From assembly GCF_001466305.1 (NCBI RefSeq), contig NZ_JWID01000004.1:156099-220098 (forward strand): a stretch of DNA of 64,000 nucleotides. Reading direction: 5' to 3'. Shown one piece after another: positions 1 to 64,000 of this stretch. The stretch is from Defluviitalea phaphyphila (GTDB lineage: Bacteria > Bacillota > Clostridia > Lachnospirales > Defluviitaleaceae). How positions within the stretch are numbered: position 1 is the stretch's first letter; each line of letters starts with the position of its first letter. The position numbers and the translations under genes are program-made. The notes beneath the pieces were generated by a model, which was given only the letters and a program-made list of their open reading frames with translations, did no database searches and had not been told where the DNA came from.

Positions 1-2168
1 TGTGAATACTTATAATTTTTAATCTGTGCAAGTATTTTTGCACTTTTAATTCTTTCACTTATATTTTTCACTTTTTTGACATTTTTAAATTCGTAAAATT
101 TATTATTATCTCTAAATCCTAAATTTTCTCTAGTTTTTTCTCTATCAAGATCTATTTTATTATCATGTTTTAAACTATTAAGTATTTTCTCTCTTTGATT
201 CTCTAATTCTTTTTTATTAGTTTGTTTTTTTAGAAATTCTTGGAAACTAAAATCATTTTTTTCTATTTTTTCAGAAGTTTGTTTTTGTATGATATCATAT
301 TTTAAACTAACTAAATTAATACCCCAAGTTTCAATAATATCATCAAAAGTTTGTATCCATTCTCTGCTATCCATAAAATTTTCAGACGAATTATATAATT
401 CATCAATTAAATCTTTTATATTTTTCTGTTTAATTCGAATATTATAATTATTGTTTAATTCAATAACTATTTGAAGTATTTTATTATATTGATTAATAGT
501 AAGTGGTATTATTTTTTGTTTTTTACCTTCATACCCTAATTTAATTCCCATCCAAAAAGTGTTTAATGTATCTCTATGTATTAATGGGGCAATAAATAAA
601 CAATAATTATCTTTATTAGGATTTTTATCTTCAAAATCTCTTAAATGTCTCATTACAGGTTGTCCTTCTGCATACCATTGATTACGCCCTTTTAAAAGTG
701 TTACTTCTGAAATCATGTTAAAATCATCATAATAACATTCAATATCAGCTTTATCTCCAGAGGCAGTAAAAATAGGCATATTATCATCTGCTACCAAATA
801 ATTAGGCATAATTTTGCGAGCATCATCTAAAGCAATAAGAGTTTGTGCTACATAATATTCAAGATTTAACGGATCCTGTCCAGATATAGCTTTTCGTCTA
901 GTAGCAAGATCATTTAATTTTTCAATATACTTAGGTAAATTATTAAGATTTCTTTCTGATAAAATTAAATAATCGGTCTGAAGTATTTTTATAATTGTCT
1001 TTAATTCACTTATTTGGGCATTATATTCATTTGAAGTTTTATATTTAGTTTTAACAAGATTAAATTTATGTAAGCTTTGTCCTTTATAATTCTGTTCTAT
1101 AAAATTTTGAAGATTAATAGCTGTATCAAATAATTTGGCATATATTTTTTTAAGAGATTCTAAATCTTCCCAAGGTAATATTGGCTGGTTTATGTCAGCC
1201 ATATATTCTAAATATGTATATATATTTTTAAAGTGCTTAGCTCTTCCATCATATGTTTTTAATATCTTTTGTATTTCAACTGCTCTTGTAGGTGATAAAT
1301 CAATATACCTACCTTTACCACGATAATACAATAGGTTTGTCTGTCTAAAATAACGAATTGCAGAATCTCCATAATCATATAAATTATTTATTTTTTTTAC
1401 AATATTAATTTCATCTCTTTTATCTAATCCAAAAATATCTATAACTGTTTTTCTAAAACAATTATCTATATATTCTCTTGCATTATTACGATCTAATGTT
1501 CTAACTGTTTTTCTAAAACTTATAATATTTTCTGCCGTTTTTCTTATATCTTTATAATTAGTTAAAGTAGGAATAAAAAGTGCAAACTCTTCTTTATTTA
1601 AACCAACAGGTTTATAGCCTTCTTTACTCCATAATTCATTTACCTTATTAATCACATGTAGGGTACCAATAAAAGGATTAATATTAAATCCATTATACCC
1701 AGATTCAGCAGGATTAGGAAGTTGCCACTTCAAAAAATATCTCAAAAATATATTTTCAAAGTTAGGAGAATCAGATAAAATCTCTCGTCCTAATGGCGTA
1801 ATAGTAACAGTACCAATTGACTCCCTTGCTATAGCCATTCCCATTTTATTCAGATTTCCAACAGCAGTTCTACCACGAAAAGCATATATCTGCTCTTGAT
1901 TATCAAATTGCGAATTTTCATATTGTATTAAGTTTAATATTTGCTCAAGTTCTTCATCTGTAAATTCTTCAGGTTCTTCATACTTGACTTTAATATTATG
2001 TGGTAATCCCATTGGTTTATAATTTTTGGTTTGAATCAGTCTTTTAAAAAAAGCTGCTTGAATTTCTTCTGTAAAAACTTTACCTTCAAACTCTGCAAGT
2101 ACTTTTAAAAAAGATATATTTCTCTCTGGATTTCTTATTGTAGTACTTAAACTCCAACATTTAGGCAT
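1..2168 (-). CDS. AlwI-family type IIS restriction endonuclease (3' end outside window)
   Basis: An open frame runs without a stop from ATG at 2168 to the left edge, giving about 722 residues with the C-terminus missing. AAAGGGG precedes the start. The N-terminus (MPKCWSLSTTIRNPER) is the signature opening of the AlwI/BstNBI/MlyI restriction group. A stretch around residues 475-505 has an acidic residue in ADIECYY followed by SEVTLLKGRNQW, which resembles a PD-(D/E)XK-type nuclease core. The C-terminal part is Lys/Glu/Asn-rich. The gene starts 14 nt after the second methyltransferase and is the last visible gene of the R-M operon. Enzymes of this family cut DNA a few bases outside an asymmetric site such as GGATC or GAGTC. 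The recognition sequence here cannot be read from the protein, and a strand-specific nickase is also possible. The family call is from recognition, not alignment. Confidence 0.85.
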   Translation of the reverse strand, partial: MPKCWSLSTTIRNPERNISFLKVLAEFEGKVFTEEIQAAFFKRLIQTKNYKPMGLPHNIKVKYEEPEEFTDEELEQILNLIQYENSQFDNQEQIYAFRGRTAVGNLNKMGMAIARESIGTVTITPLGREILSDSPNFENIFLRYFLKWQLPNPAESGYNGFNINPFIGTLHVINKVNELWSKEGYKPVGLNKEEFALFIPTLTNYKDIRKTAENIISFRKTVRTLDRNNAREYIDNCFRKTVIDIFGLDKRDEINIVKKINNLYDYGDSAIRYFRQTNLLYYRGKGRYIDLSPTRAVEIQKILKTYDGRAKHFKNIYTYLEYMADINQPILPWEDLESLKKIYAKLFDTAINLQNFIEQNYKGQSLHKFNLVKTKYKTSNEYNAQISELKTIIKILQTDYLILSERNLNNLPKYIEKLNDLATRRKAISGQDPLNLEYYVAQTLIALDDARKIMPNYLVADDNMPIFTASGDKADIECYYDDFNMISEVTLLKGRNQWYAEGQPVMRHLRDFEDKNPNKDNYCLFIAPLIHRDTLNTFWMGIKLGYEGKKQKIIPLTINQYNKILQIVIELNNNYNIRIKQKNIKDLIDELYNSSENFMDSREWIQTFDDIIETWGINLVSLKYDIIQKQTSEKIEKNDFSFQEFLKKQTNKKELENQREKILNSLKHDNKIDLDREKTRENLGFRDNNKFYEFKNVKKVKNISERIKSAKILAQIKNYKYS

Positions 2169-2182
2169 ATTGTTATTCCCCT

Positions 2183-3097
2183 TTAATAATTTGTAATCAA
2201 TACTTCAACACTTTTACTATTTTTATTCTTAATTTGATAATTCGAATTTTTATAACTATAATTCAAATAATTTACATTATATTTTTTACTCCACTTTTTT
2301 AATATATCATTGCTTTTCCCTTTACTTTCTAATACATTAGATAAAGCAAACTTAATACCTCTATCATTTAAGAAGTCTAACAAGTTTAAGAGATCTATTT
2401 CATCTGTTTCGGTCCAAGAATTTTGTTCATTGTAAGTCGCACATGTTATAAGATAGGGTGGATCTGCATAAACAAAATCATTTTTATCTAATCTATTATA
2501 ATCATAATGCCTAAAATCATCACATATAAATTCAATATTAATACTATGCAATCTTTCTATAAAATTCAATAGATTATTTCTAATCTTTTTATTAAAATCT
2601 CTTTTCCCTACAGGAACATTAAATTTCCCTTTAGAATTAAATCTTATTTGATTATTAAATGAGAAAATAATAAGCGTGTATAGTAAAATATAATATTCTA
2701 CACTATCCTTATTTGTAATATGATTTATATAATTTCTTAATTTTAAAAAATTTTTCTTATTAACTTTTGCTAATCCATCAGAACTATTTACATTATAATA
2801 ATCGTAACCATATTTTGAAGTATTACTTAAATTAAACTTATTAATATTAGCTTCAATTATACTAATTATATCATGCGAATTTAATTTTTTAAAAATATTC
2901 ATGATGTTTATCAATACATCTAATTTGTCAATAGCAATTATTTTCTTTGCATTAACATTAATTCCTACATTACAACCACCACAAAATAAATCTACCATTG
3001 TATCAATATTATTTGGAAATAATGGTGTTATTTGTTTTAATAATTTATATTTACCACCTATATAATTAAGTGGTGATTTAACTAATTTACTTTGCAT
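2183..3097 (-). CDS. DNA adenine-N6 methyltransferase, Dam/D12 class (M2 of the R-M system)
   Basis: This 304-residue protein has the D12-class motif order. The AdoMet-binding motif X is SPLNYIGGKYKLL at residues 8-20, motif I is VDLFCGGCNVG near residue 36, and the catalytic motif IV is DFVYADPPY near residue 207. D12-class enzymes transfer a methyl group from AdoMet to adenine N6. The start overlaps the end of the HTH-methyltransferase gene by 16 nt, and the stop lies 14 nt before the endonuclease, so the three are co-transcribed. Two adenine methyltransferases are expected for an asymmetric type IIS site because each strand needs its own enzyme. The ATG falls inside the upstream gene, so translation is probably coupled. 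I am confident of the enzyme class; target specificity is unknown. Confidence 0.92.
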   Translation of the reverse strand: MQSKLVKSPLNYIGGKYKLLKQITPLFPNNIDTMVDLFCGGCNVGINVNAKKIIAIDKLDVLINIMNIFKKLNSHDIISIIEANINKFNLSNTSKYGYDYYNVNSSDGLAKVNKKNFLKLRNYINHITNKDSVEYYILLYTLIIFSFNNQIRFNSKGKFNVPVGKRDFNKKIRNNLLNFIERLHSINIEFICDDFRHYDYNRLDKNDFVYADPPYLITCATYNEQNSWTETDEIDLLNLLDFLNDRGIKFALSNVLESKGKSNDILKKWSKKYNVNYLNYSYKNSNYQIKNKNSKSVEVLITNY

Positions 3098-4311
3098 AAA
3101 AAAAGTCTCTCCTTATGCTCTTTTATAATTGTTTTTCCTGCAGTAAAATACTTATAATCTGTATCAAAAATTTTTACTGTTCCTCTACTCTGTAACGCTT
3201 CTATTATTTCATCATCACTTATTTTAGCATTAGAACGTCCATCCCCTTTTTTAGACATATTATTATAAGATACAATTATATATTTGCAGTTACAATTATT
3301 AATTAAATCTTTAAAAACTATAGGTGCTTTTTTTGTACAATAACTACTTTTTATCTCACTTCTATCAACCATCTTTCTTGCTACACCAATAACCTCAGGT
3401 TTTTCCCATTTAGCAACGTTTTCAAGTAAATGATAAGAATCAGAATATTGTCGTGAATTATATGGAGTATCAATATAAATAATATCTGCTTTTAAATTTC
3501 TTACAAGTAAATTGGCATCTATTCGATAAATTTCATTATTTATATTAAAATTATCTTTAATATATGGCATAAGTAACTTAATAGGAGTGGCTCCACTATC
3601 AATTGTTTTTCTAAATGCATCATAATGTCCACAAGTATTTGCTACTTTATCCATAGCGTAAATTAAGGATGTAATTAAAATTGATTTTTCTCTAAAGTTA
3701 ATAAGTTCTTTATTAGCCCAGTTTTCAATTGTTTCTCTAATTTCTCCAATTTTTAATGCATTTTCATAACTAAAATATGTATTACTAAAATTTATAGAAA
3801 AATAATTGTCTTCTTGAGATTTTATGTTATTTAGTTGATTTATAAGTTCTTTAACTTTTGTCTTATCGTAAGATTGATTAGAAAAAAAAGTGTTGTATAT
3901 AATATAATTACTATAAAGAATATCATTTACAATTATTTTTGTATTTGCAGAATTAAATGTGTCTGCAACCACACCAGTACCTGCAAAAATATCCGCAAAA
4001 GTCGTAAAATTTTCACATTCTTTTTTTATAACTTTCTTAATCAATGGTATTAATTTATATTTACTACCAAGATATCTGCGATTATGAATTTTAACTAATT
4101 TATTAGCTTTGCTTTGTTTTATTTCTGCTTTAGTCTTCTTTTCTGTAATTAATTTACTAATTTCTTCTATGTGCTTTTCCTCCCAAATTCGCCAACCTCT
4201 CCAATCAGTTTTGGGTTTTGATATTAAATTATTGTTTATCCAATTATATAAAGTTTGCCTACTAATATTAAAAATATCTAAAATATCTTTTGTTTTATAA
4301 GTTATTCTCAT
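3082..4311 (-). CDS. DNA adenine methyltransferase with N-terminal MerR-like HTH (M1 of the R-M system)
   Basis: The 409-residue product is a two-domain protein. Residues 1-65 look like a MerR/excisionase-type winged helix: YKTKDILDIFNISRQTLYNW forms the helix-turn-helix and WRGWRIWEEKHIEEI the wing. A D12-class methyltransferase follows, with motif X RRYLGSKYKL near residue 79, motif I ADIFAGTGVVAD near 107 and catalytic DIIYIDTPYNSRQY near 276 (DTPY instead of the commoner DPPY). The gene is first in the operon, preceded by AAAGGAGAG. No separate controller (C) protein is visible, so the fused HTH may help DNA recognition, repress the operon, or both. A tandem TGCATAA repeat lies in its leader. 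Methyltransferase activity is well supported; the regulatory role is inferred. Confidence 0.9.
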   Translation of the reverse strand: MRITYKTKDILDIFNISRQTLYNWINNNLISKPKTDWRGWRIWEEKHIEEISKLITEKKTKAEIKQSKANKLVKIHNRRYLGSKYKLIPLIKKVIKKECENFTTFADIFAGTGVVADTFNSANTKIIVNDILYSNYIIYNTFFSNQSYDKTKVKELINQLNNIKSQEDNYFSINFSNTYFSYENALKIGEIRETIENWANKELINFREKSILITSLIYAMDKVANTCGHYDAFRKTIDSGATPIKLLMPYIKDNFNINNEIYRIDANLLVRNLKADIIYIDTPYNSRQYSDSYHLLENVAKWEKPEVIGVARKMVDRSEIKSSYCTKKAPIVFKDLINNCNCKYIIVSYNNMSKKGDGRSNAKISDDEIIEALQSRGTVKIFDTDYKYFTAGKTIIKEHKERLFLCKVN

Positions 4312-4332
4312 ACTAATCTCTCCTTTAAAAAT

Positions 4333-4377
4333 TTATGCATCTTATGCAACAAACATATTTTATTACTTAGTATATCA
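4333..4377 (-). promoter_or_regulatory. Probable promoter and tandem-repeat operator of the R-M operon
   Basis: Read on the minus strand, an extended -10 element TGATATACT occupies 4377-4369, with no good -35. About 20 nt downstream are two direct copies of TGCATAA at 4348-4342 and 4339-4333, on a 9-bp period, between the -10 and the ribosome site. Direct repeats at this position are a plausible binding site for the HTH fused to the first methyltransferase. The repeat is seen directly; its role is inferred. Confidence 0.45.
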
Positions 4378-4485
4378 GATTTTAAAACAAAAATAAATAA
4401 GACCCTTATTATTTATTCCATTTGTAATTTTCAATTTACATGCAATATTTCATTAGAAAAATGTAAAATTATTAAAATATAATAT

Positions 4486-4516
4486 AAAAACAGGAACCAA
4501 AACTGTTCCTGTTTTT
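4486..4516 (-). terminator. Rho-independent terminator after the helicase/nitroreductase operon
   Basis: A perfect 12-bp stem (AAAAACAGGAAC and its complement, 4486-4497 with 4505-4516) encloses a 7-nt loop and ends in a U-run in either direction. On the minus strand it lies about 230 nt beyond the nitroreductase stop and would end that operon. Confidence 0.8.
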
Positions 4517-4745
4517 ATTATTTTATTTATTAGTATTAGTTTAAATATAAGGTCATTTATAGCGATATAAATTAAATATACTAAATTTTTTAATTCAAAA
4601 AATTCTTGTAATCCAACCGTTTTATCTAATATTTTTAAGATATTATATACTATTATAAAATAATATACTTTTAATTTTATATTTTTCAAGATTATATAAA
4701 AAAATCATAACAACAAATAAAGTTTAATATCTTTGCATTAGAACT

Positions 4746-5384
4746 TTATTCTATTACAGTCATAACTTCTTCTAATGGTTTTCTTGGAGGACTTTTTATA
4801 TCTCCATCTTCTGGAACACCAAGAGGAGTCATGGCTGCTAGAAAATATCCTTCTTTATCTAAATTAATTAGTTTTTCTAATTCTTTTCTTGCATAACTAG
4901 GACCAGTCATCCAGCAAGCTCCATAACCCTTAGCTGTAGCAGCTAATTGAAGATTTTCCATTGCTGCTCCTATATTTTGAATGGCTGGATCTGGTTTTTG
5001 AAAATCTATTAATTCTTCCATGGTTGTATTATTTGCTTTTATAAAATCTAATCCTGTTATATCATATGGACCACAAAAAATTAGAATAACTACTGGTGCA
5101 TTTCTAAATACTGTGTGATATTTAACATATCTTCTAAATCTTTGCTTCATATCTTCATCAGGAATATTTTCTGAAAGCTCCTTATTCTTGTCTTCTACAA
5201 TTTTAACCATTTCTTTTATTATTTTTTTATTTTTAACTACAACAAAATGCCAATTTTGAATGTTATTGCCTGATGGTGCGTAAGTTGCAGCTTTAATAAT
5301 TTCATTAATATCTTCATCAGGAATTTCTATATCTTTAAATCTTCTAATACTATGTCTTTTGTATATGAAATCTAATTCTCCCAT
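4746..5384 (-). CDS. Nitroreductase-family FMN oxidoreductase
   Basis: The 212-residue protein has the nitroreductase fold signatures. The N-terminal RHSIRRFKD segment (residues 10-18) binds FMN phosphate, APSGNNIQNWHF near residue 36 is the conserved active-site loop, and GYGACWMTGP near 152 is the second flavin loop. Family members are soluble FMN enzymes that use NAD(P)H to reduce nitro compounds, quinones or similar acceptors; the substrate cannot be predicted. The gene follows the DEAD-box helicase by 22 nt and is the last gene of that operon. GGGAG precedes the ATG. Length and motifs are normal. The link to RNA helicase and S1 proteins is positional only. Confidence 0.9.
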   Translation of the reverse strand: MGELDFIYKRHSIRRFKDIEIPDEDINEIIKAATYAPSGNNIQNWHFVVVKNKKIIKEMVKIVEDKNKELSENIPDEDMKQRFRRYVKYHTVFRNAPVVILIFCGPYDITGLDFIKANNTTMEELIDFQKPDPAIQNIGAAMENLQLAATAKGYGACWMTGPSYARKELEKLINLDKEGYFLAAMTPLGVPEDGDIKSPPRKPLEEVMTVIE

Positions 5385-5406
5385 ATAAAACTCCCTCTTT
5401 CATTAT

Positions 5407-6987
5407 TTATTTTCTTTTATTTGCTGGCTCTACATTTATGGGTTTACCTTTAATTTGAGCCTTATTCATTATTCTTAATACATCTTTTGCATATTTTTTA
5501 GGAACTTCTACAAAAGTGTATTTATCATAAACATCTATAGTTCCTATAAGTTTACCAGAAAGTCCTGTCTCTCCTGCAATAGCCCCTACTATATCTTTTG
5601 CTCTTACATTTTTCTTTCTCCCAATATTTATAAACAAACGCACCATACCTTCTTCTGACCCTGTATTTTCAATATCTATATCTTCTTCTTTTTCATTTTC
5701 TTTACCCATAACTATTTTTAAAAGAGCTGATGCTAAATCTAGGGACGTATAATCTTCTTCCATTAATCTTTCAATAATTCTTATTTGTTTACTTAAATCT
5801 TCATTTTCTATAATATTTTTTATATCTCCCATAAGTATATCTAGTTTAGCTTCTTCTACATCATTTAGACTAGGAATTTGTTGAAGTTTTATTTTAGTTT
5901 TTGTATATCTTTGAATATCTCTTAGCTTATATATTTCTTTACCAACTACAAAGGTAAATGCTTTTCCTGTTCTTCCTGCTCTTCCTGTTCTTCCTATTCT
6001 ATGAACATAGTATTCTTCATCTTGTGGCACATCATAGTTAAATACAATTTCTACATCATCTACATCTATACCTCTAGCTGCCACATCTGTGGCTATTAGT
6101 ATGTCTATATTCCCATTTCTAAAACTTCCCATAACTCTATCTCTTAAGGATTGTTTCATATCTCCATGCAATCCATCAGCAAAGTATCCTCTTCCTTGTA
6201 AAGAACTAACTAATTCGTCCACTTTCTTTTTAGTATTACAAAAAATAAGAGTTAATTTAGGATTATGCATATCAATAAGTCTTGTAAGAACTTCTAATTT
6301 ATTTCTCTCTTTTACTTCAAAATAATACTGCTCTATATTAGGTACTGTTAATTGTTTGTGTACTACTTTAATTATTTCAGGATTTTTTTGATGATTTTTG
6401 GCAATTTCTAAAATAGATTTAGGCATAGTTGCTGAAAATAATAAAGTTTGTTTTGAATTTGGAGTATCTTTTAATATTGTTTCTATATCTTCTCTGAATC
6501 CCATATTAAGCATTTCATCTGCTTCGTCTAATACAATCATTTTTAAATTGTCTAATTTTAATATTTTTCGACGCATATGGTCCATTACTCTACCAGGAGT
6601 TCCTATTACTATTTGAACTCCTTTTTTTAATGCACGAATTTGTCTTTCTATTGGTTGCCCTCCATATATTGGGATAGCTTTTATCCCATGAAGATATTTA
6701 CCTAACTTTCTTATTTCTTCTGAAACTTGAATTGCTAATTCTCTCGTAGGACATAACACTAAAGCTTGCAAACTATTATCATAAGAATTTACTTGCTCTA
6801 AAATAGGTATTCCAAAAGCTGCTGTTTTTCCTGTTCCTGTTTGAGCTTGTCCTATTATATCTTTTCCTTTTAATATATGAGGAATTGATTTAGCTTGAAT
6901 TGGAGTAGCTTCTTCAAACCCCATATCTTCAATAGCTCTATTTATTTCATTTGATATATTTAATTCTTTAAATTTTATTGTTTCCAT
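5407..6987 (-). CDS. DEAD-box ATP-dependent RNA helicase (CshA/DbpA type)
   Basis: This 526-residue helicase shows a Q motif in the first 35 residues, Walker A AQTGTGKT near 47, PTRELA near 80, DEAD near 153, SAT near 184 and HRIGRTGRAGR near 325. The last 80 residues resemble the DbpA/CsdA RNA-binding domain (GMVRLFINIGRKKNVRAKDI to the basic tail KRK). Such proteins unwind RNA duplexes during ribosome assembly, RNA decay or cold adaptation. The gene starts 9 nt after the CvfB-like gene and precedes the nitroreductase by 22 nt. Several bacterial DEAD proteins share this layout, so no specific symbol is given. Confidence 0.93.
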   Translation of the reverse strand: METIKFKELNISNEINRAIEDMGFEEATPIQAKSIPHILKGKDIIGQAQTGTGKTAAFGIPILEQVNSYDNSLQALVLCPTRELAIQVSEEIRKLGKYLHGIKAIPIYGGQPIERQIRALKKGVQIVIGTPGRVMDHMRRKILKLDNLKMIVLDEADEMLNMGFREDIETILKDTPNSKQTLLFSATMPKSILEIAKNHQKNPEIIKVVHKQLTVPNIEQYYFEVKERNKLEVLTRLIDMHNPKLTLIFCNTKKKVDELVSSLQGRGYFADGLHGDMKQSLRDRVMGSFRNGNIDILIATDVAARGIDVDDVEIVFNYDVPQDEEYYVHRIGRTGRAGRTGKAFTFVVGKEIYKLRDIQRYTKTKIKLQQIPSLNDVEEAKLDILMGDIKNIIENEDLSKQIRIIERLMEEDYTSLDLASALLKIVMGKENEKEEDIDIENTGSEEGMVRLFINIGRKKNVRAKDIVGAIAGETGLSGKLIGTIDVYDKYTFVEVPKKYAKDVLRIMNKAQIKGKPINVEPANKRK

Positions 6988-6996
6988 TTTTCTCCC

Positions 6997-7866
6997 CTAC
7001 TTTATGTTTTTATTATTATGTATGATTCCATTCTTGGTAATTTTAATTTTATGTTCTTTTAATAATTTCCCAATAGCTCTTTTAAATGCTCTTTTACTCA
7101 TATTAAATTCTTTTTTTATTACTTCTGGGTCAGTTTTATCGTTAAATGGTAATTCTCCATCTTGAATAATTAATTTTCCTAAGATTAATTTAGCATCTTT
7201 ATCTATTTCCATATAAGACTTTTCCCTTATACTTAAATCTAATTTACCATCTTCTTTTATTTTTATAACTCTAGCTTCTATCTCATCTCCAACTTTATAT
7301 TCTCCATAAAATTCTTTATCCGAAATAAGTCCATGGTATTTATTATCAACTGCAACAAAAGCCCCTATTTCATCTTTAATTTTATAAATTATACCTTTAA
7401 CTTTATCCCCTACTTGATAAGGAGCATTATACTTTAAAAATTTATATATATTCATTGTCGCACAAAGCCTATTACTTTTATCTATATATATACCTACTAA
7501 ATAACTATTTCCTTTTTTAATAGAACATGTTTGTTCTTTAAAAGGTAAAAATAAATCCTTTTCTAATCCCCAATCTAAAAAAGCTCCTATTTTACTTTTT
7601 TCTACAACTTTAAGTAATCCTATTTCTCCTAAAGTCAATTTAGGTTTTTTAGTTGTAGCAATCATCCTATCTTTAGAATCTCTATATACAAATACTTCTA
7701 TTTCATCTCCTATTTTAGTTCCTTTTGGTATTTGACTTTTAGGAAGTAAAATATCACTTTCTTTATTACCTTTCTCTGTATTTAAATAAACTCCAGTATT
7801 TAAATAAACTCCAAAGGAAGTTTTTCTTATCACTTTTAATTTTTGTACCTTTCCTAATTCAATCAT
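6997..7866 (-). CDS. CvfB-like S1-domain RNA-binding protein
   Basis: The protein (289 residues from the chosen ATG) contains successive S1-like OB modules: VQKLKVIRKTSFGVYL onwards, LGEIGLLKVVEKSKIGAFLDWG near 80-105, and GDKVKGIIYKIKDEIGAFVA near 155. It ends in a winged-helix segment (KKEFNMSKRAFKRAIGKLL). This is the layout of CvfB/YitL, an RNA-binding regulator in Firmicutes. A longer TTG start at 7881 is possible, but GGGAG lies 8-9 nt before ATG at 7866. An in-frame 18-bp tandem duplication in the first module repeats GVYLNT. The gene is directly upstream of the helicase, suggesting a shared RNA-related transcript. Confidence 0.85.
   Translation of the reverse strand: MIELGKVQKLKVIRKTSFGVYLNTGVYLNTEKGNKESDILLPKSQIPKGTKIGDEIEVFVYRDSKDRMIATTKKPKLTLGEIGLLKVVEKSKIGAFLDWGLEKDLFLPFKEQTCSIKKGNSYLVGIYIDKSNRLCATMNIYKFLKYNAPYQVGDKVKGIIYKIKDEIGAFVAVDNKYHGLISDKEFYGEYKVGDEIEARVIKIKEDGKLDLSIREKSYMEIDKDAKLILGKLIIQDGELPFNDKTDPEVIKKEFNMSKRAFKRAIGKLLKEHKIKITKNGIIHNNKNIK
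7779..7814 (-). repeat. In-frame 18-bp tandem duplication in the CvfB-like gene
   Basis: Two adjacent 18-bp units, 7779-7796 and 7797-7814, are identical except for the last base. They encode GVYLNT twice within the first S1 module, a strand-loop region of the OB fold. The duplication keeps the frame open. Confidence 0.9.
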
Positions 7867-7940
7867 TCTTATATCTCCCAAATTTATATTTTATTAATTT
7901 AAAAAATCTCTTTTGAATAAGTATATCCCAGTATATAAAT

Positions 7941-8900
7941 TTATATTCTACAATACTGCAATAAGGTTCCAATAGATAATACTAATATATAAGCAGAATT
8001 TATTAATGCAAAATTTTGTACAGCTACTACAAAAGTATCTTTTTTAGTTTGCTTTTTCATAAATATATTAATATTTTTATTAACAGGAATAAAAGTTAAA
8101 AACATTAATACCGATACTATTGGTGTTACTTTTAATACTATCAAAATTAAAATACTAGCATATGAAATATAATACAAGCTTCTAAAAAGTTTTAGAGCTT
8201 TATTTTTCCCTATATATATGGGTAAAGTATACCTTTTATTTTCTATATCATCTTCTATATCACAAATATTATTGGCAAGCATAATATTTGCAATTCCCAT
8301 TATAGCTGGTAAAGAAATGAGAAATATATAAATTACTTCTTCTAAATTCATATTTAATATTATCATTTTATTTTCATAAATAATTTCGACTATACCCATA
8401 TCATAAATATGAATATATGTTGATATAAAAGTTATTACAAATCCCATAAAGAAGCCTGAAAATATTTCTCCAAGGGGCATTCTAGAAATTGGAACAGGGC
8501 CAAAAGAATAAAATATACCTATTAAAAAAGATATGATTCCTAAAAGTAAAATAACTATATTAGTATTTAAAAATAATACGAATCCTAATATTGAAGCTAT
8601 TAATAAAAGTATAAATATAGTAGCAACTACTGTACTTTCCTTTAAGTTATCTCTTACAATAGCATTATGGGATTCATAATTATAACCATAAGTTTTTTTA
8701 GCTTTTTTATAATCCATATAATTATTAATGGCTGTTGTAGCCATATCAAAACATATAAGAGATAAAAACATTAATAAAAAATTTTTAATATTAAATTCCT
8801 TAAATCTATAAAAGGTATATATGTTTCCTAATAAAAAAGGAATAACACTAGCTACTTTTGTTTGAATTTCTACTAGTTTTAAAAAACTGCGAACACTCAT
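7941..8900 (-). CDS. UbiA-family prenyltransferase (MenA-like membrane protein)
   Basis: The 319-residue protein has about eight to nine hydrophobic segments and the two Asp-rich motifs of the UbiA superfamily: NNYMDYKK near residue 59 and DIEDDIENKRY near 217. It most resembles 1,4-dihydroxy-2-naphthoate polyprenyltransferase-like proteins, which attach an isoprenoid chain to an aromatic acceptor at the membrane. No other menaquinone genes are in the window, so the acceptor is uncertain. AAGGAGGG precedes the ATG. The gene lies 75 nt upstream of the CvfB-like gene on the same strand and is divergent from the AEC transporter. Confidence 0.82.
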   Translation of the reverse strand: MSVRSFLKLVEIQTKVASVIPFLLGNIYTFYRFKEFNIKNFLLMFLSLICFDMATTAINNYMDYKKAKKTYGYNYESHNAIVRDNLKESTVVATIFILLLIASILGFVLFLNTNIVILLLGIISFLIGIFYSFGPVPISRMPLGEIFSGFFMGFVITFISTYIHIYDMGIVEIIYENKMIILNMNLEEVIYIFLISLPAIMGIANIMLANNICDIEDDIENKRYTLPIYIGKNKALKLFRSLYYISYASILILIVLKVTPIVSVLMFLTFIPVNKNINIFMKKQTKKDTFVVAVQNFALINSAYILVLSIGTLLQYCRI

Positions 8901-9120
8901 TTATTTCCCTCCTTAATACTTAACTAAATTATTCTACTATAAACTATATTATATTTCAAATATTTTATAATAAAGATAATAAATTTTATTATTAATTAAT
9001 AATTATCATAATATTATCTTATTGCAATTTATAATAAATTTCTTAGTGTCTTTTTTTGCTTTTTATGATATACTTTTCATATCGTTTTTTTTAAAAGAAT
9101 ATAATATGGAGGTATATGTC

Positions 9121-10083
9121 GTGGATATATTTTTGTTTATATTAATGAATAATATCTTTCCTATTTTTATTTTAATTTCTTTGGGATTTTTATTAAGTAA
9201 AAAATTTAATTTAGATATTTATACCATCAGCAAACTTAATTTCTATATATTTGTCCCTACTTTTACTTTTGTAAATTTATATACTACTGATATAGAATTA
9301 AAATTATTAAAAGTTATCATTTTTGCAATATCTTTATTAATTGTAAATTTTATTTTATCTAAAATAATTACTAAATTTAAAAAATATGATTCTAAATTAG
9401 GAAATGCTTTTACAAATTCTATACTTTTTTATAATTCTGGAAACATTGGTATTCCTATTATAAGTTTAGTATTTAGTAATTATCCTTTTATTATAAATGG
9501 AGAAACTCCCTATTTAAACACTGCTTTAGCTATTCAAATTATGGTATTATTAACTCAAAATATAACCACTAATAGTATTGGATTTTTTAATGCAGCTAAA
9601 GCTAATATGCATTGGAAAGATTCTATTAAAAAAATCAGAGCAATGCCAACTTTATATGCTATCCCTACTGCTTTTTTATTAAAATTAATCCCTTTTGATT
9701 TTTCTACTACTCCCATATGGCCAGCTCTTTCCTATATTAAAGGGGGACTAGTTCCTATAGCTTTAATCGCTCTAGGAGTTCAACTTTCTAAAACTAAATT
9801 TGACTTTAAAAATAAAGAAGTATATTTATCTGTATTTATCAGATTATTAGGAGGACCTATTATTGCTTTTTGTTTAATTTTATTATTTGGTTTTGAAGGG
9901 ATAGCAGCTCAAACTCTTATGATTTCTTCTTCTGTTCCAACAGCAGTTAATACAGCTCTTATTGCTGTTGAATATGATAATTGCTCAGATTTTGCTTCAC
10001 AAACTGTAATGATTTCTACTCTTTTAAGTTCTATTACATTAGTATTTGTAATTTATTTTGCAAGAATAGCTTTTCCAATATAA
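9121..10083 (+). CDS. AEC-family (auxin efflux carrier type) transporter
   Basis: The product is a 320-residue membrane protein with about ten hydrophobic segments. NNIFPIFILISLGFLLSKK opens the fold, and GNIGIPIISLVF in the middle and ISSSVPTAVNTALIAVEY near the end are characteristic AEC/BASS-like half-repeat signatures. Bacterial members export or import organic anions such as malate; the substrate is unknown here. The GTG at 9121 is chosen because GGAGG (9108-9112) lies 8 nt upstream. A longer frame from 9022 would add a hydrophobic N-terminus but has no ribosome site. A shared bidirectional terminator follows. Confidence 0.85.
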   Translation: MDIFLFILMNNIFPIFILISLGFLLSKKFNLDIYTISKLNFYIFVPTFTFVNLYTTDIELKLLKVIIFAISLLIVNFILSKIITKFKKYDSKLGNAFTNSILFYNSGNIGIPIISLVFSNYPFIINGETPYLNTALAIQIMVLLTQNITTNSIGFFNAAKANMHWKDSIKKIRAMPTLYAIPTAFLLKLIPFDFSTTPIWPALSYIKGGLVPIALIALGVQLSKTKFDFKNKEVYLSVFIRLLGGPIIAFCLILLFGFEGIAAQTLMISSSVPTAVNTALIAVEYDNCSDFASQTVMISTLLSSITLVFVIYFARIAFPI

Positions 10084-10084
10084 A

Positions 10085-10110
10085 AAGCGAGTACTTTTAT
10101 GTACTCGCTT
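10085..10110. terminator. Bidirectional terminator between AEC transporter and KDG kinase
   Basis: A 10-bp stem AAGCGAGTAC/GTACTCGCTT (10085-10094 and 10101-10110) with a 6-nt loop lies between convergent genes. U-runs are present on both sides, the minus-strand one being better. Confidence 0.85.
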
Positions 10111-10152
10111 AAAATTTGAAATAAGTCCATTTTTGTATAATAAATCTATCTA

Positions 10153-11100
10153 TTATCTATCAATATATTCTGTTTTTCCTATGAATTCTAATAATTGCGG
10201 ATAAGTAGGAAGTCCTTCCATATCACCACTAACTAGAGTAGCCATAGCTCCTACCCCATTCCCATATTGAGCACATTCTGTTAAAGATAATCCTCTTAAA
10301 ATTCCTGATAAAAATCCTGCTGCATATCCATCTCCTGCTCCTACTGTATCTTCCACTTCTTCTACTGGATAACCCGCAACATATTCTTCGTGATTTGTAT
10401 CTGCAACATAACATCCTTCTTTACCTAACTTAATTGCAACTATTTTACATCCCATATCCATAAAAGCTTTTGATATTTCTTCTGGTTCTTTTAATCCTAA
10501 TAAAATTTTCCCTTCATCAATTCCTGGGAAAACAATATCTGCATATTTAGCTATTTCAAGAAGAACTTTCTTTGCTTCTTCAAGACTCCAAAGTTTTAAT
10601 CTTATATTAGGGTCAAAAGATATGGTTATCCCATTATTTTTTGCTATTTTAATTGCTTTAAAAACTGTTTCTTTTGCACTTTCAGATAAAGCTGGAGTTA
10701 TTCCTGTCAAATGCAATATTTTTGTACTTTTTATGTATTCTTCATCTAAGTCCTCAGGAGTTATATTAGAAGCAGCAGAATTTTTACGATAATAATATAC
10801 ATTAGGATTAGTGTGAGCAAATCTTTCTTTAAATAACAGTCCTGTATTATGTTTAGAGTCTGTTATTACTCTTGATACATCTACTCCTTCTCCTCTTATT
10901 ACTGATTTTATGTACCTTCCAAATTCGTCATCCCCTAATTTTGAGAACCATCCAACTTCATGCCCTAATCTTGCAAGTCCTATTGCTACATTAGACTCCG
11001 CTCCAGCTATACTTTTTCTAAAATGATTTACATACCGAAGGGGACCTTTAGAATTAGGGCTAAATAATACCATAGATTCTCCAAATGTAATTACTTCCAT
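10153..11100 (-). CDS. kdgK: PfkB-family sugar kinase, second 2-dehydro-3-deoxygluconokinase (KdgK-like)
   Basis: The 315-residue ribokinase-family enzyme opens with GESMVLFSP, has GAESNVAIGLARLG at residues 33-46 and carries the catalytic anion-hole motif GAGD near 254 within DTVGAGDGYAAG. Close relatives phosphorylate 2-keto-3-deoxygluconate to KDPG. It lies downstream of a separate kdgK and kdgA, but a terminator at 11131-11160 stands between them. It has its own GGAGGG ribosome site. Two KDG kinase-like genes side by side are unusual; this copy may act on a related keto acid or hexose. The family is certain and the substrate likely. Confidence 0.8.
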   Translation of the reverse strand: MEVITFGESMVLFSPNSKGPLRYVNHFRKSIAGAESNVAIGLARLGHEVGWFSKLGDDEFGRYIKSVIRGEGVDVSRVITDSKHNTGLLFKERFAHTNPNVYYYRKNSAASNITPEDLDEEYIKSTKILHLTGITPALSESAKETVFKAIKIAKNNGITISFDPNIRLKLWSLEEAKKVLLEIAKYADIVFPGIDEGKILLGLKEPEEISKAFMDMGCKIVAIKLGKEGCYVADTNHEEYVAGYPVEEVEDTVGAGDGYAAGFLSGILRGLSLTECAQYGNGVGAMATLVSGDMEGLPTYPQLLEFIGKTEYIDR

Positions 11101-11130
11101 ACCCTTTCCCTCCTTAATTTTCTAATTATA

Positions 11131-11160
11131 AAAAAGAGAGTATGTTTTTTAAACATACTC
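11131..11160 (-). terminator. Terminator between the two KDG kinase genes
   Basis: A 10-bp stem GAGTATGTTT/AAACATACTC (11138-11147 and 11151-11160) with a short loop is followed on the minus strand by a run of six U. It ends the kdgA-kdgK transcript, so the downstream kinase needs readthrough or its own promoter. Confidence 0.8.
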
Positions 11161-11213
11161 CTACAGGAAAACAATAATATCAATGAGCAAACTTAATTAA
11201 TTAAAATTATTAA

Positions 11214-12239
11214 TTATCGTTGCACTCTTCCAGAAGCGTCCCCCTTAACTAAAGTCATAACTTCTTCTAAAGAAGCATGATTAAAATCTCCTGGAATTGT
11301 ATGTTTAAGTGCGGAAGCCGCAACGGCAAATTCTAATGCATCTTTGAAGTTTTGACCAGTAACTAAACTATAAATCAAACCTCCTGCAAAAGAATCGCCA
11401 CCTCCCACACGGTCAACGATGCGAATGTCATATTTTCTTGAACGATAGAATTCATTTCCATCGTAGATTAAAGCACTCCATCCATTATCAGATGCAGAAT
11501 AACTTTCTCTTAAAGTTGTCACTACATATTTAAATCCAAATTTTTCTTTCATAGCTTTAAATATGCTCTTATATCCTTCTAATTCTAATTCTCCCTTAGT
11601 AACATCTGTTTCTCCAGGTTTAAAACCTAATACTTTTTCTGCATCTTCTTCGTTTCCAATGCATACATCAACATATTGCATTAAATTAGTCATTACTTTT
11701 TGTGCTTTTTCTGGAGTCCATAATTTTTTTCTATAGTTTAAATCTACACTTACAGTCACTCCATGTTTTTTAGCCGCTTTTAAAGCTTCTTCTGTAAGAA
11801 CAGCTGCTTTATCACTTATAGCAGGAGTAATTCCACTAAAATGGAACCATTCTGCTCCTTCAAAAATTTCATCAAAATTAAAATCTGAAACATCTGCTTC
11901 TGCAATAGCAGAATTAGCTCTATCATAAACTACTTTAGATGGGCGCATAGAAGCACCAGTTTCTAAGAAATAGATACCTAATCTATTTCCACCTCTAGCA
12001 ATATAATCAGTTTTTACTCCATATTGTCTCAAACTGTTTAAAGCAGACTGTCCAATAGGATTATCAGGAAGTTTAGTTACAAAATAAGCATCAAGTCCAT
12101 AATTAGCTAAGGATACAGCAACGTTAGCTTCTCCTCCACCATACACAACATCAAAAGAATTAGCTTGTTGAAATTTTAAGTATCCAGGTGTTGAAAGTCG
12201 GAGCATAATTTCTCCCATAGTAACTACTTTTTTACTCAT
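11214..12239 (-). CDS. kdgK: 2-dehydro-3-deoxygluconokinase (KDG kinase)
   Basis: The 341-residue PfkB-family kinase has VTMGEIMLRLSTPGY at the N-terminus, YGGGEANVAVSLANYG at residues 33-48 and a catalytic GGGD near 279 (GGGDSFAGG, with Gly in place of the Ala of the usual GAGD). This longer form with GGGD is typical of Firmicute KDG kinases. It converts KDG plus ATP to KDPG. The gene starts 14 nt after kdgA and completes that two-gene operon. Base composition is somewhat less AT-rich than its neighbours. It is probably controlled by the IclR regulator at 13133-13897 through the operators upstream of kdgA. Confidence 0.9.
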   Translation of the reverse strand: MSKKVVTMGEIMLRLSTPGYLKFQQANSFDVVYGGGEANVAVSLANYGLDAYFVTKLPDNPIGQSALNSLRQYGVKTDYIARGGNRLGIYFLETGASMRPSKVVYDRANSAIAEADVSDFNFDEIFEGAEWFHFSGITPAISDKAAVLTEEALKAAKKHGVTVSVDLNYRKKLWTPEKAQKVMTNLMQYVDVCIGNEEDAEKVLGFKPGETDVTKGELELEGYKSIFKAMKEKFGFKYVVTTLRESYSASDNGWSALIYDGNEFYRSRKYDIRIVDRVGGGDSFAGGLIYSLVTGQNFKDALEFAVAASALKHTIPGDFNHASLEEVMTLVKGDASGRVQR

Positions 12240-12253
12240 ATTAATTCCACTCC

Positions 12254-12898
12254 TTATTTTCTAGCTTCTTTTATCTTTTCAATAAATTGTTTTGCTGTTT
12301 CTGTAATAAGTTCATAATTTCCTGTTTTAGCTCCAGCAGTTAATTTTCCACCAACTCCTACAGCAATACATCCATTTTTAATCCATTGATCTACATTATC
12401 TAAACTTACTCCTCCAGTAGGCATAAGTACTGCTTGTGGAAGAGGTCCTTTTATTGCTTTAATTATATCTGGTCCAAAAGCACTTCCTGGGAATACTTTA
12501 ATTACATCTGCCCCAGCTTCCATTGCATGAATCATTTCTGTAATAGTCATACATCCAGGCATATATGGAACTTGATATCTATTACATAATTTAGCTGTTT
12601 CTAGATCAAAACCAGGACTTACTATGTATTCTGCTCCTGAAAGGATAGCTACTCTTGCAGTTTCACTATCTAACACTGTTCCTGCTCCAACAATTAATTC
12701 ATCTTTAGTAAATTTAGATTTTAAAGATTCGATTACTTTATGAGCATTAGGAACAGTAAAAGTAACTTCAATGGCTGGAATTCCGCCTTCAATACAAGCT
12801 CTAGCAATCTTTTCTGCTTTTTCTTCATTTTCAGCCCTAACAACTGCTACAATACCAACATCTGTAATTTTTTTCAAAGTTTCAATTTTGGGAATCAT
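12254..12898 (-). CDS. kdgA: 2-dehydro-3-deoxyphosphogluconate (KDPG) aldolase
   Basis: The 214-residue class I aldolase has Arg21 in AVVRAE, Glu44 in EVTF and the Schiff-base Lys134 in IKVFPG, matching the catalytic positions of E. coli Eda. GAGTVLD, SPGFD and MPTGGV mark the phosphate-binding part of the TIM barrel. It splits KDPG into pyruvate and glyceraldehyde-3-phosphate, the last step of the pectin/hexuronate and Entner-Doudoroff routes. It is first in an operon with kdgK. Two operator-like palindromes lie 20-55 nt upstream. Confidence 0.95.
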   Translation of the reverse strand: MIPKIETLKKITDVGIVAVVRAENEEKAEKIARACIEGGIPAIEVTFTVPNAHKVIESLKSKFTKDELIVGAGTVLDSETARVAILSGAEYIVSPGFDLETAKLCNRYQVPYMPGCMTITEMIHAMEAGADVIKVFPGSAFGPDIIKAIKGPLPQAVLMPTGGVSLDNVDQWIKNGCIAVGVGGKLTAGAKTGNYELITETAKQFIEKIKEARK

Positions 12899-12918
12899 TA
12901 ATATCTCAGTCCTTTCCG

Positions 12919-12953
12919 TTTCACTATGTGAAATTGTATTCCACTATATGAAC
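12919..12953 (-). promoter_or_regulatory. Two IclR-type operators upstream of kdgA-kdgK
   Basis: A perfect palindrome TTTCACTATGTGAAA lies at 12919-12933 and a degenerate copy TTCCACTATATGAAC at 12939-12953. Their centres are 20 bp apart, about two helical turns, so both sites face the same side of the DNA. A TTGCTT...CATATA promoter candidate overlaps the second site. They fit cooperative binding by the adjacent IclR-family protein. The sequence pattern is direct; the regulator assignment is inferred. Confidence 0.65.
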
Positions 12954-13121
12954 TTTGTTTTTATTATAAGCAATCTTTTATTGTTATGCAAAATACTAAA
13001 TAAGTCATTATATTTCAATTATCTTTAATTTAATTCAATTTATTCGTTTATTCTTTATTATTCTTATTATATCTTATTTTTATATAAATATACTATTATT
13101 TTATGCTAACACTTCATAATT

Positions 13122-13159
13122 AAAGAACTAGGTTACTTAATTTTATAACCTAATTCTTT
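13122..13159 (-). terminator. Hairpin overlapping the end of the IclR gene
   Basis: Arms 13122-13135 and 13146-13159 pair over 14 bp with one G-U pair as minus-strand RNA. The right arm contains the last codons of the regulator and the stop codon is near the other arm. The following U-run is weak, so it may be an inefficient terminator or an RNA-stability element. Confidence 0.45.
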
Positions 13160-13897
13160 AGATAATTCTGATGCATAATATAATAGCCATTTTGAAAACT
13201 TTTCTATTTTTTCATCAGTCATTCTAGTAACAGGACCAGATATACTAATAGCCGCATAGGGCTTTCCTGTATAATCAAAAATAGCTGCTCCTATACATCT
13301 AACATCTAATTCATTCTCCTGTTCATCTATGGCAAATCCTTTTTTTCTAATACGTTCTAACTCTTTTTTCATATCATTAAAATCGGTAATAGTAAAATCA
13401 GTATATTGTTTTATTTCGCTTTTATTCCAAATGTCCTGCACTTCTTCTTCTTCAAGTCCTGCCATTATAGCTTTTCCTACAGCTGTACAATACATAGGGC
13501 TTCTTCTTCCTATTTTAGAATGCATTCTAATAGTGTTTTCTGATTCTACTTTATCTATGTAAATAATATCTATATTTTCTCTTATAACTAAATGAACAAC
13601 TTCATTAGTTTTTTTCATTAGTTCTTTTAAATATGGTCGTGCTATTTCTAAAATATTAATATTCGATATTTTTTTGTTTCCCAGTTCAAATAATTTTAAT
13701 GTAATTTTATATTTATTTGTTAAAGAACTTTGTTCTACATATCCTTTTACTATTAATGTAGCCAATAATCTATGTACTGTACTTTTATGAAGCCCTAATT
13801 TGGAACTCAATTCTGCTAATCCTAACCCTTCCTCATAATTTGATAATACTTCTAGTATAGATAATGCTCTATCCACAGATTGAACTATTTCTTGCAT
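13133..13897 (-). CDS. IclR-family transcriptional regulator (probable KdgR)
   Basis: The 254-residue protein has an N-terminal winged HTH (ALSILEVLSNYEEGLGLAEL, then LGLHKSTVHRLLATL at residues 34-48). The C-terminal effector domain shows YCTAVGKAIMAGL, RKKGFAIDEQENELDVRCIGA and AISISGP. IclR proteins usually bind small carboxylates or sugar acids. It lies upstream of kdgA-kdgK on the same strand, separated by 234 bp that contain the paired palindromes, so a KdgR role with KDG as ligand is likely. GAAAGGAAG precedes the ATG. The stop codon lies in a hairpin. Confidence 0.88.
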   Translation of the reverse strand: MQEIVQSVDRALSILEVLSNYEEGLGLAELSSKLGLHKSTVHRLLATLIVKGYVEQSSLTNKYKITLKLFELGNKKISNINILEIARPYLKELMKKTNEVVHLVIRENIDIIYIDKVESENTIRMHSKIGRRSPMYCTAVGKAIMAGLEEEEVQDIWNKSEIKQYTDFTITDFNDMKKELERIRKKGFAIDEQENELDVRCIGAAIFDYTGKPYAAISISGPVTRMTDEKIEKFSKWLLYYASELSKELGYKIK

Positions 13898-13993
13898 ATT
13901 ACTCTTCCTTTCTAAATATTCCTTGTATTCCCATATTAAACTTTTTATTATATAGTTTAATATTTAAATAATTATTGTATAGATATTAAAATA

Positions 13994-14015
13994 AGCTGTC
14001 AAATTAAAGACAGCT
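13994..14015 (-). terminator. Probable terminator after the chemoreceptor gene
   Basis: A 7-bp stem AGCTGTC/GACAGCT with an 8-nt loop lies about 80 nt past the chemoreceptor stop. On the minus strand it is followed by a U-rich tract (TTATTTTAAT). It is a moderate-strength candidate. Confidence 0.5.
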
Positions 14016-14095
14016 AGTACAAAAATAAATTTATGTAAAAAATATGATTATAAATACAATTATAATAGTAGCATAATTTTAAAAAATAGAAAATA

Positions 14096-15628
14096 TTAAT
14101 TTTCCATCTTTAAATCAAAACCTATTACTCCTATTATATTATTGTTATTATAAATAGGAAATGATATGGTTATACAAGGTTTTTTTGTTATTGCTGAAAT
14201 ATATACATCAGAAACATATTCTTCTCCCTTAATACTTCTTTTAAACCATTCACGAATATTACCATTAGCAATCCCAGATTCAGGAATTGAACATACAAAT
14301 CTTCCCTTTAAATCATTACTCCATATTGCTTCTATAAATTTATATTTTTCTATAAGACTTGATAAAATTTCTTTATGAATTTTTGAATCCATACTAAGTA
14401 TATTTTTATTTTTATTTATTTCTTCTTTAATAATTTCTAAAGCATTTGATATATTTTGTTTAATTTTTTCATTATCTAAATTTACTATATCATAATCTAA
14501 TTTATTAAATACCTCCATTAAATTTTGTGAAGCATTATTTAATCTTTTACCCATATGTGCTATCTCTTCCATACCTTTTTTTTGAAATTTTACCGAGGTA
14601 TGTACCTTATCTACACTATTATTAACTTGATTAATTTTTTCTTCTATATTTTCAATAATATTAGTTACTTCTTCTGTTACAGAAACTTCTTCTTGAGATA
14701 AAGTACTTATTTTTTCAACCATGTTTACTATGTTTTTAAATGTCACATTAATATTAATAAGGTTTTTTTCAATATTATTAGAAACTTTCATTCCTTCAGA
14801 TACTCTTTTAGAATTCTCCTCCATAATTTCATAAACATTTTTTATTTCCTTATTGATATTATCAACAAGTTCTCCTATATTTTTTACTGCTTCCCCTGTA
14901 TTATACGAAAGTTTTCTAATTTCATCAGCAACTACTCCAAACCCTTTTCCAGCTTCTCCAGCTCTTGCAGATTCAATAGATGCATTCAAAGCTAAAAGAT
15001 GAGTTTGCCTAGATATTTCATCAACTGTATCCAAAATATATTGTATTTGCTTTGATACTTTGCTTAAATTTTCTACATATTTCATAGCACTATTAGTAGT
15101 TTCTTGTATATCTTTTACATTATTTACAATATTCATTATTTCATTTAAACTTTTTGTAATTATATGTTCTGATTCTAAACTTTGAGTTTGAGTAGAGTAG
15201 GAAGTATTTCCAGTCTCTTCTATCATTTTAATCAATTCTTTTATTTTAGTTATAGTATTATAAATATTACTACTTACTGTTTCATTTAAATCTGTCATTT
15301 CCTTTATTCTTAAAAATAATTCTTTTGTAAATCCATTATTTTCTTCTAATGTAATTCCTAATTGTTCTGATACTGATAAAACTTGACTTGAAGCTACTTG
15401 AACTTCATTATTAAAATTTTTGAACTCTGTTTCATATTTATTCTTTTCTTTTTTTAAATTTTTAATTTCTTTAACATAAAAAATTCGAAAATATTCTGTT
15501 ATAATTATTAAAATAATTGCGTAAAACCAAAGTTTTATTCCAAATCCTTGATTTAATATAAGACCGATATAAATTATAGAAAATAATATTAATGATAATT
15601 GAATAACTCTTGTGCCATGCTTTTGCAT
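14096..15628 (-). CDS. Methyl-accepting chemotaxis protein with C-terminal cytoplasmic Cache-like domain
   Basis: The 510-residue protein begins at ATG 15628, which has AGGAGGGG upstream; the longer frame lacks a site. Two adjacent membrane helices occupy about residues 10-48 with almost no loop, so there is no extracellular sensor. No HAMP domain is recognisable. The coiled-coil signalling domain has the highly conserved tip around residues 200-240 ([34 protein letters not shown]). The last 80-90 residues look like a Cache/PDC-type ligand-binding module ([20 protein letters not shown], then [19 protein letters not shown]). The order is therefore reversed compared with ordinary chemoreceptors, and the sensor should face the cytoplasm. 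No che genes are nearby. Confidence 0.87.
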
Positions 15629-15650
15629 ATTATCCCCTCCTAAACAAAAT

Positions 15651-15689
15651 AAAGGCATTTAAAACGAGTTATTCGTCTTAAACGCCTTT
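15651..15689 (-). promoter_or_regulatory. Stable hairpin in the leader of the chemoreceptor gene
   Basis: Arms 15651-15667 and 15673-15689 pair as minus-strand RNA over 17 bp, with two G-U pairs and a 5-nt loop. The stem ends about 10 nt before AGGAGGGG. It matches no riboswitch class I recognise. It could be an attenuator, a processing site or a weak terminator of upstream transcription. Confidence 0.5.
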
Positions 15690-15797
15690 GTTTAATACAA
15701 TAATACAGTCTTTATACTAACATAAGGTATTTATATATGCAATATTTCTTTAATTATTTTAGAAAATAGTTAATACTTTAAAAGTCAATTTTCTATG

Positions 15798-15806
15798 TGA
15801 TATAAT
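15798..15806 (+). promoter_or_regulatory. Extended -10 promoter of the acyl-CoA thioesterase gene
   Basis: TGATATAAT at 15798-15806 is a consensus extended -10 element about 55 nt before the gene. No good -35 is present, as is usual for this promoter type. Confidence 0.55.
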
Positions 15807-15860
15807 AAATTTTAAATTTTAAAATAGAAAATATATAAAGTTATTTAGGAGGATAGAAAT

Positions 15861-16334
15861 ATGAATGGAAAAACTCCCAAAGAATCCGCAGTTGAAATGA
15901 CTGAATTGGTAATTCCTAATGATACAAATGTTCTTGGTAATTTACTTGGCGGTCGAATTATGCATTGGATTGATATAGCAGGAGCAATGGCTGCTTCAAG
16001 ACATTCTAATAAAACCGTAGCTACTGTATATGTGGACAGCCTAGATTTTAAACATCCGGTTAGAATGGGTGAACTAGTTATGTTAAAAGCTAAATTAACT
16101 TGGGTAGGAAGGACTTCTATGGAAGTTAAAGTAAAAGTATATGCTGAAAATCTTAAAACAGGTGCTGTAATATTGACTAATCAAGCTTATTTAACTTTTG
16201 TTGCCTTAGATGATAATGGAAAGCCTACTCCAGTACCTCCTCTTATTCCTGAAACAGAGGAGGAAAAAAAAGAATATGAAGAAGCAGAAAAAAGACGAAT
16301 TAAAAGACTAAGTAAAAAGACGAGAAATGATTAA
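15861..16334 (+). CDS. Hotdog-fold acyl-CoA thioesterase (YkhA/BACH type)
   Basis: The 157-residue protein has the single hotdog domain of cytosolic acyl-CoA hydrolases. NVLGNLLGGRIMHWIDIAGA at residues 24-43 carries the conserved Gly/Asp-containing helix, followed by VDSLDFKHPVRMGE and LTNQAYLTFVALD. Such enzymes hydrolyse fatty acyl-CoA to CoA and free acid. The C-terminus has a charged Glu/Lys tail. AGGAGG lies 9 nt before the ATG. The gene stands alone, and its stop codon lies inside a terminator shared with exoA. Confidence 0.9.
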   Translation: MNGKTPKESAVEMTELVIPNDTNVLGNLLGGRIMHWIDIAGAMAASRHSNKTVATVYVDSLDFKHPVRMGELVMLKAKLTWVGRTSMEVKVKVYAENLKTGAVILTNQAYLTFVALDDNGKPTPVPPLIPETEEEKKEYEEAEKRRIKRLSKKTRND

Positions 16335-16346
16335 ATCTCGTCTTTT
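16315..16346. terminator. Bidirectional terminator between thioesterase and exoA
   Basis: An 11-bp stem AAAAGACGAGA/TCTCGTCTTTT (16315-16325 and 16336-16346) with a 10-nt loop sits between convergent genes and contains the thioesterase stop codon. Confidence 0.85.
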
Positions 16347-17097
16347 AAAATATTTCAAGTCCTATTGGGCAGTGATCTGATCCCATTACATCACTATAAA
16401 TCATCGCATCTTTTAATTCATTTTTTAAACTATTTGAAACGCAAAAATAATCTATACGCCATCCTGCATTATTAGCTCTTGCATTAAACATATAAGACCA
16501 CCAAGTATACGCTCCTTGTTTTTCTGGATAAAAATACCTAAAAGTATCAATAAATCCTGCATTTAATAGTGCATCAAATTTACTTCTTTCTTCATCAGTA
16601 AATCCCGCATTTTTACGATTGGTCTTTGGATTCTTCAAATCTATTTCCTTATGGGCAACATTTAAATCTCCACAAAAAATAACTGGTTTTGTCTTTTCTA
16701 ATTTTTTTAAATAGGTTAAAAAAGAATCTTCCCATTTCATACGATAATCAAGTCTTGTAAGTCCTTTTTGAGAATTAGGAGTATATACAGTTACTAAAAA
16801 AAACTTATGAAATTCTAGGGTAATTACTCTTCCTTCTTTATCATGTTCTTCTTCTCCTATTCCATAAACTACATTAATAGGCTTTATTTTGGAAAAAATA
16901 GCAGTTCCTGAATAACCTTTTTTCTCTGCATAATTCCAATATTGATAATATCCATCAAGGTCTAATTCAATTTGTCCTTCTTGCAATTTAGTTTCTTGAA
17001 TACAAAAAATATCTGCATCAATTTCTTTAAAAAAATCCATAAATCCTTTTTTTACACAAGCTCTAAGTCCATTTACATTCCAAGATATTAGTTTCAC
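16345..17097 (-). CDS. exoA: Exodeoxyribonuclease III / AP endonuclease
   Basis: The 250-residue enzyme of the EEP family begins at GTG 17097 ([13 protein letters not shown]), after GGGAGAGAAG. Catalytic motifs are IQETKLQ (metal-binding Glu), [16 protein letters not shown] (Asp and Asn), [16 protein letters not shown] and GSDHCPI (catalytic His). It nicks DNA at abasic sites and degrades 3' ends in base-excision repair, acting after glycosylases such as the Ung at 60053-60727. Length is normal. It appears monocistronic. Confidence 0.95.
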
Positions 17098-17225
17098 ATT
17101 CTTCTCTCCCATCAATTGTAATTAAAAATTTTTATTATTTATTATATTATACATGGGAAAAAGAATATATAAAATAATATTTTGTAAATTTATGTATTAT
17201 AAAAATACTAAAAACATAATATACT

Positions 17226-17528
17226 TTAATTAGCATTGGCTAACTTATCACTAAAATAATTTTCCATAATCTTTTTTAAAGCATTAATACTACTATTATG
17301 ACAACGTTCTATAGTAATATTATTTTTTTCAGCTTCTGCTACCGCACATCTAACCATTTTATGCGATACTGTTGATGTAAACAATATGATAAGGTCAGGA
17401 TTTCCTATTTTTGAGCGCAAACTTCCTGATACTTTTGTAAATACTTTTACTTTGCAATTATGCCTTTTACATATTTCTTTGTATTTACATTCCATCCTCT
17501 CATTGCCTCCAATAATTACTATACTCAA
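17226..17528 (-). CDS. DUF2325-family small protein
   Basis: The 100-residue protein starts best at TTG 17528 (SIVIIGGNERME), because AAGGAGG lies 8 nt upstream; an ATG 21 nt earlier sits on the wrong side of the ribosome site. It has the DUF2325 pattern: an N-terminal Rossmann-like strand VIIGG, CKYKEICKRHNCKVKVF in the middle, PDLIILFTSTVSHKMVR, and a C-terminal helix. The three Cys and nearby His could bind metal. The function of the family is unknown. It lies alone upstream of exoA on the same strand. Confidence 0.8.
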   Translation of the reverse strand: MSIVIIGGNERMECKYKEICKRHNCKVKVFTKVSGSLRSKIGNPDLIILFTSTVSHKMVRCAVAEAEKNNITIERCHNSSINALKKIMENYFSDKLANAN

Positions 17529-17677
17529 TGTAAAATCCTCCTTATACATTTTTCATTTATACTTTTTTACATATTCTGTATTGTTTTTATAATATATACA
17601 ATATTAAATATACTATTATTTAAATAACTTGTCAATAATATTGATAATCATTTTCAATATTTTTTTTAAAATTTATA

Positions 17678-17745
17678 TTGACAATTTTATATTTTTATTT
17701 ATAATGTGTATTGAGTGTATTATTTATAATATTACACTTAATACA
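17678..17745 (+). promoter_or_regulatory. Promoter and operator of the GntR/ABC operon
   Basis: A near-consensus promoter is present: -35 TTGACA at 17678-17683, 16-nt spacer, -10 TATAAT at 17700-17705. Just downstream, 13-bp arms TGTATTGAGTGTA (17707-17719) and TACACTTAATACA (17733-17745) form an inverted repeat with one mismatch that covers the expected transcription start. This is the classic position of a YtrA-type autorepressor site. Confidence 0.8.
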
Positions 17746-17764
17746 TTTGTTTAGGAGGAGGTTC

Positions 17765-18154
17765 ATGTTTGAAATAGATTTAAAAAGTAGAAAACCAATC
17801 TATGAACAACTTGTAGATAAATTTAAATCTCTAATTATTAATGGCGTGTTAAAACCTAATGAAAAGATGCCCTCTGTCAGAGAATTAGCTTCTCAAATCA
17901 CAGTTAATCCTAATACAATACAAAAGGCATATAAAGAATTAGAACGTCAAGGATATATATATTCTATAAGAGGCAGAGGAAACTTTGTAAATGAAAAATT
18001 TAAAAAGGTGGATGAAAATAAAGTGAAAAAGTTAAAAGATGAAATTACTAAAAATTTACTAGAACTCATCTACATGGGAATTGAAAAAGAGGAACTTCTT
18101 AATCTTATAGAAGAAATATATCAAAATTCAAAGGGAGGGGAAAATAGTGATTAA
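17765..18154 (+). CDS. GntR-family regulator, YtrA subfamily
   Basis: The 129-residue protein starts at ATG 17765, after TTAGGAGGAGG; the longer frame overlaps the promoter. It opens with FEIDLKSRKPIYEQLVDKFK and has a winged HTH (MPSVRELASQITVNPNTIQK, then ELERQGYIYSIRGRGNFV). The short C-terminal dimer helix lacks a ligand-binding domain, as in YtrA. The stop overlaps the ABC ATPase start by 8 nt. It should repress its own operon through the inverted repeat at 17707-17745. Known relatives respond to cell-wall antibiotics; the inducer here is unknown. Confidence 0.92.
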   Translation: MFEIDLKSRKPIYEQLVDKFKSLIINGVLKPNEKMPSVRELASQITVNPNTIQKAYKELERQGYIYSIRGRGNFVNEKFKKVDENKVKKLKDEITKNLLELIYMGIEKEELLNLIEEIYQNSKGGENSD

Positions 18155-19046
18155 AGTTGAATCTCTATATAAATCTTTTGAAAAAATTAAAGTCTTAAAT
18201 AATATTAATCTTAATGTAAAAAAAGGTTCTATATATGGCTTAATTGGTCCTAATGGCGCTGGTAAAACCACGTTGATAAAACATTTAACTGGTACTTTTA
18301 AACAGGATAAAGGGAAAATAACAATTGATGGTGAACCAATATATGAAAATATAAAAACTAAGCAAAAAATAGGATATATCCCCGATGAACTTTTCTTTTT
18401 TTCACAATACAATATAAAACAAATGGCTTCATTTTATAAAAAAATTTATCCAACTTGGAATCAAAAACGTTATGAAAATCTTCAAAAATTCTTTAATATA
18501 AATGAAAAAAGAAAAATCTCTCATCTATCTAAAGGTATGCAAAGACAAGTTGCTTTTTGGCTTACTCTTTCTATTATGCCAAAGGTCATGATTTTAGATG
18601 AACCCATTGATGGATTAGACCCTTTAATCAGGAAAAAAGTTTGGAATCTTATTATTCAAGATGTGGCTGAAAGAGAAATGAGCGTACTTATTTCTTCTCA
18701 TAATTTAAAAGAAATTGAGAATGTATGCGATTATGTTGGAATACTTAATAATGGAGAAATTGTTCTTGAAAGAGACTTAGATGATTTAAAATCTGATATA
18801 TATAAAATTCAAGTGGCTTATAAAAATGATATTCCACAAAAACTTATTAATAAAGATAATATTCTTTACAAAGAAAAAAGAGGCAGTGTATGGGTTTTAA
18901 TTATGAAGGGAAATCAAAAAGATTGCTTAAACCTTATTAACTCTTATAATCCACTTTTTGTAGACGTATTACCCCTTACCCTTGAAGAAATATTTATGTA
19001 TGAGTTAGGAGGAGAAGGATATGAAATCGAAGGAATTATTCTTTAA
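18147..19046 (+). CDS. ABC transporter ATP-binding protein (YtrB-like)
   Basis: The 299-residue ATPase begins at GTG 18147 behind AGGGAGGGG. It has Walker A GPNGAGKTT near residue 34, the signature LSKGMQRQ near 130, Walker B VMILDEP near 150 and the switch His in SSHNLKE near 185. The last 90 residues are the variable C-terminal extension seen in ABC-2 exporters. It powers the large permease encoded by the next gene, which starts 26 nt inside this gene. The GntR-ATPase-permease order matches YtrA-type operons. Confidence 0.93.
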   Translation: MIKVESLYKSFEKIKVLNNINLNVKKGSIYGLIGPNGAGKTTLIKHLTGTFKQDKGKITIDGEPIYENIKTKQKIGYIPDELFFFSQYNIKQMASFYKKIYPTWNQKRYENLQKFFNINEKRKISHLSKGMQRQVAFWLTLSIMPKVMILDEPIDGLDPLIRKKVWNLIIQDVAEREMSVLISSHNLKEIENVCDYVGILNNGEIVLERDLDDLKSDIYKIQVAYKNDIPQKLINKDNILYKEKRGSVWVLIMKGNQKDCLNLINSYNPLFVDVLPLTLEEIFMYELGGEGYEIEGIIL

Positions 19047-21039
19047 CTTTAATTTAATTAAAGAAAACTTAAAACGTTTTTGGCCCATTAGTGTTATATA
19101 TTTTTTAGCACTATTTGCCGTAAAACCTCTGCACATATTAAGTATGTTTGCTAATAATGAACTAAATGAAGAAATTTATCATAATGATTACTATTTAACC
19201 CGTGCTTCTTATGAAGTCGAAAGTATATTTATATTATGTACATCTATATTATTTGCTATTGTATTATTTAATTATCTTCAATCAAAAAAGTCTACTGGTA
19301 TGATGCATGCCCTGCCTTTTACAAGAAATCAGTTATTTAATAGCCATATATTATCAGGAATGATTTTACTTATAGTTCCCCTTATTTTAAATACAATTAT
19401 ATTATACCTAATATGTACTAACTTAGAACAAGATATTCTTCCAACCTGGTTTATTAATTTCTTTTCTATAAAAAGAATTTGGACTGATTTTATATTTAGT
19501 ATACTTTCATCTTCTATAATCTTTTTAATTGCTACTTTCGCTGGAATGATCACTGGAACATTATTTATACATATCTTATGTGCAGTAGTTTTTCCATTTT
19601 TACCTATTACTTTGATAGGATTCTCTACGGTTTTATTAGAAAAATTTTTATTCGGATTTAATTCAAGTATTTATTTAGGAAATACTTACTTAGAACAAAA
19701 TATTATTCCTTTGGTATACACTATTAATTCTTCTCCCCTAAATTGGAAAAGAATTATATTTTTCCTAGGTGTATGTATTGCATTATATATTTTAAGTTAT
19801 ATCTCATACAAAAAAAGAAACTTAGAAAATGCTTCTAATCCCATTGTTTTTAATAGCTTAAAAACTGTATTTAAATACGGAGTAACTTTTTGCAGCATGA
19901 GTATGGTAGGAATTTATCTTTCAGAACTTTTTTATAAAAGCCCATATCAAAATCTTTGGCTATATCTAGGAATGTTTTTAGGCTCATTAATTGGATATGT
20001 TATTTCAGAAATGCTTATAGAAAAAACTATATGGGTATTCCATAAATTAAAAGGATACTCCATATATGTAGGAATTATACTTATTATAGGTGTTATTTTA
20101 AAAACAGACTTATTAGGATATGAAACAAGAATCCCTGATATTAATGAAATAAAAGGAGTGGTATATGATATATCTTATAATGATAAAGATTTAATTATCC
20201 CAATTGATGATAAGGATATTATAAAAAAAATCCAAAACATTCATAAACGAATTATCCTTGATAAAAACAATATAATAAATAATCAAAATGATGTAAAAAC
20301 TCATTTACCAATAACATATATACTAAATAATAATAAAACTATAAAAAGAAATTACATTATTCCTTATGATTATATTGCTAATGATATAAATCATCAACAA
20401 ATTATAGTTTCTTCCCAATATAAAAAAATGTATAATTATAATTTATTTCGTACTAATTATAACGATATACAAAAAATTGAGCTAGTATCTAATATAGTAA
20501 ATAGAAATCTTATCATTACAAATCCTGAAGAAATTAAAGAATACTTAGAAATTTTAAAACAAGAAATTCTTGATGCATCTTATGAAGAATTAACAAGTGA
20601 AACTGATAATTGGGGTTATATAAATATTTATTTAAAGGACGCAAATTCAACATCAACTCTTAACATTGATTATGAAAATAAATTAATACGTAAGAGTTTT
20701 GAAAAATATTATACAAATCTAGAAAATTGGCTTATAAAAAAGAACTATATTCAAAATGCTAGAATCTTGCCTCAAGATGTAGATAAAATTATTATAAAAG
20801 AATTAAAAGACCCTATAAATAACGTATATGATTTATTAGGGAATATAGATGAATCCTTACTTTATGTAAATACTTGGGAAATAACCGACAAAAATAAAAT
20901 AGAAGAAATTCTTCGTTCTTATCTTAACTCTAGAAGGGATAACAAATATAAATATTTAGTAGAAATACATGTTAATAAATTTTTCACAATAGAATATGGA
21001 TACTATACTGAAGATTCTCTTCCTGATTTTATTAAGTAA
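19021..21039 (+). CDS. ABC-2 type permease with large C-terminal soluble domain
   Basis: The 672-residue protein has about eight to nine membrane helices in residues 20-365. They include a segment with the conserved ABC-2 feature LPFTRNQLFNSHI near residue 98. About 300 hydrophilic residues rich in Asn, Asp, Ile and Lys follow. The size is roughly twice that of YtrC or YtrD, and the tail is the notable part. It may lie outside the cell and sense or bind the transported compound, but that is inferred. The start lies 26 nt inside the ATPase gene, so translation is coupled. A strong terminator follows. Confidence 0.85.
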   Translation: MKSKELFFNFNLIKENLKRFWPISVIYFLALFAVKPLHILSMFANNELNEEIYHNDYYLTRASYEVESIFILCTSILFAIVLFNYLQSKKSTGMMHALPFTRNQLFNSHILSGMILLIVPLILNTIILYLICTNLEQDILPTWFINFFSIKRIWTDFIFSILSSSIIFLIATFAGMITGTLFIHILCAVVFPFLPITLIGFSTVLLEKFLFGFNSSIYLGNTYLEQNIIPLVYTINSSPLNWKRIIFFLGVCIALYILSYISYKKRNLENASNPIVFNSLKTVFKYGVTFCSMSMVGIYLSELFYKSPYQNLWLYLGMFLGSLIGYVISEMLIEKTIWVFHKLKGYSIYVGIILIIGVILKTDLLGYETRIPDINEIKGVVYDISYNDKDLIIPIDDKDIIKKIQNIHKRIILDKNNIINNQNDVKTHLPITYILNNNKTIKRNYIIPYDYIANDINHQQIIVSSQYKKMYNYNLFRTNYNDIQKIELVSNIVNRNLIITNPEEIKEYLEILKQEILDASYEELTSETDNWGYINIYLKDANSTSTLNIDYENKLIRKSFEKYYTNLENWLIKKNYIQNARILPQDVDKIIIKELKDPINNVYDLLGNIDESLLYVNTWEITDKNKIEEILRSYLNSRRDNKYKYLVEIHVNKFFTIEYGYYTEDSLPDFIK

Positions 21040-21070
21040 GATAACTATCATTCCATATATTTATTAAAAT

Positions 21071-21125
21071 AAAAAGAAACATTCCTATGACTAAATGTTT
21101 TTAGTATAGAGAATGTTTCTTTTTT
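21071..21125 (+). terminator. Terminator of the GntR/ABC operon
   Basis: Outer arms AAAAAGAAACATTC (21071-21084) and GAATGTTTCTTTTT (21111-21124) enclose a smaller inner stem and end in a U-run. Confidence 0.85.
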
Positions 21126-21195
21126 ATTAAGATCTTAATTTTTTTATCACTATATTTATATCCATATTATACATATATTATATATTGTTATGTAA

Positions 21196-21891
21196 TTAGT
21201 TTTGATCCAATGTAAAATCTATTAAACCAATTCCTAATATCTCAAGTTTTGCATAATAATATTCTCTGAAATCTGAAGTCATAGTTACATCAAAAGATAC
21301 CTCAGTAGAGCCGCTAAATACTGTTCTCAGTTGTGACTCTGTTGAAATTTCTCCTACTTTTGGCAATGATAACTTTAGTCCACCTGTATTCAATATTTCA
21401 AGAGCTTCATTCAAAGTTAACTTAGCTGAATATGATATGTCTTCTTCATTTCCTTGCACTCTTATAATTTCATCAAACCATCTATTTCCATCATGACTCT
21501 CCCATTCAGGAACTCCAGATATGATAGAGCAATTACCTTCAGATAAATATATTCCTGAGTTATCTCTATCAAAATATACTGACTTATGACCACCTATATC
21601 AGAATAAAAATGTCCGTTAAGTACTTTTAAAGTTAAATATGATTTAGTTTTCGCTCCTGCTGTATATAGATATGATGTATCAGATACAGTCTTATAAGCA
21701 TCTACATAACCTGTTCCTCCTAATGGAACGATACCTCCTATTGATTGAGTAATTATATTTTTCTCATAAGCTCCTCTAGGAACAATAGTTTCTATTTCAT
21801 TAGTTTTTGTTGGAGCTGCACTTACAAATGTACTTGAAGTCATTAACAGTGTCATTATTACTCCTGTAGCAATTTTATTAATTTTTTTCAT
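21196..21891 (-). CDS. Secreted protein of unknown function
   Basis: The 231-residue protein starts at ATG 21891 behind GGAAGGAG. A classic signal peptide (KKINKIATGVIMTLLMTSS, then FVSA-AP) predicts cleavage near residue 25. The mature part is Ser/Thr/Gly-rich and predicted mostly beta. It has no transmembrane segment, lipobox, LPXTG or cell-wall repeat. A patch YTAGAKTKSYLTLKVLNGHF and the sequence WESHDGNRWFDEIIRVQG may help family searches. I do not recognise the family. It is monocistronic and divergent from the TPR gene. It is likely released to the medium or loosely wall-bound. Confidence 0.75.
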   Translation of the reverse strand: MKKINKIATGVIMTLLMTSSTFVSAAPTKTNEIETIVPRGAYEKNIITQSIGGIVPLGGTGYVDAYKTVSDTSYLYTAGAKTKSYLTLKVLNGHFYSDIGGHKSVYFDRDNSGIYLSEGNCSIISGVPEWESHDGNRWFDEIIRVQGNEEDISYSAKLTLNEALEILNTGGLKLSLPKVGEISTESQLRTVFSGSTEVSFDVTMTSDFREYYYAKLEILGIGLIDFTLDQN

Positions 21892-22039
21892 TATAATCTC
21901 CTTCCATGTAATTAATATTATTAATTTCAATTTCTTTACTTGATATATAATTACAATTAATGTATAATATGGATACTAAGATATAATAACATAAATTATA
22001 TCTTATTTCAAATTATTTTTAAAAAAGGAGGTGATTGCC

Positions 22040-22810
22040 ATTAAGTCAAAATTTTTTGTAACTATTGCTGTAATTATTATATTTATAGTTGCTATATTTA
22101 AATATAATCAATTCTTAATAAATAAAGGCAACTTAATGTATTCGGAATCAAATTTTAAAAAGGCAGAACAATATTATGATAAAGTATTTATTAACAATCT
22201 ATTTTCAGAAGAATCTTTATTCAATCTTGCAAATACAAAACTTGAGTTAAACAAACTAAGTGAGGGAATTGATATACTTAACATACTGGAAGATAAAGCA
22301 AAAAAAGCACAAGATACAGATAAATTAAGCTTAATCTGCTATAACAAAGGATATTTTTATTATGAATCAAAGGACTATAATAGTGCTATTGATTATTTTA
22401 ATAAATATATTTCTATGGATACACAAGATAAATTTGCTTATCCTCTAGCCCTTAAATATATAGCTGATTCTTATTTTTATCTTGAAAAATATGAAGATTC
22501 TATCAGTGTATTAAATAAAGCAATAAATTTTTCAGTAAATAATAATAACTCCTTAGTTTTGACATCTTTATATGATAGATTAATTGATTGTTATATTTCT
22601 CAAGATGAGTACGATAAATCATTGGAAATAAATGAAAAATTGCTTAAATTAGAACCAGATAATCCACAACATTATTTAACTAATTTTTATATATATAGAC
22701 ATTCTAAGGGAAGTGATTATGCTAATGAATATTTAAAAACATTAATAAAAAAATTCCCTGATAACGAAAAAATTAAAACATTCTTTAATATTTTTATCCA
22801 ATCTTCTTAA
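22040..22810 (+). CDS. Membrane-anchored TPR-repeat protein, probable ATT start
   Basis: The product has about 256 residues with one N-terminal membrane helix (TIAVIIIFIVAIFKY, about residues 8-25). It then has at least four TPR-like helical pairs, for example ALKYIADSYFYLEKYEDSIS and LYDRLIDCYISQDEYDKS. TPRs mediate protein-protein contacts; no partner is evident. A perfect anti-16S sequence AAGGAGGTGAT occupies 22025-22035. No ATG, GTG or TTG follows at proper spacing; ATT at 22040 does. GTG at 22031 lies inside the ribosome site. ATG 22136 would delete the membrane anchor. The gene is divergent from the secreted-protein gene. Confidence 0.75.
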   Translation: MKSKFFVTIAVIIIFIVAIFKYNQFLINKGNLMYSESNFKKAEQYYDKVFINNLFSEESLFNLANTKLELNKLSEGIDILNILEDKAKKAQDTDKLSLICYNKGYFYYESKDYNSAIDYFNKYISMDTQDKFAYPLALKYIADSYFYLEKYEDSISVLNKAINFSVNNNNSLVLTSLYDRLIDCYISQDEYDKSLEINEKLLKLEPDNPQHYLTNFYIYRHSKGSDYANEYLKTLIKKFPDNEKIKTFFNIFIQSS

Positions 22811-22832
22811 TACTAATCTTTGTAAATAAAAG

Positions 22833-22857
22833 AGCAGGGAATTTTCCCTGCTTTTTT
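22833..22857. terminator. Terminator between TPR gene and coiled-coil gene
   Basis: The stem AGCAGGGA/TCCCTGCT (22833-22840 and 22845-22852) with a 4-nt loop is followed by a U-run on the plus strand and an A-rich flank for the opposite direction. Confidence 0.85.
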
Positions 22858-23794
22858 ATAAAGAAATAATCAATTCTTTTTTCTTCTCCTCTATTTCTTC
22901 TATTTTATTATTAATTTGTGATTTATTATTTTCTATATTGTAGATTATATGCTCAATTTTTCTCTCTAAAGCTCTAATTTCTTCTATATTACTTTTAATT
23001 CTATTCATAACGTTTAAATCAGTAAAAATATTGTCAAACCAAAAATCAAAAACTCTTGTTGTTCCATCAATTTCTGAAATTTGTGGAACATCTATTATGT
23101 TTATATCAGAAAGGTCCTTCCTTAAATCATTTATTTGATAACGTAATCTGTTAAAATCAGCTTCCGCTTGGTCTATATGGTCATATTTTGCCATATGAGT
23201 AAAAATACCACCTTTTACCCATACATCATAAGTTGCCCAGCCTTCTGCACTTTCTAAATGGCTTAGGACACTTCTTGCTGTATAGATAACTTTTTTTGCA
23301 GCACTAATAGCTTCATCCATTTCTACTAATTGTCTAGTAAGTTCTTTTCTCTCTTCTTCTAATTGCCTATATATTTTTGATACTTTATCATCAAATTTAT
23401 ATAAAATTATTTCTTCTCTTCTTTTTACTTCTGCTTCGTAAATTTCCTTATCTTTTTTTAGGCTAGAAATTCTGCTAATTAATTCATTCTGTTGAGCTTG
23501 TAATTCTTCTAGTCTATGACACGCCTTATCATATTCCATTTTAGCTGCTATCATTTCTTTTGATTCTTTATCTAATTTGTCTTCATATTTCCCAATAAAT
23601 TTTAATAATGTTGTTGATAAAGAATCTTTTTCAAGACGTTCTACATCTAAGGATTCTGATTCATATTTTTTTAATAAAGAATTAACTTCTTTTTGTGCTT
23701 CATTAATCGTATACTGTAACTTCTCCCTTCTCCTTTCTAAAACAGGAAGAGCCTCTAAACTTCTTTTGATTTCTCTTAATTTTTTATTTTCCAT
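22856..23794 (-). CDS. Cytosolic coiled-coil protein of unknown function
   Basis: The 312-residue protein is almost entirely predicted coiled coil (heptad-rich Glu/Lys/Leu/Ile, residues 1-180 and 225-312). It is broken near residues 185-215 by a more conserved segment, SHLESAEGWATYDVW followed by GGIFTHMAKYDHIDQA. It has no signal peptide or membrane helix. I recognise that central segment from uncharacterised Firmicute proteins but know no function. It begins 19 nt after the stop of the EamA transporter gene and probably shares its transcript. A scaffold or structural role is only a guess. Confidence 0.75.
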   Translation of the reverse strand: MENKKLREIKRSLEALPVLERRREKLQYTINEAQKEVNSLLKKYESESLDVERLEKDSLSTTLLKFIGKYEDKLDKESKEMIAAKMEYDKACHRLEELQAQQNELISRISSLKKDKEIYEAEVKRREEIILYKFDDKVSKIYRQLEEERKELTRQLVEMDEAISAAKKVIYTARSVLSHLESAEGWATYDVWVKGGIFTHMAKYDHIDQAEADFNRLRYQINDLRKDLSDINIIDVPQISEIDGTTRVFDFWFDNIFTDLNVMNRIKSNIEEIRALERKIEHIIYNIENNKSQINNKIEEIEEKKKELIISL

Positions 23795-23812
23795 TATATC
23801 TCTCCTTTTTAG

Positions 23813-24673
23813 TTAAGCAGTCTTTACTCTACCAAAACGATAAATAATATATCCTCCTAAAATAATAAGAATGTACCCCATAAAGCTTAAAATATCTGGA
23901 ATTTCTGAGAATAAGAATAAGCCTAAAATGCTAGAAAATATTACATTTGAATAATTATAAATAGAGACTTCTCCTGCTGGAGCGAATTTATATGCATAGG
24001 TAAGTAAAAATTGACCAATAGCAGCAGTTATACCTGTTCCTATAAGCAAAATTAATTGAATTTCATTAGGACTTGTAAAATTAAAAAGAATGTATGGAAT
24101 AGTTATAATAGTAGAAATAAAAGAAAAATAAAAAACTATAATATGTGCATTTTCTCTATTACCTAAATAACTAACAAATACATATGCTGCTCCTGCAAAT
24201 ACACCTGACATCAAACCTATAAACGCTGGTATTGATTCTTGAAACTGAAAACTAGGTTTAATAATAAAAATTACACCTAAAATAGCAATAATTAAAGAAA
24301 CTATTTGATATTTTTTGATTTTTTCCTTTAAAAATATGGCTGCAAATATAATTACAAAAAAGGGACTCATTTTATTTAACATACCAGAATCTGCTAGTAA
24401 TAATTTATCAATACTATAAAAATAAGCTAATAATCCCATAGAACCACAAATACCTCTTCCTATTAAAAATTTTCTATTTTCTTTTTTTCCCCAAGGATTT
24501 TGTTTCCTTCTTACTATTACAAAAATAGCAATTAATAAACTAACTAAATTCCTAAAAAATGCCTTTTCTATACTAGGTATATCTCCTGCTAATTTTACTA
24601 AAGCCCCCATAACTGCAAAACTAAAAGAAGAAAGAAGCATTAAAATAATAGCTTTTAATTTATTATTGTTCAA
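23813..24673 (-). CDS. DMT-superfamily (EamA) transporter
   Basis: The 286-residue protein has ten hydrophobic segments in two EamA repeats. The first contains LVSLLIAIFVI and KMSPFFVIIFAAIFLKEKI; the second ends with YNYSNVIFSSILGLFLFSEI and SFMGYILIILGGYIIYR. Family members export amino acids or other metabolites; the substrate is unknown. TTG at 24673 is used as start, with AGGAG 9 nt upstream. The downstream coiled-coil gene follows closely. Confidence 0.87.
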   Translation of the reverse strand: MNNNKLKAIILMLLSSFSFAVMGALVKLAGDIPSIEKAFFRNLVSLLIAIFVIVRRKQNPWGKKENRKFLIGRGICGSMGLLAYFYSIDKLLLADSGMLNKMSPFFVIIFAAIFLKEKIKKYQIVSLIIAILGVIFIIKPSFQFQESIPAFIGLMSGVFAGAAYVFVSYLGNRENAHIIVFYFSFISTIITIPYILFNFTSPNEIQLILLIGTGITAAIGQFLLTYAYKFAPAGEVSIYNYSNVIFSSILGLFLFSEIPDILSFMGYILIILGGYIIYRFGRVKTA

Positions 24674-24812
24674 TCTAAGTCACTCCTAAGTCTTTTGTAT
24701 TTTTTATGATACTAATTAATTGCATAAGATATTTATATATTGTACCATAAAATTTTTGAATCTGATATACTTTCTCAATTAAAAATTATTTTACAAAATA
24801 AATGGTAAAATA

Positions 24813-24844
24813 AAATAAGTAGCTATAATTATTGCTACTTATTT
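24813..24844 (-). terminator. Terminator of the panBCD operon
   Basis: The stem AAATAAGTAGC/GCTACTTATTT (24813-24823 and 24834-24844) begins at the panD stop codon and continues into a U-rich tract on the minus strand. Confidence 0.75.
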
Positions 24845-25218
24845 TATTTATTTGCTTCTTTATTATCTAAATTTATAATTTTATTTTTTTCATTAACAAA
24901 TACTATTTTAGGCTTATGATTTTTTATATCTTCTTCTTTAATAATACAATAAGCTATTATAATTATTTCATCTCCTACTTGTACTTTTCTTGCTGCCGCA
25001 CCATTTAAACAAATAATTCCACTATCTTTTTCCCCTTTTATCACATAGGTTTCTAATCTTTCTCCATTATTATTATTTACTATTTGCACCTTTTCTCCTT
25101 CAAAAATTCCAGCAGCTTTCATTAAAGTTTCATCAATAGTAATACTCCCCATATAATTTAAATTAGCTTCTGTTACTACTGCTCTATGTATTTTTGATTT
25201 CATGAAATGTAAAAACAT
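24844..25218 (-). CDS. panD: Aspartate 1-decarboxylase
   Basis: The 124-residue pyruvoyl enzyme converts L-aspartate to beta-alanine for pantothenate. The self-cleavage site is Gly24-Ser25 in NYMGSITID, the same numbering as E. coli PanD, which supports ATG 25218. GGAGGG lies 7 nt before that ATG and overlaps the panC stop. [20 protein letters not shown] is the conserved C-terminal core. It is last in the panB-panC-panD operon. No PanM/PanZ maturation factor is visible. Confidence 0.97.
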
Positions 25219-25222
25219 AAAA

Positions 25223-26068
25223 CTACCCTCCTATAATACAATTATCAATTAGTCTTGTTTTTCCTATTTTTACAGCTAAAGCTATTATTAATTTTTCATC
25301 TAAAGATTTTGGAATCTCTAAGGTATCTGCATTTAAAATTTCTATATAATCTATCTTTGCCTTTGGTTCACTTGAAATATATTTTTCTAATCTTTCTTTT
25401 ATTTCAGAAATAGAATAAGCTTTTAATCCTATAAGCTGTTTTCCTTTTTGAAGTGCTTTATATAAAATAGTGGCAGCTTCTCTTTCTTCTTTATTCAAAT
25501 ATTTGTTTCTTGAACTTTTTGCTAATCCATCTTTTTCTCTTATAATAGGACATCCTACAATATTAACATCCATATTTAAATCTTTTACCATTTGCTTTAT
25601 TACAATTAATTGCTGATAATCTTTTTCTCCAAAAAATGCAAAATCAGGCTTTATAATATTAAAAAATTTAGTAACTACAGTGGCAACTCCTCTAAAATGT
25701 CCTGGCCTTTTTTCTCCACATAGTATATCTGTAATTTCCTCTACATTTACAAAGGTATTATATCCTTTAGGGTACATCTCCTTTACAGAAGGAGCAAAAA
25801 CAAAATCAACTCCATCTTTTTCACAAATATTTAAGTCCCTATCTAAATCTCTAGGATAATCTTCATAATCTTCTCCTGGTCCAAACTGAGTTGGATTCAC
25901 AAAAATACTCACTACAACACAATCACAAGTTCCCTTTGCCTTTTTTATTAATGATTCATGCCCTTGATGTAAAAATCCCATAGTTGGTACAAATCCTATA
26001 CTTTTCCCTTGTTCTTTTACTTTTTTGATTTCTTTTTTCATTTCTAATATAGTATCTATCCTTTTCAT
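25223..26068 (-). CDS. panC: Pantothenate synthetase
   Basis: The 281-residue enzyme joins pantoate and beta-alanine with ATP to give pantothenate. The nucleotidyltransferase motifs are [14 protein letters not shown] at residues 28-41 and [16 protein letters not shown] near 145. [19 protein letters not shown] marks pantoate binding and [10 protein letters not shown] the KMSKS-like loop. It is between panB (21-nt gap) and panD (4-nt gap). Length and motifs are normal. Confidence 0.97.
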
Positions 26069-26089
26069 ACCTATCTTCTCCTTTTAAGT

Positions 26090-26923
26090 TTAATTTTTAA
26101 TTATTTTTTCCAATATATTTTTATCCATATTATAGCTGTGCTTTTCTTCTGGAAATATTCCCTGTCTTACTTCTTCTATGTATTTTTTTACTCCTTCTTT
26201 TATTTTTTCTCCCATATTTAAATATTGCTTTACAAATTTAGGTCGAATATCTTCATACATACCAAACAAATCGAAACAAACTAAAACTTGTCCATCTACG
26301 CCCTTTCCTGCTCCAATTCCTATAATAGGTATATCAAGTTTTTTTGCTATATGTTCTGCAATAGGATATGGTACGCACTCTAAAACAATTGAAAATACTC
26401 CTGCCTCCTGTAAAATATAAGCATCTTCTATTAATTTTTTAGCTTCATCTAAGTTTTTACCTTGTATCTTATATCCTCCTAACTTATGAATCGACTGAGG
26501 AGTTAACCCTAAATGCCCCATAACAGGAATTCCTGCATTAATAATTCCTTTAATTTGTGGAACAACTTCTTTTCCTCCTTCTATTTTTATAGCTTCTGCT
26601 CCTCCTTCTTTAACAAGTCTTCCTGCATTTTTTATGCTTTCTTCTACACTGATGTGATAAGACATAAAAGGCATATCAGTTACTACTAATGCATTTTTTA
26701 CTCCTCTTTTTACAGCTTTTGTATGATAAATCATATCTTCTACTGTAACAGATAAAGTATTCTCATAGCCAAGCATTACCATGCCAAGGGAATCTCCAAC
26801 TAATATGGCATCTATTCCAGCTTCATCTATTAATTTTGCTGTTGTATAATCATAAGCTGTTAGCATTGTAAGTTTTTTATTTTCCTTTTTTGATTTTAAA
26901 AAAGTTTTAGATGTTACTTTCAC
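26090..26923 (-). CDS. panB: 3-methyl-2-oxobutanoate hydroxymethyltransferase
   Basis: The enzyme (277 residues) adds a hydroxymethyl group from methylene-THF to 2-ketoisovalerate, the first committed step to pantoate. Motifs include [32 protein letters not shown] (metal-binding Asp), [12 protein letters not shown] and [15 protein letters not shown], and [21 protein letters not shown] at 26923 is preferred because GGAGGG lies 7 nt upstream; an ATG five codons earlier overlaps that ribosome site. First gene of panBCD. No ketopantoate reductase (panE) is in the window. Confidence 0.96.
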
Positions 26924-27102
26924 AACATTTCCCTCCATGTATATAAAATTAATATTTTATTTTTTCTTTTGTAATGTTAATATATTACTTTATTTTTATT
27001 TTAAAATCAAATTTATTAATTAATTTAAATAATTCAATATATTATCTAAAAAAATAATTTTTTCTTTTTGTAAAATTCTATATATAAGAATATAAGTTAT
27101 AA

Positions 27103-27130
27103 AAAAAGGAGTATTTAAAAACTCCTTTTT
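27103..27130 (-). terminator. Terminator of the thiamine operon
   Basis: A 10-bp stem AAAAAGGAGT/ACTCCTTTTT with an 8-nt loop lies just after the thiC stop. The minus-strand RNA ends in seven U. Confidence 0.85.
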
Positions 27131-27141
27131 CTAAACTTATT

Positions 27142-28452
27142 CTATTCTGCTAAAAGATTTATATCTTCGCCTTTTAAAATCTTTTTCATATTTCTCATAG
27201 AACACATTCTTCCACACATAGTACAAGAATCTTCATGTTCTGGAGTGGATTCTTCCCTATATTTTATAGCTTTTTCTGGATCAATGGCTAATTCAAACAT
27301 TTTATTCCAATCAAGTTCTGCTCTAGCTTTGCTCATTTCATTATCCCAATTTCTTGCTCCTTTTATTCCCTTTGCAATATCTGCTGCATGGGCTGCTATT
27401 TTTGTAGCTATAATTCCTTCTTTCATATCTTCTAAAATTGGAAGTCTAAGATGTTCTGCTGGAGTTACATAACAAAGAAAATCTGCTCCGCTTGAAGCTG
27501 CTATTGCTCCTCCTATGGCACTGGTAATATGATCATATCCTGGAGCTATATCTGTTACTATAGGACCTAAAACATAAAAAGGTGCTCCGTGACATAATCT
27601 TTTTTCTAGCATCATATTTCCTTCTATTTCATTAATAGCCATATGTCCTGGACCTTCTATCATAACTTGAACATTTTCTTCCCATGCTCTTTTAGTTAAT
27701 TCTCCTAATACTATTAATTCTTCTATTTGAGAAGCATCTGTTGAATCATGAATACTTCCTGGCCTTAGAGCATCTCCTAAACTTAAAGTAACATCATATT
27801 TTTTACAAATTTCGAGAAGTCTATCGAAATATTCATAAAATGGATTTTCTTTATTATTAAGTTCCATCCATGCAAACATTAAGGAGCCACCTCTAGATAC
27901 TATATGGGTAAGTCTCCTATTATTTTTTAATTTTTTAGCAGTCTCTTTATTTATTCCTGCATGGATAGTCATAAAGTCTACTCCATCCATGGCATGCTTT
28001 TCTACTACATCAAAAAATTCTTCTGCTGTTATATCTTTTAAATCTTTATCATAAAATCCTACTGCATCATATATAGGTACTGTTCCTATCATAGCTTTTG
28101 AAAATCCTATAAGCTTTTGGCGAAATTCTCTAGTTTTCCCATAAGAACTTAAATCCATAATAGATTCTGCTTTTAATTTAAGTGCATATTTTGCTTTTTT
28201 GATTTCTAAATCTATATTACAGCAATCTTTAGATATTCCTAAATTAACATTTATTTTCGTTCTTAATCCTTCTCCTACACCTTCTGGTTCTAAAGATGTA
28301 TGATTTTTATTAGCAGGGATAACTACTTTACCTTTAGCAACTAATTCTCTTAACTTATCTACATCTATTTGTTCTTTTTGTGATACTATCTCCATTTCTT
28401 TAGTAATAATTCCTTTTTTGGCTGCATCCATTTGAGTTGTATAATTAAGCAT
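27142..28452 (-). CDS. thiC: Phosphomethylpyrimidine synthase (HMP-P synthase)
   Basis: ThiC is a radical-SAM enzyme that rearranges aminoimidazole ribotide to HMP-phosphate. This is the short form (436 residues) without the N-terminal domain of E. coli ThiC. The cluster ligands are at the C-terminus, CTMCGRMC (CX2CX3C), one residue tighter than the CX2CX4C of the E. coli protein. I believe that spacing is common in the short clade. Other conserved blocks are [25 protein letters not shown] and [10 protein letters not shown]. Last gene of the TPP-controlled operon; its start overlaps thiDE by 8 nt. Confidence 0.96.
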
Positions 28453-29527
28453 TTATATTCTCCCTTTCAATTTTATTTTCTTTAATAATGTTTCTGAGCC
28501 TTTTAATTTTTTCTTGTATATCACAAGCTCCTACAATTTCTGAAACTAAAGCTATACATCTAGCCCCATTTTTTACTACAGAAGATATATTATTTTCTTT
28601 TATTCCTCCTATAGCTACATGGGGAATATCTATATTTTTTACTGCATACTGAAGATATGTAAGTCCTACTGGATCACATACATCCTTTTTAGTAAAAGTT
28701 TTAAAGATTGGACCTACTCCTATATAATCTGCCCCTCTATCTACAGCATCTCTAGCTTGCTTTGGAGAGTGAGTAGATAAGCCTATTACCATTTTTTCTC
28801 CTACTAATTTTCTAGCTTCTTCTATAGGAAGATCATCTTGCCCTATATGAATCCCATCAGCCTCTACTGCTAAAGCTATATCTATATCATCATTAACTAT
28901 AAAAGTCACTCCTGCTTCCTTAGTTAATTTTCTTATTATCTTACATTCTTTATATTTTTGTAATTTATTTTTATTTTTTTCTCTATATTGAATAACTTTA
29001 ATATCTGCTTTAATCATTTCTTTTACAACAGTAATATTATCTCTTCCATTTGAATATTCTTCTGCTGTAATACAATATATATCTGTATCTATTAACTTTT
29101 TCTTTTTTATATTTTTTAACTTATTATTATATATTTTCTCTAAATTATAAGATTCATATCTAAATCCTTCATAAAATTTTGATATTTCATATTCTCCTAT
29201 TATTTTTAAACTTTCTTCTATTACTCTTAATCCTTCTTGAACTCTTTTAAAATTACTTGTAATTAATTGGTTTAAATTTTTTTTATTATCAAGATCACTT
29301 TTTTTAGAAATTTCTAGTCCTAAATCATTTATTGAATCCCTATAATCAATAATTTTATCCATATTACTTATAATTTTTCTGACTTTATGTCTAATATTTT
29401 TAAGTTTTTCTGTTAAATTATAATCTTCATAATAAAATCGTGATAAATCTTCTAAAACCCTAAACCCTTCTGATACCCGATTTATATTAGCATCTATAAT
29501 ACGATATATTTTATCCAAAATTTTCAT
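28445..29527 (-). CDS. thiE: ThiD2-ThiE fusion: HMP-P kinase-like domain plus thiamine-phosphate synthase
   Basis: The 360-residue protein has two domains. Residues 1-135 ([20 protein letters not shown], and [14 protein letters not shown]) match the domain fused to ThiE in cyanobacteria, described as ThiD2, an alternative HMP-P kinase. Residues 148-350 are thiamine-phosphate synthase: [49 protein letters not shown] and VAIGGI. The product would phosphorylate HMP-P and couple it to thiazole phosphate. No separate thiD is in the operon, which fits. ATG 29527 overlaps thiF by 17 nt; a TTG three codons later has better ribosome-site spacing. The N-terminal assignment is from recalled similarity. 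Confidence 0.88.
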
Positions 29528-30134
29528 CCTTTCTAAGGATATATTCTAAAATAATATCAGCTTGTTTTGCTGCTGTAATGTTTACCCTGGGAGATATAGG
29601 AGGAGTTTTTTCTCCTACTTCTGTTATTAAATCTCCTACTATATAAAAGTTATCTTTAATTTTATGAACTTTTATTTCATCGCTATTCCCCCATCCTCCT
29701 AAACCAGAAGCTGAAACTATTAACTTTTTAGAATTTATATAAGTTTCTACAATCATTTTTTTATAAATTGCTTTATCAAAGGCTTCTACTACTACATCAC
29801 AATCATTAAATATTAAATCCATATTATCTTTATTTAGTTTAATCTGACTATCTTCTATATTAACATCCGGATTAATTTGCATTAAATTTTCTTTTAATGC
29901 CTTTACTTTTGGTAGTCCTACTTGGTTATAATAAAAAAACTGTCTATTTAGATTAGAATAATCTATAATATCAAAATCAACTATTTTAAAATTCTTAAAA
30001 CCACTTCTAACTAAATTAAAAGCACAATTAGAGCCTAAACCTCCTGCTCCTGCAATACCTATTTTAACTTTTTGTATTTTTTTTAATCTTTTTTCTCCAA
30101 TAGTATTCATAAGTGATTTTTCAAAATAATTCAT
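29511..30134 (-). CDS. thiF: Sulfur carrier protein ThiS adenylyltransferase
   Basis: The 207-residue protein is the short ThiF form. It has the nucleotide-binding loop IGIAGAGGLGSN at residues 26-37, the acidic strand FKIVDFDIIDYSNLNRQF, and a conserved Gln/Lys region NQVGLPKVKA. It activates the C-terminal glycine of ThiS with ATP so that sulfur can be loaded. Zinc Cys pairs of the larger ThiF/MoeB are absent, as expected for the short type. It overlaps thiDE and follows thiH by 11 nt. Confidence 0.92.
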   Translation of the reverse strand: MNYFEKSLMNTIGEKRLKKIQKVKIGIAGAGGLGSNCAFNLVRSGFKNFKIVDFDIIDYSNLNRQFFYYNQVGLPKVKALKENLMQINPDVNIEDSQIKLNKDNMDLIFNDCDVVVEAFDKAIYKKMIVETYINSKKLIVSASGLGGWGNSDEIKVHKIKDNFYIVGDLITEVGEKTPPISPRVNITAAKQADIILEYILRKDENFG

Positions 30135-30145
30135 AAATCACCTCT

Positions 30146-31252
30146 TTAAATAGCATGCCAATCTTTAAAAACTGGTTGGTATCCTCTTTTATAAATAGCA
30201 TTTTTCATCTGATTTACATCTCTCTTATCAGATGTTTCAAATTGCCCAGTATAATTATCTTTATTAGAATGTCCTCCTACAGATGTAATAGAACCGGCGG
30301 ACATTTTAGTTACTCCAAGGGGAATAATATTATCTCTAAATTTAGAATTCTCTCTAGTAGAAATAGTAATTCCAATTCTAGGCATAAAAAGTCTTATAGC
30401 TACCATAAATTGAACCATATCTCTATTATTTACTATAGCTCCTGGTTTAAAACTACCTACATGTGGTCTAATTCTAGGAAGAGATATACTAACTTCTGTA
30501 TCCAAATATAAATTTTGAAGATAAAAAGCATGAAGGCCTGTAAAAAAAGCATCTCTTCTCCATTCTTTATCCAGCCCTAAAAGTGCTCCAATATTTACTG
30601 CTCTAATATTTGCTCTGCAAGCTCTTTCAGGAGCTTCTAAACGATATCTATAATTTTTTTTAGGTCCTTTTACATGCAATTTATCATATAATTCTTCATT
30701 ATAAGTTTCTTGATAAATAGTTAATAAATCTACTCCTGCTTTTACAAGTATTTCATATTCTTCTTGTTCCATAGCATAAACTTCTATTGCAATAGAAGGA
30801 AAATATTTTTTAAGAATTCTAGTACATTCTTTAATGTATTCTACCGTTGCAATCTTTCTAGCATCCCCTGTAAGAATAATGATATGCTTAAGTCCCGTAC
30901 TTGTTATAGCTTTAGCTTCAGCTTCCACTTCCTCTAAACTTAACTGTTTTCTTTTTATTTTATTAGAACAATTAAATCCACAATAAACACATTGATTAGT
31001 ACAATAATTTGAAAGATATAAAGGAGTGTAAAGTAATATAGTTTTACCAAAATGTTGTATAGTAAGTTTATGAGCCTTTTGTGCCATTTCTTCTAAATAA
31101 TTAGAGGCTTTTGGAGATAATAAAACTAAAAAATCTTCTATATTTAATTTTGATTTATTAATACTTTTTATAATTTGATTATCTGTAACACTACTAAAAA
31201 ATTTATTAAAATTAAAATTTTTATATTTTAAATATTCATCATAAAAACTCAT
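30146..31252 (-). CDS. thiH: 2-iminoacetate synthase (tyrosine lyase)
   Basis: The 368-residue radical-SAM enzyme has the CX3CX2C cluster motif in [14 protein letters not shown] near residue 82. It also has [28 protein letters not shown] and the C-terminal GGHSNKD segment. It cleaves tyrosine to dehydroglycine for the thiazole ring, the anaerobic route, and works with ThiG and ThiS. This oxygen-sensitive pathway supports an anaerobic host. It lies between thiG and thiF with short gaps. Confidence 0.95.
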
Positions 31253-31268
31253 ATCAATCCCTTCTTTA

Positions 31269-32051
31269 TCAACAATTTTCTATTGAATCTAAAAATCCTG
31301 TTAATGGAGATGATGCATTAGCATATTTTGAAACAGATCCTAATCCTGCAAGATATGCCTTTCTTCCTGCTTTTACACTGTGGGAGAAGGCTTCTGCCAT
31401 AAGAACAGGGTCTTCTGCACTAGCAATAGCAGTATTTAAAAGACAAGCTGCTGCTCCCATTTCCATAGCTTCACAGGCATCTGAAGGTTTTCCAATTCCT
31501 GCATCTACAATTACAGGTAAAGAAATTTCATCAATAAGAATTTGTATTAATTCTTTTGTTTTAAGTCCTCTATTTGTTCCTATAGGTGCTCCAAGGGGCA
31601 TAACTGCAGCTGCTCCAGCATCTACTAAACTCTTTGCTACCATAAGGTCTGGACTTATATAAGGTAGTACCACAAATCCTTCTTTAGCTAATATTTCAGT
31701 AGCTTTTATAGTTTCATATCCATCAGGTAGCAAATATTTATTATCTGAAATCACTTCTATTTTAATCCAATTCCCACAACCGGCCGCTCTAGCAAGCCTC
31801 GCAATTCTAACTGCTTCATTAGCATTTCTAGCTCCTGATGTATTAGGAAGCAACCTAACATTTTTTGGTATATAATTTAAAACATTTTCAGATTTATCTT
31901 CAAAATCCATTCGTCTTAAAGCAACGGTTATAACTTGAGCTCCACTTTTTTCTATGATTTTAGGAATCATTTTATCATCAGAATATTTCCCTGTTCCAAT
32001 AAATAAACGACTTTCTAAGACCACATCTCCTATTACTAATTTATCTTCCAT
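31269..32051 (-). CDS. thiG: Thiazole synthase
   Basis: The 260-residue TIM-barrel enzyme has [14 protein letters not shown] at residues 16-29, [30 protein letters not shown] and the Schiff-base Lys in WIKIEVISD near 98. [14 protein letters not shown] and [19 protein letters not shown] bind phosphate. It condenses DXP, dehydroglycine and ThiS thiocarboxylate into the thiazole phosphate. It starts 1 nt after the thiS stop. Confidence 0.97.
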
Positions 32052-32052
32052 T

Positions 32053-32253
32053 TTATCCTCCTCCTACAAATCTTAATACTTCTATGGAATCATTTTCTTT
32101 TAAAAAAGTATTACTCCATTCCTCTTTTTTAACGATATTTAAGTTATATTCAACTACAATAGTATCTGGATTTAAATTTTTAGATAAAATTAAATCCATA
32201 AGAGTAATATTTTCTTGAACATTTTCTTTTTTACCATTTAAGATAATTTTCAC
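32053..32253 (-). CDS. thiS: Sulfur carrier protein ThiS
   Basis: The 66-residue ubiquitin-like protein ends in VGGG, so the C-terminal Gly-Gly can be adenylated by ThiF and thiocarboxylated. It carries sulfur to ThiG. GTG at 32253 is the start, behind AGGAGGTG. It is the first gene of the operon, about 60 nt after the riboswitch terminator. Confidence 0.95.
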
Positions 32254-32309
32254 TTATTCACCTCCTGTATTAAATTTTCTAAATGCTAAGAGTACCTTTA
32301 TACACATAT

Positions 32310-32334
32310 AAAAAAAGCTTGCCCGCAGGCAAGC
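32310..32334 (-). terminator. Riboswitch expression-platform terminator before thiS
   Basis: The GC-rich stem GCTTGCC/GGCAAGC (32317-32323 and 32328-32334) with a 4-nt loop is followed on the minus strand by seven U. Its place between the aptamer and thiS implies transcription attenuation when TPP is bound. Confidence 0.88.
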
Positions 32335-32392
32335 CTATATATTTACAATATATATAAAAATACATAAGTAATATATCTTATGAATTTCTATA

Positions 32393-32472
32393 TGCTTCCC
32401 TACGGTGGTACTAACCACATCAGGTTCAAGGGTTAGGATTTCTCCTTCTCAGCCAATGGCACCCCTAGCACT
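32393..32472 (-). ncRNA. TPP (THI-box) riboswitch
   Basis: The minus strand carries the conserved THI elements in order: GGGGTGC, GGCTGAGA, ACCCTTGAACCTGAT and GTAGGGAAG, with a variable P3 stem GTGGTTAGTACCAC. It precedes the thiS-thiG-thiH-thiF-thiDE-thiC operon and an intrinsic terminator, so TPP should switch the operon off. Confidence 0.97.
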
Positions 32473-32543
32473 TCAATTTATTAAATTTTTATTTATAAGT
32501 ATACTCCTGTAAAGAATATTTGTAAAGACAATTTTTTTATTAT

Positions 32544-33401
32544 TTAAATATTGTCACTATCATGAGAATCATCTAAACTTTTTAATAACATTAAAATACT
32601 TTGTCTTTTCATCTTAAATGACTGTGCTAAAATTGTTTGACTGGCCATTAAAAGCATATTATTCTTAGTATATTCCATCATAGTCTCTGCCATATCTGCA
32701 TCTGTTATCCTACTTTCTGCTGCTGTTAAATTTTCTTCGTAATTTTCTAAGTTACTCAAAGTATGTTCTAACCTATTTTGCATAGCTCCTAAATTTGCTC
32801 TTTGAGATGAGACTATACTAATAGCATTATCTAAACTTTCCATAGCTTTAGTAGCATTATCTATTGTAGAAATATCTAAATAATTAATTCCTATTCCAAC
32901 GGCAGTCATATCTCCAATTACTAATTCTACCATATCTCCAGCATTAGGACCTACTTGAAGATTTATCCCATTTCCTTTATCTTGTTTAGAACCATCTAAA
33001 ATAGGCTCTGTATTAAATTCTGCATTACTTGCAAATTGAGAAATACTTTCTTTTAAATATTGAAATTCTTCATTAAGTTTTGCCCGGTCTTCGTCAGTAT
33101 TAGTTCCATTAGCAGCTTGTACAGCTAACTCCCTCATTCTTTGTAATACAGAATGAATTTCATTCATTGTTCCTTCTGCTGTTTGTATAAGAGAAATACC
33201 ATCTAAAACATTCCTTTGAGCTTGTCTTAATCCTCTAATTTGAGCTTTCATTTTTTCAGAAATAGCAAATCCTGCTGGATCATCTGCTGCAGAATTAATT
33301 CTCTTTCCTGTAGATAAACGATATGCTAATACATTTTGTCTTCTCTGAATATAATTCATATTATTAATAATTCTAAGTTCTGATACAAAATTAATATACA
33401 T
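32544..33401 (-). CDS. Flagellin (orphan, atypical termini)
   Basis: The 285-residue protein has the D1 core of flagellin (LSTGKRINSAADDPAGFAIS at residues 29-48, KAQIRGLRQAQRNVLDGISL, MRELAVQAANGTNT) and the C-terminal D0/D1 helix (NYEENLTAAESRITDADMAE, then TILAQSFKMKRQSILMLL). The middle domain is short. The N-terminus (MYINFVSELRIINNMNYIQ) differs from the usual RINHNI type. About ten acidic/polar residues (DDSHDSDNI) extend past the normal LL end, where the D0 helix lines the filament lumen. No other flagellar genes are nearby. A SigD-type promoter precedes it. It may be a minor filament subunit. Confidence 0.9.
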   Translation of the reverse strand: MYINFVSELRIINNMNYIQRRQNVLAYRLSTGKRINSAADDPAGFAISEKMKAQIRGLRQAQRNVLDGISLIQTAEGTMNEIHSVLQRMRELAVQAANGTNTDEDRAKLNEEFQYLKESISQFASNAEFNTEPILDGSKQDKGNGINLQVGPNAGDMVELVIGDMTAVGIGINYLDISTIDNATKAMESLDNAISIVSSQRANLGAMQNRLEHTLSNLENYEENLTAAESRITDADMAETMMEYTKNNMLLMASQTILAQSFKMKRQSILMLLKSLDDSHDSDNI

Positions 33402-33444
33402 AATTTCACCTATCTCATAAAAATATAAAGATCTTTACATACAT

Positions 33445-33471
33445 ATATCGGTTAAAATATAATAATTCTTA
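33445..33471 (-). promoter_or_regulatory. SigD (sigma-28) type promoter of the flagellin gene
   Basis: On the minus strand TAAG (33471-33468) and ACCGATAT (33452-33445) are separated by 15 nt. This matches the SigD pattern TAAA-N15-GCCGATAT with one mismatch in each element. It lies about 45 nt before the flagellin start. Confidence 0.8.
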
Positions 33472-33593
33472 AAATAATAAATAAATTTTTTATATTTTTC
33501 TTAATATTAATATCTTTTATAAATATAATATTGTTATAGCTTTGACAAATTTTTTAGTATGTATTAGAATTTTAAATTAAAAGGGGGATTAGT

Positions 33594-34334
33594 ATGCATT
33601 ATGAACATAGTTATACAATAAGAAGCAGTGAAATCGATAGTAATTATAGATTAAAACCATATCATATAGGATCTTTTTTTCAGGATACTATAGCCTGTGC
33701 TTTTGATAAGCAAAAAATCGCAGCCTATCATCTTAAAGAAGAAAATAAAACTTGGATGCTTGTTAATCTAAAAATAGATTTTTTAACCATCATGCCTTTT
33801 TGGAGAAATAACGTTCATGTATGCATATGGACTAGAGATATTAAAGGATTAAAACTTTTCATTGATTTTGAAGTAAAAAATGATGACGGAAAACTTATAT
33901 CTAGAGGAACAAGTTGCTGGATTATAATGGATATAATTTCAAAAAGACCTGTCCCTATATCACAATACATTGACAAAAATGAATGTAAATATAAAGAAGC
34001 AATCCCTAATTTTAAGTTTACAAAAATTATGCCTATGGAAGGAAAAGAATATAAGCTTTCCCAAGTAATAAGAAGCTATGACTTAGATTTTAACCAACAC
34101 GTTAATAATGTTCGTTATCTAGCAGGAGCTATTGAAACAATCCCTTTAGAATATCGTAAAAAACATTGGATTAAATCTGTAGAAATTATGTTTATGAAAG
34201 AAATTTTTTATAAAGATTTAATACATTCTTATGCTATCTTAAATGAAAATCAAAATATTTTTTATCATAATCTTATAAGAGATAATGATAATGCAGAAAT
34301 ATCTAGAATATTAACACAATGGGAAAAATATTAA
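33594..34334 (+). CDS. Acyl-ACP thioesterase (FatA/FatB-like)
   Basis: The 246-residue protein has two tandem hotdog halves. The first has YTIRSSEIDSNYRLKPYHIGSFFQD and LVNLKIDFLTIMPFWRN; the second has the active-site segment YDLDFNQHVNNVRYLAGA near residue 162, with catalytic Asn and His as in bacterial acyl-ACP thioesterases. It releases fatty acids from acyl carrier protein in the cytosol. AAAGGGGG precedes the ATG. It is monocistronic and ends in a very strong terminator. Confidence 0.9.
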   Translation: MHYEHSYTIRSSEIDSNYRLKPYHIGSFFQDTIACAFDKQKIAAYHLKEENKTWMLVNLKIDFLTIMPFWRNNVHVCIWTRDIKGLKLFIDFEVKNDDGKLISRGTSCWIIMDIISKRPVPISQYIDKNECKYKEAIPNFKFTKIMPMEGKEYKLSQVIRSYDLDFNQHVNNVRYLAGAIETIPLEYRKKHWIKSVEIMFMKEIFYKDLIHSYAILNENQNIFYHNLIRDNDNAEISRILTQWEKY

Positions 34335-34381
34335 AAAAGCCCATATAAATAGACAAATTGTCTATTTATATGGGCTTTTTT
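34333..34381. terminator. Very strong bidirectional terminator
   Basis: Perfect 22-bp arms (34333-34354 and 34360-34381) with a 5-nt loop and A/T tails lie between the convergent acyl-ACP thioesterase and TetR-operon genes. Confidence 0.92.
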
Positions 34382-34387
34382 AGCAAG

Positions 34388-34978
34388 TTATTCTTTTAAT
34401 AATTTTTTTATATACTCATAAAGAAAAGGTTTATATTCTTCAATGGGAACAGGCTTATTATATAATATAGAAGTATAACAAGTAGAACTAATCATTTCAA
34501 CTATAGTAAAAAAGGTTATTTCTGGATTTTTTAAATTAATTCCTGACTCTTTAGCTTTATTAATAAACATATTTAATATCGATGAGTAGGTTTCTTCTAA
34601 AGAAGTAGAAATTGTTTTTTCATATAATCCAATAGATAAATTTTTATAAATAAATTTTAACAACATTGGATTTTCTACTAGATAATCTATTATAACATCT
34701 ACAATAAATATAAATTGATCTATAAAATTATCAAATTCTTGATTACGACTAAGATTTATAGCATCTTCAAAAATTTTATAAGCCTGTTCAGCCACTATTT
34801 TTTCCTTTAAATCATACTTATCTTTAAAATAAAGATAAAATGTTCCTTTAGCAACCTTTGCTTTTTTTACAATTTCATCTACTGTGGTTTTATTGATTCC
34901 TTTAATGAGAAATAACTCAAGGGCTGTCTCAAATAATCTTTGTTTTTTTATTTTTTTCTTTTCCTCTGTTTTTCCCAT
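34388..34978 (-). CDS. TetR-family regulator of the export operon
   Basis: The 196-residue protein has the TetR N-terminal HTH (ALELFLIKGINKTTVDEIVK, AKVAKGTFYLYFKDKYDLKEK at residues 17-60) and an all-helical ligand domain. It is the last gene of the TolC/HlyD/ABC-2 operon. The paired palindromes TGACTNNNAGTCA at the operon promoter are good candidates for its binding sites, giving autorepression relieved by an exported compound. The start is ATG 34978 behind GGATTTGAGG. Confidence 0.92.
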   Translation of the reverse strand: MGKTEEKKKIKKQRLFETALELFLIKGINKTTVDEIVKKAKVAKGTFYLYFKDKYDLKEKIVAEQAYKIFEDAINLSRNQEFDNFIDQFIFIVDVIIDYLVENPMLLKFIYKNLSIGLYEKTISTSLEETYSSILNMFINKAKESGINLKNPEITFFTIVEMISSTCYTSILYNKPVPIEEYKPFLYEYIKKLLKE

Positions 34979-34992
34979 GACCTCAAATCCTT

Positions 34993-36183
34993 TTAATTAG
35001 AAACTACATTAGAATTACTTTTATAATTTATATTAACATTTTTAATATCATTCTGTAAAGTAAATCTATAACTAAAAAATTTAACTCCTACAATTATATA
35101 AAATATTGAATATATTACTAATCCTATAATATTTATCCATATAGTTTCAAAAGGTACTCCTTTAAAAAGAACCTCATCTAAAGGTCTTGCAAAATTTACA
35201 AGAGGCCATATAACTTTTACTATATTTGCTAATAAAGTAGGCATTTGATCTATAGGCCATACATATCCACAGGTTACGAAAGTAGGTAGGGATAACATAT
35301 AAGAAAATTGAGAAAACTTAATTTTATCTTTAAAAATTCCACAAAATATAAGAGCTGGTCCTGTAATAGCAAAAGCAAATAATATAAATAATAATAAAGC
35401 TATTCCTACATTTCCTCTTATCTCAACATTATATACATTATCTATAAAAAATATAGATATAAAACAGGAAGTAATGCAAAATATACAGCAAGCAATTAAT
35501 TTAGCTATTACTCTTCTAAATGTATGTTCTTGTGCCACACTTTCTCCATCTCTAAGAAGAAGGGTTGCCATAGCTGACAACATCATTTGTTGAAAAAATA
35601 CAGCTATAAATCCTATCATTAAATAATTCATATATGTCATCTTAGGGTCATACAAAAGTCTATCATTAAAATTAAAAGTTAATGCCATATTAGTAGCATC
35701 GGAAAGATTAAGTCCTCCCTTAGCACCTATTATCTTTATTCCTACTCCTGCTGATATGGTTTGTATAATAGAAGCTGCACCTGCATAAATATTATTCCCT
35801 ATAATTATATTAGATTCGTCAATTAAAATAACTACCTTTGCTTCTTTTTGCATATTTATATTTTTATATAAATTAGGAGGAATATATATCCCTCCATATA
35901 TTTCTCCATTATCTAAAAGAGTTTTTAACTCTTCTCTATTAGTTGCATAATGAGTAATATTAAATCTTTCATTATCATTAAAATACTGAATAATATTCCT
36001 GCTAAGAGAAGATTTATCTTCGTCTAATACTCCTATGGGAATTTCATTTACATAATTGTGATAATACGTTCCACCAAACCATACGGTAAGGGCAAATGGT
36101 GCAACAAAAAGAAGAAATAATACTCCCTTCCTATTTAAAATAAATTTTATTTCTTTTTTTATATAATCAAATAATAGTTTCAT
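34993..36183 (-). CDS. ABC-2 type export permease, second subunit
   Basis: The 396-residue protein has one N-terminal membrane helix (about residues 18-36), an extracytoplasmic domain of about 135 residues (PIGVLDEDKSSLSRNIIQYF, GGIYIPPNLYKN) and five to six C-terminal helices. This is the ABC2_membrane_3/YbhR-like layout. Its start overlaps the other permease gene by 17 nt, so the two probably pair. The ATP-binding partner is not encoded in this operon. The extracytoplasmic domain would contact the HlyD-like protein. Substrate unknown. Confidence 0.87.
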   Translation of the reverse strand: MKLLFDYIKKEIKFILNRKGVLFLLFVAPFALTVWFGGTYYHNYVNEIPIGVLDEDKSSLSRNIIQYFNDNERFNITHYATNREELKTLLDNGEIYGGIYIPPNLYKNINMQKEAKVVILIDESNIIIGNNIYAGAASIIQTISAGVGIKIIGAKGGLNLSDATNMALTFNFNDRLLYDPKMTYMNYLMIGFIAVFFQQMMLSAMATLLLRDGESVAQEHTFRRVIAKLIACCIFCITSCFISIFFIDNVYNVEIRGNVGIALLLFILFAFAITGPALIFCGIFKDKIKFSQFSYMLSLPTFVTCGYVWPIDQMPTLLANIVKVIWPLVNFARPLDEVLFKGVPFETIWINIIGLVIYSIFYIIVGVKFFSYRFTLQNDIKNVNINYKSNSNVVSN

Positions 36184-37306
36184 TTTTATCTTTCCTCCTG
36201 AAAGAAGCCTTCAACATTATACCTAATACACTTAATCCATACATTATTAATGAAAATATAAATAAAAATGCTATATCTCCCATTAGATTGTTAAGAGTTC
36301 CTTTTAAAAATAGATTTCTTATATTATCTGCAAAATGATAAAAAGGAATAAACCATGCTAAAAAAGAATAACTCTTAGACATAGAAAGTACTGGCCATGT
36401 ATATCCTGCCATAATCGTATTGGGAATAATAAGCACTCCTACAACTACAATTGCTATAACTCTATTTTCTATTAAAGTAGAAACTAATATAGCTAGAGAA
36501 CTAACAGCTAAGGCTAAAAATAAACTTAATATGAAGGCTTCTAAAAAAGATCCTTTAAAAGGTATCTTTATGATGTAAATTTGTAAAAATATCGCTAACA
36601 TTAAACTTATTGTTCCTAATAAAGCATAAAAAACTATCTTCCCTAGTAAATAACCACTGACATATTTTATGTTATTTTTATCTTCATATATTATGCTAAG
36701 AACTGCTGTAAGTGCAATCCCAATTTGACAGATTGCCATACCCAGCCCTGGAGTAAGGAAATTATTAAAACTTTTTGTAGGATTATATAAAATTCTACTA
36801 GAAAAACTTATGGGCATAGCTACATTATAGCTTTGATTTTCAGTCATATTAAGCCTACTTTGTATTTGTTTCATTTCCGCTCCAGTTTTTATAGTCAATA
36901 ATATTTCGCTAGCTATAGTTTTAGCTGTACTAGCTATTGACATATGACTTCCATCATATAAAAGTAATATGGTAGGAGATTTTAAAGTAACTACATCTGA
37001 ACTAAATTTTTTGGGAATAATCATACCAGCCCTAACTTTACTCTTATGTATCCATTCTTCTAATTCTTCTTCATTTTGAGCATAAATTATATTAAATGTT
37101 TCATTATCTGAAAAATATTTTATAATTTGTCTACTTAATTCTGAATTGTCTTTATCCAATACTGCCATAGGAATATTAGTAATAACATCTTTAGATAATT
37201 CCCACCCTATAAGTAAGTTTACAACTAATGGAATTATCATTATTATAAAAATAATCATTTTATCATTTTTTAATTTTACATATTCTTCTAAGAAGCTTTT
37301 TATCAT
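36167..37306 (-). CDS. ABC-2 type export permease, first subunit
   Basis: The 379-residue protein has the same layout as its downstream partner. One N-terminal helix (FIIMIIPLVVNLLIGWEL) is followed by a loop domain beginning PMAVLDKDNSELSRQIIKYF and then five to six C-terminal helices. The two permeases share recognisable sequence (VLDxDxSxLSRxIIxYF) and arose by duplication. GTTGTGAG upstream of ATG 37306 is a weak ribosome site. It lies 16 nt after the HlyD-like gene and is a membrane subunit of the tripartite-like exporter. Confidence 0.87.
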   Translation of the reverse strand: MIKSFLEEYVKLKNDKMIIFIIMIIPLVVNLLIGWELSKDVITNIPMAVLDKDNSELSRQIIKYFSDNETFNIIYAQNEEELEEWIHKSKVRAGMIIPKKFSSDVVTLKSPTILLLYDGSHMSIASTAKTIASEILLTIKTGAEMKQIQSRLNMTENQSYNVAMPISFSSRILYNPTKSFNNFLTPGLGMAICQIGIALTAVLSIIYEDKNNIKYVSGYLLGKIVFYALLGTISLMLAIFLQIYIIKIPFKGSFLEAFILSLFLALAVSSLAILVSTLIENRVIAIVVVGVLIIPNTIMAGYTWPVLSMSKSYSFLAWFIPFYHFADNIRNLFLKGTLNNLMGDIAFLFIFSLIMYGLSVLGIMLKASFRRKDKNETII

Positions 37307-37322
37307 TTTCTCACAACCTATC

Positions 37323-38651
37323 TTAAAATTTTACAAAAGCAGTTAACCCCGGTCGTAGAATTTGTTCATCATTTTCAATTTTTATTTTTACCCCAAAGGA
37401 AACTATATCGAAATCTCCATTTTCATTAGTTGCTCTTTTTACTGCAAAATCAGGTTGTTTATTAATAGAAGATACTTTACCCTTAAATACCTTATCTGGA
37501 TAAGCTGGTACTTTAATTTCTACTTCTTGATTCTCTTTTATCTTTCCTAAATCTGTTTCTTTTACACTAACTTCTACCCATGCTCCTTTTATATTGCTTA
37601 CTGTTGCAATAGATGTCCCTGTAGATACTAACTCTCCTTCTTCAGCATTAATAACAGTTACTATTCCATCTTGTGGCGCAACAATCACTGTGTCATTTAA
37701 GTACGCTTCTACCTCCTGCAATGCAGCTTTTGCTTGTTCTACTTGAGCTTTTCTTACTTCTACTCCTGCTTGTGCTTGATATAAAAGTGCATTAGAAGCT
37801 TGCAAAGCCGCTGTTGCTTGACTAAGTTGAGCTTTTGCTGCTACAACTCCTGCTTCTGCTTGATCAACTCTTGTTTGACTTGCTGTAACTGCTGCTTCAG
37901 CCATCTCATTAGTAGCTTGAGCCGCTTTTTTATCTTCTTCTCTTGCTCCTTCCTTTGCCATACTAAGGGTTTGTTCTGCAATATCTAATTGAGCTTTTAT
38001 TTCATCTAATTTTTGTTGAGAAACAGCACCCTTTTCTACTAATACTGAAACTCTATCATAAGTTGCTTTCATTACGTCATAAGCTGCTTGAGCTTGAGCA
38101 ATTTCTTGTTCTCTTGCCCCATTTTGTGCTTTTTCATTAACTGCTGCTGCCACTTCTTGTTGTTTTTTACTAGCATTTAATCCTGCTTTAGCTTCTTCTA
38201 ATTTACCTTCAGCTGCTTCAACTCCCGCCTGTGCTTGATTAACTAAACCTTGAGAGGCCTCAACTCCTGCCTGTGCCTGTTCTAATTGAGCTTGAGCTGC
38301 TTCTAATCCTGCTTCTGCTTGTTGAAGTGCTGCTTCTGCTTGTGCCTTTTTAGCCATAATTTCATCACTAGATATCTCAACTAATTTATCTCCTGCTTTT
38401 ACTTCTTGATTTTCTTCTACATAAATTTTTTTAATTCTTCCTGGAATTTTAGAATTTATACTTACTTCTTTAGCTTCAATAAATCCTTGAACTATAAATC
38501 CTTCCTCATCATCAAATAGCCCTGTTTCTTTTTTTTGTTGTACATATACTCCAATTGTAACACCTACTACAATAACAAGAATAATAGCACCTATTCCATA
38601 GTATACTTTTTTATCTTTTATATGATTTAAAACTTTTTTTATTGTTTTCAT
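37323..38651 (-). CDS. HlyD-family membrane-fusion/adaptor protein with long Ala/Gln-rich coiled coil
   Basis: The 442-residue protein has an N-terminal membrane anchor (IGAIILVIVVGVTIGVYV, residues 20-37). A first lipoyl half (PGRIKKIYVEENQEVKAGDKLVEI) comes next, then about 240 residues of coiled coil built from repeats such as QAGVEASQGLVNQAQAGVEA. The second lipoyl half (DTVIVAPQDGIVTVINAEEGE) and a beta-barrel (EIKVPAYPDKVFKGKVSSI) follow. Such adaptors link an inner-membrane pump to an outer component. The coiled-coil DNA (about 37690-38350) is internally repetitive and less AT-rich. It lies between the TolC-like and permease genes. Confidence 0.92.
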   Translation of the reverse strand: MKTIKKVLNHIKDKKVYYGIGAIILVIVVGVTIGVYVQQKKETGLFDDEEGFIVQGFIEAKEVSINSKIPGRIKKIYVEENQEVKAGDKLVEISSDEIMAKKAQAEAALQQAEAGLEAAQAQLEQAQAGVEASQGLVNQAQAGVEAAEGKLEEAKAGLNASKKQQEVAAAVNEKAQNGAREQEIAQAQAAYDVMKATYDRVSVLVEKGAVSQQKLDEIKAQLDIAEQTLSMAKEGAREEDKKAAQATNEMAEAAVTASQTRVDQAEAGVVAAKAQLSQATAALQASNALLYQAQAGVEVRKAQVEQAKAALQEVEAYLNDTVIVAPQDGIVTVINAEEGELVSTGTSIATVSNIKGAWVEVSVKETDLGKIKENQEVEIKVPAYPDKVFKGKVSSINKQPDFAVKRATNENGDFDIVSFGVKIKIENDEQILRPGLTAFVKF

Positions 38652-38666
38652 TTTCCTTCCCCCTTA

Positions 38667-40235
38667 TTAATAAGGTAATATACCTATATCATTTAAATAT
38701 TTAAGTCTTGCTAAATTATATCCATTAGTAATTTCTATTACTCTTTCTTCCATAGAAGCTAAATTTTCTTCTGCTGCAATAACTTCTACCATAGTTCCAG
38801 ACATAGATTCTATATTAAGATTTTGTAAAAGCGCATTACTTATTCCATATCCTGCTTCATATTTTGCTTTAGCAATTTCAAGATTTTCCTTAGCATTATC
38901 CAATAATTCCTTAGAAGCTTCTAAGGATTTTTCCATAGCCTTTAAAGTAGTATAGGACTGTCTAATTTCTGCTTCTACATCTAATTTTGTTTTATTATAT
39001 TCAATTTCTGCTTTTTCAATTAAAAGTTCTGCTTCTTTGTATTGATTATCGTTATGGTCATAAGTTTTATCCACTGCTTTTTTCAATTCTTTATAAATCG
39101 CAACTTGTGCTTTAGCTTTCTTTATTTCTAATCTTGCTCTAAGTCCTGATTGTATACCTTTATCTAGATCAAAATCCTCAATTTCTTCTGCTTCCTTTTC
39201 CACAAGAATTATTTCTTCATCCAAAGGTATATTTAAATTTTTCTTTAATTCTGTCATAGCATTAATATAATCTTTTTTCTGAAGTTCATAAGCTATTTCT
39301 GTTCCTTCGTAATAGGATTTTGCAAGAAGCATATCATCTTTTGATTTAGCTCCTACTTCATAAGCTGCCTTAGCTAATTCATACTGAAGTAATCCTCTTT
39401 CCCTAGCTTTATCTTTAGCTTCTAAAAGTTTTTGCTGTTTTAATGCTTCATAATAGCTATTCTGTATAAGTAATGCTACTTGGTTCTTATAAATATTATA
39501 AGAATAAGCTGTAACTTCATTAGAAATACTTGCCATCTCTTTCAATAAATCAGCTAAAGCTGTTGCATCTAACGAAGAAATTGTACTAGTTCCTAATTTC
39601 CTAGCTACGGTTGTCATAGCAAAAGTAATGGTAGCATCATATTCTGATTTTGCAGATAAATATTCTTTATTAGCCGCTTCTAAAGCTTCAAGTCCCTCAT
39701 CAAGTGCCACTCTATTTTCATCTAATTGTTCTTGAACACTAGCTATAATACTTTCTACCATGTCTCCTAACCCAACTTCATTAAGAAAAGACCTTATATT
39801 TGTACCTTTTGGAATAGTATATCCATTAGGCAAAGGAATATCTTGAGGTGCTATTCCATTACTAAGAGCTGCCTCGGCAGAATCTAATTGTGCTAAAGAA
39901 TCATAAGCTTCAATTCTTCCATCATCTAATTCATAAGAAGCTGATAATAAATCGTATTTTGCATCATAAAGGTCTTGTTTACTAGAAGTTGCATTTTTAT
40001 CAATAAGTTTAGCTAATTCAACTTCTTTTTTTACTTGTTCTAATAAAAAACTATTTTCTAATCCTTTTTCTATTGCTTCATCTAAAGAAAGAACTTTACT
40101 TTCCTCCTCACTTTCTTCTTCCACATCAGATTCAATTTCTTTAGCTATAACTAAACTTGGAAAAATATTAACTATAACTAATATTAAAACTAAAGTCCAT
40201 GAAATCCATATTTTCTTTGATTTTAACTCTATCAT
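38667..40235 (-). CDS. TolC-family protein
   Basis: The product (522 residues from ATG 40235) has a signal/anchor segment (IWISWTLVLILVIVNIFPSL, then AKE). An acidic stretch follows, and then two long helical repeats typical of outer-membrane efflux proteins: LSLDEAIEKGLENSFLLEQV near residue 45, YELAKAAYEVGAKSKDDMLL and AKYEAGYGISNALLQNLNIES. TolC forms outer-membrane tunnels, so its presence beside HlyD-like and ABC-2 proteins in a Firmicute is notable. It could be a wall-spanning duct, a shortened periplasmic-type partner, or evidence for a diderm envelope. GAAGGTGAT precedes ATG 40235; the longer frame begins inside the operator. Confidence 0.87.
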   Translation of the reverse strand: MIELKSKKIWISWTLVLILVIVNIFPSLVIAKEIESDVEEESEEESKVLSLDEAIEKGLENSFLLEQVKKEVELAKLIDKNATSSKQDLYDAKYDLLSASYELDDGRIEAYDSLAQLDSAEAALSNGIAPQDIPLPNGYTIPKGTNIRSFLNEVGLGDMVESIIASVQEQLDENRVALDEGLEALEAANKEYLSAKSEYDATITFAMTTVARKLGTSTISSLDATALADLLKEMASISNEVTAYSYNIYKNQVALLIQNSYYEALKQQKLLEAKDKARERGLLQYELAKAAYEVGAKSKDDMLLAKSYYEGTEIAYELQKKDYINAMTELKKNLNIPLDEEIILVEKEAEEIEDFDLDKGIQSGLRARLEIKKAKAQVAIYKELKKAVDKTYDHNDNQYKEAELLIEKAEIEYNKTKLDVEAEIRQSYTTLKAMEKSLEASKELLDNAKENLEIAKAKYEAGYGISNALLQNLNIESMSGTMVEVIAAEENLASMEERVIEITNGYNLARLKYLNDIGILPY

Positions 40236-40257
40236 TTTATCACCTTCTATAATATAT

Positions 40258-40305
40258 TGACTAACAGTCATTTTTTGTTATACTACAAAACTGACTATTA
40301 GTCAA
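40258..40305 (-). promoter_or_regulatory. Promoter with two TetR-type operators for the export operon
   Basis: On the minus strand, -35 TTGACT (40305-40300), 17-nt spacer and -10 TATAAC (40282-40277) form a good promoter. The palindrome TGACTATTAGTCA (40292-40304) covers the -35 and TGACTAACAGTCA (40258-40270) covers the start region. Centres are 34 bp apart. Both have the same TGACT-N3-AGTCA arms, so one dimeric repressor should bind each. Confidence 0.85.
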
Positions 40306-40346
40306 TATATTTTTTTTAAAATATCATGATATTTTTTCCAACAAAA

Positions 40347-40369
40347 AAAGACCACTTAAAGTAGTCTTT
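40347..40369 (-). terminator. Terminator of the NatAB-like operon
   Basis: Arms 40347-40355 and 40361-40369 pair as minus-strand RNA over 9 bp (one G-U) and are followed by seven U. The hairpin separates natAB from the downstream TolC operon. Confidence 0.8.
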
Positions 40370-40430
40370 CTATTTTTATTTATATATCTTCTTGAATTAA
40401 TCTAATTTATACAAATACTAAATATATTTA

Positions 40431-41666
40431 TTATGATTTAAACATAATCTTTTCACTATTAAACATTCTACGAATTATTTCTATTAAAATACCTGTTACT
40501 ATTGTAGAAGAAACTAATATAATTAATACATGACCCCAAGTTAATTCTAGTAAAAGTAAACTTCTCATTCCAGCTACTCCGCCATAAATAGGAATAAAAT
40601 AATGCCATAGCTTAGGTGCTTTTGTAGTAAACATATTTAAAAATCCTGTAAGAATAACTAACATATATATAGGTGCAATATAAGTTCCAGCTTCTTTTAC
40701 TGTATTAGCTATAATAGATATTAAACAAATAAGCCCAACATATATTGATACTAAACTAATCATTATAAGAATAAATTTTGTATACTCTAAAATTCCAAAT
40801 GACAAAAAAGTTAAATTCATATCTTCTCCATTTCCAATTAATATTTTCCCAGAAAAAGGCATGGATAGTAAAATCCCTATAAAGGAAGAAACTGTACTAA
40901 CTAAAGCTATAATTCCTAAACTGATAATTTTCCCAATAGCTATTGTCTCTCTTTTTACCGGAGTAACTAACATCGTTGCCATAGTTCCTCTTTCTTTTTC
41001 CCCAGCTATCATATCTATTCCTATTCCCATAGCTCCTGCAAACAAAAATGTAGAAACTAACATGGGCAATATCATTCCTAATCCTTTACCAGCTGCTTTT
41101 CTTTTATCAGCAACATCTGCATCTATATTTTCTCTATCAATATCAAATACATTAACATATTTGATATCTCCTAAACGATCCCCTAAAATTAACTCCTCAT
41201 ATTGATTAAAAATATTATTAAATAAGTCAAATCTTGTTTCACTTGAATATTCTTCATTCGAATTATAATATGTTTTTATTTCTGGGACTTCACTAATATA
41301 TCTATACTCTTCTAATTGTTTTTCAAACTCTGATGAAAATGTTATTAATAAATCTATTTTACCGTTTTTTATTTCTTCTTTTATAGGGCCTATATCTTCT
41401 TCAGAAGATATAATATTTAAATCCATAGCTTTGCTTTTTAGTACTTCATTTAATAAATCCTTAAATTTTTGTGGTGGATTTTGAACGTATACCACTGGAA
41501 TATGTTCTTGTATATCTTTAGACATATTCTCAACCATTGTACCCATAACAGAATAAATTAAAGCTATACTAATAGCAGGAAGAATAAAAGCACTAAAAAC
41601 TAAACGTTTATCTGTAAATACCCTATATAATTCTTTTTTTATAATAGTTATAACATTATAACTCAT
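40431..41666 (-). CDS. ABC-2 export permease (NatB-like)
   Basis: The 411-residue protein has an N-terminal helix (residues 21-43) and an extracytoplasmic domain of about 140 residues. Five to six C-terminal helices follow, including GAMGIGIDMIAGEKERGTMA and TPVKRETIAIGKII, signatures of the NatB/ABC2_membrane_3 family. NatAB exports Na+ in B. subtilis, but related pumps move other compounds. The ATG directly follows the TAA of the ATPase gene, so expression is coupled. It is a membrane partner for the ATPase at 41667-42443. Confidence 0.87.
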   Translation of the reverse strand: MSYNVITIIKKELYRVFTDKRLVFSAFILPAISIALIYSVMGTMVENMSKDIQEHIPVVYVQNPPQKFKDLLNEVLKSKAMDLNIISSEEDIGPIKEEIKNGKIDLLITFSSEFEKQLEEYRYISEVPEIKTYYNSNEEYSSETRFDLFNNIFNQYEELILGDRLGDIKYVNVFDIDRENIDADVADKRKAAGKGLGMILPMLVSTFLFAGAMGIGIDMIAGEKERGTMATMLVTPVKRETIAIGKIISLGIIALVSTVSSFIGILLSMPFSGKILIGNGEDMNLTFLSFGILEYTKFILIMISLVSIYVGLICLISIIANTVKEAGTYIAPIYMLVILTGFLNMFTTKAPKLWHYFIPIYGGVAGMRSLLLLELTWGHVLIILVSSTIVTGILIEIIRRMFNSEKIMFKS

Positions 41667-42443
41667 TTATAATTCCTCTTTCTTATATTGTTTATATAAT
41701 TTAAAAAAAGCATCTTCTAAATCTTCTGATTTAGTATAGTCTAAAATTTCTTCTAAAGAACCAATAGTTCTAATTTTACCATCAATTAATATTCCTATTC
41801 TATCACAAAGCTTCTCTGCTTCTGTCATAATATGAGTAGAAATAATAACAACTTTCCCCTGTTTTTTCAGTTTTTTAAGATATTCTGTTACAACTCTTGC
41901 AGTAATAATATCAAGTCCATTAGTAGGTTCATCAAAAATAACCACTTCTGGGTCATGAACTAAACTTACTGCAATAGATAATTTTTGCTTCATGCCCATT
42001 GAAAGTTTTTCAATCTTTAAGTTTTGAAATTCTTTTATATTAAATTCTTCAAATAACTCTTCTGTACGAATTCTTATTTCTTCCTTAGATAAACCATATA
42101 AAGAACCAAAAAAATCCATTGTCTGTAATGGAGTAAAATGCGTATCTAACTTTAATTCATTTGTTAAAAAAGCTATTTTTTTACGAACTTCCTGTGATTT
42201 TTTAATAACATCATATCCCTGAATAATTATTTCTCCTTTTGTAGGTTTTATCAAGGTAGCCATACATCTAAGAGTAGTTGTCTTACCTGCTCCATTTGGT
42301 CCTAATAATCCAAATATTTCATTTTCCTTTGCTTTAAAAGAAACATCATCTACAGCTATCTTTATAGGATTTTTTGATTTAGAAATATTCATTTGTTTTT
42401 TATTTAATTTAAATACTTTTTTTATATTTTTTACTTCAACCAA
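41667..42443 (-). CDS. ABC exporter ATPase (NatA-like)
   Basis: The ATPase (258 residues from TTG 42443, behind AGGGTG) has Walker A GPNGAGKTT, the signature LSMGMKQKLSIA, Walker B VVIFDEPTNGLD and switch His STHIMTEAEKL. A long N-terminal strand region (EVKNIKKVFKLNKKQ, then PIKIAVDDVSF) is typical of NatA. The 13-codon longer frame lacks a ribosome site. It pairs with the permease gene that follows without a gap. Because the neighbouring TolC/HlyD operon has no ATPase, sharing is conceivable but unproven. Confidence 0.9.
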   Translation of the reverse strand: MVEVKNIKKVFKLNKKQMNISKSKNPIKIAVDDVSFKAKENEIFGLLGPNGAGKTTTLRCMATLIKPTKGEIIIQGYDVIKKSQEVRKKIAFLTNELKLDTHFTPLQTMDFFGSLYGLSKEEIRIRTEELFEEFNIKEFQNLKIEKLSMGMKQKLSIAVSLVHDPEVVIFDEPTNGLDIITARVVTEYLKKLKKQGKVVIISTHIMTEAEKLCDRIGILIDGKIRTIGSLEEILDYTKSEDLEDAFFKLYKQYKKEEL

Positions 42444-42594
42444 AATTTTCACCCTTTTTATAGATAAAATTAATATCTTCAATACATTTTAAATTAGTAA
42501 AATATCATATTTTGATTACTTTATTTTAGTTTAATACATTATTTATTTTTTGTAAATTTTTTATTTATATTACTTAATATGTTATAAAATAAAA

Positions 42595-42632
42595 AGGAAG
42601 TATAATATTTATTATAAACATTTATACTTCCT
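42595..42632 (-). terminator. Terminator of the cystine symporter gene
   Basis: Arms AGGAAGTATA (42595-42604) and TATACTTCCT (42623-42632) enclose an 18-nt AT loop and are followed by a U-run on the minus strand. Confidence 0.75.
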
Positions 42633-42660
42633 AATCTAAAATATAATTTTAAATTATATT

Positions 42661-44025
42661 TTAACTATTATATTTATTTATATCAACTTGATTCATAAGT
42701 TTTCCCGATATCAATCCTGATATCATTGCTCCACTTACATTAAGAGCTGTTCTCCCCATATCAATTAATGGTTCTATAGCTATTAATAACCCTACTAAAC
42801 CTACAGGCATTCCTAAAGCAGAAAGAACTGTTAATGCAGCAAAGGTAGCTCCTCCTCCAACTCCAGCTATGCCAAAAGAAGCTAACGCTGTTATAATAAC
42901 AAGTTTTATTAGAAATATTGGAGTCATTGGATTAATTCCCATGGTAGGAGCAATCATAATAGCTAACATTGCAGGATAAATTCCTGCACATCCATTTTGT
43001 CCTATACTTATCCCTAAGGATGCAGAAAGGTTTGCATGTCCTTCGGAAACTCCCAATTTATCCACTTGGGTTTCAACATTTAAAGGTAATGTTCCTGCAC
43101 TAGTTCTTGAAGTAAAGGCAAAAGATAAAACTGGAGCTACTTTCTTTAAATAAGTAATAGGATTTAGTTTAAATATAGCAAGCAAAATTAAATGGATAAT
43201 AAACATTATAATTAATGCTACATAAGATGCTATAACAAAATTTATTAATCTTAAAATATCATTAAAATTACTGGTAGAAACTACCTTAGTCATAAGAGCC
43301 AATACTCCATAAGGTGTTAATCTTAAAATTAAGGTTACCAATCTCATTACCACATCATGTAATGATTTAATCATTTTTTCAAAAAACTCTGCTGATTCAG
43401 GCTTTTTCCTTCTAACACCAATTACTGCAATAGAAAGTAATGCTGCAAATATTACAACAGATAATGTAGCTGTACTTCCCTGTCCTGTCATTGAATAAAA
43501 TGGATTTGTAGGAATTACTTCAACTAATTGTTCTGGAATAGATTTAGACTTAAAATCTTCTAATTTTAATTCTAGTCTTTCACTAGCTGCTAATTCACTT
43601 TCTCCATATTGTAAGCCTTCTGCACTTAGATTAAATATATTAGCAGTGCTAGCTCCTACAAAAGCAGCTATTGCTGTGGTAGATAAAAGTATTGCTATAA
43701 TTAATCCAGTCATTTTTCCAAGATTTTTAGAATTTTGATTAATAATTGCGCTAGTAATAGATACAAATACTAAGGGTATAACTATCATTTTTAGTAATCT
43801 TACATACCCTGTTCCTATTATACTAAACCAAGTATTAGATTGAGAAACTATTTCTGAACCTGCTCCATATATTCCTTGAAGTATAGCCCCATATACTATC
43901 CCTACTACTAAACCTACAAGCACTCTTTTTGAAAAGGAATAGTGCTTTTTTTGCATAATAAATAATCCATATACAATAGCTAACATAATTAAAACATTAA
44001 TAACAACTCCCAAAATAATATTCAT
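42661..44025 (-). CDS. L-cystine / dicarboxylate-type cation symporter (TcyP-like)
   Basis: The 454-residue protein has about eight helices and two re-entrant hairpins of the DAACS family. Signatures are RLLKMIVIPLVFVSITSAI near residue 78, FAFTSRTSAGTLPLNVE near 310 (the Ser-rich hairpin), and ISIGQNGCAGIYPAML and GRTALNVSGAMISG at the end. The overall sequence is closest to B. subtilis TcyP, a cystine importer. CAGGAGGG precedes the ATG. Upstream 44026-44218 is AT-rich and may hold a CymR-like site, but I cannot define one. It is monocistronic. Confidence 0.87.
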   Translation of the reverse strand: MNIILGVVINVLIMLAIVYGLFIMQKKHYSFSKRVLVGLVVGIVYGAILQGIYGAGSEIVSQSNTWFSIIGTGYVRLLKMIVIPLVFVSITSAIINQNSKNLGKMTGLIIAILLSTTAIAAFVGASTANIFNLSAEGLQYGESELAASERLELKLEDFKSKSIPEQLVEVIPTNPFYSMTGQGSTATLSVVIFAALLSIAVIGVRRKKPESAEFFEKMIKSLHDVVMRLVTLILRLTPYGVLALMTKVVSTSNFNDILRLINFVIASYVALIIMFIIHLILLAIFKLNPITYLKKVAPVLSFAFTSRTSAGTLPLNVETQVDKLGVSEGHANLSASLGISIGQNGCAGIYPAMLAIMIAPTMGINPMTPIFLIKLVIITALASFGIAGVGGGATFAALTVLSALGMPVGLVGLLIAIEPLIDMGRTALNVSGAMISGLISGKLMNQVDINKYNS

Positions 44026-44218
44026 ATTATCCCTCCTGTTTTCTTAACTCATAAATAACCATGGGAATTTCTGAAATCCTATGTTTTATTTCATAGTATT
44101 TCGATTGGATTTATCAACTTTAAAAATATATTAACTTATAATTTTTGATATGTCAATAAATATTTTATAAAATTTAAATTAAGAAAAATAATATCAGTTG
44201 AAGATATTGAAAATCAAA

Positions 44219-44247
44219 TAAAAAAACCTGTACCTAATGGCACAAGT
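44219..44247 (-). terminator. Terminator of the SdpI/micro-ORF operon
   Basis: As minus-strand RNA, ACUUGUGCC (44247-44239) pairs with GGUACAGGU (44234-44226), with two G-U pairs and a 4-nt loop, and is followed by seven U. Confidence 0.75.
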
Positions 44248-44278
44248 GTTAGTTTATTACTATAAAATTAATTATAAA

Positions 44279-44377
44279 TTAATATATATGTTTTTTTAAA
44301 AGTTTAAAAATACATACAATTATCAACAATAAACAAATTGTATTAAAAACTTGCCATAATATTGCAAAAACGTTCAT
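44279..44377 (-). CDS. 32-residue single-helix membrane micro-protein
   Basis: An ATG at 44377, with AAAAGGAG about 10 nt upstream, opens a 32-codon frame ending in TAA. The product begins MNVFAILWQVF, continues through an uninterrupted hydrophobic stretch rich in Ile, Leu and Val with two Cys, and ends with a basic tail KLLKKHIY. The positive-inside pattern predicts an out-to-in single-pass peptide. It starts 25 nt after the SdpI-like gene and is followed by a terminator, so it belongs to that operon. It could be a small partner subunit or a toxin-like peptide neutralised by the SdpI-like protein; both are speculative. No similarity is recognised. Confidence 0.6.
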   Translation of the reverse strand: MNVFAILWQVFNTICLLLIIVCIFKLLKKHIY

Positions 44378-44401
44378 GATAAATTATCTCCTTTTGATAT
44401 A

Positions 44402-44737
44402 TTATCTATTCATTTTTTGTTTTTTATTCCATATTATATATGAATACACATAAGGTACAATAATAATAAAGCATAATCCTATGATTATATTTAAAACATA
44501 CATTAATTCAGAATTAAAAAAAATATTTCCTATAAATAAAACTCCTCCAATTATCCAAGTTATTTTACCTAATCTATGAGTTTGATTCCATACTTCCTCA
44601 TTTTTTAATGTCCATTTCGTTTTAATTCCTACTACTGTATTTTGCTTAATTTTAGGGAAATAAAAGGCAATTATTAAAAATATTAATCCACAAATTATAG
44701 AAATAATATTTGCTAAATTAAATTTTAAAAAATTCAT
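44402..44737 (-). CDS. SdpI-family membrane protein
   Basis: The 111-residue protein starts at ATG 44737, with AAAGGAGG 9 nt upstream. It has three hydrophobic segments (residues 10-27, 60-77, 83-103). Between them is the SdpI signature VVGIKTKWTLKNEEVWNQTH followed by RLGKITWIIGG. In B. subtilis SdpI protects against the SDP toxin and signals to SdpR; many short homologues are of unknown role. No SdpABC or SdpR genes are nearby. The only neighbour in the operon is the 32-residue peptide. Confidence 0.87.
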   Translation of the reverse strand: MNFLKFNLANIISIICGLIFLIIAFYFPKIKQNTVVGIKTKWTLKNEEVWNQTHRLGKITWIIGGVLFIGNIFFNSELMYVLNIIIGLCFIIIVPYVYSYIIWNKKQKMNR

Positions 44738-44843
44738 TTCATACGACCTCCTTTTAAAAATCATAAAACAATTTCCTAAAAACCTCTTTAGTATAATTAT
44801 AACATTCAACATAATAAAAGATAATCTTTTTTATAAAATTTAT

Positions 44844-44889
44844 AAAAAAAGCCCTCTTACTTGAATTTTCAAGTAAGAGGGCTTTTTTT
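44844..44889 (-). terminator. Strong terminator after ssrA
   Basis: Perfect 21-bp arms (44844-44864 and 44869-44889) with a 4-nt loop and seven U lie about 10 nt past the tmRNA 3' end. The hairpin also stops transcription from the opposite side. Confidence 0.92.
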
Positions 44890-44898
44890 AATATGTAA

Positions 44899-45247
44899 TG
44901 GAGGTGGGGGGAATCGAACCCCCGTCCGAAAATCCATATATCGTGGTCTCTTCCATCATAGTCGTTATTTTAAGATTCCCTCAGCAAGACGCCTAACGAC
45001 AGGCTTCAAGCTTCGGTAGCTTCATAAATACGATCTTCTCCGCAAAGCTTAGGAGAGAAAGTTGCCCGCTAGTCGATGCCTCTTCTTAGATCGCGGGTTA
45101 TCTAAGAGAGACAGCTGCCGTTAACTAGGCAGCAAGTGCAAAATTATCTTCTGCGTTTATATTTAAATTCCAGATTTTTACGCAGCTCTGGAATCTGCGG
45201 ATGGCTACCCCAATATATGTGATTCCCGTCGAAACCAGTACACCCCC
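44899..45247 (-). ncRNA. ssrA: tmRNA
   Basis: The 5' end GGGGGTGTACTGGTTTCGAC and the 3' end GGGGGTTCGATTCCCCCC followed by ACCTCCA form the tRNA-like domain, with CCA encoded. The reading frame gives a proteolysis tag ending AEDNFALAA before TAG, close to clostridial tags. Pseudoknot stems lie between. It starts 8 nt after the smpB stop; I see no strong separate promoter, so it may be processed from a common transcript. Its length is about 349 nt. Confidence 0.97.
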
Positions 45248-45255
45248 ATAGTTAT

Positions 45256-45729
45256 TTAATATAAATTTTTTACTTTAAATTCTCTTTCTGTCTGTCTTCT
45301 TTGATCTTTTTTAGCAATATCTTGACGTTTATCATATAATTTTTTACCCTTGGCAACGCCTATTAATATTTTAACTAAACTGCCTTTTATATAAATTTTT
45401 AATGGAACAATAGTATATCCTTTTTGTGATACAGCACCCATAATTTTATTGATTTCACTTTTATGAAGAAGTAATTTTCTTGTACGAAGAGGGTCTTTAT
45501 TAAATATATTTCCCTTTTCATAAGGATTTATATGCATGTTATAAATAAATACTTCTCCATCTTTTACACGAATAAAGCTCTCTTTTATACTTGCTTTTCC
45601 CATGCGAATAGATTTAACTTCTGTTCCAGCAAGAACAATTCCTGCTTCATAGGTATCCTCAATAAAATAATCATGATTTGCTTTTTTATTTTGTGCTATT
45701 AACTTATATTCTGATGGTGACTTTGCCAT
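45256..45729 (-). CDS. smpB: SsrA-binding protein SmpB
   Basis: The 157-residue protein has the SmpB beta-barrel: [20 protein letters not shown] at residues 15-34, [18 protein letters not shown], and HINPYEKGN. It ends in the basic tail [15 protein letters not shown] that reads the empty decoding centre. It brings tmRNA to stalled ribosomes. It lies immediately upstream of ssrA on the same strand, a common clostridial linkage. ATAGGAGAG precedes the ATG. Confidence 0.97.
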
Positions 45730-45949
45730 AATGCCACTCTCCTATTTTATGCTTTAAGGGGGCAAAATTTATTATAACACATTATTAAGTTTTTTCAAGT
45801 TTTTATATCATCCTTTTTATGTAAAATAATCTTGTTTTTTCTTATATTTGTTTTGTATTATTACTATATTGAAATTATATTTTACAATCTTAATAATTAA
45901 TGTTAAACTCAAATAGAATATTTAAATTATTTATAAAGGAGATAAAAAA

Positions 45950-46693
45950 ATGGAAAATAAGATTTTAGCTACAGTAGATGGAAGAGAAATAAAACAATCA
46001 GATGTTTTCGCTCTTATGCAAAGTTTAGGACAAAATGCCATGCAATTTAATACTCCACAAGGTCAAAAAGATTTACTTAATGAAATCATTGCTCAAGAAT
46101 TACTTTACTCAGATGCTCTTGAAAATAAATTTGACCAAGAAGAACAATTTATAACTGTATTAGAACAAATGAAAAAAACTTTGCTTATTCAATATGCTGC
46201 TAATAAATTAATGTCTTCTGTTTCTGTTAGTGATGAAGAAGCAAAAGAATATTTTGATAATAATAAAAATAAATTTATAAAAGAAAAAACTGTTGCTGCT
46301 AGTCATATTTTAGTTAATACTAAAGAAGAAGCAGAAAAAATACTAGAAGAAATTAATAATGGATTAGGTTTTGATGAAGCAGCTCGTAAATATTCTAGTT
46401 GTCCTTCTAGTAATAGTGGAGGATTTCTTGGAGAATTTCCTAAGGGTAAAATGGTACCTGAATTTGAACAGGCAGCTTTTTCTATGAAAGTTGGAGAAAT
46501 TAGTTCTCCTGTTAAAACTCAATTTGGATATCATTTAATTAAAGTTGAAAAGGTTAATGAAGCAAGGGAAAGTTCTTTTGAAGAAGTTAAAGAAAATGTA
46601 AAACAACAATGTTTATCTCAAAAACAAAAAGAATTATATATTAAAAAACAAGAAGAATTAAAGCAAAAATATACAGTAAATATTATGGAATAA
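45950..46693 (+). CDS. Parvulin-type peptidyl-prolyl isomerase, apparently cytoplasmic
   Basis: The 247-residue protein has a SurA/PrsA-like N-terminal helical region (residues 1-105, starting MENKILATVDGREIKQSDV). A parvulin domain (AASHILVNTKEEAEKILEEI, CPSSNSGGFLGEFPKGKMVP, TQFGYHLIKVEKV) follows at about 113-210. Unlike PrsA it has no signal peptide or lipobox, so it should act on cytosolic proteins. AAAGGAG precedes the ATG. It is monocistronic; the S41 protease follows 121 nt later on the same strand. Confidence 0.9.
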   Translation: MENKILATVDGREIKQSDVFALMQSLGQNAMQFNTPQGQKDLLNEIIAQELLYSDALENKFDQEEQFITVLEQMKKTLLIQYAANKLMSSVSVSDEEAKEYFDNNKNKFIKEKTVAASHILVNTKEEAEKILEEINNGLGFDEAARKYSSCPSSNSGGFLGEFPKGKMVPEFEQAAFSMKVGEISSPVKTQFGYHLIKVEKVNEARESSFEEVKENVKQQCLSQKQKELYIKKQEELKQKYTVNIME

Positions 46694-46814
46694 TATTACT
46701 TTTAATTTTTCGCCTACTATTTCAAAAATCTTTCTTTTTTTTCTAAAAATTTATTGTATTTCGTCTAATTATGGCATACACTAGTATATATGGACTATAC
46801 TAAGGAGGATTTTT

Positions 46815-47753
46815 ATGTTTAGGCGAAAAAAACCCCTGTTTATTTCTATGGATCAAAAATACAAAAAGTTAAAAAGGAAATTTTATATTTTACTTACTAT
46901 ATTTATTTTATTTGTATTGGGTACATCTTATTATATTTACTTAAATTATGATTACCTTGCTTTTAAACATTTTATTAGTCAAAATTATATTTACACTGAA
47001 ACTTTAGATGAACTATATGAAAAAGAATTAAAACAAAATGTGAATGGAAAGTATTACAAATACTTTGATAATGTTGTTATATCCATTGTTACAAGGGAAA
47101 TAAGAGAATTAAATGGAGATATGTATACTTATCAATATCTTCCTGAAGAATATGAGAAAAGTAAAGTCGATGAAAAGAAAGAAGCCCAAAATTCTTATGT
47201 AGAAGAATTATCAAAAAATGCTGTTTATCTTAAACTTACCAATTACTCAAAATACACTAAAGATTTTATAAAAGACCAAATTAATTATTTAAAAGATTAT
47301 CCTAATATTATTATTGATTTAAGAGATAATAGAGGAGGAGATATTTCTGCTCTATATTATATGAGTGATTTATTTCTTCCAAAAAATAAAATATTAGCCT
47401 TTGATATTACTAGATCCAAACTATTTACTAGAACAGTAAAGAGTAAAAGAAAACAAACCCTTCACTATGACAATATAATTATTTTACAAAATAAAAATAC
47501 TGCCAGCTCTAGTGAAGGATTTATTTCAGCTTTAAAAGATAATTTAGATAATGTTACTTTAATAGGAGAAACTACCTTTGGTAAAGGAATAGGTCAGTTT
47601 ACCCTTCCTTTAACAAAAGGTTTTGCCATTAAAGCTACTACAATGTTATGGAACACTCCAAATAATATTAATATTCAAGAAATCGGTATATCTCCTGATA
47701 TAGAATATACAAACGAAGACATAGTTGAATATGCTTTAAAATATATAGAATAA
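46815..47753 (+). CDS. Membrane-anchored S41-family peptidase without PDZ domain
   Basis: The 312-residue protein has a basic N-terminus, one membrane helix (FYILLTIFILFVLGTSYYI, about residues 27-46) and an extracytoplasmic S41 domain. NIIIDLRDNRGGDISALYYM near 170, NKNTASSSEGFISAL near 232 with the nucleophilic Ser, and LIGETTFGKGIGQFTLP with the catalytic Lys are the tail-specific protease signatures. The PDZ domain found in CtpA is missing. It probably trims cell-envelope proteins. AAGGAGG precedes the ATG. Confidence 0.87.
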   Translation: MFRRKKPLFISMDQKYKKLKRKFYILLTIFILFVLGTSYYIYLNYDYLAFKHFISQNYIYTETLDELYEKELKQNVNGKYYKYFDNVVISIVTREIRELNGDMYTYQYLPEEYEKSKVDEKKEAQNSYVEELSKNAVYLKLTNYSKYTKDFIKDQINYLKDYPNIIIDLRDNRGGDISALYYMSDLFLPKNKILAFDITRSKLFTRTVKSKRKQTLHYDNIIILQNKNTASSSEGFISALKDNLDNVTLIGETTFGKGIGQFTLPLTKGFAIKATTMLWNTPNNINIQEIGISPDIEYTNEDIVEYALKYIE

Positions 47754-47768
47754 AAATTATCTAATATT

Positions 47769-48725
47769 TTATTCTAACCCTGTTCCCTCGTCAATGCCTA
47801 ACATTATATTCATATTTTGAACAGCAGCTCCAGAAGCTCCCTTTCCTAAGTTATCAAGTCTTGTAAGGATTAGGGTGCTTCCTTTTTTATCATTTCCAAA
47901 AACAAAAATTTCACATTTATTTGTATCGTTACAACCTGTAATATCAAACCCTCCATCAAATAATAAATCCATTGGCTGATAAGGCATTACTTTAACAAAT
48001 CTTTCATCTTTATAATATTCAGCTAGAGCTAAAGCTATCTCCTTTCCTGTAGCTTTTTTATTTAAAAGATTATTATGAATAGGAATAGATACTGCTAATC
48101 CTTTATAATAATTACTAACTATAGGAATAAAAATAGGGTCATTTTTTAGTCCTGCATACATTGTCATTTCTGGAAGGTGCTTATGATTAAGCTCAAGAGC
48201 ATAAGGCCTTGGGGCTTTTGTATAAGGATTATTTTCTTCTTCTTTTTCATACTTTTGTATTAATTTTTTTCCACCACCACTATATCCTGTAATAGAATGA
48301 ACTGTTATAGGATAATCTGATGGCATAATTTTTTCATTTATTAATGGAGCTACTGATAATATAAAAGCTGTAGCATGACATCCTGGAACTGTTACTCTAT
48401 TAGATTTTCTTATTTTTTCCCTTTGTTCTTTTACTAATTCTGGCATTCCATAGGTCCAACCATCAGTTGTTCTATGAGCTACACTTGGGTCTATTATTTT
48501 TGTTTTCGGATTCGTTACAAGTTTAGCCGATTCCTTAGCTGCTTCATCAGGCAAACATAAAAATACTATATCTGCTTCATTTAAATATTTCTTTTTTAAC
48601 TTTACATCTTTTCTTTTATCATAATCAATATGCAATAATTCAACATTTGGATGTTTAGCCAATCTCTCATGAATTTGAAGTCCTGTTGTTCCCATTTGTC
48701 CATCTACAAATACCTTATATTTCAT
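47769..48725 (-). CDS. argC: N-acetyl-gamma-glutamyl-phosphate reductase, type 2
   Basis: The 318-residue enzyme starts at ATG 48725 (MKYKVFVDGQMGTTGLQIHE), with AGGGG upstream. It shows the NADP-binding loop DGQMGTTGLQ, VFLCLPDEAAKESA, the active-site Cys in VPGCHATAF near residue 116, and the ITGYSGGGKK loop. Type 2 ArgC reduces acetylglutamyl phosphate in arginine synthesis. No other arginine genes are in the window, so it is a detached step. It could also act on related acyl-phosphates. Confidence 0.9.
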   Translation of the reverse strand: MKYKVFVDGQMGTTGLQIHERLAKHPNVELLHIDYDKRKDVKLKKKYLNEADIVFLCLPDEAAKESAKLVTNPKTKIIDPSVAHRTTDGWTYGMPELVKEQREKIRKSNRVTVPGCHATAFILSVAPLINEKIMPSDYPITVHSITGYSGGGKKLIQKYEKEEENNPYTKAPRPYALELNHKHLPEMTMYAGLKNDPIFIPIVSNYYKGLAVSIPIHNNLLNKKATGKEIALALAEYYKDERFVKVMPYQPMDLLFDGGFDITGCNDTNKCEIFVFGNDKKGSTLILTRLDNLGKGASGAAVQNMNIMLGIDEGTGLE

Positions 48726-48805
48726 AATTAATCCCCTCAATCAAATTTATTTATTTTATTTTCATAATTATACATTGGAAAGAATAATTATTCAATAGTG
48801 TTTTT

Positions 48806-48997
48806 TTATTTAGTTACAAATTGATTAATTTTCTTATCATAAGCATAGCCTATTGGGTCAATTTTATTTATAATATCTTTTTCTGATAAGTTATATCTTT
48901 CAATCAATTGTCCTAAATCTTTACATTCATCCCTCAGCTTCATATTTAACCAACTTAAAAATATATAAGGATCTTCCTTAGGAATATAATTAGCCAT
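48806..48997 (-). CDS. DUF4250-family small protein
   Basis: The 63-residue protein matches the DUF4250 pattern: MANYIPKEDPYIFLSWLNMK at the N-terminus, LRDECKDLGQLIERY, and GYAYDKKINQFV at the end. It is a soluble, mainly helical protein whose function is unknown to me. AGGAGG precedes the ATG. It is upstream of argC on the same strand, with an 80-nt gap. Confidence 0.82.
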   Translation of the reverse strand: MANYIPKEDPYIFLSWLNMKLRDECKDLGQLIERYNLSEKDIINKIDPIGYAYDKKINQFVTK

Positions 48998-49097
48998 TAC
49001 ATCTGCCTCCTAACTAAAAAATTATTTAAAAAAATACTAGTGTTTAATATTTAAATTTATTGTATAATATTTTAAAAAAGAAAAGGGTGGTAATATT

Positions 49098-50054
49098 ATG
49101 CCTAAAATTTGTTTTTTAGATTCAAAAACTATTGGGAAAGACATTGATCTATCCATATTAAATGAATTAGGGGATGTAACTATTTATGAAGAAACTTCCC
49201 CTGAAGAAGTTGTAGAAAGAATAAAAGAGCAAGATATTGTTATTACTAATAAGGTAATACTTAATTCTTCTAATTTATCTCAAGCTAAAAATCTTAAATT
49301 AATTTGTATAACTGCTACTGGAACTAATAACGTAGATTTAAACTACACAAAAGAACATGGTATAGTGGTTACAAATGTTGCAGGATACTCAACACATAGT
49401 GTTATTCAGCATACTTTTGCTATGGCTTTTTATCTTATAGAGCATCTCTCTTATTATGATCAATATGTTAAATCTAAGGAATATTGTAATAATGATATTT
49501 TTACTCATATAGGAAAGCCTTTTTATGAGTTAAAAGGAAAAACTTGGGGAATTATAGGGTTAGGGACTATTGGACAAGGAGTTGCTAAAATAGCCTCCGC
49601 CTTTGGATGTAATGTTATTTATTATTCTACTTCCGGTAAGAACAATAATCAACCCTTTACGCAAGTAAGTTTAGATACCTTACTTAGTACTTCTGATATT
49701 ATTTCAATACATGCTCCTTTAAATGAAAAAACCAATAATTTATTAACTTATAATGAACTTATTAAAATGAAAAAATCTGCTATTTTATTAAATTTAGGTC
49801 GTGGAAATATTGTAAACGAAAAAGATTTAGCTAAAGCTCTTAATAATAATATTATAGCAGGAGCTGGCCTTGATGTCCTATCCCATGAACCAATGGGAAA
49901 AAATAACCCCCTATTTTCTGTAGAAAATAAAGAAAAATTATTTATAACTCCTCATATAGCATGGGCTAGTACTGAAGCTAGAAGCCTTTTAATTAAAGAA
50001 GTAGCTGAAAATATTCGTGCATTTTTAAAAGGTGAACATAGAAATAGAGTATAA
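49098..50054 (+). CDS. D-2-hydroxyacid dehydrogenase (glycerate dehydrogenase-like)
   Basis: The 318-residue NAD-dependent enzyme has the C-terminal catalytic-half marker ATGTNNVDL near residue 74, the NAD-binding loop GIIGLGTIGQGVAK near 151, LNLGRGNIVNE with catalytic Arg, AGLDVLSHEP with Glu and TPHIAWA with catalytic His. Sequence features suggest hydroxypyruvate/glycerate dehydrogenase, but lactate or other 2-keto acids are possible. It is monocistronic and ends in a terminator shared with the convergent aminotransferase. Confidence 0.9.
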   Translation: MPKICFLDSKTIGKDIDLSILNELGDVTIYEETSPEEVVERIKEQDIVITNKVILNSSNLSQAKNLKLICITATGTNNVDLNYTKEHGIVVTNVAGYSTHSVIQHTFAMAFYLIEHLSYYDQYVKSKEYCNNDIFTHIGKPFYELKGKTWGIIGLGTIGQGVAKIASAFGCNVIYYSTSGKNNNQPFTQVSLDTLLSTSDIISIHAPLNEKTNNLLTYNELIKMKKSAILLNLGRGNIVNEKDLAKALNNNIIAGAGLDVLSHEPMGKNNPLFSVENKEKLFITPHIAWASTEARSLLIKEVAENIRAFLKGEHRNRV

Positions 50055-50085
50055 AATAACCACCTTTTTTGGGGTGGTTATTTTT
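50053..50085. terminator. Bidirectional terminator
   Basis: The stem AAATAACCACC and its complement GGTGGTTATTT enclose a short T/G-rich loop and carry A/T tails. It sits between the convergent 2-hydroxyacid dehydrogenase and aminotransferase genes. Confidence 0.85.
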
Positions 50086-51274
50086 ATTTCATATTATACA
50101 ATTGAGCTAATTTTTCAAATGCGGGTAAAGATTTTTGTATTTTTTCATAGGAAACACAATATGATAATCTTACATGTCCTGGACATCCAAAAGTTGAACC
50201 AGGTACTAATAATAAATTAAATTTTTTAGCATCTTCACAGAATTTTTTATCATCTTCTATAGGAGTTCTAGGAAATAAATAAAATGCTCCTTTGGGCTTT
50301 ATACATTTAAATCCAAGATTTATCAAATGATTGTATAACAAATCTCTATTTTTTTTGTATATATTTACATCTACTTCAGAATCTAAACAATCTGCAATTA
50401 CTCTTTGAAAAAGAGATGGAGCATTTACAAATCCAAGGATTCTATTAGCAACATTTAAAGCTTGCATTATATCTTCATAACCGTCCATATTAGGATTAGC
50501 AACTATATATCCTATTCTTTCTCCAGGTATAGATAAGGATTTACTATATGAATATCCTATGAATGAATTTTTATAATATTTTAATATATAAGGCACTTCT
50601 ACTCCATCATATGCAATTTCTCTATAAGGCTCGTCAGATATAAGATATATACTATTTCCAAATTCCTTTTCTTTCTCATTTAAAACCTTAGCCAATTCCT
50701 TTATAGCTTTTTCTGAATAAACAACTCCTGTTGGATTATTAGGAGAATTAATTATAACAGCTTTTGTTTTTCTTGTTATTTTATCTTTTAATATTTCTAT
50801 ATTAGGCTCAAAAGTATCTACATCTGGAGGCACTACTACTAATTCTCCATCAAAATTATTTACATAATTTTTATATTCTCCAAAGAAAGGAGCAAATACA
50901 ATAACTTCATCTCCAGGATTTAACAAAGTTTTAAAAATAATATTTAATCCTCCAGCTGCTCCACAAGTCATAACTATGCTGTCTAATGATAAATTCAAAT
51001 TATACTTTTTATTAATAAAATCTGCAATCTTATTTCTTACATCAGGATATCCTGAATTATTCATGTAACCATGAATAACATTAGGAGACTCCGTATCTAA
51101 TATTCTTTTAATAGATGTTTTAATATCTTCAGGAGGAGCTACATTAGGATTCCCTAAACTAAAATCAAAAACATTTTCTTCTCCATACATATCTGCTAAT
51201 TTTTTCCCTTCTTCAAACATAGCTCGAATTACAGAACTATTAGCTACTAAAATTTTCATTTTATTAGATATCAT
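50084..51274 (-). CDS. PLP-dependent class I/II aminotransferase
   Basis: The 396-residue protein starts at ATG 51274 behind AGGAG. Fold-type I features are VFDFSLGNPNVAPP, CGAAGGLNIIFKTLL, NSPNNPTGVVYSE (PLP-ring Asp/Asn region), ISDEPYREIAYDG and the Schiff-base Lys in YSYSKSLSIPGERIGY. The C-terminal GHVRLSYCVSYE holds the substrate Arg. The order is close to aspartate/aromatic aminotransferases of Firmicutes, with pyridoxal phosphate as cofactor. The amino-acid substrate is not predictable. It is monocistronic. Confidence 0.9.
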   Translation of the reverse strand: MISNKMKILVANSSVIRAMFEEGKKLADMYGEENVFDFSLGNPNVAPPEDIKTSIKRILDTESPNVIHGYMNNSGYPDVRNKIADFINKKYNLNLSLDSIVMTCGAAGGLNIIFKTLLNPGDEVIVFAPFFGEYKNYVNNFDGELVVVPPDVDTFEPNIEILKDKITRKTKAVIINSPNNPTGVVYSEKAIKELAKVLNEKEKEFGNSIYLISDEPYREIAYDGVEVPYILKYYKNSFIGYSYSKSLSIPGERIGYIVANPNMDGYEDIMQALNVANRILGFVNAPSLFQRVIADCLDSEVDVNIYKKNRDLLYNHLINLGFKCIKPKGAFYLFPRTPIEDDKKFCEDAKKFNLLLVPGSTFGCPGHVRLSYCVSYEKIQKSLPAFEKLAQLYNMK

Positions 51275-51390
51275 ACCTATTCTCCTTTTGTAATAATTCA
51301 TTTTTTTTAATATATTTATAATATTGTACTATTTATATTTATTAAAATCAATAATTTGAAAATTGAAATAAATTTTTACCTAAAAAATAA

Positions 51391-51410
51391 ACCTGGCATA
51401 TTTCCCAGGT
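51391..51410 (-). terminator. Terminator of the cysteine desulfurase/TtcA-like operon
   Basis: A 6-bp GC-rich stem ACCTGG/CCAGGT with an 8-nt loop is followed on the minus strand by TTATTTTTT. Confidence 0.75.
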
Positions 51411-51425
51411 AAAACAAGAATACTT

Positions 51426-52256
51426 TTATTTTTCGTCATAATCATCTAAAAAGCTATGCTTTATACCATTTTTCTGATATCCAATAACCGTATCTAAATT
51501 AACATTATGTACACTTCTAAAAATATTCATCTCTATATGAGGATTTGTTTGCCTAAACTTCTTTATTAAAGCTTTCATTTCTTGACGTTTTGACCCTATA
51601 CCACTATCTCCTAACATACAATTTTCTGTAAGTCGACAAGCACATTGAATAAATTGTAAGTTATTATATCTTTTCCATGCAATAATATCTGCTTCCTTAA
51701 CTAAATATAAAGGCCTTATAAGTTCCATTCCTTCATAATTAGTACTATGTAACTTAGGCATCATAGTTTTAATTTGTCCACTATATAACATACTCATTAA
51801 AATTGTTTCTATAACATCATCAAAATGATGACCTAAAGCTATTTTATTGCATCCTAATTCTTTTGCATTTTTATATAAATACCCTCTTCTCATCCTTGCA
51901 CATAAATAACAAGGAGAATCACTAACTTCTGCTACAATATTATATATATCTGTTTCAAATATTTTTATTGGTATATTTAGATATTTACTATTATCAATAA
52001 TAATTTGTCTATTTCTAGGATTATATCCTGGGTCCATTACTAAAAATTCTAATTCAAAATCTATTTTCCCATGCCTTTGTATTTCTTGCATACATTTGGC
52101 CAATAACGTGGAATCTTTTCCCCCAGAAATACAAACTGCTATTTTATCTCCCTCTTTTATTAATTCATAATCATTAATAGCTGTAATAAATTTTGACCAT
52201 ATTTGTTTACGATATTTTTTTATAATACTTCTTTCTACTTCTTTATATTTCTCCAT
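51426..52256 (-). CDS. TtcA-like PP-loop tRNA thiolation protein
   Basis: The 276-residue protein has the PP-loop AVCISGGKDSTLLAKCM near residue 40 and the CX2C pair in SPCYLCARMRRGYLY near 125. HHFDDVIETILMSMLYSGQI near 152 and a further Cys-rich segment (CACRLTENC) near 205 complete the TtcA layout. TtcA proteins use ATP and an iron-sulfur cluster to put sulfur on cytidine-32 of tRNA. It follows the cysteine desulfurase gene by 8 nt, which would supply sulfur. A role on another tRNA position is possible. Confidence 0.85.
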   Translation of the reverse strand: MEKYKEVERSIIKKYRKQIWSKFITAINDYELIKEGDKIAVCISGGKDSTLLAKCMQEIQRHGKIDFELEFLVMDPGYNPRNRQIIIDNSKYLNIPIKIFETDIYNIVAEVSDSPCYLCARMRRGYLYKNAKELGCNKIALGHHFDDVIETILMSMLYSGQIKTMMPKLHSTNYEGMELIRPLYLVKEADIIAWKRYNNLQFIQCACRLTENCMLGDSGIGSKRQEMKALIKKFRQTNPHIEMNIFRSVHNVNLDTVIGYQKNGIKHSFLDDYDEK

Positions 52257-52264
52257 ATTTCCCC

Positions 52265-53386
52265 CTACTTCACTAATTTTTTATAACATTTATCAAAACA
52301 ATCTAAAAAAGTATCTATATCTTCCATAGTAGTATAATGACTTAAACTAATTCTTAAAGTGGATAAAGCTAATTTTCTATCCTTTGTAATAGCATATACT
52401 GGCCTTGAAGGAGTGTTAGGAGCACAGCAAGCAGATTTAGTTGAAACATATATATCATAGTTTTCTAATTCTTTTTGAAAATTTGTTGTACTAATTCCTT
52501 TTATGCTTATATTTAATATATAAGGAATAGATTTATCTGTACTATTAATTCTTACCTTTGAATACTCTTTTAAAGATTGTTGTAATCTTTGATTTAAATT
52601 TTTGACATATTGATATTTATTTTCTATATCCATATTAGCTAAAGAAATTGCTTTCTCTGCAGAAGCTATTAACGCAAGATTAGGAGTCCCGCTTCTAAAT
52701 ATAGTTGTACTTATTCCTCCATGAATTAAGGGCTCTAGTAACACATTTTCTTTTTTAATTAAAATTCCTATCCCGTTTAATCCATAAAATTTATGAGGTG
52801 CAAAACTAATTAAATCAATATTTTCAAATGAAACAGGTATCTTCCCTATTGCTTGAGTAGCATCCACATGAAAAAAACAATTAGGATAAGATAATAATAT
52901 TTTTCCTATTTCATTAATATCCTGTTTTATCCCTACTTCACTATCTACATAGCCAATAGAAACTAATATTGTATCTTCCCTTAGTAATTCTTTTAAATGT
53001 TCTAAATCCACTAACCCATTATCTAAAACATCTACATAATCTATCTCAAATCCTTGATTTTGTAATGCAGTTAAAGGTCCTGTAACGGAAGAATGTTCTA
53101 AATAAGTTGAAATAATATGCTTTCCATATCTTTTATATTCATTAGCAATCCCTTTAATTGCTAAATTATTTGCCTCTGTAGCTCCTGATGTATAAATTAT
53201 TTCACTCTCTTTTACTTTTAAAATTTCAGCAATTTTTTTAGTAGATAAATCTAAACAACTTTTAGCTTCTTGTCCTAGTTTATGAGTTGAATTAGGATTG
53301 CCTATATATGACTTTGATATATCATAAAAAGTTTTTAAAACTTCTTCATTAACAGGAGTAGTAGCTGCATAATCTAAATAAATCAT
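52265..53386 (-). CDS. Cysteine desulfurase (NifS/IscS family)
   Basis: The 373-residue PLP enzyme begins YLDYAATTPVNEEVL. It has TSGATEANNLAIKG near residue 68, HVDATQAIGKIPV, the Schiff-base Lys in SFAPHKFYGLNGIG near 200 and a catalytic Cys loop with two Cys (TKSACCAPNTPS) near 320. It removes sulfur from cysteine as a persulfide. It is in an operon with a TtcA-like tRNA thiolase, suggesting a dedicated sulfur donor for tRNA rather than bulk Fe-S assembly. No iscU-type scaffold is nearby. AGAGAGGG precedes the ATG. Confidence 0.92.
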   Translation of the reverse strand: MIYLDYAATTPVNEEVLKTFYDISKSYIGNPNSTHKLGQEAKSCLDLSTKKIAEILKVKESEIIYTSGATEANNLAIKGIANEYKRYGKHIISTYLEHSSVTGPLTALQNQGFEIDYVDVLDNGLVDLEHLKELLREDTILVSIGYVDSEVGIKQDINEIGKILLSYPNCFFHVDATQAIGKIPVSFENIDLISFAPHKFYGLNGIGILIKKENVLLEPLIHGGISTTIFRSGTPNLALIASAEKAISLANMDIENKYQYVKNLNQRLQQSLKEYSKVRINSTDKSIPYILNISIKGISTTNFQKELENYDIYVSTKSACCAPNTPSRPVYAITKDRKLALSTLRISLSHYTTMEDIDTFLDCFDKCYKKLVK

Positions 53387-53598
53387 TATATTCCCTCTCT
53401 TTATTGAATATCCATTTTATACCTATGCATATATATAAAAATACTTCGAATTAAATAATACTTTTACAAAGAATATTTGTCAACATAAAATAAATCTATT
53501 AAATATATAATAATAGTTAACTTTAAAAAATAAATTTACTTGATTTTATAAAGTTTATATGATAAAATTACATAAAATCAAAAAAAGGAGCGTTGGTA

Positions 53599-54948
53599 AT
53601 GGAATCTTTAATATCAGCAAATCATATTAATTTTGCCCTAGTATTTATAGAAGGTATTTTATCCTTTTTTTCCCCTTGTGTTATCCCTATTATTCCTGTT
53701 TATATGGGGTATTTAGCTGGGAATACAGATGATATTGGACAAAATGGTAAAATTATTTATAATAGAACCAAAGTATTTTTGCATACTATCTTTTTTGTAT
53801 TAGGGATTTCTTTTTCCTTTTTTATTTTAGGAATGTCTTTTTCTGCTATAGGGAAATTTTTTCAAAGTAATAGGTTGCTTTTTACAAGAATATCAGGGAT
53901 ACTTATTATAATTTTAGGATTATTCCAAGTAGGAATTTTTGAATTTAAATTTCTCAATAGAGAAAGAAAATTTCATCTTAATTTGGCTAATAAACAAGCA
54001 AATCCTTTTATAGCATTAATTATGGGATTCACCTTTAGTTTTGCTTGGACTCCTTGCGTTGGGCCTGCTCTTTCATCAGTATTAATTTTAGCTTCTAGTG
54101 CTAAAACTTCTCTTTTAGGAAATGCTTTAGTTTTAGTATATGCTATTGGTTTTATTATCCCTTTTTTATTACTTGGAATTTTTACTACACAAGCATTAAA
54201 TTTTTTTAATTCTCATAGAAAGTTATTAAAATACACAGTAAAACTTGGAGGTATTATACTTATTTTAATGGGAATTATGACTTTTACTGGATGGATGAAT
54301 GGAGTATCTAGTTATCTAAATTCCTTTATTTCTTCATCTACTTCTCAAAACCAAAATGCTAAAAATATAAATGAAGAATCTTTAGAAAATAATCAAACAT
54401 CTCATGAGGAAGAAATTATCGAAGAAAAAGAAGATATAAAACAAGAAAACGTAGAAGAAAATTCAGAAGATGAAAACTCAGAAGAGAAAAAAATTCCTGC
54501 TATCGATTTTACATTAATAGATCAGTATGGTAATGAACATACATTATCTGATTATAAAGGAAAAGTTATATTCTTAAATTTTTGGGCAACCTGGTGCCCG
54601 CCTTGTCAAGCAGAAATGCCTGATATAGAAGAACTTTATAATGAGTATGGTCAAAATGAAGGGGATGTTATATTTTTAGGAGTTGCTAATCCAAGAAGTG
54701 AAGATAATATAAATACTAGAGAATTAACTAAAGAAGAAATCATTTCATTTTTAGAAGAAAACGGATATACATTCCCTTCAGTATTTGATGAAACAGGAGA
54801 AATCTATTATCAATATGGTATTTCTTCTTTCCCAACTACTTTCTTAATAGATAAAGAAGGTAATATCAAAGGATATGCTAGAGGTATGCTTACTAAGGAT
54901 ATTATGAAAAATGCTATTGAAGAAACATTAAATTCTGAAGATGAATAA
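53599..54948 (+). CDS. CcdA (DsbD-gamma type) membrane domain fused to a TlpA-like thioredoxin
   Basis: The 449-residue protein starts at ATG 53599, with AAAGGAG upstream. Residues 1-235 form six helices of CcdA, with the two redox Cys in FFSPCVIPIIPVY and FAWTPCVGPALSS. An acidic linker of about 50 residues (rich in Glu, Asn and Ser) follows. A thioredoxin-like domain from about residue 295 has NFWATWCPPCQAEMP and SSFPTTFLIDKEGNI. The fusion would carry electrons across the membrane from cytosolic thioredoxin to its own external WCPPC. Partner substrates are unknown. The HxlR regulator gene follows by 26 nt. Confidence 0.92.
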   Translation: MESLISANHINFALVFIEGILSFFSPCVIPIIPVYMGYLAGNTDDIGQNGKIIYNRTKVFLHTIFFVLGISFSFFILGMSFSAIGKFFQSNRLLFTRISGILIIILGLFQVGIFEFKFLNRERKFHLNLANKQANPFIALIMGFTFSFAWTPCVGPALSSVLILASSAKTSLLGNALVLVYAIGFIIPFLLLGIFTTQALNFFNSHRKLLKYTVKLGGIILILMGIMTFTGWMNGVSSYLNSFISSSTSQNQNAKNINEESLENNQTSHEEEIIEEKEDIKQENVEENSEDENSEEKKIPAIDFTLIDQYGNEHTLSDYKGKVIFLNFWATWCPPCQAEMPDIEELYNEYGQNEGDVIFLGVANPRSEDNINTRELTKEEIISFLEENGYTFPSVFDETGEIYYQYGISSFPTTFLIDKEGNIKGYARGMLTKDIMKNAIEETLNSEDE

Positions 54949-54974
54949 AATTTATAGAAAGAAGGACTTGCTTT

Positions 54975-55406
54975 ATGAAGAACTTATATAATTTCCCTTG
55001 TAATATTGCACAAACCTTAAACATTATAGGAGATAAATGGACATTACTTATATTACGTGCATTATCCAATGGAAATGATACTTATAATAAGTTATTAAAT
55101 AATCTTGAGGGGATTCCTAGTAATCTCCTCTCAAGTCGTTTAAAAAGTTTAGAAGAAGATGAACTTATAACATCTGTATTATATCAAAAACATCCTCCTC
55201 GCTATAAATATATTCTTACAGAAAGCGGAAAAGATTTAGAAGATGTATTTAATACTATTATCCTTTGGGGAGAAAAACATTTAAAAAAATGTTATAAAGA
55301 GTTAGTTCATAGTTCCTGTAATCATAAAATTCAAATTCAATATTTTTGTCCTCACTGTCAAAAAACAATTGATAAAAATGAAATTTTAGTAAAAGATACA
55401 CCTTAA
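54975..55406 (+). CDS. HxlR-family regulator with C-terminal zinc-ribbon-like Cys/His cluster
   Basis: The 143-residue protein has the HxlR winged HTH. FPCNIAQTLNIIGDKWTLLI carries the conserved redox-active Cys9, and NLLSSRLKSLEEDELITS, PPRYKYILTESGKDLEDV and LWGEKHL follow. The last 30 residues add a CX(1)H...CX2C cluster (CNHKIQIQYFCPHC) that could bind zinc, an uncommon extension. HxlR proteins respond to thiol stress or electrophiles, fitting its position just after a thiol-redox transporter. It could control that operon and the repeat-rich promoter at 55943-55974. Confidence 0.88.
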   Translation: MKNLYNFPCNIAQTLNIIGDKWTLLILRALSNGNDTYNKLLNNLEGIPSNLLSSRLKSLEEDELITSVLYQKHPPRYKYILTESGKDLEDVFNTIILWGEKHLKKCYKELVHSSCNHKIQIQYFCPHCQKTIDKNEILVKDTP

Positions 55407-55435
55407 AAAGGTTAGGATAACTCCTAACCTTTTTA
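55406..55435. terminator. Bidirectional terminator
   Basis: A 13-bp stem (55406-55418 and 55423-55435) with a 4-nt loop lies between the convergent HxlR and DUF6530-like genes. Confidence 0.88.
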
Positions 55436-55912
55436 ATATCCCATTTCTCTTAAAATTCCTGCTAATACTTTAAGACGTTCTCCTATAAGTTCTCCATCAT
55501 CACTTAGAGCTTGATTAAACAACTGAATATCTTCATCTATTTTTTCATTTTCTGTGCATATTTTTACTGTCATAGCATCTCCCTGCAATCCTACTCTATC
55601 TATTACAGGCTTTTCTTCATCATATAATTTTTTATATCTATAAGCATCTTGAAAATGTAATTTTGCTCTGCAAACTAAAATTGCTAAGTCTAGTACTCTA
55701 TGAAGAGGTAATTCTTCTGATTGTCTTGACCATTTTTCTCCAGTATGTCTCCATACCTTAGCTGAAATATCAACCTTTCCCCTATCATTCCACTGAGCTA
55801 ATCCTAAAGAAATTCCTTTTGCATCTGTATTATATGCATATCTTCCATCAACATTTTCATAATTTTCACATACAATAACCGGTTTATGCTTTAATGTAGT
55901 AGGTATTTTCAT
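55433..55912 (-). CDS. DUF6530-like protein
   Basis: The 159-residue soluble protein opens with KIPTTLKHKPVIVCENYENV and has the well-conserved middle LGLAQWNDRGKVDISAKVWR, followed by HTGEKWSRQSEELPLHRVLD. I recall this pattern as DUF6530 but cannot verify the number. No function is known to me. AAGGAG precedes the ATG. Upstream is an 8-bp repeat array that looks like an operator. It is monocistronic. Confidence 0.72.
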   Translation of the reverse strand: MKIPTTLKHKPVIVCENYENVDGRYAYNTDAKGISLGLAQWNDRGKVDISAKVWRHTGEKWSRQSEELPLHRVLDLAILVCRAKLHFQDAYRYKKLYDEEKPVIDRVGLQGDAMTVKICTENEKIDEDIQLFNQALSDDGELIGERLKVLAGILREMGY

Positions 55913-55942
55913 TGTATTTTCTCCTTATTTATAATTATTAAT

Positions 55943-55974
55943 TTAGTAATTTAGTAAATTAGTAAATTACTAAT
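55943..55974. promoter_or_regulatory. Operator-like array of 8-bp repeats
   Basis: Three direct 8-bp units, TTAGTAAT, TTAGTAAA and TTAGTAAA, occupy 55943-55966 without gaps. They are followed by the inverted unit TTACTAAT (55967-55974). The last direct and inverted units form the palindrome TTAGTAAATTACTAA (55959-55973). It lies about 30 nt upstream of the DUF6530-like gene. MarR/HxlR-type proteins often bind TTACTA-type palindromes, so the neighbouring HxlR is a candidate. Confidence 0.6.
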
Positions 55975-56179
55975 TAAGTATAATTAATTGTATATGATAT
56001 GTCAATGTTTTATTTAAATTATTTAATATTTACTTTGATTTTTTATTAAAATACAAATTTTATTTCCAATATTTATTTATTTATTTTTATTGTATTTTTA
56101 CTTAAATTGATTGAGTTTTTTTTACATATATGATAATATATAAATAAATTTGGTAATAAATAAAAAAGGGGGTATAATA

Positions 56180-57199
56180 TTGTATTATTTTAAAAAAGAA
56201 AATACTTTTTTAGAGGAATTTAATAAAAGTTCAAAATTAAAATATAATAAAATAGGAAATATTAAACCTATATTTTGGATTATAAATTTTTTAATATGTT
56301 TTACACTACAAGTTGTTCCTGAATTAATCATATTGATAATTTTAATAACTATAGAAAAAATTACAGGCAATAAAAATTTAATACATGACATTAATACTAA
56401 AATATTAAATAATCTGTGGATAACTTGGTCTTTTTTAATATCTAAAACAAGTTTAGTTATACTATCATTTTTTATGTACATAAAACTAATAGAAAGAAGG
56501 CCTTTTAGCTCAATTGGCTTTAAAGTTAATAATAAATTAAAAAAATATTTTAAGGGTGCAATTATAGCAATTCTTATGCAATTAACTTATTGGATAACTA
56601 TTCTATTTTTTGGATGGGGAGAAATTTCATCACAACCTATTAACTCTACTATCGCTATCGGCTCTTCTGCTATAAAATTTGTTTTATTATTTTTAATATT
56701 TTTTGTAGTACAAGGAGCTAGTGAAGAAATAGCTGTAAGAGGATGGATATTACCTGTACTATCTAAACATTATAAAGTTTATACGTCTATTATTATTTCT
56801 TCTTTATTTTTTGGATTTTTACATTTTTTAAATCCTAATCTTTCTATTTTATCTATAATAAATCTAACTCTTTATGGAATATTTGCTGCTTTATATGCAC
56901 TATATGATGATGGATTATGGGGTATTTGTGCCCAACATTCTATTTGGAACTGGTTCATGGGAAACGTTTTAGGACTACCAGTTAGTGGTATGATAATTGG
57001 AAAGGTAAGTATAATAGAAACTAAAATTTCAGGTCCTGAATGGGTCACAGGAGGAAAATTTGGACCTGAAGGAGGAATAATTGTAAGTATAATACTTAGT
57101 ATTTCAATTGTAATACTTATAAACCTTCTAATTAAAAAAGATATTTTAGTTTCTTCCAAAAAATATTCTAATGTATCTACTAAAACAACCGAAATCTAA
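56180..57199 (+). CDS. CPBP-family intramembrane metalloprotease
   Basis: The 339-residue protein has about eight helices and the CPBP (Abi) motifs: QGASEEIAVRGWILPVL near residue 180, with the Glu-Glu pair and Arg; SSLFFGFLHFLNPN near 216; and CAQHSIWNWFMGN near 255. These supply the metal ligands. Family members cleave within membranes or process prenylated peptides, and some give bacteriocin immunity. TTG at 56180 is preferred, with GGGGG 7 nt upstream; the longer frame from 56150 lacks a site. It is monocistronic. Confidence 0.85.
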   Translation: MYYFKKENTFLEEFNKSSKLKYNKIGNIKPIFWIINFLICFTLQVVPELIILIILITIEKITGNKNLIHDINTKILNNLWITWSFLISKTSLVILSFFMYIKLIERRPFSSIGFKVNNKLKKYFKGAIIAILMQLTYWITILFFGWGEISSQPINSTIAIGSSAIKFVLLFLIFFVVQGASEEIAVRGWILPVLSKHYKVYTSIIISSLFFGFLHFLNPNLSILSIINLTLYGIFAALYALYDDGLWGICAQHSIWNWFMGNVLGLPVSGMIIGKVSIIETKISGPEWVTGGKFGPEGGIIVSIILSISIVILINLLIKKDILVSSKKYSNVSTKTTEI

Positions 57200-57233
57200 A
57201 AAAGAACTCCTATTAAAACAGGAGTTCTTTTTT
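57198..57233. terminator. Bidirectional terminator
   Basis: A 14-bp stem (57198-57211 and 57220-57233) with an 8-nt loop and A/T tails lies between the CPBP protease and the convergent kduD gene. Confidence 0.9.
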
Positions 57234-57234
57234 G

Positions 57235-58017
57235 TTATCTTGCTAGCCATCCACCATCTACTGCTAAAATATGACCATTCATATAATCAGAAGCTTTACT
57301 TGCTAAAAATACTACTGCTCCTATAACATCTAAAGGAGTTCCCCATCTTCCAGCAGGAATTCTTGAAAGTATTTCTGCATTTCTTTTTTCATCTGCTCTA
57401 ATTGGCGCAGTATTATCTGTTGCAATATATCCTGGTGCGATAGCATTAACTTGAATATTTTTATCCGCTAATTCATTGGCAAATGCTTTTGTAAGACCAG
57501 CAACTCCATGCTTAGCTGCTGTATACGGAGGTACAAATTTTCCCCCTTGAAAAGATAACATAGAAGCTATATTGATTATTTTCCCTCCACCTTGCTTTAC
57601 CATGATTTTAACTGCTTCTTGACTTAAATAATATACTGCATTTAAATTAACATCAATAACTTTATTCCAATCTTCATCTTTATATTCAAGAATAGGAGAT
57701 CTTCTTATTATTCCTGCATTATTAACCAAAATATCTATTCTTCCGTAAACTTCCATGCATTTTTCAACAGTTTTTGTAATATTTTCTCTGCTTGATAAAT
57801 CTGCTTGAAAAAATTCTGCTCTTCTTCCTTCTGCTTCAATAAGTTTTTTAGTTTCCTCCCAGTTTTTACTATAACTAACAATAAATAAATCTGCTCCTGC
57901 TTTTGCTAATCCTACTGCCAATCCTTGTCCAATACCCCTATTCCCTCCAGTAATTATAGCAACCTTACCATCTAATCTAAAAAAATCCATTGAAAAATCT
58001 GATACTGAAAAACTCAC
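57235..58017 (-). CDS. kduD: 2-dehydro-3-deoxy-D-gluconate 5-dehydrogenase
   Basis: The 260-residue short-chain dehydrogenase has TGGNRGIGQGLAVGLAKAG near residue 25, NNAGIIRR near 97, the catalytic Ser in NIASMLSFQGG, and Tyr/Lys in YTAAKHGVAGL near 162. The C-terminus is SDYMNGHILAVDGGWLAR. KduD reduces 2,5-diketo-3-deoxygluconate to KDG with NAD(P)H. It is 28 nt after kduI. A GTG start at 58017 has GGAGAGAG upstream. Together with kduI it feeds the distant kdgK/kdgA genes. Confidence 0.95.
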   Translation of the reverse strand: MSFSVSDFSMDFFRLDGKVAIITGGNRGIGQGLAVGLAKAGADLFIVSYSKNWEETKKLIEAEGRRAEFFQADLSSRENITKTVEKCMEVYGRIDILVNNAGIIRRSPILEYKDEDWNKVIDVNLNAVYYLSQEAVKIMVKQGGGKIINIASMLSFQGGKFVPPYTAAKHGVAGLTKAFANELADKNIQVNAIAPGYIATDNTAPIRADEKRNAEILSRIPAGRWGTPLDVIGAVVFLASKASDYMNGHILAVDGGWLAR

Positions 58018-58045
58018 CTATACTCTCTCCTTTATATATTTATTA

Positions 58046-58879
58046 TTATTTTAAATCTTTAGTATTAATATGGTCCATATCTGTAAATGTTTGATTTTCT
58101 CCAACCATTCCCCAGATAAATGCATAATTCTTGGTTCCAACTCCAGAATGGATAGACCAACTTGGAGAAATTACTGCTTGTTCATTTCTAATAACTATAT
58201 GACGAGTTTCTTGAGGTTGTCCCATAAAATGAAATACTACATTTTCTTCATCCATATCAAAATATAAATATACTTCCATTCTTCTTTCATGAGTATGACA
58301 AGGCATAGTATTCCATATACTTCCTGGTTCTAAAATAGTCATTCCCATAACCAATTGACAACTTTTACATACAGCAGGATGTATATATTGATTAATAGTT
58401 CTTTTGTTACACTCTTCATCACTACCAGCTTCTACTTTATTTGCTTTTTCTAAATCTATTTTAACTGTTGGATATGTTTTATGAGCTGTTGCACTATTCA
58501 TGTAAAATTTAGCTGGATTACTTGCATCTACACTCTCTAAAATAACTTCTTTTGTTCCCATACCAATATACATACCATCTCTATAATTTAATTCGTATTT
58601 TTCTCCATCTACAGTTACAATCCCTGCTCCTCCTATATTAATAATTCCTAATTCCCTTCTTTCAAGGAAATATTCTGATCCTAATTCTTTACTATCTCCT
58701 TCCAAAACTATTGGAGAGTTAGTAGGAACCGCTGCTGCTATAATAATTCTATCTATATGACTATATACCATTTTTAATTCTCCAGGCACAAATAAATCTT
58801 CAATTAAAAAATGTTTTCTTAAAGTTTCTGTATCATAACGTTTCACATCTTCATAATGGCTGGCATGTCTTATATCCAT
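58046..58879 (-). CDS. kduI: 5-dehydro-4-deoxy-D-glucuronate isomerase
   Basis: The 277-residue cupin enzyme begins [20 protein letters not shown] and carries the metal ligands in [17 protein letters not shown] near residue 195. It also has [20 protein letters not shown] and [19 protein letters not shown]. KduI isomerises the unsaturated-uronate product 5-keto-4-deoxyuronate to 2,5-diketo-3-deoxygluconate. It is the first gene of kduI-kduD. Its promoter carries a LacI-type palindrome. GGAGGG precedes the ATG. Confidence 0.96.
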
Positions 58880-58917
58880 ATCATCCCTCCGAAAAACTTG
58901 AATATATTATCATCGTT

Positions 58918-58966
58918 ATCGTTAACGATTATAATATATTATATATCCTTTTAAATTAGAAATCAA
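58918..58966 (-). promoter_or_regulatory. Promoter and LacI-type operator of kduI-kduD
   Basis: On the minus strand -35 TTGATT (58966-58961), a 17-nt spacer and -10 TATAAT (58943-58938) form a strong promoter. The perfect 12-bp palindrome ATCGTTAACGAT (58918-58929) starts 8 nt downstream of the -10 and covers the start point. A CG-centred palindrome flanked by A/T is typical for LacI-family repressors, and such a repressor gene ends immediately upstream. Confidence 0.85.
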
Positions 58967-58971
58967 GATTT

Positions 58972-59961
58972 CTAATTATCTTCTCCACATGATTTTCTAA
59001 TTATAAGTTTTGGTTTTAAAATAATGGTTTCTTTTTTAAAGCTTTTTTCATTAATTTGATTTATAAGTATTTTAGCTGATATTTCTCCAATCAACTTATT
59101 ATTTTGGTCAACAGTAGTAAGAGGGACTGGAAACATGGATGATTGTTCAATATTATCATAACCCGCAAGTCCTAAATCTTTAGGAATGTTTATTCCTTTT
59201 AAATAACAATACTTCATAACTCCCATTGCCACAGTATCATTTATTGCAAAAATACTATCCACACCTCTATTTATCAAATACTCTGCTTTGTTAAATCCAT
59301 CTTCAAACGTAGCATTACTATATATAATTATATTTGTGTCAAAATCTATATTATTTTTTTCAAGTACATCTTTATATGCTCTATATCTTTCATTAGAAGC
59401 AGTAGAACTTTTACTTCCTAAAATAACTCCTATTTTTCTGTATCCCTGTTTAACCATATGTTCAATTATTTGAGTTGCCCCATAATAATTATCATTTGCA
59501 ACAAAACTAATATCTAGTCCTTCTGCAAAATTATCTACCATTACCATTGGAGTATGCATTATAATTTGCTCATAATCTTCTTTTTTGGGTTCAACTGGTA
59601 AAATTATAATCCCATCCACTCTTCCTTCTGTAAGAAAATTTAAATATTCTCTTTCATTATTCTTTTTTCTATCACTATTACATAATATAAGGCCATATCC
59701 TTTTTTTTCTAAATAAGAGCTAACTCCTTTACTAATATAAGCATAATATTGATTAGTTATATCAGGGATAACTAATCCAATCATTTTTGTAGTTTTAGTT
59801 ATTAAACTTTTAGCTGCAGAATTAGGCTTGTATCCTAAATCCTTACAAGCTTTTAAAACTTTTTCTTTAGTTTTTTGAGATATCTCTTTGCTATTATTAA
59901 GAGCTCTTGAAACAGTCATAGGAGAGACTCCGCAATATTTTGCCACATCTTTTATAGTAAT
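58972..59961 (-). CDS. LacI-family regulator of the kdu genes, apparent ATT start
   Basis: The protein has about 329 residues. With ATT 59961 as start the N-terminus reads MTIKDVAKYCGVSPMTVSRA, the standard LacI HTH plus hinge (GYKPNSAAKSL). A GTG five codons later would remove the beginning of helix 1 and lacks a ribosome site. AGGAAGTGAT lies 6 nt before the ATT, and no ATG, GTG or TTG exists in frame upstream. The effector domain (IGLVIPDITNQYYA, FVANDNYYGATQIIEHM, FAINDTVAMGVM, TTVDQ) is a periplasmic-binding fold. It should repress kduID until a keto-uronate intermediate binds. Confidence 0.88.
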   Translation of the reverse strand: MTIKDVAKYCGVSPMTVSRALNNSKEISQKTKEKVLKACKDLGYKPNSAAKSLITKTTKMIGLVIPDITNQYYAYISKGVSSYLEKKGYGLILCNSDRKKNNEREYLNFLTEGRVDGIIILPVEPKKEDYEQIIMHTPMVMVDNFAEGLDISFVANDNYYGATQIIEHMVKQGYRKIGVILGSKSSTASNERYRAYKDVLEKNNIDFDTNIIIYSNATFEDGFNKAEYLINRGVDSIFAINDTVAMGVMKYCYLKGINIPKDLGLAGYDNIEQSSMFPVPLTTVDQNNKLIGEISAKILINQINEKSFKKETIILKPKLIIRKSCGEDN

Positions 59962-60052
59962 TATAATATCACTTCCTATTGTTAAATTTTATCTTAAAAA
60001 TTTATTTAAAATATATTTAAAAAAATATTAAACATATACATTTTAATAATTT

Positions 60053-60727
60053 TTATAGATTAGGTATCTGCCAGTCTATCTCCTTTTGTCCCGTCTCTCT
60101 TAAAAATTTATTTGTTTTTGAAAAATGTTTACATCCAAAGAAACCTCTATTAGCTGAAAGAGGACTAGGATGAGCTGCTTTTAATACTAAATGAATGGGA
60201 TTTGTTATAAATTTTGCTTTTTCTTTTGCATTATTTCCCCATAATAAAAATACTACAGGGGTTTCTTTTTTATTTAATAACTTTATTATATTGTCTGTAA
60301 ATATTTCCCAACCTTTGTTTCTATGGGAATTAGCATGATTTGCCACTACTGTTAAACTTGCATTAAGAAGTAATACCCCTTGTTTTGCCCAAGGAACTAA
60401 ATATCCATTATTAGGCATGTAACAATTTAAATCTGTCATTAATTCTTTATAAATATTTTTTAAAGATGGAGGAATTTCAACTCCTTTTTGCACAGAAAAA
60501 GCTAAACCATGAGCTTGATTTTCTCCATGATATGGGTCTTGTCCTAAAATTACTACTTTAGTATCTTTATATGAAGTTAATTTTAAAGCTTCAAAAATTT
60601 TATATTTATCAGGATATATAATATTTGTTCTATATTCTTTTATAAGAAATTGCCTTAATTTTAAATAATATTCTTTATTAAATTCATCTTTTAATATTTC
60701 ATCCCAATCATTATTAAATTTAACCAA
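60053..60727 (-). CDS. ung: Uracil-DNA glycosylase
   Basis: The 224-residue family-1 enzyme has the water-activating Asp in [21 protein letters not shown] near residue 62, [10 protein letters not shown] near 120, and the DNA-intercalation loop [17 protein letters not shown] near 185. It removes uracil from DNA and creates the abasic sites cut by ExoA. A TTG start at 60727 ([11 protein letters not shown]) is used, with AAGGGGG about 10 nt upstream. It is monocistronic; I saw no clear terminator. Confidence 0.95.
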
Positions 60728-61238
60728 AATTAAATATCCCCCTTTATTATTAATATAAAAAATAATATAACATTATAAAACTAAAATACAAGTCAAAATT
60801 TATATTTATTTGCTATATATATACTTTTTATTATATACTTTACAATATATATCATATTTTTTATATATAAAAAAATTTTTCAAAAAAAATATAAATATAT
60901 AAATTTTCTATATTTATATTATACAAAAACATAAATAATGTTCTATAATTATTTTTAATAAATATCTGACTTAATCCTTAAAATTATCAAAAAACCTTTT
61001 AAAATTTGACTTATTTAAACTAAAAATTTCTTTTTTTATTAATTTAATATTTTTGTAAAAATGATAAATTATAATATTTTTTATAAAATCTTATCTTTTT
61101 TCTTTCTTTTAATTAATAATAGGAAATATACATATTTTACTTGTTATCTCATGGTATAATTATTAATTAATTGACATAAATATTTTTACATATTACAATA
61201 AATTAAGATATATATTAGAAATGATAGGAGGACTTTTA
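60728..61238. other. 511-bp extremely AT-rich intergenic region
   Basis: This stretch between divergent ung and degV has no ribosome-site-led frame. It consists largely of A/T runs and contains no DnaA boxes or RNA motif that I recognise. The only clear element is the degV promoter at 61171-61199. Such extreme AT content could be curved or nucleoid-protein-binding DNA, but that is speculative. Confidence 0.6.
61171..61199 (+). promoter_or_regulatory. Promoter of the DegV gene
   Basis: A consensus -35 TTGACA at 61171-61176, a 17-nt spacer and -10 TACAAT at 61194-61199 lie 40 nt before the gene. Confidence 0.7.
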
Positions 61239-62075
61239 ATGTCTGATTTTGTAATTTTATCTGATAGTTCTTGTGATCTTCCAGATACCATAATTCAAGA
61301 ATATAATATTAATTTAATTCCTTATTATATATCCTTTGACCAAATTAAATACCAAAAAGAAAGAGTTGAATTATCCATTAAAGATTTTTATAAAACATTA
61401 AGAACTAAAAATGTTTTCCCAAAAACTTCTCTTCCTTCAGTAGATGATTATATGAAAGTCTTTACATCTTATGTGGAAAAAGATAAAGGAATTATTTGTT
61501 TTTGTTTAACATCAAAATTTAGTGGCTCATATCAAGCAGCTGTTAATGCTAAAAATATTCTACTTGAAGAATATCCTAATGCTAATATTGAAGTAATTAA
61601 TTCCATTCAAGCTACTGCTGGTCAAGGATTAGTTGTTCTTCAGGCTGCTAAAATGAAAAAAGCTGGTTATTCTATCAGAATTACTTTCTTTGTTGATACT
61701 TTAGAATATCTAGAAAAAGGAGGCCGTATAGGCAAAGTTAGTTCATTAATAGGAAGTGTTCTAAATTTTAAACCTCTTATTGTTGTAAAAGATGGAGAAC
61801 TTATTCCTTATGGCAAAATTCGTGGAAGAAAAAAAGCTTTGAAAAAGATAATAGAAATGGCTGAAGAAATTATACAAGGAAATTTTGATAGTTATGAATT
61901 TTGTCTTGCTCATGGTGATTGTTTAGAAGAAGCAGAATATCTACGTAAAATGTTAGAAGATAAATGGAATATAAAAATATCTCTTCCCATATTTGATATA
62001 GGAGCTACCATAGGAACAAATACGGGCCCTGATGCTCTAGGTATATGTTTTATTAAAAAATATGATACTATATAG
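61239..62075 (+). CDS. DegV-family fatty-acid-binding protein (FakB-like)
   Basis: The 278-residue protein starts at ATG 61239 with AGGAGG upstream. DegV signatures are FVILSDSSCDLPDTI, KTSLPSVDDYMKVF, CLTSKFSGSYQAA near residue 92 (fatty-acid carboxylate binding), YLEKGGRIGKVSSLIGSVLNFKPLI and DIGATIGTNTGPDALGICF. FakB proteins present fatty acids to the kinase FakA for incorporation into phospholipid. It is cytosolic and monocistronic with its own promoter and terminator. It may link to the thioesterases in the window. Confidence 0.92.
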   Translation: MSDFVILSDSSCDLPDTIIQEYNINLIPYYISFDQIKYQKERVELSIKDFYKTLRTKNVFPKTSLPSVDDYMKVFTSYVEKDKGIICFCLTSKFSGSYQAAVNAKNILLEEYPNANIEVINSIQATAGQGLVVLQAAKMKKAGYSIRITFFVDTLEYLEKGGRIGKVSSLIGSVLNFKPLIVVKDGELIPYGKIRGRKKALKKIIEMAEEIIQGNFDSYEFCLAHGDCLEEAEYLRKMLEDKWNIKISLPIFDIGATIGTNTGPDALGICFIKKYDTI

Positions 62076-62080
62076 TACAT

Positions 62081-62122
62081 AAAAACTGGTCTATTCTAAA
62101 TTTTAGGATAGACCAGTTTTTT
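62081..62122 (+). terminator. Terminator of the DegV gene
   Basis: Arms 62081-62094 and 62108-62121 pair over 14 bp around an inner AT stem-loop, with a U-run at the end. Confidence 0.88.
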
Positions 62123-62127
62123 ATACA

Positions 62128-62205
62128 ATAATATTAACTAAACACAAATTTGAAGAACAAAGTAAGATAATAATTAATGAAATGAAAATACGTTTAGAAG
62201 CTTAA
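62128..62205 (+). pseudogene. Possible 3' remnant of a coding sequence
   Basis: After the DegV terminator one plus-strand frame reads LTKHKFEEQSKIIINEMKIR, then LEA and a stop, about 26 codons with protein-like composition. It has no start codon, no ribosome site and no upstream continuation, because the terminator precedes it. It may be the tail of a decayed gene or chance. Confidence 0.25.
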
Positions 62206-62294
62206 TTATATATATTAAAGCAAAGAAAAATAATAAAATTATATTTTGGAATAAGACTATTAGATTTTAATAAAAAATAAAATAAATGCAAAAA

Positions 62295-63248
62295 TCAATA
62301 CTGTTTATTTAAATCTATTTTATTAATATACTCTCCTTTTCTTTCTATATAAACCTGTAGATTTTTTATAAAAATAGGAAAAGCTCTATCCATATATTTA
62401 TCAGATAATCCTGAAATATGAGGAGTTATATATACATTTTCCATTTCCCAAAGAGGACTATCTTTAGGTAAGGGCTCTACTTCAAAAACATCTAAAGCTG
62501 CCCCTCCTATTATATTATCTTTTAAAGCTTGAATTAGGGCATTTTCATCTACAGTTTCCCCTCTTCCTATGTTAATAAAATAAGCAGTATTTTTCATAGA
62601 TTCAAATTGTTCTTTACCTATCATTTTTCTTGTTCTTTTAGTAAGAGGAACTGTATTAACAATAAAATCTCCTTTAGATAAAGCTTCATTTAATTGAGAA
62701 ACTTCAAAGATTTCATCAAAATATTCTACTTTTTTACCATTGGTATTAATACCTATAGTATTCATATAAAAAGCTTTTGCTTTTTTTGCGATTTCTTTGC
62801 CAATACTTCCTGTTCCTATAATAGTTATAGTTTTATTATATATTTCTTCATAATTCATTTTTCTTTTCCAAACTTTATTTTTTTGTTGATTGTATAAATT
62901 AAATGCTTCTATACGTTTATTTAAAATAACTCCCATTACATATTCAGATATAGGAATCCCATGAATTCCTGTTACATTAGTTAATAAAATATTTTTTTCT
63001 TTAAGCTTATCAAAAGGTAATTTATCAATTCCTGTTGACATACAGTGAAGCCATTTTAAATTTGGCATATTATCAATCACACTATTATCTGTATCAAAGC
63101 CATAAGTTAAAAAAACTTCTGCTTCTTTTAAATCTTCTTTATTTACTTTTTTTATATCTTTATAAATACAAAAATCAATAAAGGGATATTTTGATTTTAA
63201 TAAATCTAATTTTTCATCTCCTATGGAAAGGGAAGATACTATTTTCAT
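62295..63248 (-). CDS. D-2-hydroxyacid dehydrogenase family protein
   Basis: The 317-residue protein has CMSTGIDKLPFDKL near residue 69, the NAD loop TIIGTGSIGKEIAKKA near 142, INIGRGETVDE with catalytic Arg, AALDVFEVEPLP with Glu and TPHISGLSDKY with His. It resembles the CtBP/phosphoglycerate-dehydrogenase branch that reduces 2-keto acids, different from the 49098-50054 enzyme. AAGGAGG precedes the ATG. It is monocistronic; substrate unknown. Confidence 0.88.
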   Translation of the reverse strand: MKIVSSLSIGDEKLDLLKSKYPFIDFCIYKDIKKVNKEDLKEAEVFLTYGFDTDNSVIDNMPNLKWLHCMSTGIDKLPFDKLKEKNILLTNVTGIHGIPISEYVMGVILNKRIEAFNLYNQQKNKVWKRKMNYEEIYNKTITIIGTGSIGKEIAKKAKAFYMNTIGINTNGKKVEYFDEIFEVSQLNEALSKGDFIVNTVPLTKRTRKMIGKEQFESMKNTAYFINIGRGETVDENALIQALKDNIIGGAALDVFEVEPLPKDSPLWEMENVYITPHISGLSDKYMDRAFPIFIKNLQVYIERKGEYINKIDLNKQY

Positions 63249-63315
63249 TTTTAATTCCTCCTTAGTTAATAAATAAAACTATTTTATCCATTATAAAACA
63301 TAAACGATAGACTGT

Positions 63316-63990
63316 CTAATCTCTATATTTATACTTTATAGGATTAGTAGAAAAAGCATATAATATTGCAATTAATACAAAACTTTCTGATAAAATTAAA
63401 GGTTCTATAATATAAAGTTTTTTAAATATTATGCTTAATCCATCGATAAAAATTAAAATATATCCCAATATAAACAATAAATATTGACTTCTTGGGAATT
63501 TATATCTATACCAATAACATCCTAAAATACATATAAATATAATTAAAAATATAAAAATTCCTTGAACTATCATTAAATAATTAATCCAGGGGCTAATTAA
63601 CTCTAATCTATAACCTAATCCACTTTGATTGATTAATTGAAAAGGACTATAATAAATAAGGATAAAATAAAAAATTATAAATGGAGATATTATTACTACT
63701 ACTATCCATTCTTTTATTTTTTCTCTAAAGCGAGGAATAATATACCATAATGCTAAAGCTGAAGGAATAATAAGCCCTATAGTTGGTGGAATATAAATAT
63801 AAGAAAGTATTTTTATCAAATTAATATTATTACTTAAAGTAAATATTATTAAAATAATATATCTAAATCCTATAATTAAAAATGATATAAAATTTAATGA
63901 TTTAATAAATTTGCTAGGATAATCTTTAGTTTGTAAAATATTAAAAATTACTATTATTAAAGCTGATAATATTATATAAAAATTTTTCAT
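63316..63990 (-). CDS. Seven-helix membrane protein of unknown function
   Basis: The 224-residue protein has about seven hydrophobic segments spread evenly over its length, with short basic loops (PRFREKIKEW, YRYKFPRSQY). This recalls the 7TM sensor regions of some signalling proteins, but no kinase, GGDEF or other output domain is attached. The gene is complete, ending FSTNPIKYKYRD. I do not recognise the family. It begins 10 nt from the right edge, so any upstream partner gene is outside the window. Confidence 0.65.
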   Translation of the reverse strand: MKNFYIILSALIIVIFNILQTKDYPSKFIKSLNFISFLIIGFRYIILIIFTLSNNINLIKILSYIYIPPTIGLIIPSALALWYIIPRFREKIKEWIVVVIISPFIIFYFILIYYSPFQLINQSGLGYRLELISPWINYLMIVQGIFIFLIIFICILGCYWYRYKFPRSQYLLFILGYILIFIDGLSIIFKKLYIIEPLILSESFVLIAILYAFSTNPIKYKYRD

Positions 63991-64000
63991 AACTTTATCC

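Follow-up and report, generated by a model that had tools for sequence, protein, structure and literature searches.

In prokaryotes, extracellular sensing is attributed mainly to Cache modules. Among them, the dCache_1 amino-acid sensors PctA, CtaA, Mlp24 and Tlp3 are double, extracellular and placed N-terminal to the HAMP and MCP domains. In PctA, R126 bonds the carboxyl group of the ligand, D173 is one of the key residues in the amino-acid motif, both W128 and Y144 are positioned for ligand contact, and Y129 is structural (PMC10104139). McpB of Bacillus subtilis, a chemoreceptor for asparagine with a Cache sensor, has the classical extracellular double Cache with a HAMP domain (PMC7542364). 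Cache families working inside the cell have also been described, namely YkuI_C, Diacid_rec and the dCache_1AM of Actinobacteria (PMC4822843; PMC10104139).

A poorly characterised chemoreceptor subfamily carries its ligand-binding domain at the C-terminus. At least 17 Pfam domain types occur in this position, of which the CZB receptors such as TlpD are the best populated (PMC7390727), and archaeal receptors with C-terminal domains are on record (PMC9680633). Where direct ligands are concerned, little is known about how cells link chemotaxis to their internal metabolism.

Here we describe a receptor gene in the window, the stretch of 64,000 nucleotides of Defluviitalea phaphyphila DNA that was analysed. 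The gene is composed of the following parts.

14096..15628, reverse strand: whole receptor gene, 510 aa plus stop (ORF and Pfam)
15488..15607, reverse strand: membrane hairpin with hydrophobic stretches at residues 8–26 and 29–47, both ends predicted cytoplasmic (Kyte-Doolittle and charge pattern of the sequence)
14963..15472, reverse strand: N-terminal arm of the signalling coiled coil, residues 53–222, continuous with TM2, no HAMP (Pfam and AlphaFold2 model)
14504..14947, reverse strand: C-terminal arm of the signalling coiled coil, residues 228–375 (Pfam and AlphaFold2 model)
14474..14503, reverse strand: linker, residues 376–385, of low model confidence (AlphaFold2 full-length model)
14099..14473, reverse strand: C-terminal PDC/Cache module, predicted cytoplasmic, residues 386–510 (Pfam, AlphaFold2 and fold comparison)

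The reading frame opens with an ATG at 15628, behind a ribosome-site-like AGGAGG; an alternative longer reading gives 520 aa from 15658. In the 510-aa receptor, Pfam assigns MCPsignal (PF00015) to residues 162–329 (E 2.6e-33) and, both above the cut-off, dCache_1 to residues 382–509 (E 5.2e-12) and MCP-like_PDC_1 to residues 459–509 (E 5.9e-10). The HAMP family is absent from the 14 Pfam matches with E up to 1. In the AlphaFold2 full-length model (mean pLDDT 83.9), the signalling domain forms the coiled-coil hairpin with conserved tip typical of MCPsignal, with the tip at residues 223–227 and helices 29–222 and 228–375 around it. Helix 29–222 runs unbroken from TM2 into the signalling arm, so no HAMP lies between them. 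Since the model is a monomer with a pTM of 0.45, it lends no support to any signalling geometry.

At the N-terminus, the two hydrophobic stretches (Kyte-Doolittle, 19-residue window, cut-off 1.6) are separated by a loop of 2 residues; the net charge is +2 ahead of the first stretch and +4 over the 20 residues that follow the second. The membrane hairpin would serve only as an anchor. The classical transmembrane layout, an external sensor between TM1 and TM2 followed by HAMP, is not found in this receptor; the sensor comes after the signalling domain, as in the chemoreceptors with C-terminal ligand-binding domains. Seven ordinary receptors measured in the same genome end 159–162 aa past the tip glutamate. 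The PDC module starts where these receptors end, and is therefore attached at the membrane-side end of the hairpin. CheW domains occur in three places of this genome, together with four flagellin matches.

We modeled the C-terminal module alone with AlphaFold2 from an alignment of 45 sequences, reaching a pLDDT of 87.0 and a pTM of 0.80. The model adopts the PDC fold with the long N-terminal helix of the Cache/PDC superfamily. Foldseek places KinD (4jgo_A) first, with E 1.6e-6. A second structural aligner superimposes the same structure with Z 17.0 and 2.3 Å over 123 residues, followed by WalK (Z 14.8), McpA (Z 14.5) and the amino-acid receptors Mlp24, Tlp3, CtaA and PctC (Z 14.2 to 13.2). The distal domains of CtaA, Mlp24, Tlp3 and PctA are among the matches listed for the model, and a sequence profile of the module retrieves McpA, Tlp3, KinD, PctA and CtaA. 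The tandem of two PDC modules that makes up dCache_1 is absent, the match covering only profile positions 15–153 of 240 before the protein ends. By this comparison, the module is a single PDC instead of a double Cache, and it matches the half of the dCache_1 profile that is distal to the membrane. A chance fold or a chance Pfam match is ruled out by the Pfam scores, the module model and the fold comparison.

The original prediction had described a chemoreceptor of reversed domain order, and Pfam, AlphaFold2 and fold comparison agree on this order of hairpin, MCP coiled coil and C-terminal Cache/PDC. Its two adjacent membrane helices without an external sensor are confirmed by the short loop, and its coiled coil following without HAMP by the Pfam result and the unbroken helix. 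It had staked itself beforehand on the C-terminal region folding as Cache/PDC, which holds in the predicted structure at the pLDDT and the KinD Z score given above. The position of this module at the C-terminus stands, whereas its proposed extent, the last 100 residues, was too short; the module spans the last ~125 residues.

Of 57 near genomes, 7, counting the own one, have relatives with this C-terminal module at E below 1e-29. With the limit at E 1e-30, strong matches occur in 16 of 391 genomes of the class and 31 of 398 of the phylum, the own genome again being counted in each, which rules out a one-off fusion. Such a match is missing from all 7 other genomes of the same family, plasmids yielded no relative at E 1e-5, and one scan for named relatives returned a single generic MCP, from Clostridium nigeriense.

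The anchors of these relatives vary. Among 41 aligned members, window included, Kyte-Doolittle predicts no membrane helix in 9, one in 18 and two in 14, and with a weaker cut-off at least 3 of the 18 one-helix members gain a second. With the one-helix rows set aside, so that only members with none and with two are compared, these labels show 4 changes each on the tree, at least 3 of them forced by well-supported branches. The signalling arm comes in two lengths, mostly 236–246 versus 212–219 residues from the tip to R459, a difference of near four heptads. In all variants the PDC stays at the extreme C-terminus; in members with an MCP tip, a tail of 0–8 residues follows the profile match, with one exception of 27 residues (L097).

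A CheW-like protein that lacks membrane helices also carries this module, inserted into the middle of its CheW domain, in 6 of 6 ORFs from six genomes of genus g311 (L124:1715-2578, L125:1791-2624 and L171-L174; Pfam was run on two of the six proteins). This arrangement suggests that a sensor can pass its signal to a chemosensory array with no dedicated receptor. We notice that the CheW-PDC gene adjoins a flagellar hook/rod-type gene in the two g311 loci that were read more widely. In another genome (G769, L126:697-2363), an MCP ORF is directly followed by a separate PDC-module ORF, either a split receptor or a frameshift.

Because relatives have no membrane helix or a single N-terminal anchor, and because of the copy embedded in CheW, the PDC module is predicted to be cytoplasmic, in keeping with the side of the membrane originally proposed. 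An external C-terminus is ruled out by the helix-less relatives and the CheW-embedded copy. The module shares its place inside the cell with YkuI_C, Diacid_rec and dCache_1AM, and its C-terminal position with YkuI_C; these differ from it in belonging to other Cache families and in being parts of an EAL protein, a transcription regulator and a stand-alone protein, not of chemoreceptors (PMC4822843; PMC10104139).

Superimposing the sequence of the module on that of PctA brings the dCache_1AA positions into register with the following residues, to which a conserved cysteine is added.

14246..14254, reverse strand: R459-x-W461, aligned with PctA R126 and W128, on the carboxylate side of the amino-acid pocket (alignment)
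14201..14203, reverse strand: Y476, aligned with PctA Y144 (alignment)
14174..14176, reverse strand: C485 (family conservation)
14114..14116, reverse strand: D505, aligned with PctA D173 (alignment)

In addition, F462 aligns with PctA Y129. PctA Y121 is not kept, being A454 in the window receptor within a family consensus of GIANA. The fold and the four contact positions are thus shared with the membrane-distal PDC of PctA, CtaA, Mlp24 and Tlp3, whereas the module differs from these sensors in being single, C-terminal, predicted cytoplasmic and without the Y121 tyrosine.

R459, W461, Y476 and D505 occur jointly in 50 of 51 strong modules and in all 50 complete ones, the 51st being a truncated remnant, and D505 is kept in 51/51; these rows, like all residue counts below, are uncorrected for relatedness. 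The set is complete in 6/6 CheW-PDC proteins, in 8 of 16 conventional dCache controls, which were fetched by similarity to the module, and in none of the 14 weaker C-terminal members, whose residue at position 461 is Y or F instead of W. Since half of the conventional controls carry the set, it marks the dCache_1 amino-acid lineage, not this receptor family.

In order to describe the gene context, we read 53 loci of about 8–16 kb each, 43 strong (window included) and 10 weaker. An asparagine synthetase gene (AsnB) is the immediate neighbour of the receptor gene (position +1 or −1) at 9 of the 53 loci, made up of 9/43 strong and 0/10 weaker ones. About 0.07 adjacencies would be expected for 53 loci, given 81 AsnB-domain matches in 43 genomes and assuming 3000 genes per genome. 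The nine cases represent four families, with close relatives of one genus counted repeatedly in three genomes: G415, G292, G251 and G343 (f50); G522 (f170); G136, G185 and G110 (f46); and G556 (f178). Three arrangements are seen, AsnB lying downstream on the same strand, divergent, or upstream on the same strand, and the adjacency label undergoes 4 changes on the tree, gains or losses. The same families contain members without an adjacent AsnB, namely G662 (f170), G637 (f178), and G081 and G114 (f50).

AsnB was identified by TIGR01536 for three loci; glutamine synthetase III, GatB, P-II and NifH were identified by Pfam and Amt by TIGR00836. The f50 gene order is gatC-like, gatA, gatB, glutamine synthetase III, receptor and asnB, with 105–133 bp before the receptor and 125–256 bp after it. 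In G522, P-II and Amt lie on the side of the receptor opposite AsnB. A P-II gene follows 53 bp past the receptor in G754, and then Amt, while Amt/P-II pairs flank the receptor on both sides in G771. In G537 it is nifH and two P-II-like genes that come next, and in G679, a genome outside the 53 loci, nifH adjoins a receptor gene with a broken reading frame. Altogether, at least one of the sought nitrogen genes is within 5 genes at 12 of the 53 loci; they are absent at 31 of the 43 strong loci, the window locus among them.

As a control, we examined the other MCPs of the nine AsnB genomes: none of the 128 matches comes closer than 5 kb to an AsnB match, and one is found at a distance of 10 kb, in G556, in a comparison that covers only genomes chosen for AsnB adjacency. 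The window receptor itself is not flanked by any nitrogen gene, and its genome has its two AsnB matches elsewhere. On one side of the receptor gene is a sugar-acid (KDG-type) cluster that includes an IclR-type regulator, and on the other a divergent gene of thioesterase-like type, all named by sequence reading.

We also notice that the asnB beside the receptor is split in G415, G251 and G292 (L117, L133 and L134; genus g80) by an element of ~4–6 kb with a recombinase-like ORF of ~500 aa, which resembles a skin-type intervening element. The gene is uninterrupted in G343, and G114 perhaps also carries the splitting element.

That the module would sense a cytoplasmic small molecule is strengthened by the conserved pocket motif and by the gene context of the relatives. 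The explanation we favour, and consider rather probable, is a cytoplasmic amino-acid sensor that feeds nitrogen status into chemotaxis. Computation shows the domain order, the lack of HAMP and of an external sensor, the PDC fold, the side of the membrane and the conservation of the pocket; for the ligand class, the direction of the response and the behavioural role, we infer the following. The sole sensor would be the single PDC/Cache, which is attached where the signalling hairpin ends at its C-terminal side and lies in the cytoplasm beside the membrane. A cytoplasmic amino acid would bind to it, its carboxylate held by R459 and W461 and its amino group by Y476 and D505, as in PctA. Binding may alter the helix that links the module to the C-terminal methylation arm, and this change would pass through the packing of the four-helix bundle to CheA activity. 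The scheme would mirror the usual order: instead of reaching the first arm by way of TM2 and HAMP, the sensor would act on the second. An amino acid reporting nitrogen status is the probable signal in several lineages, asparagine or glutamine being the first candidates, and the cell would bias its swimming by its internal nitrogen state.

The pocket could instead receive another carboxylate, pyruvate or some other keto or organic acid, as in KinD of Bacillus subtilis (4jgo; 4jgp with pyruvate). KinD is the closest fold, its structure entry includes the pyruvate complex and R131A mutants, and its carboxylate arginine aligns with R459, conserved in 50/50 complete modules. However, the invariant D505, at the amino-group position, has no aspartate counterpart in the aligned stretch of KinD, which moreover is an extracellular histidine-kinase sensor, and the nitrogen-gene context favours amino acids, so we regard this ligand class as unlikely. 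C485 raises a further alternative, a redox, thiol or metal sensor in the reducing cytoplasm, perhaps together with H418, in which the pocket residues would be merely structural. The cysteine is present in 51/51 strong modules and 6/6 CheW-PDC proteins versus 1/16 of the similarity-fetched controls, and H418 in 47 of 50 modules. Such chemistry would have to work with a single invariant cysteine, kept in 8 of the 14 weaker members and replaced by N in the other 6, and with a histidine lost in 6/6 CheW-PDC proteins and all 14 weaker members; a cofactor motif was not found either, and we consider this role improbable.

PDC domains dimerise through their long helix, and the module occupies the place of a HAMP, both of which would suit a non-sensing part for dimerisation or a membrane-proximal structural cap. 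Yet the known-pocket residues are the most conserved part of the module, CheW, into which it is also inserted, has no need of such a cap, and the gene neighbours recur; a purely structural role is very doubtful. Finally, the signalling bundle itself might sense, as McpB of B. subtilis does for ethanol, with the module only tuning adaptation. Cytoplasmic sensing by an MCP signalling domain is on record (PMC7542364), but it leaves the conserved pocket unexplained, and we give this proposal hardly any credence.

Extending the preferred amino-acid sensor to a widespread nitrogen-status chemoreceptor family of Bacillota is a tentative step. In such a family, a cytoplasmic amino-acid Cache, also present in CheW in one lineage, might read internal asparagine or glutamine, and swimming would be tied to nitrogen assimilation and, in some lineages, also to the fixation of nitrogen. 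If the idea is true, cells may steer by their internal amino-acid or nitrogen status. The conserved pocket, predicted cytoplasmic, the variable anchors and the repeated occurrence beside genes of asparagine synthetase, glutamine synthetase, P-II/Amt and nitrogenase make a direct test possible on one small soluble domain.

Chemoreceptors with C-terminal ligand-binding domains and intracellular Cache modules are already published, and the topology is therefore not new. The main text of the survey of such receptors, supplement aside, shares with our case the sensor after the MCP signalling domain and the cytoplasmic sensing; it names CZB, not this PDC subtype, and gives no ligand or nitrogen link for it (PMC7390727). 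Our full-text literature search, which covered the main text of mostly open-access papers, found no description of the PDC family, the cytoplasmic amino-acid motif, the nitrogen-gene link or CheW-PDC, so these may be in print. New here are the PctA-type contact positions kept in a C-terminal module predicted to be cytoplasmic, the cysteine C485, rare among the conventional Cache sensors, and the adjacency to asparagine synthetase and other nitrogen genes.

The own genome contains a second reversed receptor (L010 / L123:6225-7853, contig C1) of 543 aa with two N-terminal membrane helices. It has 287 residues past the tip, ending in a different Cache-like domain without a Pfam match, and its C-terminus has no sequence match to a solved structure in the PDB at E up to 1. 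Its neighbour is not AsnB; the gene in question is purF, and the receptor lies near a purF-containing cluster.

The leader of the window receptor gene contains one more feature.

15651..15689, reverse strand: imperfect 17-bp leader hairpin, immediately 5' of the ribosome site (sequence and folding)

This strong hairpin is followed by a U-rich stretch, has a z of −3.95 and is unique in the genome. It could be an attenuator. A riboswitch in the leader finds no support, as no Rfam family matches at gathering scores within window positions 8000–22000. Elsewhere in the window, a flagellin N-terminal domain match is located at 32985–33377 on the reverse strand.
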